Below the pieces are notes generated by a model. That model was not told where the DNA came from and did no database searches. It saw only the letters and a program-made list of their open reading frames with translations. Made by a program: the position numbers and the translations under genes. 42,008 nucleotides of DNA from an uncultured bacterium (GTDB taxonomy: Bacteria; Cyanobacteriota; Vampirovibrionia; Gastranaerophilales; Gastranaerophilaceae), in the NCBI GenBank assembly GCA_903868125.1, contig CAIPUE010000021.1, positions 1 through 42,008 of the forward strand. The letters are read 5' to 3'. Each line of letters starts with the position of its first letter. Within the stretch, counting starts at the first letter, position 1. Shown piece after piece: positions 1 through 42,008 of the stretch.

Positions 1-31
1 AAATTTTCCTCGCAAGCTCCTATGTCCGGCT

Positions 32-73
32 TAAATCCATACCGCCGGCTATCCCGCAGCCGGTATGGATTTA
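32..73. repeat. Imperfect inverted repeat (hairpin)
   Basis: The left arm (32-50) and right arm (58-73) pair over 16 bases, apart from a 3-base insertion in the left arm, around a 7-base loop. The arms read TAAATCCATACC...GGCT and its complement. It may be a degenerate relative of the GTAGG hairpin family seen elsewhere in the window, or a terminator for a gene left of the window. There is no clear T-tract. Confidence 0.6.
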
Positions 74-112
74 GCACTTCTTAGGTCGGATTTGAAAAAT
101 TGCAAAAAATTG

Positions 113-219
113 TCATTTTTTGAATTTTTCCGCATCCTCAACAGAAAAATAATAAGTTTCTTTTTCTTTATCATAAATGTGTCGAATTTTTTACCTTTAA
201 ATAATTCCAAATCTTCCAT
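113..219 (-). pseudogene. Frameshifted remnant of a BRO-N/antirepressor-type DNA-binding protein
   Basis: From the ATG at 219 (GGGGG ribosome site just upstream) the reading begins MEDLELFKGKK and then, in frame, turns into a lysine-rich unconvincing run. If one A is added to the A6 run at about codon 11, the reading continues IRHIYDKEKETYYFSVEDA and ends at a TGA at 113-115. A start with ELFxGKKIR followed by W/YYFSV is typical of the N-terminus of BRO-N/DinD-like phage and toxin-antitoxin-associated proteins (family knowledge). Only about 35 residues of a normally longer domain remain, so this is a truncated, frameshifted relic or a very short decayed copy. A single-base assembly error cannot be excluded for the shift, but the early stop is independent of it. 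Confidence 0.6.
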
Positions 220-259
220 GCTAACCCCCAAATTAATATGTTAATAATTACCAGTGAAA

Positions 260-303
260 AGTAAAACGGCAAACAAAATATATATTTCTGTTTACCGTTT
301 ACT
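260..303 (-). terminator. Candidate rho-independent terminator
   Basis: On the minus strand a 15-base stem (AGTAAACGGTAAACA pairing with TGTTTGCCGTTTTACT, with one bulge and one G-U pair) is followed by TTTTC. It lies just downstream of the gene ending at 324. The arms are built from the GGTAAAC heptamer word that also forms tandem repeats elsewhere in the window. Confidence 0.5.
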
Positions 304-323
304 ATTTACTTCGTTTCAACTAA

Positions 324-686
324 TTACGAAAACGCCATCAGTGCTTTTACTGAACGAGCTGTTTCTTTTATAGCTTCATCACAATCAGAATCTTGCACAT
401 TCTCAAGGACTTTTAACGCTTCAGACTTGTCTTTTAACGCTAAAAGTTCATTAATTGTACCCATCGCAACGTTTGTGCTCAAATCATTAATGCCTTTGCC
501 GTTTTTGAGAATTACCACGGAAAGAGAATCTTGAGTGTTTCTGTTTACAAGTGCTCTTGCGGTAAGTCTTCTGACTTCATCATCGGTACAATTTGTCCCG
601 ACTCTTTCCAAAACCTCCACAGCGGCACCACTTTCGTGTTGCGACAGTGCTTCTATTATATTGTTTAATTTTTTATTTTTATTCAT
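324..686 (-). CDS. Small HEAT-like helical protein, function unknown
   Basis: This 120-residue protein is predicted to be all-helical. It shows repeated helix pairs of HEAT-like character, for example EALSQHESGAAVEVLERVG, then DDEVRRLTARALVNR, then EAIKETARSVKALMAF. No signal peptide or membrane segment is visible. The start is well supported: AGGAGG lies 5 bases before the ATG. It follows the gene ending at 696 by only 9 bases on the same strand, so the two are probably one operon, and a hairpin with a T-run sits downstream. The family is not recognised. HEAT-like helices suggest a protein-binding scaffold, which is inference. Another small HEAT-like protein lies at 23486-23989. Confidence 0.75.
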   Translation of the reverse strand: MNKNKKLNNIIEALSQHESGAAVEVLERVGTNCTDDEVRRLTARALVNRNTQDSLSVVILKNGKGINDLSTNVAMGTINELLALKDKSEALKVLENVQDSDCDEAIKETARSVKALMAFS

Positions 687-695
687 TTCTGCCTC

Positions 696-1121
696 CTATG
701 CTATTGCTGCTGTTAACATGTTTTCCAATTCTCCAGTGTCAAGATTTTTTAAATTGGAAACACTGTAAGTCCTTCTATCTGAAAGATTTTGCATTAAATT
801 TGCCATTGGGTGAAAAGTAATTTCTATATTGTTTGTTTTTCTCCAAATTTCAGCAGTGTTCTCTCCAAGTCTACGTCCAAAAGACATGATTGAATTTAAT
901 CTTCTGCTTATAGATTGACTCATTGGTGCTAAAACGGCACTCATTGTCATTTTTTGCTTCATAATTTCATTTGTGTCTGATTTTTCAGGTTTATCAAAAA
1001 CGTCAGCCGTAATCATATTGCCTTTAAAATTGACACCAAAAGGATTTGTCTGACAACTATTCTGCTCAGTCTTCGGAGATGAAGTCCTAAAAATTCGTTG
1101 TGAAATACTTTTAATTTCCAT
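696..1121 (-). CDS. Hypothetical protein with NFKG motif near the N-terminus
   Basis: A 141-residue protein that I do not recognise. It starts MEIKSISQR and has a low-complexity polar N-terminus containing GVNFKGN at residues 29-35. That recalls the NF-x-S/G motif in several other hypothetical proteins of this window (15426, 21172). The rest is mixed alpha-helical, with a serine/arginine-rich middle (SQSISRRLNSIMSFGRRLGE). No membrane segment is seen. AGAGG lies about 6 bases before the ATG. It is the first gene of a probable two-gene operon with the HEAT-like gene 9 bases downstream. Confidence 0.75.
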   Translation of the reverse strand: MEIKSISQRIFRTSSPKTEQNSCQTNPFGVNFKGNMITADVFDKPEKSDTNEIMKQKMTMSAVLAPMSQSISRRLNSIMSFGRRLGENTAEIWRKTNNIEITFHPMANLMQNLSDRRTYSVSNLKNLDTGELENMLTAAIA

Positions 1122-1244
1122 ATATGCCTCTTTTCTGTTCTGTATTCAGTTTTAACTCAACAGAATAAAATTATCACAAGAGATAATTCAGTAAATCATC
1201 TGTTTATAGTATTAAGGGGAACAAAAAAGTATACCAAAGTTTGA

Positions 1245-2408
1245 TTATTTATAAACTTCAACGTATTTAGGATTCACTGCAAGCCACTTAAACGACTGTG
1301 AGGACGTATCAGGAATATCCATGACAAAAGTCCCGCCATAGCGCCCCCTTGTGAATCTCAAATACCCATCGTCAGCAAGATTATTCAAAGCTTTTCTGAT
1401 AGTGTTGGGACTTAAATCCAATTCTTTTGATAATTCAATTATTGACGGTAGTTTTGAACCGACTTCATAATCTTTTGCAATCAATGACTTAATATGGTTT
1501 TGGGTTTTTTCATAGTTATAAAACGCCGTTTCTTGTGCAGATGCAAAAATTGAGGTTTCTTTTTTATTTGAAAGTGAAACATCACCCGGAATTTTTATAA
1601 CAGTTGTACCATATCTACCCCGTCTTGCAAGTAAAATACCATTGTTAATAAGTGATTTAAGTGCATCATGGATAGTTTTTATGCTAACTTTAAGCTCCGT
1701 AGATAATTGCTCATGCGCAGGTAATCTGTCTCCGACTTTTAATTTTTTTGAAATATAATTTTCTAAATCCTTTTCAACTTTTTCAACCAATGTAATATTT
1801 TCAGAAAGATTTAAATTAATTTTTAATAAAGCAAAATCATTAGACTTAAGTATCCACCCATTGTCATTGGAAGATTGATATTTCCGCTCCAAAATTCCTA
1901 ACGAACATAAATTCTCTAAAGCCAATCTTGTTGTATTCGCAGAGGCTCCAATTACATTTGCCAAAATTCTTGATGAGGGTATGCTTTGCGCCACCTTAAA
2001 TTTTTTTTCAATAATATAGTTTTTAATCAAATCGACACAAACATCTCGCTTGGATGTCAATTTTCTGACATTAGAATGAGATTGTTTCCAATCTCTAATC
2101 ATAGTTCCAATGCACTGTTTTGACTCAACATAACCCTTGTCTTCAATATATCTGAAAGCATTTTGAATAGTTCCGATACTAACGCCCAAATTATAGGCTA
2201 AATCAGCTTTTTGCGGAAGCAAATCTGTTTCTTTGATTTTACCTGACTTAAAATCAGCTTCAATCCAATCTACCAACCAATTAGCAATGATAATAGCTTT
2301 TGACTCAAAAATATTTTTCAAATCAGGAAAAGCTATCGAAATATCTTTAACACTAATTTTTCTGAGTTTTGATTTATCCAATAACAAAAATTTATCCACA
2401 CCGTTCAT
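1245..2408 (-). CDS. Transcriptional regulator with four tandem GntR-like winged helices
   Basis: The 387-residue protein consists almost entirely of GntR-type winged helix-turn-helix units at about residues 40-106, 120-186, 206-274 and 298-364. Each has the layout of an N-terminal helix, a LP/IPS segment, a recognition-helix S-x-x-T-I/T-R-x-A-L-like segment, and a G-Y/I-L turn into a basic wing. Units 3 and 4 share near-identical wings (RRGRYGTT and TRGRYGGT). The FadR/HutC/MocR-type effector domain that normally follows one GntR helix is absent. AGAGG precedes the ATG, and a good promoter (TTGCCT, 18 bases, TATAAT) lies about 25 bases upstream of the start codon. A DNA-binding role is well supported. 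Target and signal are unknown; multi-site DNA binding or DNA bridging is inference. Confidence 0.85.
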   Translation of the reverse strand: MNGVDKFLLLDKSKLRKISVKDISIAFPDLKNIFESKAIIIANWLVDWIEADFKSGKIKETDLLPQKADLAYNLGVSIGTIQNAFRYIEDKGYVESKQCIGTMIRDWKQSHSNVRKLTSKRDVCVDLIKNYIIEKKFKVAQSIPSSRILANVIGASANTTRLALENLCSLGILERKYQSSNDNGWILKSNDFALLKINLNLSENITLVEKVEKDLENYISKKLKVGDRLPAHEQLSTELKVSIKTIHDALKSLINNGILLARRGRYGTTVIKIPGDVSLSNKKETSIFASAQETAFYNYEKTQNHIKSLIAKDYEVGSKLPSIIELSKELDLSPNTIRKALNNLADDGYLRFTRGRYGGTFVMDIPDTSSQSFKWLAVNPKYVEVYK

Positions 2409-2432
2409 GACTTAACCTCTACATTTTTTTTA

Positions 2433-2462
2433 ATTATACAGTTAATATAAAAAAACAGGCAA
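2433..2462 (-). promoter_or_regulatory. Promoter of the four-winged-helix regulator
   Basis: On the minus strand a -35 TTGCCT (2457-2462) and a -10 TATAAT (2433-2438) are separated by 18 bases. The expected transcript starts about 18 bases before the regulator's ATG and leaves room for the AGAGG site. Confidence 0.7.
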
Positions 2463-2514
2463 CCTTTTTTTGTTAGATTATTCAAAAAGATTTACAAATC
2501 TTAAAGACATCATC

Positions 2515-2862
2515 TTAAATATTTTTCAAATGATTAATTTTGAGTTCAGGGTTTAAAATTATTGAAATTGCATCTATTCGAAAGTTTTTGTATTTAATTT
2601 TTGTTTCTTTTAAATAAGTAAAAAGTCCGGTTTTGATATTTTCGTATTTAGTTTTGGTAATAGCTTCAAGCGGTGAGCCGCAAAAGTTTGACGAACGGGT
2701 CTTAACCTCAACAAACACAAGCGTATCTTTATTTTTTGCAATTATATCGATTTCGCAGAATCTTGAAAACCTTTTGTTCGTTTCGATAATCTCATACCCT
2801 TGTTGTACAAGGTATTCTTTAGCCAATTGCTCGCCTTTTACACCGATTTCTTTATTTTTCAC
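2515..2862 (-). CDS. YraN/UPF0102 family endonuclease-like protein
   Basis: The product matches the UPF0102/YraN family, which has a PD-(D/E)XK restriction-endonuclease-like fold. It shows KGEQLAKEYLxxxGYEIIETN near the start, CEIDIIAK in the middle and VFVEVKTRSS, giving the acidic, acidic and E-x-K positions of the nuclease core. The usual length of about 115-120 residues fits. A TTG start at 2883 is possible. I chose the GTG at 2862 because AAGGG lies 7 bases ahead and the family normally begins right before the GE-x-LA helix. It is the last gene of the symporter-queF-yraN operon. The biological role of the family is poorly known; a link to DNA processing is assumed from the fold. Confidence 0.85.
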   Translation of the reverse strand: MKNKEIGVKGEQLAKEYLVQQGYEIIETNKRFSRFCEIDIIAKNKDTLVFVEVKTRSSNFCGSPLEAITKTKYENIKTGLFTYLKETKIKYKNFRIDAISIILNPELKINHLKNI

Positions 2863-2908
2863 ACTTAAACCCTTTACAGCCAAGGTATGCCTGACCTACT
2901 ATGCTTTT

Positions 2909-3394
2909 TTAATCAATAGATGGCGGAATTTTTTCTTTTAATGCTTCCAAAAGTCTTGAGTCTCTAAGTCGGTTGTATTTTTCTTCTCCATTTGAATAAT
3001 TAGCAAAAGGTGTAATTGCAATACCGCCTCTGGGAGTAAAGATTCCTGTGATTTCAAAATATTTTGGCTCCATTAATTTAACTAAATCTTTCATAATCAT
3101 ATTTATACAATCTTCGTGAAAATCTCCGTGGTTTCTGAAGCTGAATAAATATAATTTTAAACTTTTAGATTCAACCATTTTAATATTTGGAATATATTTA
3201 ATATAGAGTTTTGCAAAATCCGGCTGCCCTGTTTTTGGACACAGACTGCTGAATTCATATGCATAAAATGTTACTACATAATCATTATCCGGATGAACAT
3301 TTTCAAAGCACTCTAAAACAGAAGGATCGTAATCTGTCGGATAATCGGTTTTTGTATTTCCTAAAGATTTAATTGATTTTAATTTTCTTCCCAC
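2909..3394 (-). CDS. queF: NADPH-dependent 7-cyano-7-deazaguanine reductase QueF
   Basis: QueF reduces preQ0 to preQ1 with NADPH, the step before tRNA insertion in queuosine synthesis. The 161-residue protein is the short, unimodular form. The nucleophile C52 lies in [12 protein letters not shown] together with D59 (compare Cys55/Asp62 of the Bacillus enzyme), and the family signature [16 protein letters not shown]-x-FHE is at 75-94. The start is a GTG with an AGGTGAG site that overlaps the upstream symporter stop codon. The genes are 7 bases apart and probably coupled. No preQ1 riboswitch is visible in front of it because it sits inside an operon. Other queuosine genes are not in the window. 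Confidence 0.95.
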
Positions 3395-3401
3395 TTCTCA
3401 C

Positions 3402-4724
3402 CTATATTATTTCTTTATACGCCTCGGGATTGTTTAGCAAGTCATAATTAATTTCATTTTCATTATCGGCGATAGCGGCTGCCACAACAGCATCTGATGT
3501 GACGTTAAGCGTGGTTCTAAACATATCCGTAAGTCTTTCTACTGTGAATAGGAACGCAAATCCGGCAACTAATTGTTCAGGGCTTAGACCTAAACCGTTT
3601 AAAATAAGCGCGATTGTGATAAGTCCGGTTCCGGGAATTCCCGCACATGTACTTGATGCAATCATTGCCAAAAAGCATATTTGTACGATTAAAAATGGAG
3701 TTAAATGAACGCTATAAGCCTGCGCAAGGAAAATTACCGCAACTGTTTGCACAAGTGCCGTTCCATCCATATTCAAAGTCGCACCCAATGGCAGTACAAA
3801 ACTTGAAACCTTATGAGAAATCCCTCTTTTTTCGCAACATGCAATTGTCAAAGGTAAAGTAGCCGAAGAGCTTGCAGTCCCAAAAGCAACCATCATTGCC
3901 TCTGCAATCGCAGCATAAAGCATTAAAACAGGAACTTTTGAAAAAACTTTTAAGAACACAGGATAAACAACAAAAAATTGAATCCCAAATCCTAAGGCAA
4001 GTACCAGTAAATATTTCGAAATACTTTGGAATATATCTACCCCGAAGCTTGAAACCGCAGTAGCAGTAAGGGCAAAGACCCCTGGGGCAGCAAAATACAT
4101 TATCCAGTCCGTAACTTTCATTGTCGCAGCAAAAATTGATTCAAAAAATGACACGACAGGGCGGTTAATCTTACCTACTTTGGCAAGTGCAACCGCAAAA
4201 ACCAATGCAAAAACTATAATAGAAATCATATCACCCTTAGCAAGTGATTCTAAAGGGTTTTTGGGTATAAAATTCAAAACGATATTAAGTATATTCCCTT
4301 TTTGTTGATTAATGGTGGAAGCCACCTGATGTTGGATAGATGTAGCAGCATCTATATTTATATATTGTGCAGCACCAAGTCCGGGTTTTACAGTCAGTGC
4401 AAGAACAGCACCCAAAGAAACAGCAATGGTTGTTATGATTCCATAATAAAGAATCATTTTAGTACCGTATTTGCTCAACTGTTTATTATCGCCAATGCTT
4501 GTAATCCCGATTATAATAGCAGAAATAATCAACGGAATTACCACCATCTGAATAAGTCTTATAAACACTTGTCCAATGAAAGTTAAAATTGTAGTAACAA
4601 AAATACTGTTATGACCATGGAGAAAAATCCCGACAATAATTCCGGCGATAATCCCGAAAAATATATGCCAATTCCGTTTTAACCCCAACCCAAGTGCAAT
4701 AAGTATCTGCATATGTAATTTCAT
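3402..4724 (-). CDS. Dicarboxylate/acidic amino-acid:cation symporter (DAACS family)
   Basis: The 440-residue membrane protein has the GltPh/DctA architecture. It shows the serine-rich hairpin SSSATLP (285-291), NMDGTAL in TM7 (318-324), the second hairpin AGIPGTG (361-367) and, in TM8, R403-T-T-L-N407 with D411. The arginine equivalent to GltPh Arg397 is kept, which in this family selects acidic substrates, so glutamate, aspartate or C4-dicarboxylate are likely. The usual VTGD reads VTSD. AGGAGAA lies 6 bases ahead of the ATG. It heads an operon with queF and the yraN-like gene. The functional link to queuosine synthesis is not obvious. Confidence 0.92.
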   Translation of the reverse strand: MKLHMQILIALGLGLKRNWHIFFGIIAGIIVGIFLHGHNSIFVTTILTFIGQVFIRLIQMVVIPLIISAIIIGITSIGDNKQLSKYGTKMILYYGIITTIAVSLGAVLALTVKPGLGAAQYINIDAATSIQHQVASTINQQKGNILNIVLNFIPKNPLESLAKGDMISIIVFALVFAVALAKVGKINRPVVSFFESIFAATMKVTDWIMYFAAPGVFALTATAVSSFGVDIFQSISKYLLVLALGFGIQFFVVYPVFLKVFSKVPVLMLYAAIAEAMMVAFGTASSSATLPLTIACCEKRGISHKVSSFVLPLGATLNMDGTALVQTVAVIFLAQAYSVHLTPFLIVQICFLAMIASSTCAGIPGTGLITIALILNGLGLSPEQLVAGFAFLFTVERLTDMFRTTLNVTSDAVVAAAIADNENEINYDLLNNPEAYKEII

Positions 4725-4916
4725 ATAAAATTCTCCTCGTATTTTGATTATTAAAGTCTCATTTTATTCTACTACTATCAAATTTAAAATACAAATTTAT
4801 TTACAAATTGTATTAAAAGTGAGCGGTGAAAGTTCAATATAAGTGCAACATTTTTTGCTAAAATAAATGAAAAAATGAACGGCGGGATTACCAGCCCTCA
4901 GGCATTATCGCTTTTT

Positions 4917-4943
4917 GTTGTCGAGCGAAAAAGCCCGACCCAC
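4917..4943 (-). repeat. Degenerate member of the GTAGG hairpin family
   Basis: Read on the minus strand this is a TGGGTCGGGC stem-loop followed by GACAACAAAAAGC, closely matching the better-preserved copy at 17591-17620. It lies in the 245-base divergent region before the glycosyltransferase. A second decayed hairpin-like stretch (GGCGGGATTACCAGCCC) adjoins it at about 4881-4897. Confidence 0.5.
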
Positions 4944-4969
4944 TTTCCTTTTTGTAGTAAAATAATCTT

Positions 4970-5788
4970 ATGAAAATATCAATAATCACAGCAAGTTATA
5001 ATTATGACAAATATATTGAACAAGCGATTAATTCTGTTATCAACCAAACCTATCAGGATTGGGAATTAATCATTGTTGATGACGGCAGTTGTGATAATTC
5101 GGTTGACATAATTAAATCCTACTGCGAAAAAGACGATAGAATAAAATTTTTTCAACATGAAAACGGACAAAACAAAGGGCTAAAACAAACCATTTTACTC
5201 GCAATAAAACATGCCTGTGGCGAATGGATTGTTTTTTTGGAAAGTGATGATTATTTTGCACCCGATAATCTTTCTAAAAAAATTGAAATAATAAAAAAAT
5301 ATCCCGAAGTTAAACTGGTTTTTAACAAAGTTAAATTTGTTTCAGAAAAAAAATGCATGCAACAAAAAAGATATGAAAATACTCAAAAGAAGTTGTCTAA
5401 AATGAAATTCCCGAAAAATATGTTTTACGATTTTTACATAAATAACATGATTTTAACTTTTTCTTGCGTCATGGTTGAAACAAAAACAATAAAAAATGCC
5501 AACTTTAATACCCCAACAGACTCCATTTTAGATTGGTGGCTTTGGATTCATATTGCCCACAAAAATAGTTGTTATTATATTGACGAAGAACTGACTTTTT
5601 GGCGATTACATGCTACCAGCTACATCAACACGAGCAAAAAGCCGATTTTTTACCCGACCCAAATGCGTGCATACAACGATATTTATCAAAATAACGAAAA
5701 ATCTTTTAGGCTATTAATTTTTATGCTTTATTCGAGTATAATCCTGTTTTTTGTCCGCGGGTATAGATTTTTTAGAAATATTCTTTAA
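4970..5788 (+). CDS. Family 2 glycosyltransferase
   Basis: The GT-A domain occupies the first half. It starts with the typical MKISIITASYNYDKYIEQAI, has the nucleotide-binding DDGS at 37-40 and an ESDD metal-binding (DxD-type) motif at 91-94. A WWLWIHIA segment lies near residue 190, and a hydrophobic, possibly membrane-associated stretch (LLIFMLYSSIILFFV) near the C-terminus. Likely role: transfer of a sugar to a cell-surface glycan; donor and acceptor cannot be read. No Shine-Dalgarno site is seen. A -10 TAAAAT (4958-4963) ends 6 bases before the ATG, so the mRNA may be leaderless. Its 3' end overlaps the convergent thiC by 17 bases. It stands alone, with no polysaccharide cluster beside it. 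Confidence 0.88.
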   Translation: MKISIITASYNYDKYIEQAINSVINQTYQDWELIIVDDGSCDNSVDIIKSYCEKDDRIKFFQHENGQNKGLKQTILLAIKHACGEWIVFLESDDYFAPDNLSKKIEIIKKYPEVKLVFNKVKFVSEKKCMQQKRYENTQKKLSKMKFPKNMFYDFYINNMILTFSCVMVETKTIKNANFNTPTDSILDWWLWIHIAHKNSCYYIDEELTFWRLHATSYINTSKKPIFYPTQMRAYNDIYQNNEKSFRLLIFMLYSSIILFFVRGYRFFRNIL

Positions 5789-7034
5789 AAATTTTCATGC
5801 TGCAATATTGCCCGCACATTGTGCAAGGTTTGCCGTTATCTATTTTGTCAAATACGCACTTGTCGATTGCATATTTTCTCTGTCCTTCCCAGTCCAAATC
5901 TTTTCTGGCAATGGACATTTGCAAATCCTGCTCAAGTGCTTTTTTATTTCCTCTTGCCAAGTCAGCGGCATGAGCTGCAATTTTACTGGCAATAATCCCT
6001 TCTCTAACCTGTTTAACATCAGGTAAGCCAAGATGTTCTGCCGGAGTGACATAACATAAGAAATCAGCACCATGATAAGCGGCTAAAGTACCGCCTATTG
6101 CGGAGGTTATATGATCGTAACCCGGTGCAATATCCGTTACCAAAGGTCCTAAAACGTACAAAGGCGCATAATCGGTCAAAACTTTTATTGTTTCAATCAT
6201 TGAAGGAATTTTATTCAAAGGAACATGCCCCGGTCCTTCAACCATTGTTTGAACCCCCACCGCACGTGCCCGTTTTACCAATTCACCCAAAATCATTGTT
6301 TCGGCAACCTGCGCTCTATCTCCGGCATCCGCGGTACAACCGGGTCTTAACCCGTCGCCCAAAGACAATGTGCAATCATATTCTCTAGCCAAATCTAATA
6401 ACTCATCATAATATTCATACAAAGGATTTTCCATGCCTGTTGCTTTAATCCAACAAGCGAGCATTGAACCGCCTCTGGAGACAATATTTGTAACTCTGCC
6501 TTGCTTGGTGAGCTGGTCGACTACAAACTTTGTCACGCCACAGTGAACTGTTATAAAATCAATCCCGTCTTTACATTGTTTTTCGATATCCGAAAATAAC
6601 TTGTCTTTAGAGAGTGTTGCCAAATCTTTATTTGTATCGATTGCCTCTTTAGCCGCCTGATACATAGGAACAGTCCCTATCGGAAGGTTTGTTGCAGCTA
6701 TAATTTGTTTTCTTGTCTCATCAATTTTATCTCCGGTTGATAAATCCATCAAAACATCAGCACCGGTTGCCTCGATAACTTTTACCTTGTCTAATTCTTC
6801 TTCGATAGTCGATTTTTCCAAGGAAGTTCCGATATTTGCGTTAATTTTAACGGTTGTACCCTCGCCGACTGCCGTAGGTACAACGTTTTCTCTTCTATTA
6901 TTTTTCAAAATAACAACCCTGCCTGATGCCACTTTTTCTATAATCTCTTCTTGTGAAAGCCCTTCTTTTTCTGCTACCGCAAACATTTCAGGGGTTATTC
7001 TGCCATTTTTTGCTTCTATCATTTGTGTTGTCAT
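5772..7034 (-). CDS. thiC: Phosphomethylpyrimidine synthase ThiC
   Basis: ThiC is a radical SAM enzyme that converts aminoimidazole ribotide to HMP-phosphate for thiamine synthesis. The 420 residues match the shorter ThiC form without the N-terminal extension. Clear signatures are SRGGSMLACWI, SLGDGLRPGC, MVEGPGHVPL and the C-terminal cluster C404-x2-C407-x3-C411 (CTMCGQYC), spaced one residue tighter than the CxxCxxxxC of long proteobacterial forms. GAGGAG precedes the ATG by about 8 bases. Upstream I see a possible TTGCGT-18-TATAGA promoter but no TPP-riboswitch core, which is unusual for thiC. No other thiamine gene is in the window. Confidence 0.95.
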   Translation of the reverse strand: MTTQMIEAKNGRITPEMFAVAEKEGLSQEEIIEKVASGRVVILKNNRRENVVPTAVGEGTTVKINANIGTSLEKSTIEEELDKVKVIEATGADVLMDLSTGDKIDETRKQIIAATNLPIGTVPMYQAAKEAIDTNKDLATLSKDKLFSDIEKQCKDGIDFITVHCGVTKFVVDQLTKQGRVTNIVSRGGSMLACWIKATGMENPLYEYYDELLDLAREYDCTLSLGDGLRPGCTADAGDRAQVAETMILGELVKRARAVGVQTMVEGPGHVPLNKIPSMIETIKVLTDYAPLYVLGPLVTDIAPGYDHITSAIGGTLAAYHGADFLCYVTPAEHLGLPDVKQVREGIIASKIAAHAADLARGNKKALEQDLQMSIARKDLDWEGQRKYAIDKCVFDKIDNGKPCTMCGQYCSMKIFKEYF

Positions 7035-7245
7035 TGTTTAATCTCCTCAAATTTATATATTCTATATGATAACAAAAAAACATTACGCAAAATATTAAAT
7101 TTTTGTAACGAAAAAACGGTTTTTTATAAAGTTATTTGTCAATATTGCCGACAATAATGAGAAGTAAAAGGGAAAAACGGGGAAATAAGCAAGAGTCGCA
7201 AAACTTTTCACCTATTTACCTTATAACCCAAAAAGGATATGCGTA

Positions 7246-7386
7246 ATGTTAAACAATTTAGATGATGAAAAAATAGTCCTTGAAATAAGAGAATTAGTTG
7301 CAGGAATTAATTCTATAAAAAATGATGTGGACATTTACTGTGATTTAATGAAACAGATTTTTCTCTCAGGTTCAAATAAAAATTAG
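7246..7386 (+). CDS. 46-residue hypothetical helical protein
   Basis: An open frame of 46 codons starting at 7246, with AAGGA 8 bases upstream. The product (MLNNLDDEKIVLEIRELVAG..., ending LMKQIFLSGSNKN) is acidic and amphipathic, likely one or two helices. A strong terminator hairpin follows 25 bases after the stop, so it looks like a self-contained short transcript just upstream of the response regulator. I do not recognise the family. Support is ribosome site plus terminator plus plausible composition; codon-conservation data would be needed to be sure. Confidence 0.6.
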   Translation: MLNNLDDEKIVLEIRELVAGINSIKNDVDIYCDLMKQIFLSGSNKN

Positions 7387-7410
7387 AATAATAAACACAA
7401 TTTAGCATGA

Positions 7411-7446
7411 AGTGGTTTCGATTTAATCAGTAATCGGCCACTTTTT
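7411..7446 (+). terminator. Rho-independent terminator after the 46-codon gene
   Basis: AGTGG and CGATT pair with AATCG and CCACT around an 8-base loop, with small internal asymmetry, followed directly by TTTTT. Confidence 0.75.
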
Positions 7447-7522
7447 CGTTATAAAACTTAATAATGCACAAATTCTAAAAAGTGCCTTAATCACTATGCT
7501 ACGAAAGGATTTAAATAAATAT

Positions 7523-7630
7523 ATACTTAATAAGTATTTAAATATATATCCAGTTGGGTAATTTGATTTAGTCTATGTTTGACGCCTGATTGGGTAATAT
7601 ACAACACACCCAATATATTATTAAATCAAA
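7523..7630 (+). promoter_or_regulatory. Palindrome and nested inverted repeats ahead of the response regulator
   Basis: A perfect 15-base palindrome (ATACTTA-A-TAAGTAT, 7523-7537) resembles an operator; its half TACTTAT fits the NarL-type heptamer TACYYMT. Downstream, TTTGATTTA (7562-7570) pairs with TAAATCAAA (7622-7630), and inside it ATTGGGT (7589-7595) pairs with ACCCAAT (7608-7614). A direct copy of TTGGGTA also lies at 7554-7560. These could be regulator-binding sites or a structured leader; autoregulation is inference. Confidence 0.4.
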
Positions 7631-7692
7631 ATATAGGACTTATACATTGATTTATAAAAGAACTAAAACATACAAACCGTCAGGAGAATAAC

Positions 7693-8421
7693 ATGAGCGA
7701 AATCAAAACTATCTTATCAAAAAATAAACAAAAAAGTACCTGCAGTGATGATGCAGAAATTTTACCAATAAAGGTTTTAATTATCGAAGATTTTAAATTG
7801 ACAAGGGTAGGACTAAGATGTGCATTGAATTCGAACAAAGATATAACGGTTATTGCAGAATGTGACAATGCCCTCGCTGGGCTAGAGATGATATCAAAAC
7901 ATAGACCTCATGTGGTCTTAATGGATTTGGGACTACCTGATATGAACGGCATAGAAGCTTCAATTAAGGCAAAAGAAATAATGCCTGAGGTAAAAATTAT
8001 TGCACTTACATCGCATGACAGAGAGGAAGAAGTTATTGCTGCTCTAGCCTCGGGAGCAAATGGCTATTGTCTTAAAGATATTGATCCTGTAAAACTGGCG
8101 GATGTAGTTAGAGATGTTGCAAACGGGGTTTGCTGGATTGATCCGCAAGTGGCACAGATAGCCCTTAATGCTTTCCCTAAGCCTGAAAACACAAATTTAC
8201 TTCCATCTAAATCAGGCGCAATAGGTAGAGTACCATTAACTGAAAGAGAATGCGAAGTCTTGAAGCATTTGGTTATGGGAAAAAGCAATACTGAAATTGC
8301 TAAAGAATTAATAGTAAGCGTCCACACCGCAAAGGCACATGTTTGTTCGATTTTGCAAAAAATGTGCGTAAATGACAGAGTTCAGGCAGCGGTTAAGGCT
8401 GTACGCGAAGGATTGGTTTAA
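7693..8421 (+). CDS. NarL/FixJ-type response regulator
   Basis: The 242-residue protein has a receiver domain at about 27-145 and a LuxR-type helix-turn-helix at about 180-240. The phospho-acceptor is D78 (VVLMDLGLPD), with acidic E32/D33, T106 and K128 (CLKD) in the usual places. The output domain has LTERECEVLKHLVMGKSN and EIAKELIVSVHTAKAHV. A 25-residue polar extension precedes the receiver. CAGGAGAA lies just before the ATG. No histidine kinase is adjacent, so it is an orphan in this window. The target is unknown; inverted repeats upstream suggest possible self-control. A strong terminator follows. Confidence 0.93.
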   Translation: MSEIKTILSKNKQKSTCSDDAEILPIKVLIIEDFKLTRVGLRCALNSNKDITVIAECDNALAGLEMISKHRPHVVLMDLGLPDMNGIEASIKAKEIMPEVKIIALTSHDREEEVIAALASGANGYCLKDIDPVKLADVVRDVANGVCWIDPQVAQIALNAFPKPENTNLLPSKSGAIGRVPLTERECEVLKHLVMGKSNTEIAKELIVSVHTAKAHVCSILQKMCVNDRVQAAVKAVREGLV

Positions 8422-8450
8422 ACAGAGTAAAGATAAGAGAAAAGACTTAT

Positions 8451-8486
8451 AAAAAAGAGGCATGCGGGTTTCGCAGCCTCTTTTTT
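8451..8486 (+). terminator. Strong rho-independent terminator
   Basis: AAAAAAGAGGC pairs with GCCTCTTTTTT, and inside it TGCG pairs with CGCA around GGTTT. The A-tract and T-tract make it potentially bidirectional, serving the response regulator on the plus strand. The next minus-strand gene ends at 8773, nearly 300 bases away, beyond a mobile-type palindrome. Confidence 0.88.
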
Positions 8487-8513
8487 CTGTTCATTTTGGA
8501 CTTATTTGCTTTG

Positions 8514-8744
8514 GTAACAACTCAGGTAGCTTTTAATTAACCATAAAGTGCGCAAGAAAAAATCTACACTTGTTCAGTGTTTTTGCGTCATTGCGAGACG
8601 TCAAGTGCCGAATGCGACAAAAAGCTTCCACCGAAGCAATCTCCTTGTATTATTGCAAGGAGATTGCTTCTTTCCCTCATTGGTTTTCTGACTAAAAAAT
8701 CTTCGCCAGCAATGACGTAAATGGGGTTATACCTGAGTTGTTAC
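8514..8744. repeat. Nested palindromic, MITE-like element
   Basis: An outer inverted repeat (GTAACAACTCAGGT at 8514-8527 and its complement at 8731-8744) encloses an inner one (GCGTCATTGC at 8585-8594 against GCAATGACG at 8709-8717). This in turn encloses a 15-base hairpin (GAAGCAATCTCCTTG at 8633-8647 with its complement ending at 8670). No ORF is inside. The inner words (CATTGCGAG, GAAGCAATCTC, GCAATGACG) are a common bacterial palindromic-repeat vocabulary in my recollection. A fragment of the same type lies at 36198-36231. It fills most of the 350-base gap between the response regulator and the cellulose-synthase-like gene. Confidence 0.75.
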
Positions 8745-8772
8745 TTGCTTTGCAACTCGATATTAGCGTCGT

Positions 8773-10737
8773 TTACGGTTCCCTATGTTCCTCTTCGTCG
8801 TAATACTCATCCCATTTGTCAGGTCTTTTATAAGTAAATTTGACATATTTATCTATCCGCTGAACGTATTTTTTTGTAAGCTCATACAATGTTATCGGCG
8901 TCTTGAATATTGATTTACAAAAAAATTGACCATTTTTCTTATCACAATTAAACAGTTTTACTTTATTATCCGCCCCCTCGATGTCAACACTAAATTCTTG
9001 ATTTAAAGAGTCTCCCACCTCTTCAGAAGTTTGAATATTTAAACCGGAGCGAGAAATATTATTGACATGAGTTTCATATTTATGATAATTGTTATCTTGC
9101 AGTATCAATCCATCGTCAATCTTAATTCTTTGATAAAAACGTTTTTCAGGTTTTTCAGTTACAACTTTCAGCCCGTAGTATAATACAATAATATTTATGG
9201 TATTCCAAAACAGATTTGCAACAATTGCAAGCACGCTATATACATCTGAATAAAAAATGTCATAAAAGCCTTGTAGTTCAGCAGAAATAAGAATTGCAAA
9301 CATGATAATTAAAGGCATTTTATATTTGTAATTTGTTCTGGTTATTGTAAATCCTTTGGCAGTTACATTAAATTTTATTCTTGACAACTTCCCCGGTAAA
9401 AAAAGTGCCTGCAAGATACTTCCTATAGTAAATATGGAGGTTACAAGGTCATAAACATCTGCAAAAATTATATTGCTGATTTTTATTTTTGCCGCATATA
9501 TAAAAGCAAATTTAAGGGTAAAATAACAAATTTGAAATGCAAAAATCTGGTAAAAAAGAACTAATACAGGAGATATATCAAAAAATAGGAATAATACGGG
9601 TGCCACAAGAAAAATAACTCTTGAAATGGGCGTAAAAAAATACAAAACGCCGGATAGGTAGAAAAATGCCTGAACCGGAGTAAGTTTTAGGTAATATTTC
9701 CAATTTTTAGGGTTTGTAACAATTTGGACATTCCCTTTTGCCCATCTGCAACGCTGTTTTATGTATTCTTCAAAACTTGCTGCAGAAAGTCCGATTGCAA
9801 CAGGGCGGTTATAATATACAACCTTATAGCCATAACTATGAAACTCCAAACCGAGTTTGGAATCTTCTGCTATCGTATCTTCAGGGAAATTTCCCACTTC
9901 TTCAAGATATTTTCTTTTTATTAAAATATTTGTTCCGCCGCAAAAAACAGAATCGAATTCACTCAAACTCGGTTCTATTACCCGATAAAACATATCTTGC
10001 TCATTGGCTAAAATTTCGCTTAAATTCAAATTTTTCTGAAATGCATCTGGATTGCAAAAATGTTGCGGAGTCTGAACAAGTGCCACTTTTTCATCCACAA
10101 AATTATAAACCGTTTCTCGCAAAAAAGTTGACGCCGGAGCATGGTCGGCATCAAATATTACAACAATTTCAGAATCTGTTTGAGAAAGTGCATTGTTAAT
10201 ATTTCCCGATTTAAAACCTTTATTTGTATCTCTGGTAATATAATTACAGCCGAACAGGGAGGTTAATTCTTTAATATCTTCCCTTTTTCCGTCGTCAAGC
10301 ACATAAACTTTGTAATTTGGGTAATCAATATTCTTACACGCAGAAATTGTTATAGAAAGCATATCCGCACTCTCATTCAACGTACAAATAAAAATATCTA
10401 CGTTTGGGCAGTAATTCTCAAAAGTTACAAGCTCATCGTTATGAAAGACATCTTTGTAATAGTCTTGTTGAAGTGTATTATCTGGTTTAATTTTTTTTAA
10501 GTGGCTCGCTTTGAGCAAAATTAGTCCGAAATTTGTAAAAACAATCAGCGTAAGAATTTCTGCAATACAAAGAGAATATGACCAAAATGTTGTCAATGGG
10601 GAAGTCAAAACATTCAAAGTGTACACCCATCGCCACATAACATAGGTTATCCCAAGTAGAAAAACCGTCGAAAAAAAGATAAATATAAATGCTGAAAAAT
10701 ATCGTTTATTTTGTGTTGTCACGTTTGTTACATCCAT
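8773..10737 (-). CDS. bcsA: Cellulose synthase-like glycosyltransferase with C-terminal PilZ domain (BcsA-like)
   Basis: The 654-residue inner-membrane enzyme follows the BcsA plan. N-terminal membrane helices (about 13-35 and 52-76) lead into a GT2 domain with LDDG (147-150), DAD (196-198), AED in place of the usual TED (290-292) and QRCRW (Q-x-x-R-W, 328-332). More membrane helices follow (about 355-520). The C-terminal PilZ domain has R533-x-x-x-R537 and N560-x-S-x-x-G565, the residues that bind cyclic di-GMP, so synthesis is probably switched on by that messenger. It is the last gene of the operon, and its start overlaps the GH8 gene by 32 bases. No BcsB gene is present. The product is called beta-glucan/cellulose by homology; a different polymer is possible. 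Confidence 0.9.
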   Translation of the reverse strand: MDVTNVTTQNKRYFSAFIFIFFSTVFLLGITYVMWRWVYTLNVLTSPLTTFWSYSLCIAEILTLIVFTNFGLILLKASHLKKIKPDNTLQQDYYKDVFHNDELVTFENYCPNVDIFICTLNESADMLSITISACKNIDYPNYKVYVLDDGKREDIKELTSLFGCNYITRDTNKGFKSGNINNALSQTDSEIVVIFDADHAPASTFLRETVYNFVDEKVALVQTPQHFCNPDAFQKNLNLSEILANEQDMFYRVIEPSLSEFDSVFCGGTNILIKRKYLEEVGNFPEDTIAEDSKLGLEFHSYGYKVVYYNRPVAIGLSAASFEEYIKQRCRWAKGNVQIVTNPKNWKYYLKLTPVQAFFYLSGVLYFFTPISRVIFLVAPVLFLFFDISPVLVLFYQIFAFQICYFTLKFAFIYAAKIKISNIIFADVYDLVTSIFTIGSILQALFLPGKLSRIKFNVTAKGFTITRTNYKYKMPLIIMFAILISAELQGFYDIFYSDVYSVLAIVANLFWNTINIIVLYYGLKVVTEKPEKRFYQRIKIDDGLILQDNNYHKYETHVNNISRSGLNIQTSEEVGDSLNQEFSVDIEGADNKVKLFNCDKKNGQFFCKSIFKTPITLYELTKKYVQRIDKYVKFTYKRPDKWDEYYDEEEHREP

Positions 10738-11836
10738 TCAAATTTTTACTGTAAAAGTAATACGAAAACCAAGCTAAGTTTTTACCATAATAATCATTTT
10801 TACTAGCCCAATACGTTTCATCTTGAAAATGAGGTTCGATTTTGCTTTTATATATTTCATTCGCGATTTTGGGGTCATAAGCAGCAATTACAGGAATCAA
10901 AACAGACATTGAACCTATCGGCAAATGTTTATCCCTTAAATTTCCGTTAGCCTGATAATTAACATAAAAAGTGTTCGATTTTTTCCATTGCTCCACAAAA
11001 ATTTGTGATTTTTCGAGTACGGGTAATGCTCTACTATCATGTGTTTTACTAAAATCAAGATACACCCTTGCAAACACCCTTATCGCGTCATAAGAAAAAT
11101 CGCTACGCTCGGAATTTTCAAGTACAATTTGTTTATTTTCGATTAAAAACCAATTTGGCGGAAGATGGGTTTTTGTTTTTGCCATAGCTTCGTTTAAATA
11201 AAAATAAGATGACTCAACCAACAAGTTCCAATCATGGAGTTGATCATATTTTTGAAATAATCTAAAAGCATAAGGAGAAAAATAAGAAGGATTAATTTCA
11301 ATTTTTTCATCAGAAACCTGATTAACACCGGGCATTAATACCAGATGATTGTCAATTTGTTTTACTTCATTAGTCCAAATCGAATTAATTATACATACTG
11401 CATCTTCAAAATATTTGTAATTATGCCACTGTTTATGAGCCAAAATCAAAGCAAAAGCAATATCTACATCGGCATCGGAAGCGGAATTATCATCCAAAAT
11501 TTTATATTCCCCGCCTTTATTTTCCCCCCAAAGCCATGCAAATAATCTATCATGTCGTTGTAAATTATTTTTAGTCCATTGATAAACTAAATCAAAAGTT
11601 GGTCTGTCATCCATAATTAACGCCCGAAGCATCATATATGACTGCCCCTCGGAAGTGGTAATATTATTTTTATCTCTATCCATTATTCTTCCATCTTCTG
11701 ACATGAAATTTTGCTTATAAAAATCATAACTGTCTTTCAGGCAAACTCCGTTTTCTTCATTGCCATCAACTTTGAAAGCGAATAAAAAAAATAGAATTAG
11801 GATAATAGAAAGAATTAAAAGCTTAGTTTTTAGCAT
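10706..11836 (-). CDS. bcsZ: Glycoside hydrolase family 8 endoglucanase (BcsZ-like)
   Basis: This is a secreted or periplasmic GH8 enzyme of the type found in bacterial cellulose operons. A hydrophobic signal segment occupies about residues 4-21. The catalytic acid lies in TTSEGQSYMMLRA (E63), and the second conserved acidic block is SASDADVDIAFALILA (D121 region). A WLWGE segment lies near 101 and SYDAIRVFARV further on. The length of 376 is normal. It overlaps the upstream barrel gene by 14 bases and the downstream synthase by 32, implying translational coupling. Its probable job is trimming nascent glucan during export. Together with the synthase it is the main evidence that the polymer is cellulose-like. 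Confidence 0.9.
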   Translation of the reverse strand: MLKTKLLILSIILILFFLFAFKVDGNEENGVCLKDSYDFYKQNFMSEDGRIMDRDKNNITTSEGQSYMMLRALIMDDRPTFDLVYQWTKNNLQRHDRLFAWLWGENKGGEYKILDDNSASDADVDIAFALILAHKQWHNYKYFEDAVCIINSIWTNEVKQIDNHLVLMPGVNQVSDEKIEINPSYFSPYAFRLFQKYDQLHDWNLLVESSYFYLNEAMAKTKTHLPPNWFLIENKQIVLENSERSDFSYDAIRVFARVYLDFSKTHDSRALPVLEKSQIFVEQWKKSNTFYVNYQANGNLRDKHLPIGSMSVLIPVIAAYDPKIANEIYKSKIEPHFQDETYWASKNDYYGKNLAWFSYYFYSKNLNGCNKRDNTK

Positions 11837-14800
11837 GTTTTTTGAACCCCCTTATAACTGCATTAATCATAAACTGGTCACGAACCAAATCGGCATAAGT
11901 AAAATGACTATACAACGCATTAATAGACACATTATCATTAAGGTCATAGCTAACGTATGGGGAAAACCCCCAAGTAGGCGTTGTCTGGTCAGGGCTTATC
12001 GCATTTTGAATACCACCAAAACTCTTTACTCCATATTTCAGGCGCCATTGTTTAATATTTCCTTCAGCCTTTAAATTAAGAGTGGTTGCATTGAAATAAC
12101 TCGGGCTGAAATAACCGCCAAACAATTGTCCGGTATTGCTGTAAATTTTTAGCAGATTATACTGATAAGCCGCGTTATAAGAAATAACGTCAGCAGAAAA
12201 AGTATTTATCCATTTGTTTCGGGGGTTATTATATAAAAGCCTTCCTGCACCGACTAAACCCTCAAAGTATTGGTTGGTATTCAAATTTTGTGCAGTAATC
12301 ACCCCATAAGCTCCGACTGCGTACGCATAAAATTGGTGTGGCAATTTTCTTTGAATATCAACATAAAATTTGTTATCCGCAGCACGCCCCGTAAAAACCC
12401 CATTAACCGGTTGACCCACGGCAGAAAGGTAAGATTGTTCAATATTTATTCTTTTTACCCCGAGTTTCAAATTTAATTTATCGCTAAAATAATGCTTTAT
12501 CCAACTATCTGTAACAAGCATTGCACCGTCGCCGAATTCAAACGCCCTAACACCCAAGTCTGCACGATACTCCCATTTTTCGTTGGGACGTGACTGTATG
12601 CCACCTTTAAATTCGTTCATGACGTTGTTTAACTGCCGTGTACCTCTGGAACTGTAGACTATGACATTGTATTCCATAAATACATTTTTATTATCCTCAA
12701 TATTTTTTGAAACATTTATTCCGAATTTGTGATAATCCAACTTGAACTCATCAGCCAACTGTTGAAAGAAAAATGAATATGTAGGAGTGATTGTAATCGC
12801 CTCATCTCGCCTGATTTTATATTTTAAAGCTTCGGCATCTTTTGTAGCCACACCTTTTAGGGCTTTTTTGGAATCTGACCACATGTGCATATCATAATAA
12901 GCCTGAGCTTTTATCAATTTAGTTTCGTCATCAGGCTCTATTTTGTCGATAACATTCAAGGCAGTCATCTTTTCATCGTTCGCAATAAAAGAATGAGCAA
13001 CCGCCATTTGTGCAGGCTTGTAATTAGGGTTTTCTTTTAACACAGAACCAAAAATTTCTCTCGATTTATCAAAATTCTTTTTATCTATTTCCAAATACCC
13101 TAATCCGACTTTGGCTTGCAAATTTTTAGGGTCGTTTGCCAAAATATTGTTATAAATCTTTGTCGGAGTATTTATATAACCCAACATTCTGTAGGATTCT
13201 GCGAGTTTATTCTGCATAATCAAATCTTGAGGGTCTAAACTAACGGCGTTTCTGTAATTACTCGCCGCAGTGTAATAATCTTTGTCGGTCATAGCAATAT
13301 CGCCCATAACCATATAACCTGCTTTTGTCTTTTCCAGATGATTATTTTTAATCACCCAATAAGCCTGCCTGATTTTTTGTTGTGCCAAAAGAGAATTCAA
13401 ATAAGCCTCTACAACCTCCAAAACATTAGGATTTGCTTCATAAAGGGGCTTAATTATTCTTTCAGCGTTAATAAAATCCTGATTTGCCATATAAAAATTC
13501 GAAAGTGTAAAATAATACTCAGGTTCCGGATAATTCGCAATCAGACTTTCATAAGACTTTATAGCGTTTGGAAAATCCTTGTTAATAGAATATAAATCGC
13601 CCTTGTTTTTCAACAATTCTTCCGAATTCGGTTCAAATTCAAGCAATTTATCCGTATAAACAATCGCCTTATCCCAATTTTTTTGAGCCATGGAATATTC
13701 AATCGCAGGCTTCAATAAATCTTTATCTTTTGGGTTTTTTTGGATTAGATTGTCGATAATTTCTGATGCCTTGGCGTAATTTTCTGTTTTTGAGTATAAA
13801 AATGCAAGAAACTTATCATCTTCTTGCGAGAGCGGATTTATTTTTTGGGTCTTCTCAAGAAACGTTATCGCATCTTTGTAATTGTTTTGAGCAAAAAAAA
13901 TGTCAACTTGATGTCTTAAAAGTTTTATATTTTGAGGTTGACTTTTAAGCATTTTATTTAAATAAGGTTGAGCTTTTGGATAATTTTTAGCATCAAGAGC
14001 TTCGTAAAAAAGCTTTTCCTGTAATTTAAATCCACTAAGCGGCTTTGGAACATATTTTACAGGTTCTTGTGCAGGACCCTGTGTTTTACCATGTAAAACA
14101 GATATATCATAAGCCTTACTCTTTTTGACATGTTCACTTGTATCCCCCAATCCGATTAGGCGATTATAGACTGAAAGGGCTTTATCATAATGCCCGTATT
14201 TTTCATGCAGCCCAGCCAAGCGATATAATATTCCCATATTTTTGGGATTTTGAGCCGATAATTTTTTTATATATTTTTCTTGCAAAGAATAATCATTGTA
14301 TTTTTCGGCTAGGGATAAAATTTTATTGACAGACTCAGAGTCTTTCGGGTAAAGATCTGAAAATCTAATATAATATCCAATGGTATTTCGCCCCCCGCCT
14401 GTTTTTTCGCTCGCAACAATACAGGTTTTAATTGTGTCTTTACCTATTGACACTTTAGGGATTTTGTCACAGGTTTTTTTTACATTTCCCCAATCCTCTT
14501 TGTACGAATAATGATAAATCAACGCCATATTTAATTGATTAAGTTGGGATTGATTAAATTGTTTATTTTCGGTTAAATTGTGCAATTTTTCACTGGATAA
14601 TTTTCCATTTTTTATTGAACTCAAATCTTTTTTAAATAAATACTGTTTATTTTTGGTTAGAATATATAATTTGTCATATAATTTTTCTGCTTTATCGAAA
14701 TACTGTTGGCGTTCACAAAATTTTGCATAAGCTTCAACTACAGTTTTGTCTTTACCATAATAATACATAGCTTTTTCATATAAATGAAAAGCCGAGTCAT

Positions 14801-14936
14801 GATTATTTCTTTTTTCAGCGTTTAGTGCATCTTGCAAAAAATTTTGTTTATAATCTTTTTTTTGAAGAAGAAAGGCTTCTGCGGGACTGTGTATAAAAAA
14901 CAGACAAATTAAAATTAATATAATAACCCTTTGCAT
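11823..14936 (-). CDS. bcsC: TPR-repeat protein with C-terminal outer-membrane barrel (BcsC/PgaA-like exporter)
   Basis: A signal peptide (about 1-21, ending SPAEA) is followed by some 700 residues of tetratricopeptide repeats (for example NYKDAITFLEKTQKINP, DFPNAIKSYESLIANYP, NFDKSREIFGSVLKENP). A C-terminal region from about residue 740 alternates aromatic beta strands (VFMEYNVIVYSSRG, WEYRADLGVRAFEFGDGA, KFYVDIQRKLPHQFYAYAVG) and ends in a strand-like segment. This is the BcsC/PgaA arrangement: a periplasmic TPR superhelix threading polymer to an outer-membrane barrel. It shows that the cell has an outer membrane. First gene of the three-gene operon, no internal promoter seen. The symbol is by architecture; overall similarity to E. 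coli BcsC may be low. Confidence 0.82.
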   Translation of the reverse strand: MQRVIILILICLFFIHSPAEAFLLQKKDYKQNFLQDALNAEKRNNHDSAFHLYEKAMYYYGKDKTVVEAYAKFCERQQYFDKAEKLYDKLYILTKNKQYLFKKDLSSIKNGKLSSEKLHNLTENKQFNQSQLNQLNMALIYHYSYKEDWGNVKKTCDKIPKVSIGKDTIKTCIVASEKTGGGRNTIGYYIRFSDLYPKDSESVNKILSLAEKYNDYSLQEKYIKKLSAQNPKNMGILYRLAGLHEKYGHYDKALSVYNRLIGLGDTSEHVKKSKAYDISVLHGKTQGPAQEPVKYVPKPLSGFKLQEKLFYEALDAKNYPKAQPYLNKMLKSQPQNIKLLRHQVDIFFAQNNYKDAITFLEKTQKINPLSQEDDKFLAFLYSKTENYAKASEIIDNLIQKNPKDKDLLKPAIEYSMAQKNWDKAIVYTDKLLEFEPNSEELLKNKGDLYSINKDFPNAIKSYESLIANYPEPEYYFTLSNFYMANQDFINAERIIKPLYEANPNVLEVVEAYLNSLLAQQKIRQAYWVIKNNHLEKTKAGYMVMGDIAMTDKDYYTAASNYRNAVSLDPQDLIMQNKLAESYRMLGYINTPTKIYNNILANDPKNLQAKVGLGYLEIDKKNFDKSREIFGSVLKENPNYKPAQMAVAHSFIANDEKMTALNVIDKIEPDDETKLIKAQAYYDMHMWSDSKKALKGVATKDAEALKYKIRRDEAITITPTYSFFFQQLADEFKLDYHKFGINVSKNIEDNKNVFMEYNVIVYSSRGTRQLNNVMNEFKGGIQSRPNEKWEYRADLGVRAFEFGDGAMLVTDSWIKHYFSDKLNLKLGVKRINIEQSYLSAVGQPVNGVFTGRAADNKFYVDIQRKLPHQFYAYAVGAYGVITAQNLNTNQYFEGLVGAGRLLYNNPRNKWINTFSADVISYNAAYQYNLLKIYSNTGQLFGGYFSPSYFNATTLNLKAEGNIKQWRLKYGVKSFGGIQNAISPDQTTPTWGFSPYVSYDLNDNVSINALYSHFTYADLVRDQFMINAVIRGFKKHAKN

Positions 14937-15318
14937 TGTTACTCCGATACATGCTTGAAATAGTATTTCATTCCATATTAAGCTTTAAAAAACAGTTAAT
15001 CTATTCAACAGTTGCATATAATTTTGAATAAAATTTGAAAAACTAAAAAAGCTTTCTCTTTGGATAGCAGTGCATTTTGAGCATATTTAACTTATTTCCA
15101 TTACAATTGCTTAACAAACATGAAATATTTGAGCAATTTTCTTCTACAAAAAAACTTTATATAAGGGTAAGGGAAATTAAATAAGGGTTTATAACTTTAG
15201 GGTTGTAAAAAAAATAAAGATACAAATCAAACAAGAAAATACGTTCAATATTTTAAAACGAACGATTTTTAAAACAGTTTATACTCTCTCTCTCTTAATA
15301 TCCTCGTGTTTATTTAAT
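14937..15318. other. AT-rich divergent intergenic region, no gene
   Basis: This lies between the minus-strand exporter gene and the plus-strand gene at 15426. No convincing ORF is seen on either strand. The stretch at about 15165-15208 carries four GGG runs with long AT loops. A TATACT at 15280-15285 could be a -10 box for a short transcript ending in the terminator at 15319, but no good -35 accompanies it. Confidence 0.5.
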
Positions 15319-15348
15319 GTTTGCTCCATCCGAGCAAACTTTTTTTTT
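15319..15348 (+). terminator. Perfect rho-independent terminator
   Basis: GTTTGCTC (15319-15326) pairs exactly with GAGCAAAC (15332-15339) around CATCC, followed by nine T. It points toward the gene at 15426, so it ends a short upstream plus-strand transcript or acts as an attenuator in that gene's leader. Confidence 0.85.
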
Positions 15349-15355
15349 GTTAAAA

Positions 15356-15394
15356 ATTGTTGCCGTTTGAGGATAAGGTAGCAATATTTTTTTT
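15356..15394 (+). terminator. Second tandem terminator-like hairpin
   Basis: ATTGTTGCC pairs with GGTAGCAAT using two G-U pairs, with a 12-base loop, followed by ATTTTTTTT. It lies directly after the terminator at 15319 and 32 bases before the ATG at 15426. Confidence 0.6.
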
Positions 15395-15425
15395 CATCGC
15401 CTTTTGAATAATTAGGAGAATTGTT

Positions 15426-16013
15426 ATGAATATAAATCTTTTGAATAATACAAATATAAACCAACAAAATTACAACGTTCGTAAAGACCTCAATTTTACG
15501 AGTGTTATACCGATTAAGGTTTGTATCCTTAAGGAGCAAATTGTAAATGGTGAAAAAATTATACAGGCTGAACCAATTACAGACAGTCGACACATTCGTA
15601 AAGTTATCAGGACTTTTATAAATATGGCTACTAAGCCTGCAAAAAATGATAAAATGGCAAATGAAGTCAGTCAGTTTTTTTTAAATAATGATTCTCAGTT
15701 CAAAAACGATAATGGAATAAAAAGAGTTATTTATCCATCTATTTCTTATTTATTTACAGGTCCCCATGCAGTAATATTAAGCGCACTGGGAAAACAAATA
15801 GGCCGTGCAAGAAGAAACCCCGAAATGAATGAACAAGTTGCTAAAGCTGCTTATTACAATCATATAAAACAATTTATTGCTAATGGAAATGTGTTAAAAC
15901 ATAAAGGTAAAGACATCGGTCTACATATTAATTTAAGGGAAAAGCCTAAACTTGTTAATGGAAAAGAATTTAAATTTGAAATTGCCAACATTACTCATCA
16001 TTCTTTAGATTGA
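15426..16013 (+). CDS. Hypothetical protein with NFTS motif
   Basis: A 195-residue protein of no recognised family. The Asn-rich N-terminus (MNINLLNNTNINQQ) leads to LNFTSVIPIKVCILKEQIVNG at 22-42, then helical segments rich in basic residues (HIRKVIRTFINMATK, ALGKQIGRARRNPEM). The NFTS at 23-26 parallels NFKG and NFAS in the genes at 696 and 21172. A short hydrophobic stretch (YPSISYLFTGPHAVILSALG) may be buried rather than membrane-spanning. AGGAGAA lies 6 bases before the ATG. Two tandem terminator hairpins sit immediately upstream and one downstream, so it is probably transcribed alone, perhaps under attenuation control. Confidence 0.75.
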   Translation: MNINLLNNTNINQQNYNVRKDLNFTSVIPIKVCILKEQIVNGEKIIQAEPITDSRHIRKVIRTFINMATKPAKNDKMANEVSQFFLNNDSQFKNDNGIKRVIYPSISYLFTGPHAVILSALGKQIGRARRNPEMNEQVAKAAYYNHIKQFIANGNVLKHKGKDIGLHINLREKPKLVNGKEFKFEIANITHHSLD

Positions 16014-16036
16014 GGTTCAAATCCGTAAAAAATATT

Positions 16037-16065
16037 AATAAAGCGTTTGATTTTGCTTTATTTTG
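16037..16065 (+). terminator. Candidate terminator
   Basis: AATAAAGC (16037-16044) pairs with GCTTTATT (16055-16062), followed by TTGATTT. It lies after the gene ending at 16013 and overlaps the promoter region of the next gene. Confidence 0.5.
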
Positions 16066-16074
16066 ATTTACAAT
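16047..16074 (+). promoter_or_regulatory. Promoter of the FAD oxidoreductase gene
   Basis: TTGATT (16047-16052) and TACAAT (16069-16074) are separated by 16 bases, with the ATG at 16103. Confidence 0.55.
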
Positions 16075-16102
16075 AGACTTGTTGAGGTCATTGGAGAATT
16101 GA

Positions 16103-17476
16103 ATGTATAATGTTGCGATAATAGGTGCAGGTCCTGCTGGAATTTTCACTGCGTTGGAAATAATGAAATTAAAACCTGATTGGAAAGTCGTTTTAGTTGA
16201 AAAAGGTAAAAAAATAGAAAAAAGAAAATGCTTTTTGAGAGAAGGATACAAATCTTGCCCCGGTTGTAAAAAATGCGGGCTTTTATGCGGATGGGGCGGT
16301 GCAGGAGCTTTTTCTGACGGCAAATTAACCCTAACACCTGATGTAGGCGGGAATTTACTTGATTACATGCCAAGAAAAGATGTTGAAAAATTAATCGATT
16401 ATACTGACAAAATTTATTTGGATTTTGGGGCAACCGACATTGTTTACGGAAAGGATAAAGAAGATTATGCTAAATTAGCTCATAAGGCTACTTTGGCTGA
16501 ATTAAAGCTGGTTCATTCTCCTGTAAGACACATGGGAACTGAAAGAAGTCTTAATGTTCTGAAAAACATGCAGGATTTTTTGGGTGAAAAAATTACAATA
16601 TTATACGATGATGCAGTAGATAAATTAATCGTTGAGAATGAGCAGGCAAAAGGATTTACCACGAAAAGCGGACAAAAAATAACCGCTGAATATATAATTA
16701 TAGCACCGGGTAGAGAAGGTGCCGACTGGCTTACTTCCGAGTTTGCAGAAAATAAAATAGGAATGGTTAATAATGCTGTTGATATCGGAGTTCGGGTTGA
16801 ACTTCCAGCACCTGTATTTGAGCCGATAACAGAAAAACTCTACGAATCAAAATTGATTTATAATTCGCCGACTTTCGGAGATGAAGTGAGAACTTTTTGT
16901 ATGAATCCTTACGGTGAAGTTGTAAGCGAAAATTATAACGGTATTTTAACTGTAAACGGACACAGTTACGCCACAAGACAAACTGCAAACACTAACTTTG
17001 CACTCCTTGTTTCAGAAAAATTTACAGAGCCGTTTAAAGAGCCTATCGCTTACGGTCAGCATGTTGCAAGATTAGCAAATATGCTTGCGGGCGGGGTTTT
17101 GGTTCAAAGATTCGGCGATTTGCTTGACGGACGACGCTCTACGGTTGATAGAATTAATTCAAGCACAATAACTCCAACATTAACTTCTGCAACACCGGGA
17201 GATTTGAGCTTGGTCTTACCTTACAGACAACTGTTGAGCATTATCGAAATGCTTTATGCGTTGGATAAACTCGCACCGGGGACAGCTTCTCGCTACACTT
17301 TGCTTTATGGAGTTGAGGTTAAATTTTATTCTGCAAGAGTTAAATTAACAGATGAACTGGAAACAGAAGGGGTTAAAAATCTTTTCACAATCGGAGACGG
17401 TGCAGGCGTTACAAGAGGTTTAATCCAAGCCTCCGCATCAGGAGTTCATGTCGCAAGAATTATTTGTGCTCGATAA
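16103..17476 (+). CDS. FAD-dependent oxidoreductase (COG2509-like uncharacterised dehydrogenase)
   Basis: The 457-residue flavoprotein has the Rossmann GxGPAG at residues 8-13 (AIIGAGPAGIFTALEI) with an acidic end of strand 2 (VLVEKG), and a second FAD-contact motif near the end (LFTIGDGAGVTRGLIQAS). Just after the first strand pair is a Cys-rich insert CPGCKKCGLLCGWGGAGAFSDGK, typical of this uncharacterised dehydrogenase family and possibly redox- or metal-active. TGGAG precedes the ATG, and a TTGATT/TACAAT promoter lies upstream. Substrate unknown. It stands alone between a terminator and a 760-base non-coding stretch. Confidence 0.88.
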   Translation: MYNVAIIGAGPAGIFTALEIMKLKPDWKVVLVEKGKKIEKRKCFLREGYKSCPGCKKCGLLCGWGGAGAFSDGKLTLTPDVGGNLLDYMPRKDVEKLIDYTDKIYLDFGATDIVYGKDKEDYAKLAHKATLAELKLVHSPVRHMGTERSLNVLKNMQDFLGEKITILYDDAVDKLIVENEQAKGFTTKSGQKITAEYIIIAPGREGADWLTSEFAENKIGMVNNAVDIGVRVELPAPVFEPITEKLYESKLIYNSPTFGDEVRTFCMNPYGEVVSENYNGILTVNGHSYATRQTANTNFALLVSEKFTEPFKEPIAYGQHVARLANMLAGGVLVQRFGDLLDGRRSTVDRINSSTITPTLTSATPGDLSLVLPYRQLLSIIEMLYALDKLAPGTASRYTLLYGVEVKFYSARVKLTDELETEGVKNLFTIGDGAGVTRGLIQASASGVHVARIICAR

Positions 17477-17494
17477 GCTTGTAAAGGGTTTAAA

Positions 17495-17517
17495 ATAGGT
17501 TCGCCAACCCAACAACA
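17495..17517 (+). repeat. Degenerate GTAGG-family hairpin
   Basis: ATAGGTT-CGCC-AACCCAACAACA: a 4-base stem (GGTT/AACC) with the usual CAACAA-like tail. A weak copy, recognised from the layout shared with the better ones. Confidence 0.4.
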
Positions 17518-17590
17518 TGAAATGGTTCAACGGATAAGTTAGTGAAAAGTTAATATAATTGAATATTAAACCCTGACTTTGCTTAGTGCA

Positions 17591-17620
17591 GTAGGTCGGG
17601 CATTCTTGCCCGACAACAAA
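17591..17620 (+). repeat. GTAGG-family intergenic hairpin
   Basis: GTAGG, then TCGGGCA paired with TGCCCGA around TTCT, then CAACAAAAAGC. A good copy of the family dispersed through this window. Confidence 0.75.
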
Positions 17621-17868
17621 AAGCAATAAAATCTAACATCTCGTCGTCCTGAATTGACTGCTTTTCAATGCGAACGATTGAGCCGTAGAAAATGTCCCTA
17701 TGCCCTGAAAATTAAGTGATGAGTGTATTTCATGGACTTTTCGCAAGAACCACATGAAATTAAAGATTTAGCACTCAAAAAAACAGTTTTAAATTCACTC
17801 TAGTAGCGGATTACATCCCATTCACTTGCCTTGTAATATGTATGAATAGCTAGTTTTAGCCCTGCAGG

Positions 17869-17898
17869 AATGATAAAAAATGAGAATTTTTTATCATT
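17869..17898 (+). terminator. AT-rich perfect hairpin, possible terminator
   Basis: AATGATAAAAAAT pairs exactly over 13 bases with ATTTTTTATCATT around a GAGA (GNRA-type) tetraloop, followed by CTTTT. No gene immediately upstream uses it, so an unannotated short RNA or a decayed transcript is possible. Confidence 0.5.
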
Positions 17899-18169
17899 CT
17901 TTTAATAAATTGTGTGTATTTTTATAGTTTTGACTCAAAATCATCAAAAATCGCATTAATTCGTCAATGGCTAAAAGCTAGTATTAGTGAATAATACAAG
18001 AGTTTGATAATCTGAAAAGATACTAGCCGAGCATCCAAGACACATATTATAACCCGTAATTGTTCTTGGTATAAGGATTACAGTACAAAAAGTTGTGTGC
18101 TAAATCTTTACATGAAATCGGTTATGATTTGATTGCAATTCGTTATGAAAAAAGTACGCAAGACTTACT

Positions 18170-18197
18170 GACGGTGCGGTTTAAATCCGCACCCTAC
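18170..18197 (-). repeat. GTAGG-family intergenic hairpin
   Basis: On the minus strand: GTAGG followed by GTGCGG paired with CCGCAC around ATTTAAA, then GTCAGTAAG. It lies about 45 bases downstream of the gyrA stop codon. Confidence 0.75.
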
Positions 18198-18242
18198 TGC
18201 TACCACTAATATTGACTTAGCTGGCATCAGTCAGCGGTTTCA

Positions 18243-20795
18243 CTAATCTTCGTTATTATCCAACAAGCTTGTCTGCTCTGTAACGACTTCAGACTCTGAA
18301 TTATCTGCTAATCTTTTGATATCCAATTCAGGTTCGTCATCAGGGTTGATAATTTTGTTTACAGACATTACCAAATCGTTTCCGACGAGATTTTGTGCCT
18401 TAACACCAGTTGCAGGTCTGCCTTGTCTGGAAATATCACCCGCTTTTATTCTTGTAACAATGCCGTTTGCAGTTACCAACATAATTTCGTCTTTTTCTTC
18501 AACAATAGTCAATGCAACCAGTCTTGAAACAGAGGATTTGAATTTAGTCGCAATCAAGCCGATTCCGCCACGGTTTTGCGCTCTGAATTCGGATAATTTG
18601 GAACGTTTACCAAACCCGTCAGAAGTTACCACAAGTAAATCCGCATCGTAATCTCTAGGCACAATATCGCATCCGATAATCGTGTCGCCTGAACGCAATT
18701 TCATGGAATTAACACCCCTTGCGCTTCTGCCCAAAGGTCTCAAGTCCGAAACGCCAAATCTAATCGCCATACCGCAGCTTGTTCCGATAATAATTTCGTC
18801 CTTTGCGTTAGCCAGCTTAACCCAGTTAAGTCCATCGCCGTCTTCTAACCCAATAGCGATAATCCCGTTTCTTCTTATGTTAGAGAAGTTATCAAGTCCT
18901 ATTCTTTTAATATAGCCGCCTTTTGTAAGCATAATCAAATTCATATCGGCAGAAAAACTGCTAACCGGTACAACCGCCGTAATTTTTTCATCTTGCTCAA
19001 TAGGAAGAACGTTCACAATCGGCAAACCTTTTGCCTGTCTTTGCCCTTCAGGGAAGTCATAAACGTTTAAGCTGTAAACCGTACCTTTTGAACTAAAGAA
19101 AAGCACCTTATCATGCATCATTGCGGTGAAGAAATGCTGAATATCATCATCTTCTCTTGTTTTAATTCCTGACTTACCTCTTGTAGCTCTATTTTGGCGT
19201 TCAAATGTGTCAAGAGAAATCCGTTTCAAATACCCTTGGTGCGTTATAAACACAGCCATAGGAGTATTAGGCGTCAAATCTTCAATACTCATTTCACCCT
19301 GCTCAGGAAGAATTTGAGTTCTTCTTTCGTCTCCGTATTTTTCTTTGTCCGCAATCATTTCTTCTTTAATGATAGTTAAAACTTTCTGTCTGTCCGCCAA
19401 AATGCTCTCGTATTCCTTAATTTTGTTCAATAATTCTTCGTATTCAGCCTTGATTTTATCCTGTTCAAGTCCTGTCAAACGTCTCAATTGCATTTCAAGA
19501 ATTGCATTGGCTTGGTCGATATCAAGCCCGAATTTTGACATCAAGCCCAAACGAGCTTCGTCAGTGGTTTTTGATTTTTTAATTAATTCAATAACTGCAT
19601 CCAAAGACCCAAGCGCAATAAGTAAACCCGATAAAATATGGGCGCGCATTTTTGCTTTTTTCAAGAAATAAATTGTTCTTCTTGTTATTATTTCGACTCT
19701 ATGTTCAACAAATTCGTTCAAAACTTCGTATAAATTCATCAAACGTGGCTGTAAGCCTACAAGCGCAATCATATTGACACCGAATGAAGTTGCAAGTTGA
19801 GTTTGTTTAAACAAATTATTTTTAACGACCTCTGGTTTCGCATCACGTTTCAATTCAATAACCACGCGCATACCGTCACGGTCAGATTCGTCTCTCAAAT
19901 CGGAAATCCCGACTAATTTTTGTTCTTTCACCAAATCGGCTATTTTTTCAATAAGCATAGCTTTATTAACCTGATAAGGAAGTTCAGTAATTATTATCGC
20001 CGTTCTGCTCATACGTCCGGCTCCGCCTGCAAGTTCTTCAAAACTTGCGACCGCAGACATTTTTATTGAACCGCGGCCTGTTGTGTAGGCCTGTCTAATT
20101 TCACTAAGTCCGATAATTCTTGCCGCAGTAGGAAAATCAGGTCCTTTTATATGTTCCATTAAGCCTTCAAGCGTAATGTCGGGATTATCAATAAGCGCAA
20201 TTGTACCATCCACTACTTCGCATAAATTGTGCGGAGGAATATTTGTCGCCATACCTACCGCAATACCTGAAACACCATTTAATAAAAGCATAGGAAGTCT
20301 TACCGGTAAAACGGAAGGTTCTTCAAGCGAACCATCAAAGTTCGGGGTGAATTTAACTGTTTCACAATCAATATCAGCAAGCATGGACGTCGTAATTTTA
20401 TGCATTCTTGCTTCGGTATAACGCATTGCGGCTGCGGAATCACCGTCAACCGAGCCGAAGTTCCCATGCCCGTCGATTGTTTGGTACCTTGTCGAAAAAT
20501 CTTGAGCCATACGGACAAGCGATTCATAAACCGCTGTATCGCCGTGAGGATGGTACTTACCAAGAACTTCCCCGACTATACGGGCAGATTTCTTAAACGG
20601 TTTGTCAGGAGTCATCCCAAGCTCATTCATTGCAAAGAGAATTCTTCTGTGAACAGGCTTTAAGCCGTCTCTAACATCAGGGAGCGCACGACCTACGATA
20701 ACACTCATCGCATAATCAATATACGAACGCTTCATTTCTTCTCTAATATTTATCGGAACAATTTTACCATCACTAAATATATTTTGCTGACTCAA
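18243..20795 (-). CDS. gyrA: DNA gyrase subunit A
   Basis: The 850-residue protein is a type IIA topoisomerase A subunit that introduces negative supercoils together with GyrB. The start region [28 protein letters not shown] is diagnostic. The catalytic tyrosine is Y126 in AAMRYTEAR. At the quinolone-pocket positions (E. coli Ser83/Asp87) it has T87 and E91. The C-terminal beta-pinwheel carries a GyrA-box-like [10 protein letters not shown] that departs from the canonical QRRGGRG. An upstream TTG at 20810 is in frame. I prefer the TTG at 20795 because GGGGGT lies 7 bases before it and the first transcribed base is close by. ParC is the alternative, less likely. A promoter is visible at 20824-20851. 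Confidence 0.93.
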
Positions 20796-20823
20796 TTTTA
20801 ATACCCCCAACTTCTATAAGACC

Positions 20824-20851
20824 ATTATAGCACAAGCATAAGTGATTGCAA
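20824..20851 (-). promoter_or_regulatory. gyrA promoter
   Basis: On the minus strand TTGCAA (20846-20851) and TATAAT (20824-20829) are separated by 16 bases. Transcription would begin near 20817, giving a leader of about 20 bases before the TTG start. Confidence 0.7.
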
Positions 20852-20873
20852 TATTATTGGGAGTGAGAGGTGA

Positions 20874-20930
20874 GGAGGAAAGAGTGAACAGAAATATGCA
20901 TTTTGCATATTTCTGTTCACTCTTTCCTCC
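20874..20930. repeat. 27-base perfect inverted repeat
   Basis: Arms at 20874-20900 and 20904-20930 are exact complements with only TTT between them. Arm ends are GGAGGAAAGAGTG... and ...CACTCTTTCCTCC. It sits immediately upstream of the gyrA promoter in the divergent gap. There is no T-tract directly after it, so it is not a typical terminator; cruciform potential is high. Confidence 0.9.
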
Positions 20931-20951
20931 GTTTCAACTTCATAACCCGAA

Positions 20952-20970
20952 GTAGGGTGCCTTTTGCACA
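20952..20970 (+). repeat. Truncated GTAGG-family hairpin
   Basis: GTAGGGTGC-CTTTT-GCACAC: a short stem GTGC/GCAC following the family head; the tail is lost. Confidence 0.5.
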
Positions 20971-21171
20971 CTTAATATTTGATTTTTGTTACATCCCGCG
21001 AAACCCTCTTTAAACTTGAAAGTAAATTTTCCATGTTTTTTAATTGTAACAATTTATTAAAAAATCCCCCAAAATCAATAAAAATTGGCATTTTTTAACT
21101 TTAGTTGTTTTAACCTAGATATAGGTGCTTCATTTTAGTGGATGTGGATTTTATTAATAGGTCGTGTGTTT

Positions 21172-22665
21172 ATGAGTCGAATTGAATCAGCAAAAAATTA
21201 TCAAAAAACTACAAATTATAGTCCGAAACAAACAAATTTTGCTTCAAAACAAAGTTTTCAAAGCGGAGCAACTTTGTCTATAGAAAACATTAGAAATATC
21301 AGTCATGATATGGCAAAACCGATTGAAGAAAAAATATCCAAAAGAATGCCTATCATTAACTGGATTTCTCGTAAATTAGCAGACAAAAACGGAGAGTTCC
21401 AAAATCAGGTAATAAACGCAATTTTTACAACAACACTTGCTCCGGCTTTTATCGCTTGGAATCCGCTTTCAAAGCAAGATGAAAAAACGAAGCAGTATAC
21501 CGCTCTTCGTCAGCCTATTTCTGCTGCAATTGCAATATTGGGCGGACTTCCGATAACGATGATGATTAATTCCTACATGAATAAAATAAGCTCCGAAGGT
21601 CATCATAAATCAATTGACCTCAGAATGCAGCCCGATAACGCTTATTTGAAAGGTAGATACAAAATAGAAAAAGGGATGATAAATGGACAAAAAGTCAGCT
21701 TTGCTGATTATGTAAAACAAATACAACAACAAAAAGTTGATTTATTCACAAGTTTAATAAGTGAACATCCTAACAATATTAAAATAGACGAAAATACAAG
21801 GATTATTTCAGTCCTTAAAAAAGATGTAAAAGGAAATAAACCAACTTGGACGCAAATGGGACATGATATTCCTAATTTAGGTACACAGACAGAATTGAAC
21901 AAGTATCTTAAATCAAACAATTTGCATAATGTTAAATTTAGTGATTTTATGCGCGACGAATTCAAATTTGAATTTTTTAACGATGGTACTATTAAACCTT
22001 ATACTATTGAGGATAAACTCAAAAATGTTAAAGCCATGGATTTCTTGCGTAAATTAGGAGTAGTTACAAAAAAAGACTTTCATGAAAGTGATTTAAATGA
22101 ACTTTTATCAATAGTTCGTCAAAGAACTACAGCCGAAGAAGAAATTAGAGGGGCTATTAAGTCGGAGGCATTTAAGCCCAATGGTATTAAAAAATTTATT
22201 GATGCATTCAGTAGGCAAGCAGCCAGAATAACCCAAGGATACCTTGGAGAACAAGCTTCCAGACGTGAAACGATAACCTTAGGCCAATTTTTCGCAAGAT
22301 TTGATTATAATGAGGCAAATCTGCAAAAATTAATGGATGGCAGTATGATTAATGCATTGAATGAAATGAAACGGCAGTTTAATAAAGCCGGAAAAAGCAA
22401 ATTTAATGCAGCAACCACGATTCAGGATTTTGCCAAGAATATAATGCACAATAAAATAGCAAAGACCGTATCTTACTTCAAAAACTATAAAACTTTTGTC
22501 GGTATATTTGCCAATTTGTTTACAACGGCAGTTACCTGTACCGCTTTGAACTGGGTATATCCAAGAATAATAGAAAGATTTTTCCCTAATTTGGTAAAAG
22601 ACGATAAACCGAGTAATGAGCCGAAACTTCAAAGCCCCACAGTGCAAAAAGGAGGGAATAAATAA
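21172..22665 (+). CDS. Hypothetical membrane-associated protein with NFAS motif
   Basis: About 497 residues from the ATG at 21172; an upstream in-frame ATG at 21142 would add a hydrophobic 10-residue start and is less likely. The polar N-terminus contains TNFASKQSF (21-29), matching the NF-x-S/G motif of other genes here. Hydrophobic stretches lie near residues 80-96 (NAIFTTTLAPAFIAW), 118-138 (PISAAIAILGGLPITMM) and close to the C-terminus (FVGIFANLFTTAVTCTALNWVY). The centre is charged and helical. The family is not recognised. Its TAA overlaps the next gene's ATG by one base, and the GGAGGG ribosome site of that gene lies in its last codons, so the two are translated together. Confidence 0.75.
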   Translation: MSRIESAKNYQKTTNYSPKQTNFASKQSFQSGATLSIENIRNISHDMAKPIEEKISKRMPIINWISRKLADKNGEFQNQVINAIFTTTLAPAFIAWNPLSKQDEKTKQYTALRQPISAAIAILGGLPITMMINSYMNKISSEGHHKSIDLRMQPDNAYLKGRYKIEKGMINGQKVSFADYVKQIQQQKVDLFTSLISEHPNNIKIDENTRIISVLKKDVKGNKPTWTQMGHDIPNLGTQTELNKYLKSNNLHNVKFSDFMRDEFKFEFFNDGTIKPYTIEDKLKNVKAMDFLRKLGVVTKKDFHESDLNELLSIVRQRTTAEEEIRGAIKSEAFKPNGIKKFIDAFSRQAARITQGYLGEQASRRETITLGQFFARFDYNEANLQKLMDGSMINALNEMKRQFNKAGKSKFNAATTIQDFAKNIMHNKIAKTVSYFKNYKTFVGIFANLFTTAVTCTALNWVYPRIIERFFPNLVKDDKPSNEPKLQSPTVQKGGNK

Positions 22666-23483
22666 TGCAAATTTCCTCCATAAATAAAATCGGCGGCACA
22701 ATTAATAAACAAGTCGGTAAAGTGTTTGAATATACAACAAAGAACAAATTTATCGCTAAGTCATTGGAACAGGGTTTTAATGAACCTGCAAAATTTGCTG
22801 CTAAAATGTTTATTGTATCAATTGTTACTAAAGATGTTATAGGATGTATATTTTATACTTATCAAAGCTTAAATAATAAGAGAATCCCTGAAGAAAAGAG
22901 AAAATTTGTTGCCGCATTAGACCTAATGCAGGGGATTATCAATGTTGGCGGTCAGATTTTAATCGGTACGGCAATTGATTCTAAGTTTACCCCTAAATTA
23001 TTAAGCAAATATACCGGGATTATTAAAAATAAAATAACCGGTACGGAAACTTATGTTAATACAAAAAGTCCTTTGGCTTCAGACAATATAATTGAAATTA
23101 CCAAAAAGGTTTTACTTGAAAAAGCAGGTGAAATTAAGACTAAATATGGCGTAGACGTAAATAAATTTAACGTTCAGGATATTAATAGTATTGGTGAGCA
23201 AATTATAGGCAGAATCGGCAAAGACAGTAAAAAGTTTAAGTCGTTTGAAACAGGCTTTGGCATATTGATTGCAGCTATTGCCACAACTGCTTTAACAAAA
23301 CGTGCGCTTAATCCTCTAATATCAACACCTCTTGCCGGATGGTTTAAAGAAAATTACTTGGATAAAAAAAACAAAAAGCCTAAAAACCAACATGATAGAG
23401 TTTATTACGAATGGTCAAGCTTAGGACCTAAATACAATAATAAAATAGATACAACTTCATTTAGTAAAGTATCTTCAAAATAA
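22665..23483 (+). CDS. Hypothetical membrane protein, partner of the preceding gene
   Basis: A 272-residue protein starting MQISSINKIGGTINK. Hydrophobic segments lie near 46-66 (AKMFIVSIVTKDVIGCIFYTY), 86-105 (LMQGIINVGGQILIGTAID) and 197-215 (FGILIAAIATTALTKRALN). The C-terminus is basic and polar (KKNKKPKNQ). No family recognised. Its start overlaps the stop of the upstream gene (TAATG), a strong sign that both products act together, probably in the cytoplasmic membrane. It ends two bases before the stop of a convergent gene. Confidence 0.75.
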   Translation: MQISSINKIGGTINKQVGKVFEYTTKNKFIAKSLEQGFNEPAKFAAKMFIVSIVTKDVIGCIFYTYQSLNNKRIPEEKRKFVAALDLMQGIINVGGQILIGTAIDSKFTPKLLSKYTGIIKNKITGTETYVNTKSPLASDNIIEITKKVLLEKAGEIKTKYGVDVNKFNVQDINSIGEQIIGRIGKDSKKFKSFETGFGILIAAIATTALTKRALNPLISTPLAGWFKENYLDKKNKKPKNQHDRVYYEWSSLGPKYNNKIDTTSFSKVSSK

Positions 23484-23485
23484 AC

Positions 23486-23989
23486 TTAGGCCATATAATT
23501 AAGCGGCTTGGGATTATTCGAATAATTTCTAATGTATTCTAAAATTGCACCGCCGATTTCTTCGTTAGGGTCAAACGGCTTTTTGTCGTTAGAATTATCG
23601 AGTGAATTTCGGATAAGCATTTTAACTAAAGGACCAAATGCATCAGGAACTTGAGTTTTACGGTAAATTCCCGCCAGATAAACCTGAATGTTCGGCGATT
23701 TTGTATCGTTAAATCTCGCAAAAGTAGGGTACATTGAGGCAATGCCTTTTGTTCCTTTGTCAATCATCCTGTCGATAATATAAAGCGATTCAACAATCTG
23801 TGCTTCATCTTGAGAAGTTTGTAAAATACTTTTCAAATAAGGTAGGGCTTGTTCTTTTTGTGAAACAAAATAATTTACCCTATCCTGATTAAAAACGCAG
23901 TAATTTCTTTCTTGCACAGGAAGTACAACCGCAGGAGGCGGAGTTGAATTGGAAGTATAATTTTGATTTATGCTTGTTATTCTGACCAT
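23486..23989 (-). CDS. HEAT-like helical hypothetical protein
   Basis: A 167-residue protein starting MVRITSINQNYTSNSTPPP, then a helical body with HEAT-like pairs (EQALPYLKSILQTSQDEAQ, IVESLYIIDRMIDKGTKG, NIQVYLAGIYRKTQVPDAF). No membrane segment. AAGGA lies 5 bases before the ATG. Two GTAGG-family hairpins lie directly upstream (24001-24078) and must fall in its promoter or leader. Family unknown; it resembles in style, not in sequence, the HEAT-like protein at 324. It is convergent with the gene at 22665. Confidence 0.72.
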   Translation of the reverse strand: MVRITSINQNYTSNSTPPPAVVLPVQERNYCVFNQDRVNYFVSQKEQALPYLKSILQTSQDEAQIVESLYIIDRMIDKGTKGIASMYPTFARFNDTKSPNIQVYLAGIYRKTQVPDAFGPLVKMLIRNSLDNSNDKKPFDPNEEIGGAILEYIRNYSNNPKPLNYMA

Positions 23990-24000
23990 GTTTTTCCTTA

Positions 24001-24078
24001 TTGTCGGTGCGCATAAAGGCGCACCCTACTTCTACTGCTTTATTTTTTATTGTCGGTGCGGTTAAATCCGCACCCTAC
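24001..24078 (-). repeat. Tandem pair of GTAGG-family hairpins
   Basis: Two copies in the same minus-strand orientation: 24001-24029 (stem GTGCGC/GCGCAC, loop CTTTAT) and 24050-24078 (stem GTGCGG/CCGCAC, loop ATTTAA). Both start GTAGG and end CGACAAT. The stems differ by compensating changes while the flanks are the same. They lie between two minus-strand genes. Confidence 0.85.
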
Positions 24079-24110
24079 TTTTCACTTTTTCCTTTTTGCT
24101 TTTCACTTAT

Positions 24111-25598
24111 CTACGAATAAACAAAAGGCGGACCGTTTTTCACTTCAAACAAAATGTTCTCAGCAATCGTTTTAAGCTCCTGCTTCGGCTTTCCTCTTTG
24201 AAGCTGAACGTAAAATTCATCACAAAGCGGTTCAATCGCTGCGTCTTTTTTCGCTTTAAAGTTCCTCAATTCTGTTGCAACAAGATTCTGCTGTAATTCA
24301 AGCTCGGTTTCGGCGTTCATCTTTTTAACCTGAACCTCTTTTACTCCTTCGCCCAAAACTTTTCCTCCGTAAGAAACAGCACTTATGCCGGTTATTCCGA
24401 TAAAAAGATTTCTAAATAGCGGGTTGGATATATCTAAAAGCCAATTGTAAAAAAATGCCCGATAATCATTAACGTGCGAATAAAACGCCGGTTTTGGAGT
24501 TCCGTCACCACCAAATGCTCTATCAACTTGAGCAGTAGACTTTTGGGTGTTAAAAGAAATCTCGTCAATAAATTTGTTCTTTTCTGCTTCAGCCCAAGGT
24601 AATTTTGATAACTCATCTTTAATATATTTTGGCTCCGCATCTATTGCTTGGAGCATATTTTGAAGGTTTATTTTATCTGTTTCTTTGTTCGTAATATTAG
24701 ATTGAGAGATTATTTCAGAAATTTTGGATTTAGAAGCTTCAATATATTTTTCCAAGTATTGTTTACTTGTTCTTAAATTTTTTAAAGATAAAAAGCCCAA
24801 ACCTGTAATCCCAAATAGAGTTACAGCTCCGAGTACAAAATATTTCCAATTATCTGACTTTTCCCCTTTTTCGTTTTCTTCTTTACCCATAAACTTCAAT
24901 CTGTTGTTAAAACGGCTGAATACAAGAGGGGTTTTAGGCTCAGTACATAACCATTCGCTAAATTCGTTTGCTTTATCTGAAAGCATACTTCTGGTTATTT
25001 GTATTTTGCCTGAAAAAGATTGTGTTTCCACCGCAATCAAATTTTCTTGAAGATTTTTTTGAATATCAGCCTCTTTTTTCTTAACCCAAACTTCCTTAAA
25101 CCCATCAATAAACATTTTACCCATAAACGCCATGGCACTTATGGTAAGAACTCCGGTTCCAGCTAAAATAGTTTTTTGGTTAGGACATTGAACCATCTGA
25201 TAAATGGATTGGTGAACCTCCTCATTTATCGCCAAATTTCGGGTCAAGGACGGCAATTTTTGTGTAGATTTGAGTGTTAAATGAGCTTTTGCACTCTTTT
25301 TTACGATAAAACTCACCAATGCCATAGTAGCCATGACTCCTGTAGAAATAAGACTTATCGGCATGATGCTTTTTTCTTTAGAATTTTTATTTTCACGAAG
25401 TTTCACGGGCATTTTGGCGTTATCCGAGATAACCAGTGAATTATAAATTTCGTTCATATTAATATTTTTCGGCTCTTTTATAAGATAATTAACGACAACA
25501 CCTTCTTTTGTCGCATCGGCAATTCTTTTCTGCGCTTCGGTGCGGTTTCTGTTTTGTCTTTGAAGTTCAGCGTCATTTATCGGATTAATACTCGCCAT
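24111..25598 (-). CDS. Hypothetical membrane protein with an internal duplication
   Basis: A 495-residue protein starting MASINPINDAELQRQNRNRTE. Two regions are clearly duplicated: about 145-195 (hydrophobic segment, then FKEVWVKKKEADIQKNL and ENLIAVE) and about 397-450 (hydrophobic segment, then VKEVQVKKMNAETEL and QNLVATELRNF). Further hydrophobic segments lie near 80-99 and 255-272. Each half thus looks like membrane helix, basic V-KK turn, acidic helix. Function unknown. Its ATG overlaps the end of the upstream gene by 14 bases, so they are coupled. Confidence 0.75.
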   Translation of the reverse strand: MASINPINDAELQRQNRNRTEAQKRIADATKEGVVVNYLIKEPKNINMNEIYNSLVISDNAKMPVKLRENKNSKEKSIMPISLISTGVMATMALVSFIVKKSAKAHLTLKSTQKLPSLTRNLAINEEVHQSIYQMVQCPNQKTILAGTGVLTISAMAFMGKMFIDGFKEVWVKKKEADIQKNLQENLIAVETQSFSGKIQITRSMLSDKANEFSEWLCTEPKTPLVFSRFNNRLKFMGKEENEKGEKSDNWKYFVLGAVTLFGITGLGFLSLKNLRTSKQYLEKYIEASKSKISEIISQSNITNKETDKINLQNMLQAIDAEPKYIKDELSKLPWAEAEKNKFIDEISFNTQKSTAQVDRAFGGDGTPKPAFYSHVNDYRAFFYNWLLDISNPLFRNLFIGITGISAVSYGGKVLGEGVKEVQVKKMNAETELELQQNLVATELRNFKAKKDAAIEPLCDEFYVQLQRGKPKQELKTIAENILFEVKNGPPFVYS

Positions 25599-26208
25599 GA
25601 ATTTTTTCCTCTTTTACATCCAACGGCTCAAATATATTGAATAGAGATTTATTTTTCTTTCTAAAATCTTTAAATCTGTCTGAAATTTTCTTTTCAATTG
25701 AGATTTTAAGCTCACCAAAAACCGCATTGAGCTTGTCTGAAATATCCGTTAATTTTTCTTTGACAAAATTTATTGCTTTTTGGGCTAGAATCGGAATATT
25801 TTTTAAAATATTCACTGCAGGAATTACCAATTTTGCAGTAAAGACTAATGTTTTTGACATTAATGTCGGGGTTGATTGGGGTTTTTGGACAAATTCATTA
25901 AGTTTTTGTGCAAAATTGGCAATTTTTTGCGCCATGTTTTCCAATTTGGTTGTAATATTTAAAGGTGCGTGTAATTGAGCCTGCATTGCAATGTCTCTTT
26001 TTTGTTGTGCGAGTTTTTGTGCTTTAAGCATCTGCCCCACGGCAACACATTCATCCCAAGACATTTCGCCGGCAGGACGTTCGATTTTTTTTGAGCTTCC
26101 ACCGCCACCACCGCCCATGCCTGAACAAATCGGACAGGCACCTTGAGGAAGCCCGTGCGGGCATGTGCCTACTTTTGTTTTGTGTACTGATGTCGGTGAA
26201 AAATTCAT
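25585..26208 (-). CDS. Hypothetical protein with N-terminal Cys/His knuckle and glycine run
   Basis: A 207-residue protein. The N-terminus carries CPHGLPQGACPICSG at 16-30, a likely zinc-binding knuckle, followed by a run of glycines (MGGGGGGSS), a helical AAxLAQQKRD-like segment and a long amphipathic/coiled helical C-terminal half with no clear membrane span. The family is not recognised. It is first in a two-gene operon with the duplicated membrane protein, overlapping it by 14 bases. Ribosome site weak (AAGG, 8 bases away). Confidence 0.7.
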   Translation of the reverse strand: MNFSPTSVHKTKVGTCPHGLPQGACPICSGMGGGGGGSSKKIERPAGEMSWDECVAVGQMLKAQKLAQQKRDIAMQAQLHAPLNITTKLENMAQKIANFAQKLNEFVQKPQSTPTLMSKTLVFTAKLVIPAVNILKNIPILAQKAINFVKEKLTDISDKLNAVFGELKISIEKKISDRFKDFRKKNKSLFNIFEPLDVKEEKIHGEY

Positions 26209-26437
26209 TAAAAAAGCCTTTTTTGTTACTTCGATAAAAAATAAGCAAAAAAGACATTAAAAAATCTTTTGAACCCTAACTTTAGCTCGAAGTTTGGTTG
26301 ATATTAGATGAGTTTTCCGACTTTTACGGCTGCGGCACAGTTGGAGATATCCACTCCATTTCCTCGTGCATCAATAATAAACTATGCCGTCATTAATGTC
26401 AATCAGTTATGAAAACATGTTGCGATAAGTTGTTACA

Positions 26438-26467
26438 TTGTACAAACGGATTTATTCCTGCTACAAT
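26438..26467 (+). promoter_or_regulatory. Promoter ahead of the helicase leader
   Basis: TTGTAC (26438-26443) and TACAAT (26462-26467) are separated by 18 bases. Transcription from here would give the helicase gene an untranslated leader of about 340 bases containing the heptamer repeat, two hairpins and the conserved leader element. Confidence 0.5.
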
Positions 26468-26470
26468 GAA

Positions 26471-26491
26471 GTAAACGGTAAACGGTAAACG
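26471..26491 (+). repeat. Heptamer tandem repeat (GTAAACG)3
   Basis: Three exact GTAAACG units directly abut the GTAGG hairpin at 26492. A related heptamer array lies at 41697-41738. Confidence 0.8.
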
Positions 26492-26561
26492 GTAGGGCGG
26501 GATTGCTATCCTGCCGTCAATAAGTCAAAGTAGGGTGGGTTCCCTAACCCACCGACAATAA
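26492..26561 (+). repeat. Pair of GTAGG-family hairpins
   Basis: 26492-26522: GTAGG, stem around ATTGCTAT (GGCGGGAT/ATCCTGCC), tail GTCAATAA. 26530-26561: GTAGG, stem GTGGGTT/AACCCAC around CCCT, tail CGACAATAA. Same orientation, 7 bases apart. Confidence 0.85.
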
Positions 26562-26583
26562 GCCCAAGGGTTTTCTAACAAAG

Positions 26584-26811
26584 GAGATGCGAGCGAATTT
26601 CGGCAAGAGTGAGAGAAGCGAAACTCGTCCCTGTGAGGGAAATCACACTTTCCCGAACTGCCGATAATTCAAGACAGCGGGCAAGTCTCAAAAATAAAAG
26701 AGGGACGGAGCAAAAAACAGCGAGTGCAAAAATCGAGTAAGCCGCCAAAACGGAAAAGTTAGTAGTAATTCGAAAAAGCAAATAAAGGCGACAGCAAAAT
26801 AAGTAGGTGTA
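26584..26811 (+). promoter_or_regulatory. Conserved leader element, copy H (ends at the helicase start codon)
   Basis: The core at 26718-26811 runs from CAGCGAGTGCAA through GTAAGCCG, TAGTAATTCGAAAAAG and TAAAGGCG to AAGTAGGTGTA. The next three bases are the helicase ATG, so the element supplies the ribosome site (AGGTG). Upstream it shares GAGATGCGAGCG (26584-26595) and AGAGGGACG-x-AGCAAAAA (26699-26716) with the copy at 39025-39173, but the spacer between those two blocks is about 100 bases here versus about 20 there. The insert includes a possible mini-ORF starting ATGCGAGCG right after GGAG. Confidence 0.7.
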
Positions 26812-29109
26812 ATGAATAAGAATAAATTTCCATTTGAGTTGGATGAGTTTCAAAAAGAAGCGTGTGAACATATTAATAACGGTAAAAGTGTTGTGGTATG
26901 CGCTCCGACAGGGGCAGGTAAAACGGTAATTGCAGAACATGCAATCCATAAAGCGTTAGAAGACGGGCATAGGGTTTTTTATACAACTCCTTTAAAAGCA
27001 CTTTCTAACCAAAAATACGGTGATTTTTCAAGTAAATACGGAATAAATAATGTCGGACTTTTGACCGGAGATACTTCAATTAATCGTGATGCTCAAGTTG
27101 TGATTATGACAACAGAAGTCTTCAGAAATATGCTCTACGGTACAAATTTCGGCTCGGTAACGGAAAATTTGAAAAACGTTAAATATATAGTTTTAGATGA
27201 AGTTCATTACATGAACGATGAACAGCGCGGAACCGTTTGGGAAGAAAGTATTATTTATTGCCCGACAAATATTCAAATAGTTGCGCTTTCTGCAACGGTA
27301 GCAAACGCGGCACAGCTTACGGATTGGATAAACACTGTCCATTCCCGCACAGAACTCGTAAATACTGATTTTAGACCTGTTCCATTGAGATTTTATTATT
27401 TTGACAGCTCTCAACCTGACACGATTTTGCCGATTTTGACTCCGAGCGGGCAGCTTAATTCAAAAATCCGTGCGGAAAAAAGGCAGTTTCATCAACGTAA
27501 ACCCACTCAAAGAAGTGTTGTAAAAGATGTGGTAAGGGCTTTGCATGAAAAAGAAATGTTACCTGCGATTTATTTTACTTTCTCAAGAAAAAAATGTGAT
27601 GAACAAATGGAAAAATGCACCTCGCTTGTGCTTGTAACACCGGCTGAACAAAAACAAATTAAGGAAATAGTTGATGAATATTTGGCTGAAAACCCTTATT
27701 TATACAAGAATAAACATATTGAATACATTTTAAACGGCGTTGCGTCTCATCATGCCGGACTTTTGCCGGGCTGGAAAGTTTTAATCGAAAAATTGTTTCA
27801 AAAAGGACTTATCAAAGTAGTTTTTGCAACAGAAACTCTTGCTGCGGGAATTAATATGCCGGCGCGTTCAACGGTTATAAGCTCAATAAGCAAAAGAACC
27901 GATACAGGGCACAGAACGCTTAGCGCAAGTGAATTTCTGCAAATGTCAGGTCGTGCAGGACGTCGAGGCATGGACGAAGTTGGGTATGTAACAGTTGTAG
28001 GGACACCTTTTCAAACCCCTGAAGAAGTTGCCGAACTTGTTTTGAGTGATGCAAATCCATTAGAAAGCAGATTTGCACCGAGTTATTCCATGGTTTTAAA
28101 TTTGCTGCAAAGATTCAGTATTGATGAAGCAAAAGAGCTTATTTTAAAAAGTTTCGGATATTTTTCCGCAAACACAAGGTTGGCTCCGCTTTTAAAGCAG
28201 CAGAAAGAATACCAAAAAATAATCGATACTTCGTCAAAATTTGTTTGCCATCATAAATTAACAAACCAAGATTTGTTTGATTATAATAAACTTCGTGGCA
28301 TTTATGTTGAAAATAGACGAATTTTTAAAACCATACAAAAACAGGAGAAAAGTAAAAATCGTCCTTTAAGTCCCGAAGCAATCGCATTTGGCAGAAAAAC
28401 CAAAGAAATGCTTGATAAATTGCATACCTACGCCTGCGATACCTGTAAAGTATTTAAAAATCATTCAAAAGAAGTCGAAATCCTTGAGCGATACGAGGTT
28501 AAGCAAAAAAAGCTTGCCAAGGATATTGAACGACAAAAAGATATTTTTTGGAATAATTTCTTGGCTCATAGAAGTGTTTTAACAGAGTTTGGATATTTAA
28601 AAGACGATTATCCGACAGAAACCGGAGTTATGACCTCTCAAATCAGGGCAGAAAACGAATTATTCTTGTCAGAAATAATCTTGTCACGTGTTTTGGAAAA
28701 TTTAACGCCTGCAGAACTTGCAAGCGTAGTCTGTGCTATTACCACAGAGGATTTAAGAGTAGAAACATATCCTCAAATCCCAATTTCACAAGCAACGAAA
28801 AAAACTCTTAATTTAATAAAGAATATTAAAAGAAAAATTGAAATAACCCAAAAGGATAATAATATAGAAACGGCAATGTACATTAATTCTTATTATTCAT
28901 CAATGATTGAAATGTGGATTAACGGAGCCGAGTGGGATAGTATTATTGATCAGGTAGAAATGGGCGAAGGAGACGTTGTAAGAATTTTCAAACGCACGGT
29001 TGATGTTTTAAGACAATTATGCGTAATTTCAAATATCCCTGAAGCACTTGTTTTTACGGCACGTGAAGCAATCACTGGAATTCTTCGTGAACCAATTAAC
29101 GTAGATTAG
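26812..29109 (+). CDS. Ski2-like DExH-box RNA helicase (cyanobacterial/ISE2-type)
   Basis: The 765-residue superfamily 2 helicase shows Walker A APTGAGKT (31-38), TTPLKALSNQK (motif Ia), the DEVH box (129-132), SAT (160-162), ASHHAGLLPGWK, and motif VI QMSGRAGRRGMDEVG. A C-terminal part from about residue 600 resembles the DSHCT helical region of Ski2/Mtr4 proteins. Such proteins are typical of cyanobacteria, plastids (ISE2) and some actinobacteria, and act on RNA. The role here, RNA processing or decay, is inference. The start codon directly abuts the conserved leader element, which supplies AGGTG 4 bases ahead. A terminator lies 58 bases after the stop. Confidence 0.92.
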   Translation: MNKNKFPFELDEFQKEACEHINNGKSVVVCAPTGAGKTVIAEHAIHKALEDGHRVFYTTPLKALSNQKYGDFSSKYGINNVGLLTGDTSINRDAQVVIMTTEVFRNMLYGTNFGSVTENLKNVKYIVLDEVHYMNDEQRGTVWEESIIYCPTNIQIVALSATVANAAQLTDWINTVHSRTELVNTDFRPVPLRFYYFDSSQPDTILPILTPSGQLNSKIRAEKRQFHQRKPTQRSVVKDVVRALHEKEMLPAIYFTFSRKKCDEQMEKCTSLVLVTPAEQKQIKEIVDEYLAENPYLYKNKHIEYILNGVASHHAGLLPGWKVLIEKLFQKGLIKVVFATETLAAGINMPARSTVISSISKRTDTGHRTLSASEFLQMSGRAGRRGMDEVGYVTVVGTPFQTPEEVAELVLSDANPLESRFAPSYSMVLNLLQRFSIDEAKELILKSFGYFSANTRLAPLLKQQKEYQKIIDTSSKFVCHHKLTNQDLFDYNKLRGIYVENRRIFKTIQKQEKSKNRPLSPEAIAFGRKTKEMLDKLHTYACDTCKVFKNHSKEVEILERYEVKQKKLAKDIERQKDIFWNNFLAHRSVLTEFGYLKDDYPTETGVMTSQIRAENELFLSEIILSRVLENLTPAELASVVCAITTEDLRVETYPQIPISQATKKTLNLIKNIKRKIEITQKDNNIETAMYINSYYSSMIEMWINGAEWDSIIDQVEMGEGDVVRIFKRTVDVLRQLCVISNIPEALVFTAREAITGILREPINVD

Positions 29110-29166
29110 ATGTTGACAACTAATTATGTTCGTGATATAAAATTAGTGGGGTAAATGTATATTTAT

Positions 29167-29194
29167 AAGCTTCGGACAACTTCCGAGGCTTTTT
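29167..29194 (+). terminator. Rho-independent terminator after the helicase gene
   Basis: AAGCTTCGGA pairs with TCCGAGGCTT (one G-U pair) around CAACT, followed by TTTT. Confidence 0.8.
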
Positions 29195-29281
29195 GTTTAT
29201 TCTCATTAAATTTCTATGGCGAAATCGGGTGATTATTTTTTACCGTACTTGTAGTAGAATGATTGAAAAAACGGAGGCAAT

Positions 29282-30628
29282 GTGAAAATAGCGTTAGTAA
29301 ACCATGGTTGTTCAAAAAATTTAATAGATTCCGAGCTTATGCTTGGACTTTTGGCTGAAAAAGGGTATGAAATTACCCTTGATGAAACCGCAGCCACTAT
29401 AGTTATAGTGAATACGTGTTCATTTATCTACGATGCGGAAGAAGAATCTGTTCGTTCTATTCTTAATCTTATTAATATGGGGAAAAAAGTTATCGTAACA
29501 GGATGTTTGCCTCAAAAACATAAAGAAAAATTGAAAAAAGCGCTCCCCGAAGTCGTTGCAATGCTCGGGACAACGGATTTTGGTAAAATTGTAGAAGTTG
29601 TTGATAAAATAAAAGGATGCCTAAAAGATAGCGGGGATGAAGGAACGACTTCATGCATTTTACATAATGACTATATTTCAAATATTACCCACAAGCCCGA
29701 ATATGTTTATCCTGAAAATATTGAAAGACAACAGATTACTGTTGGAGCAAGCTCTTATATAAAAATTGCCGACGGTTGTAATTATCGTTGCGGATATTGC
29801 ATTATCCCGCAACTCAGAGGCGCTTATCGCTCAAGGAAAATTGAAAATATAGTTAAAGAGGCAAAATGTTTGGCTGAAAAAGGCGTAACCGAAATAGTTC
29901 TTGTGGCTCAAGATACAACAAGTTACGGCATTGATATCTATGGAAAACCCATGCTCACAAAGCTTTTGGATGAGTTAAACGAGCTTGAAAATATTTCTTG
30001 GATAAGAGTTATGTATGCTTATCCCTCAATGTTAACCGATGAATTGATAAACAAATTCGCAACTTTAAACAAAGTCGTAAAATACGTCGATATTCCTTTG
30101 CAGCACTCTCACGAGGATATTTTAAACGCAATGAGAAGGCCGGCTTTTGACTATGAAGTATTAATAAAGAAATTAAGAGACAAAATCCCTGACGTAGCTA
30201 TCAGAACTGCTTTTATAGTAGGCTATCCGGGAGAAAAAGACGAACATTTTGAACATCTTTATAATTTTGTCGAAAAAATGCGCTTTGACAAAATGGGTGT
30301 TTTCAAATATTCCCGAGAACAAAATACAATTTCTTACGATATGCAGGAGCAAGTGCCCGAACATATTAAAAACGAAAGATTTGAGGCGCTTATGAAGTTG
30401 CAGCAAAAGATTTCAAAAGAAATTAACGAAACCTTTGTCGGAAAAACAATTCCATGTATAATCGAGCATATAAATAACGATGGGCTTGTTGTTGCCCGTT
30501 CACAGCGTGATGCAGCTGAAATTGATGGCTTGGTTTACATTGATACAGAAAAATCGGTAGTTCCGGGCGATGTTGAAAACATTTTAATAAAATCCTCTGA
30601 TGAATATGACCTATATGGGGTATTGTAA
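29282..30628 (+). CDS. rimO: Ribosomal protein S12 methylthiotransferase RimO
   Basis: RimO is a radical SAM enzyme that adds a methylthio group to the conserved aspartate of ribosomal protein S12. The N-terminal UPF0004 domain holds C10, C46 and C75 for one iron-sulfur cluster. The radical SAM cluster is C166-x3-C170-x2-C173 (GCNYRCGYC). RimO-type PLQHSHEDILNAMRR and a C-terminal TRAM domain follow. The start is a GTG with GGAGG 4 bases upstream. A TAGAAT (29255-29260) may be its -10 box. RimO is preferred over MiaB because of the HGCSKN start and the PLQH-S-H pattern. It is separated from the helicase gene by a terminator. Confidence 0.94.
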   Translation: MKIALVNHGCSKNLIDSELMLGLLAEKGYEITLDETAATIVIVNTCSFIYDAEEESVRSILNLINMGKKVIVTGCLPQKHKEKLKKALPEVVAMLGTTDFGKIVEVVDKIKGCLKDSGDEGTTSCILHNDYISNITHKPEYVYPENIERQQITVGASSYIKIADGCNYRCGYCIIPQLRGAYRSRKIENIVKEAKCLAEKGVTEIVLVAQDTTSYGIDIYGKPMLTKLLDELNELENISWIRVMYAYPSMLTDELINKFATLNKVVKYVDIPLQHSHEDILNAMRRPAFDYEVLIKKLRDKIPDVAIRTAFIVGYPGEKDEHFEHLYNFVEKMRFDKMGVFKYSREQNTISYDMQEQVPEHIKNERFEALMKLQQKISKEINETFVGKTIPCIIEHINNDGLVVARSQRDAAEIDGLVYIDTEKSVVPGDVENILIKSSDEYDLYGVL

Positions 30629-30762
30629 CGAAATTTTAACAAATTTCTTCTTGCTATACTTGCTTTTCAGGTACATGATACAAAATCACCTCAAAGCCTT
30701 GTCAATCATGGGCTTACGATTGTTTTTATATATATAAGAGATATAAAGACGAGGATTTTAAT

Positions 30763-32061
30763 ATGACGGATGGGATTAAATTTAAAAATATTGGGGCAGG
30801 CGTTTACGTTTTAACCAAAACAAGTAAAGACGGTCAAAAAGCTACGATTACTGTAAATGATTTTAATAAACATCAGGGTCTTGATAATAACGATGGGGTC
30901 CTTATTTCAGACCCAACTTCAATCTTTACGGCTGGAGAAATTCTAAATGCATTTAACACACAGAAGTATGAAGACACCGATAAGAAACAAAGTAAATTAC
31001 CGGATGTTCTTGCAAGCGATAATGGCAAAATAGCCGTAGGCAAGAGTACAAAATATAACTTGGGTTCATTTGTAACAGCATTGAACAAAATGAAGCCAGA
31101 TGCAGCTGTTTTTGCATCTACCGAAGGAGCACAGGCAACAGCGGAAAAACCAACAGCACCTGCACCCGCACCTGCACCCGCACCTGAATCAGCACCCGCA
31201 CCCGCAAATATTGATTATTCAGCTATACAACAATTCCAATACAAATGGGCAAGTGCCCTTTCATCTTTGATTGGCGGTTCTTATTGTGGTGATGGTAGTG
31301 CTTTAAACTTGCTGATGCCGTCATTTTTGAACGCTATGATTACAGAAGGAAACGGATTATTTGCAAATATGAATCTAGGCGCGAATATGGATTATTCCGC
31401 AATGCCTGATGGAGCTGGATTTTCCGGCACCTCAGCATGGCCTGCAATTCCTGCAGTAGATCAACCAGCAGCAGTTCCAAAGAAAACACCAGAAGAAGTA
31501 GCAGAAGAAGAAGCAAGAAAGAAAGCAGCGGATGATGTAGCAGCAGCAGCAAAACAGAACGCAGCGGATGAGGTAGAAAAAAATAGACTAGCCGCGAAGG
31601 CAGCAAAAACGGCTGAAATAAAGAAAAAGACAGCTGAAGACGCAAATGTTGGTATAACATCTGAATTATTTACATCAATGAAAGGTCTAGGTACTGATAA
31701 CTTAGGTTCTTCAGTTAAGAAAATTACAAAAGACAATGTTATTGAGATAATGCAAATTTGGGATAGCTCCTATAAAGACAGTATGGGCGGAGATTCGCTT
31801 TTGGAAGCAATAAATAACGAGTGGTGCTTCGGTAAAACAAAATGGCTAGGAATGGGTGACACAAGCATATTAACAACTATACAGCAAGCTTTGGTGGCTA
31901 GGGCAAAGGACTTAGGATTAGGCAGAGATGCCCAAGCTTTTAATGATTTAGTAAGTAAGGAAATAAATGCTCCTATATGGACCAGTGATAGAGATGTCGA
32001 AGACCAATTCGAAAAAATGAGAAAAGCTATAGAGGCAAAAGAAAAAGGAACTGCAAAATAA
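30763..32061 (+). CDS. Alanine/proline-rich protein with an annexin-like repeat
   Basis: The 432-residue protein has four parts: an N-terminal domain (1-110) of unknown type; a Pro-Ala linker (PAPAPAPAPE, about 133-150); a Met/Ala/Gly-rich middle and a charged alanine-rich coiled segment (EEVAEEEARKKAADD, about 245-290); and a C-terminal helical domain. The last contains SELFTSMKGLGTDNLGSSV (about 298-318) followed by IEIMQIWDSSYKD and LLEAI, which matches the annexin repeat layout (xxAMKGxGTD..., then AYKxxYGxxL). The GLGT is at 308-311. No signal peptide is visible. The family is not recognised and the annexin similarity is by eye only. GAGGA precedes the ATG. It follows rimO by 134 bases. 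Confidence 0.72.
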   Translation: MTDGIKFKNIGAGVYVLTKTSKDGQKATITVNDFNKHQGLDNNDGVLISDPTSIFTAGEILNAFNTQKYEDTDKKQSKLPDVLASDNGKIAVGKSTKYNLGSFVTALNKMKPDAAVFASTEGAQATAEKPTAPAPAPAPAPESAPAPANIDYSAIQQFQYKWASALSSLIGGSYCGDGSALNLLMPSFLNAMITEGNGLFANMNLGANMDYSAMPDGAGFSGTSAWPAIPAVDQPAAVPKKTPEEVAEEEARKKAADDVAAAAKQNAADEVEKNRLAAKAAKTAEIKKKTAEDANVGITSELFTSMKGLGTDNLGSSVKKITKDNVIEIMQIWDSSYKDSMGGDSLLEAINNEWCFGKTKWLGMGDTSILTTIQQALVARAKDLGLGRDAQAFNDLVSKEINAPIWTSDRDVEDQFEKMRKAIEAKEKGTAK

Positions 32062-32076
32062 CAGTTACTTAAGCGA

Positions 32077-32104
32077 TTTACAAAATAGAAAAATAGTGTA
32101 TAAT
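32077..32104 (+). promoter_or_regulatory. Promoter of the 72-codon gene
   Basis: TTTACA (32077-32082) and TATAAT (32099-32104) are separated by 16 bases. It lies just after the stop codon of the preceding gene. Confidence 0.65.
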
Positions 32105-32155
32105 AGTTCTTATTACAGGAGATTTATATAATTGTCTCTATAGATAGGAACTATT
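32102..32155 (+). promoter_or_regulatory. Leader inverted repeat that covers the ribosome site
   Basis: AATAGTTCTTAT (32102-32113) can pair over 12 bases with ATAGGAACTATT (32144-32155), with one G-U pair. The right arm contains the AGGAA ribosome site and is followed by TTTT and the ATG at 32159. If transcription starts near 32111, only part of the left arm is in the RNA; in DNA it could be an operator instead. Confidence 0.4.
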
Positions 32156-32158
32156 TTT

Positions 32159-32377
32159 ATGAGTGAGAAAAAAGTTAAAAACTGCCCGTTTAATCATGGA
32201 ATCTGCACAGTTGACTGCGCGCTTTTTATTGATACCAAAGATTTGAACGAACTTTTGGCGGCACGTTTGTCAAGTCTAGGGGTATTGGATAAAGAAAATG
32301 GCGTATGTTCCTTAAAAACCATTGCAATGAGCGCAGGGCGTTATATTTTTGAAAATACTTCCACAAAAAGATTTTAA
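32159..32377 (+). CDS. 72-residue Cys-rich hypothetical protein
   Basis: The N-terminal half carries NCPFNHGICTVDCALF (C9, C16, C20 with H13), a compact metal-binding-like motif. I have seen CPFxxGxCxxDCALF-like starts in small gut-bacterial and phage proteins, but no function is known to me. The rest is a short helix pair (DLNELLAARLSSLGVL) and a Cys (C50). AGGAA lies about 9 bases before the ATG. Promoter and possible ribosome-site-masking hairpin upstream. It is convergent with the transglycosylase gene. Confidence 0.75.
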   Translation: MSEKKVKNCPFNHGICTVDCALFIDTKDLNELLAARLSSLGVLDKENGVCSLKTIAMSAGRYIFENTSTKRF

Positions 32378-32439
32378 TGGATAATTTTCAATTGGATTAT
32401 TGGTCGGCATAATGAATCAGGTCAAGTTTCTTTTGAGGG

Positions 32440-33096
32440 TTATCCCAAATAGTTGGCTAAAATCTTTTTTACGTAATTTTGGGTTTCGGCATACGGAGGA
32501 ACATCTTTATATTTGTCAACCGCCCCTGAGCCCGCGTTGTAAGCCGCAAGGGCTAAAATTACATTTCCATTATATTTACTCAATAGCCACTTTAAATGTC
32601 TTACACCGCCATCCACATTCTGAACCGGATTATAAGCATCTCTAACTCCGAGAGTTTTGGCGGTTGACGGCATTAATTGCATTAATCCCATAGCTCCGCA
32701 GTGAGATTTAGCGTTTGGATTAAAACCGGATTCTTGTTGTACCAAAGCCTTTACCAGTTTTTCATCTACGCCGTGCTTTTTTGATATTTGTGAAATCATG
32801 CTCAAAAGTTGTGGTTTTGAACTTTGGGCATATCCTCGAAGTTCCGGTTGTTCTGATATTTGCGCTTGTACGCTCGTGGTCGGGTTGGCTAAAAGTGTTC
32901 CAAATTGCGATTGAGCGCTTGATTGTAGAACTTCCTGAAAAGGTTGAACCATTGTCGTTGAAATTTGGTTTGGCAACGATGCAGGCATTATTTTATTATT
33001 AACATTGTTCGTATAGCCTTGGAGTTGTAAAGCTCTTTGTTGCGAGGCTTGTTGCCCTCCTGTCGCTAATAAATTTTGAATCATTGATGAAAACAT
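32440..33096 (-). CDS. Lytic transglycosylase (SLT domain)
   Basis: A C-terminal SLT/goose-lysozyme-like domain (about 98-218) cleaves peptidoglycan strands. The catalytic glutamate is E122 in QQESGFNPNAKS, with GAMGLMQLMPSTAK and AYNAGSGAV as the standard following motifs. The N-terminal ~95 residues are Gln/Ala-rich and disordered-looking, with no signal peptide. This is typical of transglycosylases delivered by a dedicated secretion or appendage machine, or of non-classical export; which one is not evident here. TTAGGAAAAAC precedes the ATG. It stands alone. Confidence 0.92.
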   Translation of the reverse strand: MFSSMIQNLLATGGQQASQQRALQLQGYTNNVNNKIMPASLPNQISTTMVQPFQEVLQSSAQSQFGTLLANPTTSVQAQISEQPELRGYAQSSKPQLLSMISQISKKHGVDEKLVKALVQQESGFNPNAKSHCGAMGLMQLMPSTAKTLGVRDAYNPVQNVDGGVRHLKWLLSKYNGNVILALAAYNAGSGAVDKYKDVPPYAETQNYVKKILANYLG

Positions 33097-33299
33097 GTTT
33101 TTCCTAACCCTCCTTTAACTCTTATCGCAACAAATACCAAAAAGTTAAAGTCCTAACCTAAAAATACTCTAAATAGTGGGGAGTAAGTTTGTATTTACTT
33201 TAAATCTTTTAAGAATATTTATTCAAAAGTCAAAAATTTCAACAAATAATTGAGTTGTATTATTTAGTTTGAAAAATTAAATAGAAAAATTTTAATAAT

Positions 33300-33944
33300 C
33301 TACGGTTTCGATGATATTTTACAGCGAGTATTTGATAAATATGGATCAATTGCATATTCATTAACAAAACTTGATTTCATGTATATTGTCGCTTTATTAT
33401 GGAACATAGATGAAAATCTAGTTGAGCCTGATATACTGTTAAAATTCAAAACGCTCGAATATGGATTAAAAGACAATATATTTGTATAATTTAGCAAAGA
33501 ATAACAATTTACGAAGGCATAAGGAATTTCCGTATCATTATATTTAACTTCAACATCAATCTCAGCATTGCAAAAATCATAATTATTTGTTGTTGTACCT
33601 GGATATTTATCGCATTTTAAACGACTTTCATTTATTTTAACTTTCATTTCATCTTGATTAACATTTTTTTTATAAATAAACGTTTGTGGAGAATATTGTT
33701 TTGTCAAATATTGAGTCGCGACCCAACCGGTATTTGGTACGATATTATCATACCATTGAATTTTGGTCCACGAACCACTTTTTGACAAAGGAATGACATG
33801 TTGCATTTTATTTAAAGTTGTAATTATTTGTCCATTCGGAACATTTCGCACATTTAATTTTTCTATAGAAACAAATTCTGCAAAACATTTATTGTTTGCA
33901 ACAATAGAAAATAATATAATCAATATAACTAGATGCTTTTTCAT
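33300..33944 (-). CDS. Secreted SH3b-domain protein
   Basis: A signal peptide (about 1-22, KKHLVILIILFSIVANNKCFA) is followed by a bacterial SH3 domain at about 24-85 (LNVRNVPNGQIITTLNKMQHV, SGSWTKIQWYDN, TGWVATQYL), which usually binds cell-wall peptides or other surface components. The C-terminal 110 residues are polar, with several cysteines (C111, C125, C147, C208 approximately), and are unrecognised. Its ATG directly follows the stop of the upstream gene (TGAATG), with GGAGG inside that gene, so the pair is translated together. Confidence 0.78.
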   Translation of the reverse strand: MKKHLVILIILFSIVANNKCFAEFVSIEKLNVRNVPNGQIITTLNKMQHVIPLSKSGSWTKIQWYDNIVPNTGWVATQYLTKQYSPQTFIYKKNVNQDEMKVKINESRLKCDKYPGTTTNNYDFCNAEIDVEVKYNDTEIPYAFVNCYSLLNYTNILSFNPYSSVLNFNSISGSTRFSSMFHNKATIYMKSSFVNEYAIDPYLSNTRCKISSKP

Positions 33945-34361
33945 TCAACCTCCTTTTTTAAAAAAGAGCATTGGAAATTTGACCTTAAATGATCTTTCAA
34001 AAATTAAATATTTATCAAATGGCTCACTAAATAAATTATAATCACCACTTTTTGCAATTTCTTGGATGTTAAATATATGTTCGACTATATCTTCACCAAA
34101 CAAATATTTGGCTTGATCTGCACGGTTATTATATATACAAAAATCAGTCGGACAAAAAACTGTAGCTGCTTCGTCTGAATTCATCAAATTTTCAAATAGT
34201 AATTTTAACTCCGTGTAAAATGTCCAACGTCTCTCAAACAAGTCTTGTTTTCTTTTTCGTTCATTTGTTTGCCATTGTTGATATGCAATATAGATACCCA
34301 ATAAACCAATCATAGGAGTTAATAATGCTTTTGAAATATCAATTATTTTATCAATAATCAT
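33945..34361 (-). CDS. Hypothetical protein with N-terminal membrane anchor
   Basis: A 138-residue protein with a single N-terminal membrane helix (about 10-28, LLTPMIGLLGIYIAYQQW) followed by a charged helical cytosolic part (NERKRKQDLFERRWTFYTELKLLFENL). This layout recurs in small phage- and island-associated proteins, with no known function. It is the first gene of a pair with the SH3b gene (stop and start adjacent). AAGGA precedes the ATG by 8 bases. A GTAGG-family hairpin lies just upstream at 34382. Confidence 0.7.
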   Translation of the reverse strand: MIIDKIIDISKALLTPMIGLLGIYIAYQQWQTNERKRKQDLFERRWTFYTELKLLFENLMNSDEAATVFCPTDFCIYNNRADQAKYLFGEDIVEHIFNIQEIAKSGDYNLFSEPFDKYLIFERSFKVKFPMLFFKKGG

Positions 34362-34381
34362 AGTTTAATCCTTAAAATTAC

Positions 34382-34402
34382 GTAGGATGGACTCTAGCCC
34401 AT
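34382..34402 (+). repeat. GTAGG-family hairpin, variant
   Basis: GTAGG, then ATGG-ACTCTAG-CCCAT: a shorter imperfect stem with the family head. It lies between two minus-strand genes. Confidence 0.5.
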
Positions 34403-34410
34403 TAATATTT

Positions 34411-34932
34411 TTATTTTTCTACCTTAAACTCGATTTGAGAGGGTTTTGTGATGTCGAGCAAATAATTAATCGCTTCGTTAATTTTATCTATTTCAGCGTT
34501 ATTCTCTTTGGAATACTGCATAAGGTATTTTTCAACCATTGCTAACCGTTCGGATAAATCTTTATTTTCCAAAGCAAATTGTCTCATTTTTACAAACGTA
34601 CGCATAATTTGAACATTTACCGTAATCGCTTGTTCAGAATTTAAGACACTTGATAACATTGATACACCCTGTTCGGTAAAAACATAAGGCAAATATTGAC
34701 GTCCGCCACCTTTAGGTGAGGTCGCAATTTGCGACCTCACCCTTACAACGTCCCATTCTTCTTTTGTTAATTGAAACATAAAATCAATAGGAAATCGGCG
34801 AATGTTACGCTTAACAGCTTCGTTTAACCTTTTTACTTCAACTCCGTAGAGAGTCGCCAAATCTTTATCGAGTATTACTTTATGCCCTCTGACCTCATAG
34901 ATTAAATTTTTAATTGATATAATCTCATTCAT
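34411..34932 (-). CDS. ORF6N-domain DNA-binding protein (phage antirepressor type)
   Basis: The 173-residue protein is a typical ORF6N-domain protein: VRGHKVILDKDLATLYGVEVKRLNEAVKRN, then RFPIDFMFQLTKEEW, then a variable loop, YLPYVFTEQGVSMLSSVL, and a C-terminal helical/coiled part. Family members are KilA-like DNA-binding proteins common in phages and accessory islands. No other phage gene surrounds it, so it is probably a domesticated or islet copy. The coding DNA for RSQIATSPKGG contains a 27-base palindrome (34715-34741). A TATAAT ends 6 bases before the ATG, suggesting a leaderless mRNA. Confidence 0.88.
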   Translation of the reverse strand: MNEIISIKNLIYEVRGHKVILDKDLATLYGVEVKRLNEAVKRNIRRFPIDFMFQLTKEEWDVVRVRSQIATSPKGGGRQYLPYVFTEQGVSMLSSVLNSEQAITVNVQIMRTFVKMRQFALENKDLSERLAMVEKYLMQYSKENNAEIDKINEAINYLLDITKPSQIEFKVEK

Positions 34933-34938
34933 AGACAG

Positions 34939-34944
34939 ATTATA
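34939..34944 (-). promoter_or_regulatory. -10 box of the ORF6N gene (leaderless mRNA likely)
   Basis: TATAAT on the minus strand ends 6 bases before the ATG at 34932. No Shine-Dalgarno site is present. No good -35 is seen; TTGTCA lies too near. Confidence 0.5.
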
Positions 34945-34987
34945 CTACAAAAAAATTGACAATTTTTTGCAATTTTTCCGCAAACAA

Positions 34988-35016
34988 TTGACAATTCATG
35001 AAAAATACCGTATTAT
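34988..35016 (+). promoter_or_regulatory. Near-consensus promoter of the 100-residue gene
   Basis: TTGACA (34988-34993), 17 bases, TATTAT (35011-35016). A second TTGACAATT lies 32 bases upstream (34956-34964), so TTGACAATT occurs twice in the divergent gap and may be an operator shared with the ORF6N gene. Confidence 0.75.
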
Positions 35017-35046
35017 TTATATATAGTGGTGTATATGAAGGAACTT

Positions 35047-35349
35047 ATGAACAAACGATGGTATGACATTGATCCGACGGTTAGTTTAGCCGTAAGTCTT
35101 ATGAGAAATGCAAATGAGCAGACTCAAGTTAAGTGTGCTGATTATATCATTGATTTTGCAAAACAACGCAATATTGTTCTTAAAAGTAATTCTCTAAACG
35201 ATGCTTTTAATTATATTTTAAGAAGATGGTATGATAGAGATAAAAAAATTGCCGAGGCTTTTGAATATTTTCAGTTCTCTCCATTGGAAATCCAAAAAGA
35301 AATCTCTTTAGAAGTGATTAGTTTTTTACAGTTTTCAGAATCATATTAG
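35047..35349 (+). CDS. 100-residue hypothetical protein
   Basis: An unrecognised, mostly helical protein starting MNKRWYDIDPTVSLAVSLMRN, with a second RRWYDRD segment (residues 58-64) echoing the first RWYDID, so a short internal repeat is possible. AAGGAA precedes the ATG at 35047. In-frame starts at 35026 (GTG) and 35035 (ATG) exist, but the predicted transcript begins near 35023, leaving no room for a ribosome site there. It overlaps the convergent HD-domain gene by four bases. Divergent from the ORF6N gene across a compact promoter region. Confidence 0.72.
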   Translation: MNKRWYDIDPTVSLAVSLMRNANEQTQVKCADYIIDFAKQRNIVLKSNSLNDAFNYILRRWYDRDKKIAEAFEYFQFSPLEIQKEISLEVISFLQFSESY

Positions 35350-36179
35350 TTTTCCAAAAACGAAACATTTATTCTGCCGTATTTTGCCGAAAGGTCGTCA
35401 ATATGGTGTATAAGATAAACCAGTGGTTCTAAATCTTTTTGGTTTAAGTCTAAAATTGCGCCCCATTCAGTCCTTGCATGGTGAGCTGCTATCATTTTAG
35501 CAACTTCCTTAAACCCCTGTAGCATACAGATTGAAAATCCGTATTGAGAATGACTTAGCCATTCTTTGCGGAAATTTTCATCGTAATCAATAAGTCCTGA
35601 TTCTGTATTAATCTTATATTCAAAAATCTTGCCGATATCATGCAAAATGCAAGCTGCATAAACCTTATCAGAATCAATTTTTGCGTTAAACAAATTCAAA
35701 TTAGCTTCGGCGATTTTTAAACACTCATGGGTGTGAACCAATAGACCTCCGAGGTAATTATGGTGCATAAGTTTTGCTGCAGGTGTAATTTTAATTCCGA
35801 CTTCATTTTCTTCAAAATAATCAAGTAAAAATTTTCTCATTTTTTCATCAGAAATTTTATTAATGTAACCTAAAATTTCATTATATAGTTTATCCTGCTC
35901 CGTTTTATCAATACCTAATTTAGCTTCTTTTACCAGTTCCAACGCTGAAATAAGGCAATTGTTAAACTTCTCGTTAAAAGTCGCTGAAACAATTCTAAGC
36001 TGGTTGCCTGTTCTAAATATTTTGGGCTCCATGCGATTCATGGTTTCTTCCCATAAAATACAATTCAAAACGGAATCGTCTTTAGGGTTTTTTAGCTGTA
36101 ATTTCCCCATTTTTGTGCCGGATTTGGTATCTCCGACTGAAAAAATTACCACTTCGTATATTGTTTCGGTATCAAACAT
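35346..36179 (-). CDS. HD-domain protein, YhaM-like 3'-5' exoribonuclease
   Basis: The 277 residues split into an OB-fold-like N-terminal part (about 1-90, with KMGKLQLKNPKDDSVLNCILW) and an HD domain (about 100-270). Metal-binding residues are visible in MHHNYLGGLLVHTHE, ACILHDIGKIFEY and AAHHARTEWG. This is the layout of YhaM/Cbf1, a 3'-5' exoribonuclease, and the WGA-x-x-DL ending fits. Acts on RNA, probably in turnover. Ribosome site GGAAG, 5 bases ahead of the ATG. Confidence 0.88.
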   Translation of the reverse strand: MFDTETIYEVVIFSVGDTKSGTKMGKLQLKNPKDDSVLNCILWEETMNRMEPKIFRTGNQLRIVSATFNEKFNNCLISALELVKEAKLGIDKTEQDKLYNEILGYINKISDEKMRKFLLDYFEENEVGIKITPAAKLMHHNYLGGLLVHTHECLKIAEANLNLFNAKIDSDKVYAACILHDIGKIFEYKINTESGLIDYDENFRKEWLSHSQYGFSICMLQGFKEVAKMIAAHHARTEWGAILDLNQKDLEPLVYLIHHIDDLSAKYGRINVSFLEN

Positions 36180-36197
36180 TTTTCTTCCTTAATTTTG

Positions 36198-36231
36198 GAT
36201 TGCCGCGCTCTCTTCGCTCGCTCGCAATGAC
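36198..36231. repeat. Fragment of the CATTGC/GCAATGAC palindromic repeat
   Basis: GGATTGCCGCG...CGCTCGCAATGACA is a typical one-arm remnant of the same palindromic repeat vocabulary as the element at 8514-8744. It lies between ilvC and the HD-domain gene. Confidence 0.5.
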
Positions 36232-36266
36232 ATACTTCTAAAGCTCCGTTGTCGCTAAGAATTATG

Positions 36267-37289
36267 TCAATTTTTTGCTCTGTCTATGATTTTATTACTG
36301 TTCCAAGCAAAATTTTCTCTTATTTCTTTGCCAACTTTTTCTATCAAGTGGTCTTCGTTTTCTTTTCTTAATTGATTGAATTTAGGCGCACCGGAATTTA
36401 ATTCATTCAAAAATTCGTTTGCAAATTCGCCGCTTTGGATTTCTGAAAGAATTTTTTTCATATTGACTTTAGTTTCAGCGGTGACAACTCTCGGTCCTCT
36501 TGTCAAATCGCCGTATTCTGCCGTGTTAGAGATTGAGTAGCGCATATCTGCTAAACCACCTTGATTTATCAAATCAACAATAAGTTTAAGTTCGTGAAGT
36601 ACTTCAAAATAAGCCATGTAAGGTGAATAACCTGCTTCAACAAGTGTTTCAAACCCTGCTTTAATCAAAGCAGTACAGCCTCCGCATAAAACGGCTTGTT
36701 CCCCGAACAAATCTGTTTCAGTTTCTTCTTTGAAATTTGTTTCTATAACACCTGCTCTGCCGCCGCCGATTGCCCATGCGTAAGAAAGAGCAACTTCTTT
36801 TGAGTCGCCTGAAAAATCCTGATATACTGCAACAAGTGTCGGAACTCCTTTGCCTAATTGATATTCGCTTCTTACGGTATGCCCCGGACCTTTTGGCGCA
36901 ACCATTATTACGTTAACGTTTTTAGGTGCGACTATTTTGCCAAAATGAACATTGAATCCGTGAGAGAACATTAAATATTGACCCTCTTTCAAATTAGGTT
37001 CGATTTGCTCCTTGTAAACTTTTGCTTGAACTTCATCAGGGATAAGAATTTGAACGATATCCGCCCATTTTACGGCGTCTTCTACTTCCATTATTTTAAA
37101 ATTTTCTAATTGAGCTTTTTTATATGAACTCCCCTCTGCTCTTAATCCTAAAACCACATCACAACCCGAATCTTTAAGATTCATTGATTGCCCGTAGCCT
37201 TGTGAACCGTAGCCGATGACCGCAACTTTTTTACCTAGTATAATATTTTTATCAATGTCGCTGTCACGATAGATTTTTAAATTGTTCAT
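36267..37289 (-). CDS. ilvC: Ketol-acid reductoisomerase (class I)
   Basis: IlvC makes dihydroxy-isovalerate and dihydroxy-methylvalerate in branched-chain amino-acid synthesis, using NAD(P)H and magnesium. The 340 residues are the short class I form. The Rossmann motif is [11 protein letters not shown] (24-34), [13 protein letters not shown] lies mid-protein, and the metal/substrate block is [13 protein letters not shown]. The C-terminus has [20 protein letters not shown] precedes the ATG. Directly upstream lies an ACT-domain protein (39 bases), which would fit feedback-type sensing, but that link is inference. No other ilv gene is in the window. Confidence 0.96.
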
Positions 37290-37328
37290 AATTCACCTCT
37301 TCCTTTATTTAATATTTTAAACTAAATC

Positions 37329-37610
37329 TTACACTATATGCATATTATCAAAAATCGCTTTTCTTTGAACCCAGATTTCCATGTCCAACTTCTCACCGGT
37401 TGCGATTAAAGCCTCTTTTATTTCTTTGAAAGAATATTTTGATTTGCTTATATCACCGAGTAAAAACATAACAAAATGTCCTTGCATAAGAGTCTGCTTA
37501 ATATCTTCAACATTAACCATATACTCAGAAAGAACAGCAGTAATCTTAGCGACTATTCCGATTTTGTCCGCGCCGGAAACCGTTACGATTATTTTTTGAT
37601 CATCGGTCAT
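37329..37610 (-). CDS. ACT-domain protein, UPF0237 type
   Basis: A 93-residue single ACT domain: KIIVTVSGADKIGIVAKITAV, then NVEDIKQTLMQGHFVMFLLGD, matching the UPF0237 family of small ligand-binding proteins. ACT domains bind amino acids or other small ligands. Its ATG is only three bases after the rpmA stop, with AGG 7 bases ahead, and ilvC follows after 39 bases. Operon rplU-rpmA-ACT-ilvC is therefore likely. Ligand unknown. Confidence 0.88.
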   Translation of the reverse strand: MTDDQKIIVTVSGADKIGIVAKITAVLSEYMVNVEDIKQTLMQGHFVMFLLGDISKSKYSFKEIKEALIATGEKLDMEIWVQRKAIFDNMHIV

Positions 37611-37613
37611 CGA

Positions 37614-37871
37614 CTAGCCTGCCGCGTAAACACTTACTTGCTTTCTGTCACGTCTGTGTGGTTCAAATTTAACCACGCCGTCAACCAAAGCAAATAAAGT
37701 GTCGTCAGTTCCTATTCCTACGTTATTTCCCGGATGAACTTTAGTTCCTCTTTGGCGGATTATAATATTTCCCGCTTTAACATTTTCTCCGCCGAATTTT
37801 TTCACGCCTAAACGTTTCGCTTCGGAATCTCTACCGTTACGGGTCGAACCCATACCTTTTTTATGTGCCAT
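37614..37871 (-). CDS. rpmA: 50S ribosomal protein L27
   Basis: The 85-residue bL27 starts [21 protein letters not shown] and contains [15 protein letters not shown]. It has no firmicute-type N-terminal extension, so no protease processing is needed. Its N-terminus reaches the peptidyl-transferase centre. AAGGAG lies 8 bases before the ATG. Second gene after rplU, the order found in most bacteria. Confidence 0.97.
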
Positions 37872-37930
37872 TGTTTTATACTCCTTGTTTTAATTTAATA
37901 CTTTTTATTTTTAATTAATGAGCTAAGCAT

Positions 37931-38284
37931 TTATTCAGCTACTTCTTCTTCAGTAGTTGCTTTTTTCTGAGCTGAAGTTCTGATTTTTGTAATCATAACT
38001 TTCGTAAATTCTTGTCTGTGCCCTTGTTTTTTTCTATAACCCTTTTTAGGTCTTTGTTTATAAACAATGATTTTCTTTTCTTTATCGTGAGCTAAAATTG
38101 TTCCTTCAACGGAAGCGCCTGCAACATAAGGTTGTCCGATTTTTGATTTTTTACCGTTTGCGAGCATAACAATTTTATCAAAAACCACTTTACTATCTTG
38201 TTCGCCATCTAAAAGATCAACTTTAAGGTAACGACCTTCTTCCATTTGGTACTGTTTTCCGCCTGCTTCAACTATTGCGTACAT
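37931..38284 (-). CDS. rplU: 50S ribosomal protein L21
   Basis: The 117-residue bL21 starts MYAIVEAGGKQYQMEEGRYLKVDLL, with KKGYRKKQGHRQEFTKVMI near the C-terminus and an acidic tail (TTEEEVAE). AAAGGA lies 10 bases ahead of the ATG. An excellent promoter and a structured leader of about 90 bases precede it, which suggests control at the RNA level. It heads rplU-rpmA-ACT-ilvC. Confidence 0.97.
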   Translation of the reverse strand: MYAIVEAGGKQYQMEEGRYLKVDLLDGEQDSKVVFDKIVMLANGKKSKIGQPYVAGASVEGTILAHDKEKKIIVYKQRPKKGYRKKQGHRQEFTKVMITKIRTSAQKKATTEEEVAE

Positions 38285-38372
38285 TTTTCTTTTTTCCTTT
38301 CGATTTTAAGGCATCGTATTCTTGTAAAACAAGAAATTTACGAACGATGAACCTGTCTAAATTATACTTCGT
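38285..38372 (-). promoter_or_regulatory. Structured rplU leader (candidate ribosomal-protein leader RNA)
   Basis: On the minus strand CATCGT pairs with ACGATG, and inside it TTCTTG pairs with CAAGAA around TTTTA. The hairpin ends about 25 bases before the rplU ATG. Leaders of rplU with this size are known in other phyla (L21 leader class); membership here is inference. Confidence 0.45.
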
Positions 38373-38378
38373 TCTCCT

Positions 38379-38407
38379 ATTATCACTGGCTAAAACTGCG
38401 TTGTCAA
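38379..38407 (-). promoter_or_regulatory. rplU promoter
   Basis: On the minus strand TTGACA (38402-38407), 17 bases, GATAAT (38379-38384): near-consensus, as expected for a ribosomal-protein operon. Confidence 0.8.
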
Positions 38408-38433
38408 CATGGAGTTTAAGATTTTTTAATATT

Positions 38434-39015
38434 TTATTTGAAAAATCTTTTAAAATATTCAAAGTTAATCGGACAAAGTTTTTTAATTTTTTCAAGCTCT
38501 TCAATTCTTTGTGCCAGTTTTTTATTATCTTCAGAAAGTTCTTCTACCTGTTTTGAAAGTGTTTCGTTATCTTTTTTTAAAGCTCCGTCCTCAAGCAGTT
38601 GTTGTACAAAATCGGAATTTTTAATCTGCTCTTTAATTTCAGACGTAATCTTTTGAGCAACCGCATCCGCCAGCATTTGTAAAGTTTGACCTGTTACATC
38701 TATGGTCAAATTCTGTAACTCGGCAGCAGATACACTTTTTTCAACAATTTCTTTTTTTTCCTTTTTCACCAAAGGCTTTTCCGCAAGAATTTTATTTATA
38801 TGATAAATTATTTGGTCGTTAGAATATCCTTGGGACTTTAAACTGATTCCTTTTTTAAGCTTAACAATTGCAAAATTATCAAAAAATTCGACCCCGTCTT
38901 CATCCTCATAAATCGCATCAATCTTCCAGTTCTTGATAAAACTGCTCAAAGTTAACTCATCTATAAAATAATTGAACTCATTTAAGTTTTTTAAAATATC
39001 CTGTTTATTATACAT
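38434..39015 (-). CDS. Hypothetical protein with N-terminal HTH-like region and C-terminal coiled coil
   Basis: A 193-residue protein. The first 80 residues (INxFIDELTLSSFIKNWKID, GVEFFDNFAIVKLKKGISLKSQGYSNDQI) resemble a MerR-like helix-turn-helix in layout, though this is only by eye. Residues 90-130 are a linker/helix. From about 130 there is a long heptad-rich coiled coil (LEDGALKKDNETLSKQ, VEELSEDNKKLAQRIEE). The function is unknown; a DNA-binding or cytoskeletal role is possible. The ATG at 39015 has no ribosome site of its own. An in-frame ATG-GTA-TAA lies 12 bases upstream at the end of a conserved leader element whose AGGTG is positioned for that ATG. Confidence 0.72.
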   Translation of the reverse strand: MYNKQDILKNLNEFNYFIDELTLSSFIKNWKIDAIYEDEDGVEFFDNFAIVKLKKGISLKSQGYSNDQIIYHINKILAEKPLVKKEKKEIVEKSVSAAELQNLTIDVTGQTLQMLADAVAQKITSEIKEQIKNSDFVQQLLEDGALKKDNETLSKQVEELSEDNKKLAQRIEELEKIKKLCPINFEYFKRFFK

Positions 39016-39024
39016 TTCTTATAC

Positions 39025-39173
39025 CATTACACCTACTTGTATTGTTGGCGCCTTTACTAACTTTTTCTAATTACTACTTTACTCTTTCGAGATCTCGGCT
39101 TACTAACCTTATTGCACTCGCTGATTTTTGCTTCGTCCCTCTATTGTTTTAGGGCACGCCCGCTCGCATCTCT
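39025..39173 (-). promoter_or_regulatory. Conserved leader element, copy A
   Basis: Read on the minus strand, the core (39123 to 39025) runs CAGCGAGTGCAA, GTAAGCCG, CGAAAGAGTAAAGTAG, TAATTAGAAAAAG, TAAAGGCGCC, AAGTAGGTGTAATG. Upstream blocks GAGATGCGAGCG and AGAGGGACGAAGCAAAAA extend to 39173. The terminal ATG (39027-39025) is followed in frame by GTA and TAA, unlike copy H where the same ATG starts the helicase. Confidence 0.7.
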
Positions 39174-39197
39174 TTTGCTTGGACTCTTTTTGTATTG

Positions 39198-39294
39198 TTG
39201 CACCTACTTGTATCGCTGGCGACTTTACTTACTATTTCTAATTACTACTTTACTCTTTCGAGATATCGGCTTACTAATATTATTGCACTCGCTG
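39198..39294 (-). promoter_or_regulatory. Conserved leader element, copy B
   Basis: A second core in tandem with copy A, 171 bases upstream on the minus strand, with the same block order (CAGCGAGTGCAA ... AAGTAGGTGCAA). It ends GTGCAAC instead of GTGTAATG, so it has no start codon. Between smpB and the coiled-coil gene, the gap 39016-39388 is mostly these two copies. Confidence 0.7.
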
Positions 39295-39388
39295 TTGGTT
39301 GAAAAGTTGAAGGGTTTTGCGGTTCTAGTAATCTCTTTACTTTCCCCTTTTCCCTTTTTACTTTTCCCTCAATTATACTCTAAACAAA

Positions 39389-39835
39389 TTATTTTTTCAT
39401 GGCGCGTTGCATATCACGAGTTTGAGTTTTTTTTGCGATGTCCTCACGCTTGTCGTGAAGTTTTTTCCCTTTCCCAAGTCCTATCTCAAGCTTTGCAAAT
39501 CCATTGGTCAAAAATAATTCCAATGGAACAATCGTATAACCCTCTTTTTTAATTTTGCCGAGCATTTTTAAGATTTCTTTTTTGCTTAACAAAAGCTTGC
39601 GGGTACGTTCTGGCTCATGGTTGTACCTATTGCCCTGTTCATAAGGCGAAATATGGCATTTATAAAGGAAAATTTCTCCGTTTTCGATTTTTGCAAAACT
39701 GTCTTTGAGATTAATCTGCCCTTTTCGGATGGATTTAATTTCTGTACCCGAAAGTACAATTCCGGCAATGAATTTGTCAAAAATAGTGAAATCGTGAAAT
39801 GCCTTTCTATTCGAGCTGATAATTTTTTTGTTCAT
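39389..39835 (-). CDS. smpB: SsrA-binding protein SmpB
   Basis: SmpB binds tmRNA and rescues stalled ribosomes. The 148-residue protein has the family signature AFHDFTIFDKFIAGIVLSGTE, IKSIRKGQINLKDSFAKI, LYKCHISPYEQGNRYNH and the basic C-terminal tail with KKLHDKREDI. No ribosome site precedes the ATG. A TATAAT ends 7 bases before it, so the mRNA is probably leaderless. A tmRNA gene is not seen in the neighbourhood. Confidence 0.96.
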   Translation of the reverse strand: MNKKIISSNRKAFHDFTIFDKFIAGIVLSGTEIKSIRKGQINLKDSFAKIENGEIFLYKCHISPYEQGNRYNHEPERTRKLLLSKKEILKMLGKIKKEGYTIVPLELFLTNGFAKLEIGLGKGKKLHDKREDIAKKTQTRDMQRAMKK

Positions 39836-39842
39836 AAAATTA

Positions 39843-39848
39843 ATTATA
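39843..39848 (-). promoter_or_regulatory. -10 box of smpB (leaderless mRNA likely)
   Basis: TATAAT on the minus strand lies 7 bases before the ATG at 39835. There is no Shine-Dalgarno site in the intervening bases; an AGGAGG-like stretch about 40 bases upstream is too far away. Confidence 0.5.
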
Positions 39849-39905
39849 TATCAAAAATGTATTTGCTATACCCCTCCTGAAATAAAAAGCAGATTTTAAA
39901 TCCAA

Positions 39906-39932
39906 GACGGCGGGATAGCAATCCCGCCCTAC
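39906..39932 (-). repeat. GTAGG-family hairpin
   Basis: On the minus strand GTAGG followed by GGCGGGAT paired with ATCCCGCC around TGCT, then GTC. The stem restores pairing lost in the near-identical copy at 26492 (ATCCTGCC there). Confidence 0.8.
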
Positions 39933-39945
39933 TAGAGAATTTAAA

Positions 39946-39975
39946 GTAGGTCGGCATTGCCATGCCGACAACAAA
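39946..39975 (+). repeat. GTAGG-family hairpin
   Basis: GTAGG followed by TCGGCAT paired with ATGCCGA around TGCC, tail CAACAAAA. It lies head-to-head with the copy at 39906, between the radical SAM gene and smpB. Confidence 0.8.
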
Positions 39976-39986
39976 AAATCTGCTTT

Positions 39987-40916
39987 TTATTTTGTGTATA
40001 GTATACCCTGCCAAGAATTTCTTCTTTCTAATTCTCTGTCGATTTTATTCAGGCAGTCCATTTTTTTACTGAGCCAATCAGGTGCGATTAAGTTCTGCTT
40101 TAAACCGTTTCCGGCAAGTCTGTGAATAGTTGTATGGGCGGGCAAAATTTCCAAAAAATCACAAACGGTTTCAATATAATCTTCTTCGGACATAAAAGAA
40201 ATTTTGCCCGCTTTATACATTTGAGAAAGCTTTGTACCTTCTAAAGCACAAAGCATATGGATTTTCACCCCGTCAACTTCAAGTTCTGCCAGTTTTTGTG
40301 CGGTTTTTAACATATCTTCTTTTGTTTCACCCGCAAGATTTAAAATCGCATGCACACAAACGCTTATTCCTTTTTCTTTTGTCATTTCATAAGCTTTCAA
40401 GAAGCAGTCAAAATCATGCCCTCGGTTTATCGCCGTTAAAGTCTTGTTGTGAATTGATTGAAGCCCATATTCAACCCAAGTGTAGTAATCGTCCTTGAAT
40501 TCAGAAATAAGTTCCAATTTTTCCATATCTACGCAATCAGGGCGTGTTCCGATTGAAATCCCCACGATATCAGGATGCTTGAGCGAAGATTTATAAATCT
40601 TTTCCAACTCTTGCACGGGTTTATAGGTGTTTGAATAAGCCTGAAAATAAGACATAAATTTCTTAGCTTTAAATCGATTTGAAAGAGTTTCAATCCCTGT
40701 CTCGAGTTGGTCTTCAACGCTTAACAGATTTGAATGAGCCTGAGAAAAACTTCCGCCGTCATCACAAAATATGCAACCGCCTGATGATATTACACCGTCG
40801 CGATTTGGGCATGAAAAACCAGCGTCAAGGGTTACTTTATATACCTTGACGCCGAATTTATTTTTTAAATGCGCACTATATTGATTATAGCGTTTGTTGG
40901 TGTTATTGAAAAACAT
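39987..40916 (-). CDS. TIGR01212/YhcC-family radical SAM protein
   Basis: The 309-residue protein matches the YhcC (COG1242) radical SAM family. The cluster cysteines are C36, C48 and C51 in FSCPNRDG...GGCIFC (CX11CX2C). Other signatures are ISIGTRPDCVD, WVEYGLQSIHNKTL, CVHAILNLAGETKEDM and HTTIHRLAGNG. The reaction is not known to me. It is 20 bases downstream of a zinc-ribbon gene, so the two probably form an operon. The ribosome site is weak. Confidence 0.92.
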   Translation of the reverse strand: MFFNNTNKRYNQYSAHLKNKFGVKVYKVTLDAGFSCPNRDGVISSGGCIFCDDGGSFSQAHSNLLSVEDQLETGIETLSNRFKAKKFMSYFQAYSNTYKPVQELEKIYKSSLKHPDIVGISIGTRPDCVDMEKLELISEFKDDYYTWVEYGLQSIHNKTLTAINRGHDFDCFLKAYEMTKEKGISVCVHAILNLAGETKEDMLKTAQKLAELEVDGVKIHMLCALEGTKLSQMYKAGKISFMSEEDYIETVCDFLEILPAHTTIHRLAGNGLKQNLIAPDWLSKKMDCLNKIDRELERRNSWQGILYTK

Positions 40917-40936
40917 TAAGTTTTCTTTTCACTTAC

Positions 40937-41107
40937 TTATGCTTTTTCTTCGTCTTCCTTACGAACAGGATAAACGTAATGTTCACCGCATGCAGGACAA
41001 ATTACCTCTTGTTGTTTGCCGTCCTCAAGAATTACCACTTCAAAAAGTTCTTTACATCCTGACTGAACGCATCTGATAGCCCATGTCGGTCTGATTAATC
41101 TTGCCAT
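40937..41107 (-). CDS. 56-residue zinc-ribbon protein
   Basis: A short gene starting MARLIRPTWAIRCVQSGCKELF and ending with a charged tail (VRKEDEEKA). Cysteines C13 and C18 (CVQSGC) pair with CPACG (C37, C40), a compact zinc ribbon. GGGAG lies 6 bases before the ATG. It is first in an operon with the YhcC-like radical SAM gene. Family not recognised; such small ribbons often bind RNA or serve as adaptors, which is inference only. Confidence 0.78.
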   Translation of the reverse strand: MARLIRPTWAIRCVQSGCKELFEVVILEDGKQQEVICPACGEHYVYPVRKEDEEKA

Positions 41108-41190
41108 AACTTTCTCCCTTAAACTTTCTCTTTATCAACAACTATATTTTATCATCAAATCTGATTTATGCAACCTTCTTTTTCTGTAGA

Positions 41191-41540
41191 AAAAGAAGGC
41201 AAAAAGACTTTAGGAATATTGGCTTTTTCGCTGAAGAAAAACAGATTTATGTTTTATGGTTTTCTGTAGAAAAAGAAGTTCTCACTATTTACGATTTATG
41301 TTAATAATCGGATAATAATGGCAAGCCGTGAGGCCATTTTGCACGTTTCGCCTCAGCTCAACGGCAAAAGAAGGCAAAAAGACTTTAGGAATATTGGCTT
41401 TTTCGCTGAAGAAAAACAGATTTATGTTTTATGGTTTTCTGTAGAAAAAGAAGTTCTCACTATTTACGATTTATGTCAATAATCGGATAATAATGGCAAG
41501 CCGTGAGGCCATTTTGCACGCTTCGCCTCCGCTCAACGGC
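41191..41540. repeat. Two tandem copies of a 175-base unit
   Basis: Copies at 41191-41365 and 41366-41540 start AAAAGAAGGCAAAAAGAC and end CTCAACGGC. They differ at only about three visible positions (TTAATAATCGG/TCAATAATCGG, CACGTTTCG/CACGCTTCG, CTCAGCTC/CTCCGCTC). A third copy begins at 41541 and stops after about 20 bases. Each unit also holds an internal repeat of CTGTAGAAAAAGAAG. No ORF with a ribosome site runs through it. It fills most of the gap 41108-41743. Confidence 0.9.
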
Positions 41541-41565
41541 AAAAGAAGGCAAAGACTTTAGCTCC

Positions 41566-41592
41566 GTAGGGTGCGGATTTAACCGCACTGAC
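41566..41592 (+). repeat. GTAGG-family hairpin
   Basis: GTAGG, stem GTGCGG/CCGCAC around ATTTAA, tail TGACAT. Confidence 0.75.
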
Positions 41593-41633
41593 ATCCGACT
41601 AAAAGATGGTTCATCAAGTAATAATGGCGGTTT

Positions 41634-41659
41634 GTGGTGCGGTTAAATCCGCACCCTAC
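41634..41659 (-). repeat. GTAGG-family hairpin
   Basis: On the minus strand GTAGG, stem GTGCGG/CCGCAC around ATTTAA; tail shortened. It faces the copy at 41566, from which it is separated by about 40 bases. Confidence 0.75.
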
Positions 41660-41696
41660 GGACTCGGGCTTGTTGCCTAAACCCTTTAACCAATTT

Positions 41697-41738
41697 ACCG
41701 TTCACCGTTTACCGTTTGCCGTTTACCGTTTGCCATTC
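41697..41738. repeat. Heptamer tandem repeat (ACCGTTT-like, six units)
   Basis: Six consecutive 7-base units: ACCGTTC, ACCGTTT, ACCGTTT, GCCGTTT, ACCGTTT, GCCATTC. This is the complement of the GTAAACG words at 26471, seen also as a hairpin at 260-303. It ends just before the DAHP synthase stop codon. Confidence 0.8.
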
Positions 41739-41743
41739 ACCCG

Positions 41744-42008
41744 TTAACAAACTTTTTTCCCTACAATCGGCGCGATTTTCTTAATATCATGGTAAAGCTT
41801 GTCGTACTGTTCAGGATACAAAGATTGAGCCCCGTCACAGATTGCCGAATCAGGGTCGTGGTGAACTTCGATAATTAATCCATCGCAACCTGCTGCGACA
41901 GAGGCTCTTGACATAGGTACAACTTTGTCTCTCAAGCCCGTTCCATGGCTTGGGTCGATTAAAATCGGAAGATGGCTTAGTTTTTTAATAACAGGAATTG
42001 CTGATAAA
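41744..42008 (-). CDS. aroF: 3-deoxy-7-phosphoheptulonate (DAHP) synthase, C-terminal part
   Basis: The gene runs off the right edge of the window, so the N-terminus is missing. The last 87 residues are visible: LSHLPILIDPSHGTGLRDKV, VPMSRASVAAGCDGLIIEVH, HDPDSAICDGAQSLYP. These match the C-terminal end of the class I (AroF/AroG-KDSA-like, COG2876 type) DAHP synthase, the first enzyme of the shikimate pathway. The DPSHGTG and EVHHDPD motifs bind phosphoenolpyruvate and metal. It stops at 41744 with KKVC. Regulation cannot be judged from the fragment. Confidence 0.92.
   Translation of the reverse strand, partial: LSAIPVIKKLSHLPILIDPSHGTGLRDKVVPMSRASVAAGCDGLIIEVHHDPDSAICDGAQSLYPEQYDKLYHDIKKIAPIVGKKVC

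Follow-up and report, generated by a model that had tools for sequence, protein, structure and literature searches.

How can a BcsA-type beta-glucan synthase work together with a BcsC-type exporter if the genome encodes no BcsB? This question is raised by a locus from the order Gastranaerophilales, which comprises non-photosynthetic relatives of cyanobacteria. The window, i.e. the whole stretch of 42,008 nucleotides that was analysed, is contig C21 of a genome of this order with a size of 1.89 Mb and a completeness of 99.66%. As described in the earlier note, it contains three overlapping genes for an exporter barrel, a GH8 enzyme and a PilZ-containing synthase; the three ORFs follow each other in this order on the minus strand and overlap by 14 and 32 nt, respectively. 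The features of the locus are:

8633-8670, no strand assigned: inverted repeat GAAGCAATCTCCTTG-loop-CAAGGAGATTGCTTC, read from the sequence, with a 15-bp stem, downstream of the synthase gene and in a single copy in the window
8773-10737, minus strand: BcsA-type beta-glucan synthase of 654 aa with 2+4 membrane helices, a GT2 domain and a C-terminal PilZ-like domain
9127-9141, minus strand: PilZ RxxxR (R533-R537), a c-di-GMP motif, with its partner NISRSG ([D/N]xSxxG) at residues 560-565
9862-9870, minus strand: AED, the catalytic-base motif (residues 290-292), which is TED in most relatives
10706-11836, minus strand: BcsZ-like GH8 endoglucanase of 376 aa (PF01270, E=3e-50) with an N-terminal hydrophobic segment
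11823-14936, minus strand: BcsC-like exporter of 1037 aa with a signal peptide, a periplasmic TPR solenoid and a C-terminal outer-membrane beta-barrel
11826-12794, minus strand: 16-strand beta-barrel of the exporter (~residues 715-1037), placed from the strand positions in the model

Purifying selection acts on each of the three genes: in comparison with the 96%-identical relative L024, dN/dS is ~0.15 for the exporter, ~0.13 for the GH8 protein and ~0.14 for the synthase. The operon contains no genes for BcsD, BcsE, BcsF, BcsG or BcsQ, and a promoter scan gave matches at chance level. The inverted repeat is possibly a terminator or a REP-like element. A gene for a NarL-type response regulator (window 7693-8421) is convergent with the operon, and a homologue is present at the equivalent place in L024.

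The synthase matched TIGR03030 (CelA) with E=1.7e-123 and a score of 413 bits vs a cut-off of 699. The best folds for its AlphaFold2 model (pLDDT 83, pTM 0.85) were the BcsA proteins of E. coli and R. sphaeroides (TM ~0.8). The motifs DDG, DADH, ED, QRCRW and FNVTAK are kept together with the PilZ motifs RxxxR...NxSxxG, i.e. the protein has the GT2 motifs D, D, D and QxxRW of a BcsA as well as the BcsA fold. The earlier note had also pointed to AED in place of TED. This substitution is real but carries no weight: it is a genus-level substitution, other members of the order read TED, AED is also found in one distant member of the class (L163), and the Thr of TED is not fully conserved (PMC6821405). 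AED as the sign of a different mechanism was therefore rejected.

The arginines of the PilZ motif as well as its Ser and Gly are invariant across the order, and the synthase model contains a beta-rich domain at residues 538-611. The Pfam PilZ model did not match the window synthase at E<=1e-3; it matched that of the relative L010. The conserved RxxxR and [D/N]xSxxG motifs together with the modelled beta domain support that the synthase has a PilZ barrel. Because these motifs are conserved and the genome contains seven GGDEF genes, control of the synthase by c-di-GMP is plausible. PilZ motifs do not guarantee binding, since RiGT2, the mixed-linkage glucan synthase of Romboutsia ilealis, has the motifs, yet showed neither c-di-GMP binding nor activation (PMC10374906).

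The exporter matched TPR models in Pfam, and its BCSC_C score of 21.6 bits was just under the cut-off of 23.5. In an AlphaFold2 model of its last 398 aa (pLDDT 80, pTM 0.76), helical TPRs are followed by 16 long strands. The best PDB folds for the barrel model were 9b8a, 6tzk and 9b8h, all of which are BcsC (E 1.6e-13 to 6e-12); lower-ranked folds were PelBC and then 4y25, which is described as a polysaccharide outer membrane secretin. The TPR solenoid and the 16-strand barrel of a BcsC are thus present by fold and, because the sequence profile scores just below its threshold, it is fold and context on which the assignment is based. The GH8 protein scored 204.7 bits against PRK11097 (BcsZ; cut-off 299), and the solved structures nearest to it were GH8 glucanases including the BcsZ-type endoglucanases 3qxf and 3qxq. 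Its E63 and D250 are invariant across the order and correspond to the catalytic Glu55 and Asp243 of BcsZ (PMC11379886), i.e. it is a GH8 protein with both the catalytic Glu and the catalytic Asp. Because GH8 N-termini of the order contain lipobox-like motifs (G006, G002/G009 and G010) or, in the window protein, a long hydrophobic segment, the enzyme could be located at the membrane, next to the exit of the channel. In total, the locus shares with the bcsABZC systems of E. coli and R. sphaeroides a BcsA fold with PilZ motifs, a GH8 BcsZ and a TPR-barrel BcsC, while all three proteins score under the curated equivalog cut-offs.

The canonical bcs operon is built around a BcsA-BcsB core, and BcsA of both R. 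sphaeroides and E. coli needs BcsB for activity (PMC11379886). By contrast, the BcsB model PF03170 had no match in the window or anywhere in the whole genome, and it matched 0 of 192 sampled genomes of the order. In the positive control, the same model detected BcsB in 11 of 25 examined genomes from sister families of the same class, with E-values to 1e-109. Moreover, a broader profile built from seven diverse BcsB proteins had no match at E<=1 in nine cassette-bearing genomes. Because 192 genomes were searched and the positive controls were detected, neither assembly gaps in one genome nor insensitivity in this lineage explain the absence of BcsB. Similarly, we reject that BcsB was missed through divergence, because both profiles were negative here, yet match in a sister family. 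Thus, the absence of BcsB, which the earlier note had described for the operon, extends to the rest of the genome and to the sampled order. Profile searches for CBM_11 and GO-like_E_set gave no match anywhere, with no control matching either, and therefore carry no weight.

In cyanobacterial type IV systems, an HlyD-like protein takes the place of BcsB (PMC12430437), and such a partner had been proposed as an alternative for this locus. No HlyD-like adaptor is encoded in the operon. Five HlyD-type/MFP genes were found in the genome in a search that was keyed on the lipoyl motif and misses adaptors without it, and all five lie beside MFS, RND, ABC or MacAB transporter genes, as assigned by eye from gene order and sequence. 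Because all five belong to efflux loci and none is an orphan, they were rejected as substitutes for BcsB, and a cyanobacterial HlyD-type substitute in this genome is unlikely.

To place the synthase, a tree was rooted at the midpoint; several of its rows have an unusual composition. The synthases of the order form one clade (100/100), which groups (100/99) with BcsB-type BcsA proteins and the long BcsA proteins of sister families, apart from XcsA, BgsA and CrdS. These data bear on the idea that the locus is part of an ordinary cyanobacterial-type Xcs system (type IV; XcsA, HlyD-like XcsB, TolC and the endoglucanase XcsC), with TolC and with an HlyD-like adaptor that is encoded at another site. 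Such a system likewise has a BcsA-like PilZ synthase, an endoglucanase and no BcsB; the partners of the BcsB-less cyanobacterial XcsA are scattered in Thermosynechococcus (PMC12430437), and other families of the class have a synthase that adjoins HlyD. However, the operon encodes a BcsC-type TPR barrel instead of HlyD and TolC, the MFP genes that were found sit in efflux loci, and the window synthase belongs to a clade separate from XcsA. We consider this explanation highly improbable.

The same tree informs the identity of the product. The most likely product is a linear, cellulose-like beta-1,4-glucan, which is favoured by the position in the tree, the GH8 enzyme and the BcsC fold. Because other glucans are the substrates of some GH8 enzymes, the product could differ from cellulose. 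Specifically, the product could be a mixed-linkage or beta-1,3 glucan, in which case the cassette would correspond in function to the BgsA/CrdS/RiGT2 type: RiGT2, a PilZ synthase without BcsB, makes a (1,3;1,4)-glucan (PMC10374906), and the CGGTN motif of the window synthase resembles CCGT, which is found in HlyD-type enzymes, more than it resembles FFCGS. The BgsBA and CrdS systems of Rhizobiales also have a BcsB-less GT2 synthase of similar size; however, these synthases lack PilZ motifs and pair with an HlyD-like protein, as was also the case in the BgsA- and CrdS-type loci that we examined, and by tree, motifs and loci the window synthase does not group with them. RiGT2 resembles the window synthase in having PilZ motifs and no BcsB, but its host is Gram-positive and has no outer-membrane exporter. 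Moreover, the window synthase has DADH and not DADF, it groups with BcsB-type enzymes (100/99), and a GH8 enzyme and a BcsC-type barrel are companions in cellulose operons. A product other than cellulose is, thus, quite unlikely.

An orthologous synthase is present in 8 of the 192 sampled genomes of the order including the window genome; the ninth genome with a match, G163, has a distantly related glycosyltransferase instead. One further genome with the synthase, from the same genus as the window, came from a sample of the whole class. The cassette recurs without BcsB in several families of the order, in genomic surroundings that otherwise differ. Wherever the contig permits a view, the neighbours of the synthase gene are the exporter and GH8 genes, with the exporter gene on the opposite strand in G028. 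Among 20 genomes of the order that were tested, GH8 was found in 9/9 synthase-positive and 0/11 synthase-negative genomes. Across the order, no gene beyond these three stays with the cassette. A secreted-looking protein of 515-537 aa is encoded divergently from the exporter gene in family f2 only (L012:13762-15375 and L013:2434-3981); it was rejected as a stand-in for BcsB because it has only a weak adh_short match and is confined to this family.

Three further observations were made during these searches. In L025 (4430-6364), a synthase orthologue with 73% identity lies alone without GH8 or exporter genes and has QRTRL where all others have QxxRW; it is possibly a decaying or repurposed copy. 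In family f9 of the same class, L150, L152 and L155 encode BcsA proteins of ~950 aa next to BcsC-like TPR barrels, with no BcsB gene adjacent to them; in most f9 genomes searched, two BcsB matches are present at other sites, usually near each other. Finally, G198, G208, G230 and G243 of family f14 encode long PilZ BcsA proteins in genomes without a PF03170 BcsB; these are apparently a second group that lacks BcsB in the BcsA part of the tree.

The conserved gene content also bears on whether the place of BcsB has been taken by an unlinked partner in the inner membrane or periplasm that has no homology to BcsB and is invisible to profiles, comparable to GlxA in Streptomyces or CcsB in Clostridium. 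In CslA-GlxA and CcsA-CcsB, a BcsA-like synthase without a BcsB homologue has another, non-homologous membrane-anchored partner that is present or proposed (PMC11022532, PMC7710045), whereas none was recognised in the window system. For the BcsA-like enzymes that have been characterised in Proteobacteria and Streptomyces, a TM-anchored partner is necessary (PMC11022532), and CcsB has been proposed to act in the same role (PMC7710045). Because the synthases of R. sphaeroides and E. coli, Streptomyces and Clostridium have or need partners, an unrecognised partner is plausible; however, no additional gene accompanies the cassette across the order, and we regard a hidden partner as unlikely.

The synthase itself differs from BcsA of the bcsABZC systems at its N-terminus. 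By a crude hydropathy count, the WR of its conserved WR...T motif is at residue 35 and in the first helix, vs 76-216 with additional helices in front of it in the BcsB-type enzymes of the panel; the first helix in the model begins at residue 16. Because WR lies this early, the synthase lacks these additional helices. RiGT2, presumably also independent of BcsB, likewise has no N-terminal helix of the kind that forms a coil with BcsB (PMC10374906) and, therefore, the truncation fits with the loss of BcsB. This is a correlation, and BgsA-type enzymes have short N-termini as well.

Altogether, we suggest, with a probability of roughly 0.58, that the three-gene operon encodes a c-di-GMP-gated, envelope-spanning beta-glucan synthase-exporter whose TPR solenoid, possibly assisted by GH8, has replaced BcsB in its docking function. 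In E. coli, TPR#1 of BcsC docks on the terminal BcsB (PMC11379886), i.e. the apical domain of BcsB holds BcsC while its TM anchor stabilises BcsA, and the TM anchor alone has been reported to be sufficient for a functional complex (PMC11022532). In the proposed mechanism, both roles would pass to the TPR solenoid, perhaps together with GH8. BcsA would polymerise UDP-glucose and pass the chain across the membrane via a channel of its own, with c-di-GMP on the PilZ domain opening the active site; the chain would be passed straight to the TPR solenoid of the exporter and exit via the 16-strand barrel, while a membrane-anchored GH8 would trim stray or stalled chains. Here, we infer the product, the direct contact between the TPR solenoid and BcsA, and the control by c-di-GMP; direct docking would be the simplest arrangement because BcsB is gone. 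More tentatively, and short of even odds, the synthase may work without any dedicated periplasmic co-polymerase, with the TPR solenoid docking on the shortened BcsA in a two-protein conduit and GH8 as the sole accessory protein.

BcsB-less BcsA-type enzymes are already known, i.e. cyanobacterial XcsA, BgsA, CrdS and RiGT2. We found no description of the operon in Gastranaerophilales in the literature, of which few subscription papers were covered, and as far as we found, a system without BcsB and HlyD but with a BcsC-type exporter is a previously undescribed combination. The suggestion in the earlier note of a minimal or distinct beta-glucan system, or one with another guide protein, is supported in a cautious form by the absence of BcsB and the conservation of the cassette across families. 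According to current descriptions, proteobacterial BcsA depends on BcsB, which in E. coli also forms the bridge to BcsC. A conserved natural operon with counterparts of BcsA, BcsZ and BcsC but no BcsB offers a direct test of the purpose of BcsB, and the loss of the leading BcsA helices alongside BcsB gives a concrete structural prediction; the three genes may represent a minimal kit for cellulose secretion.
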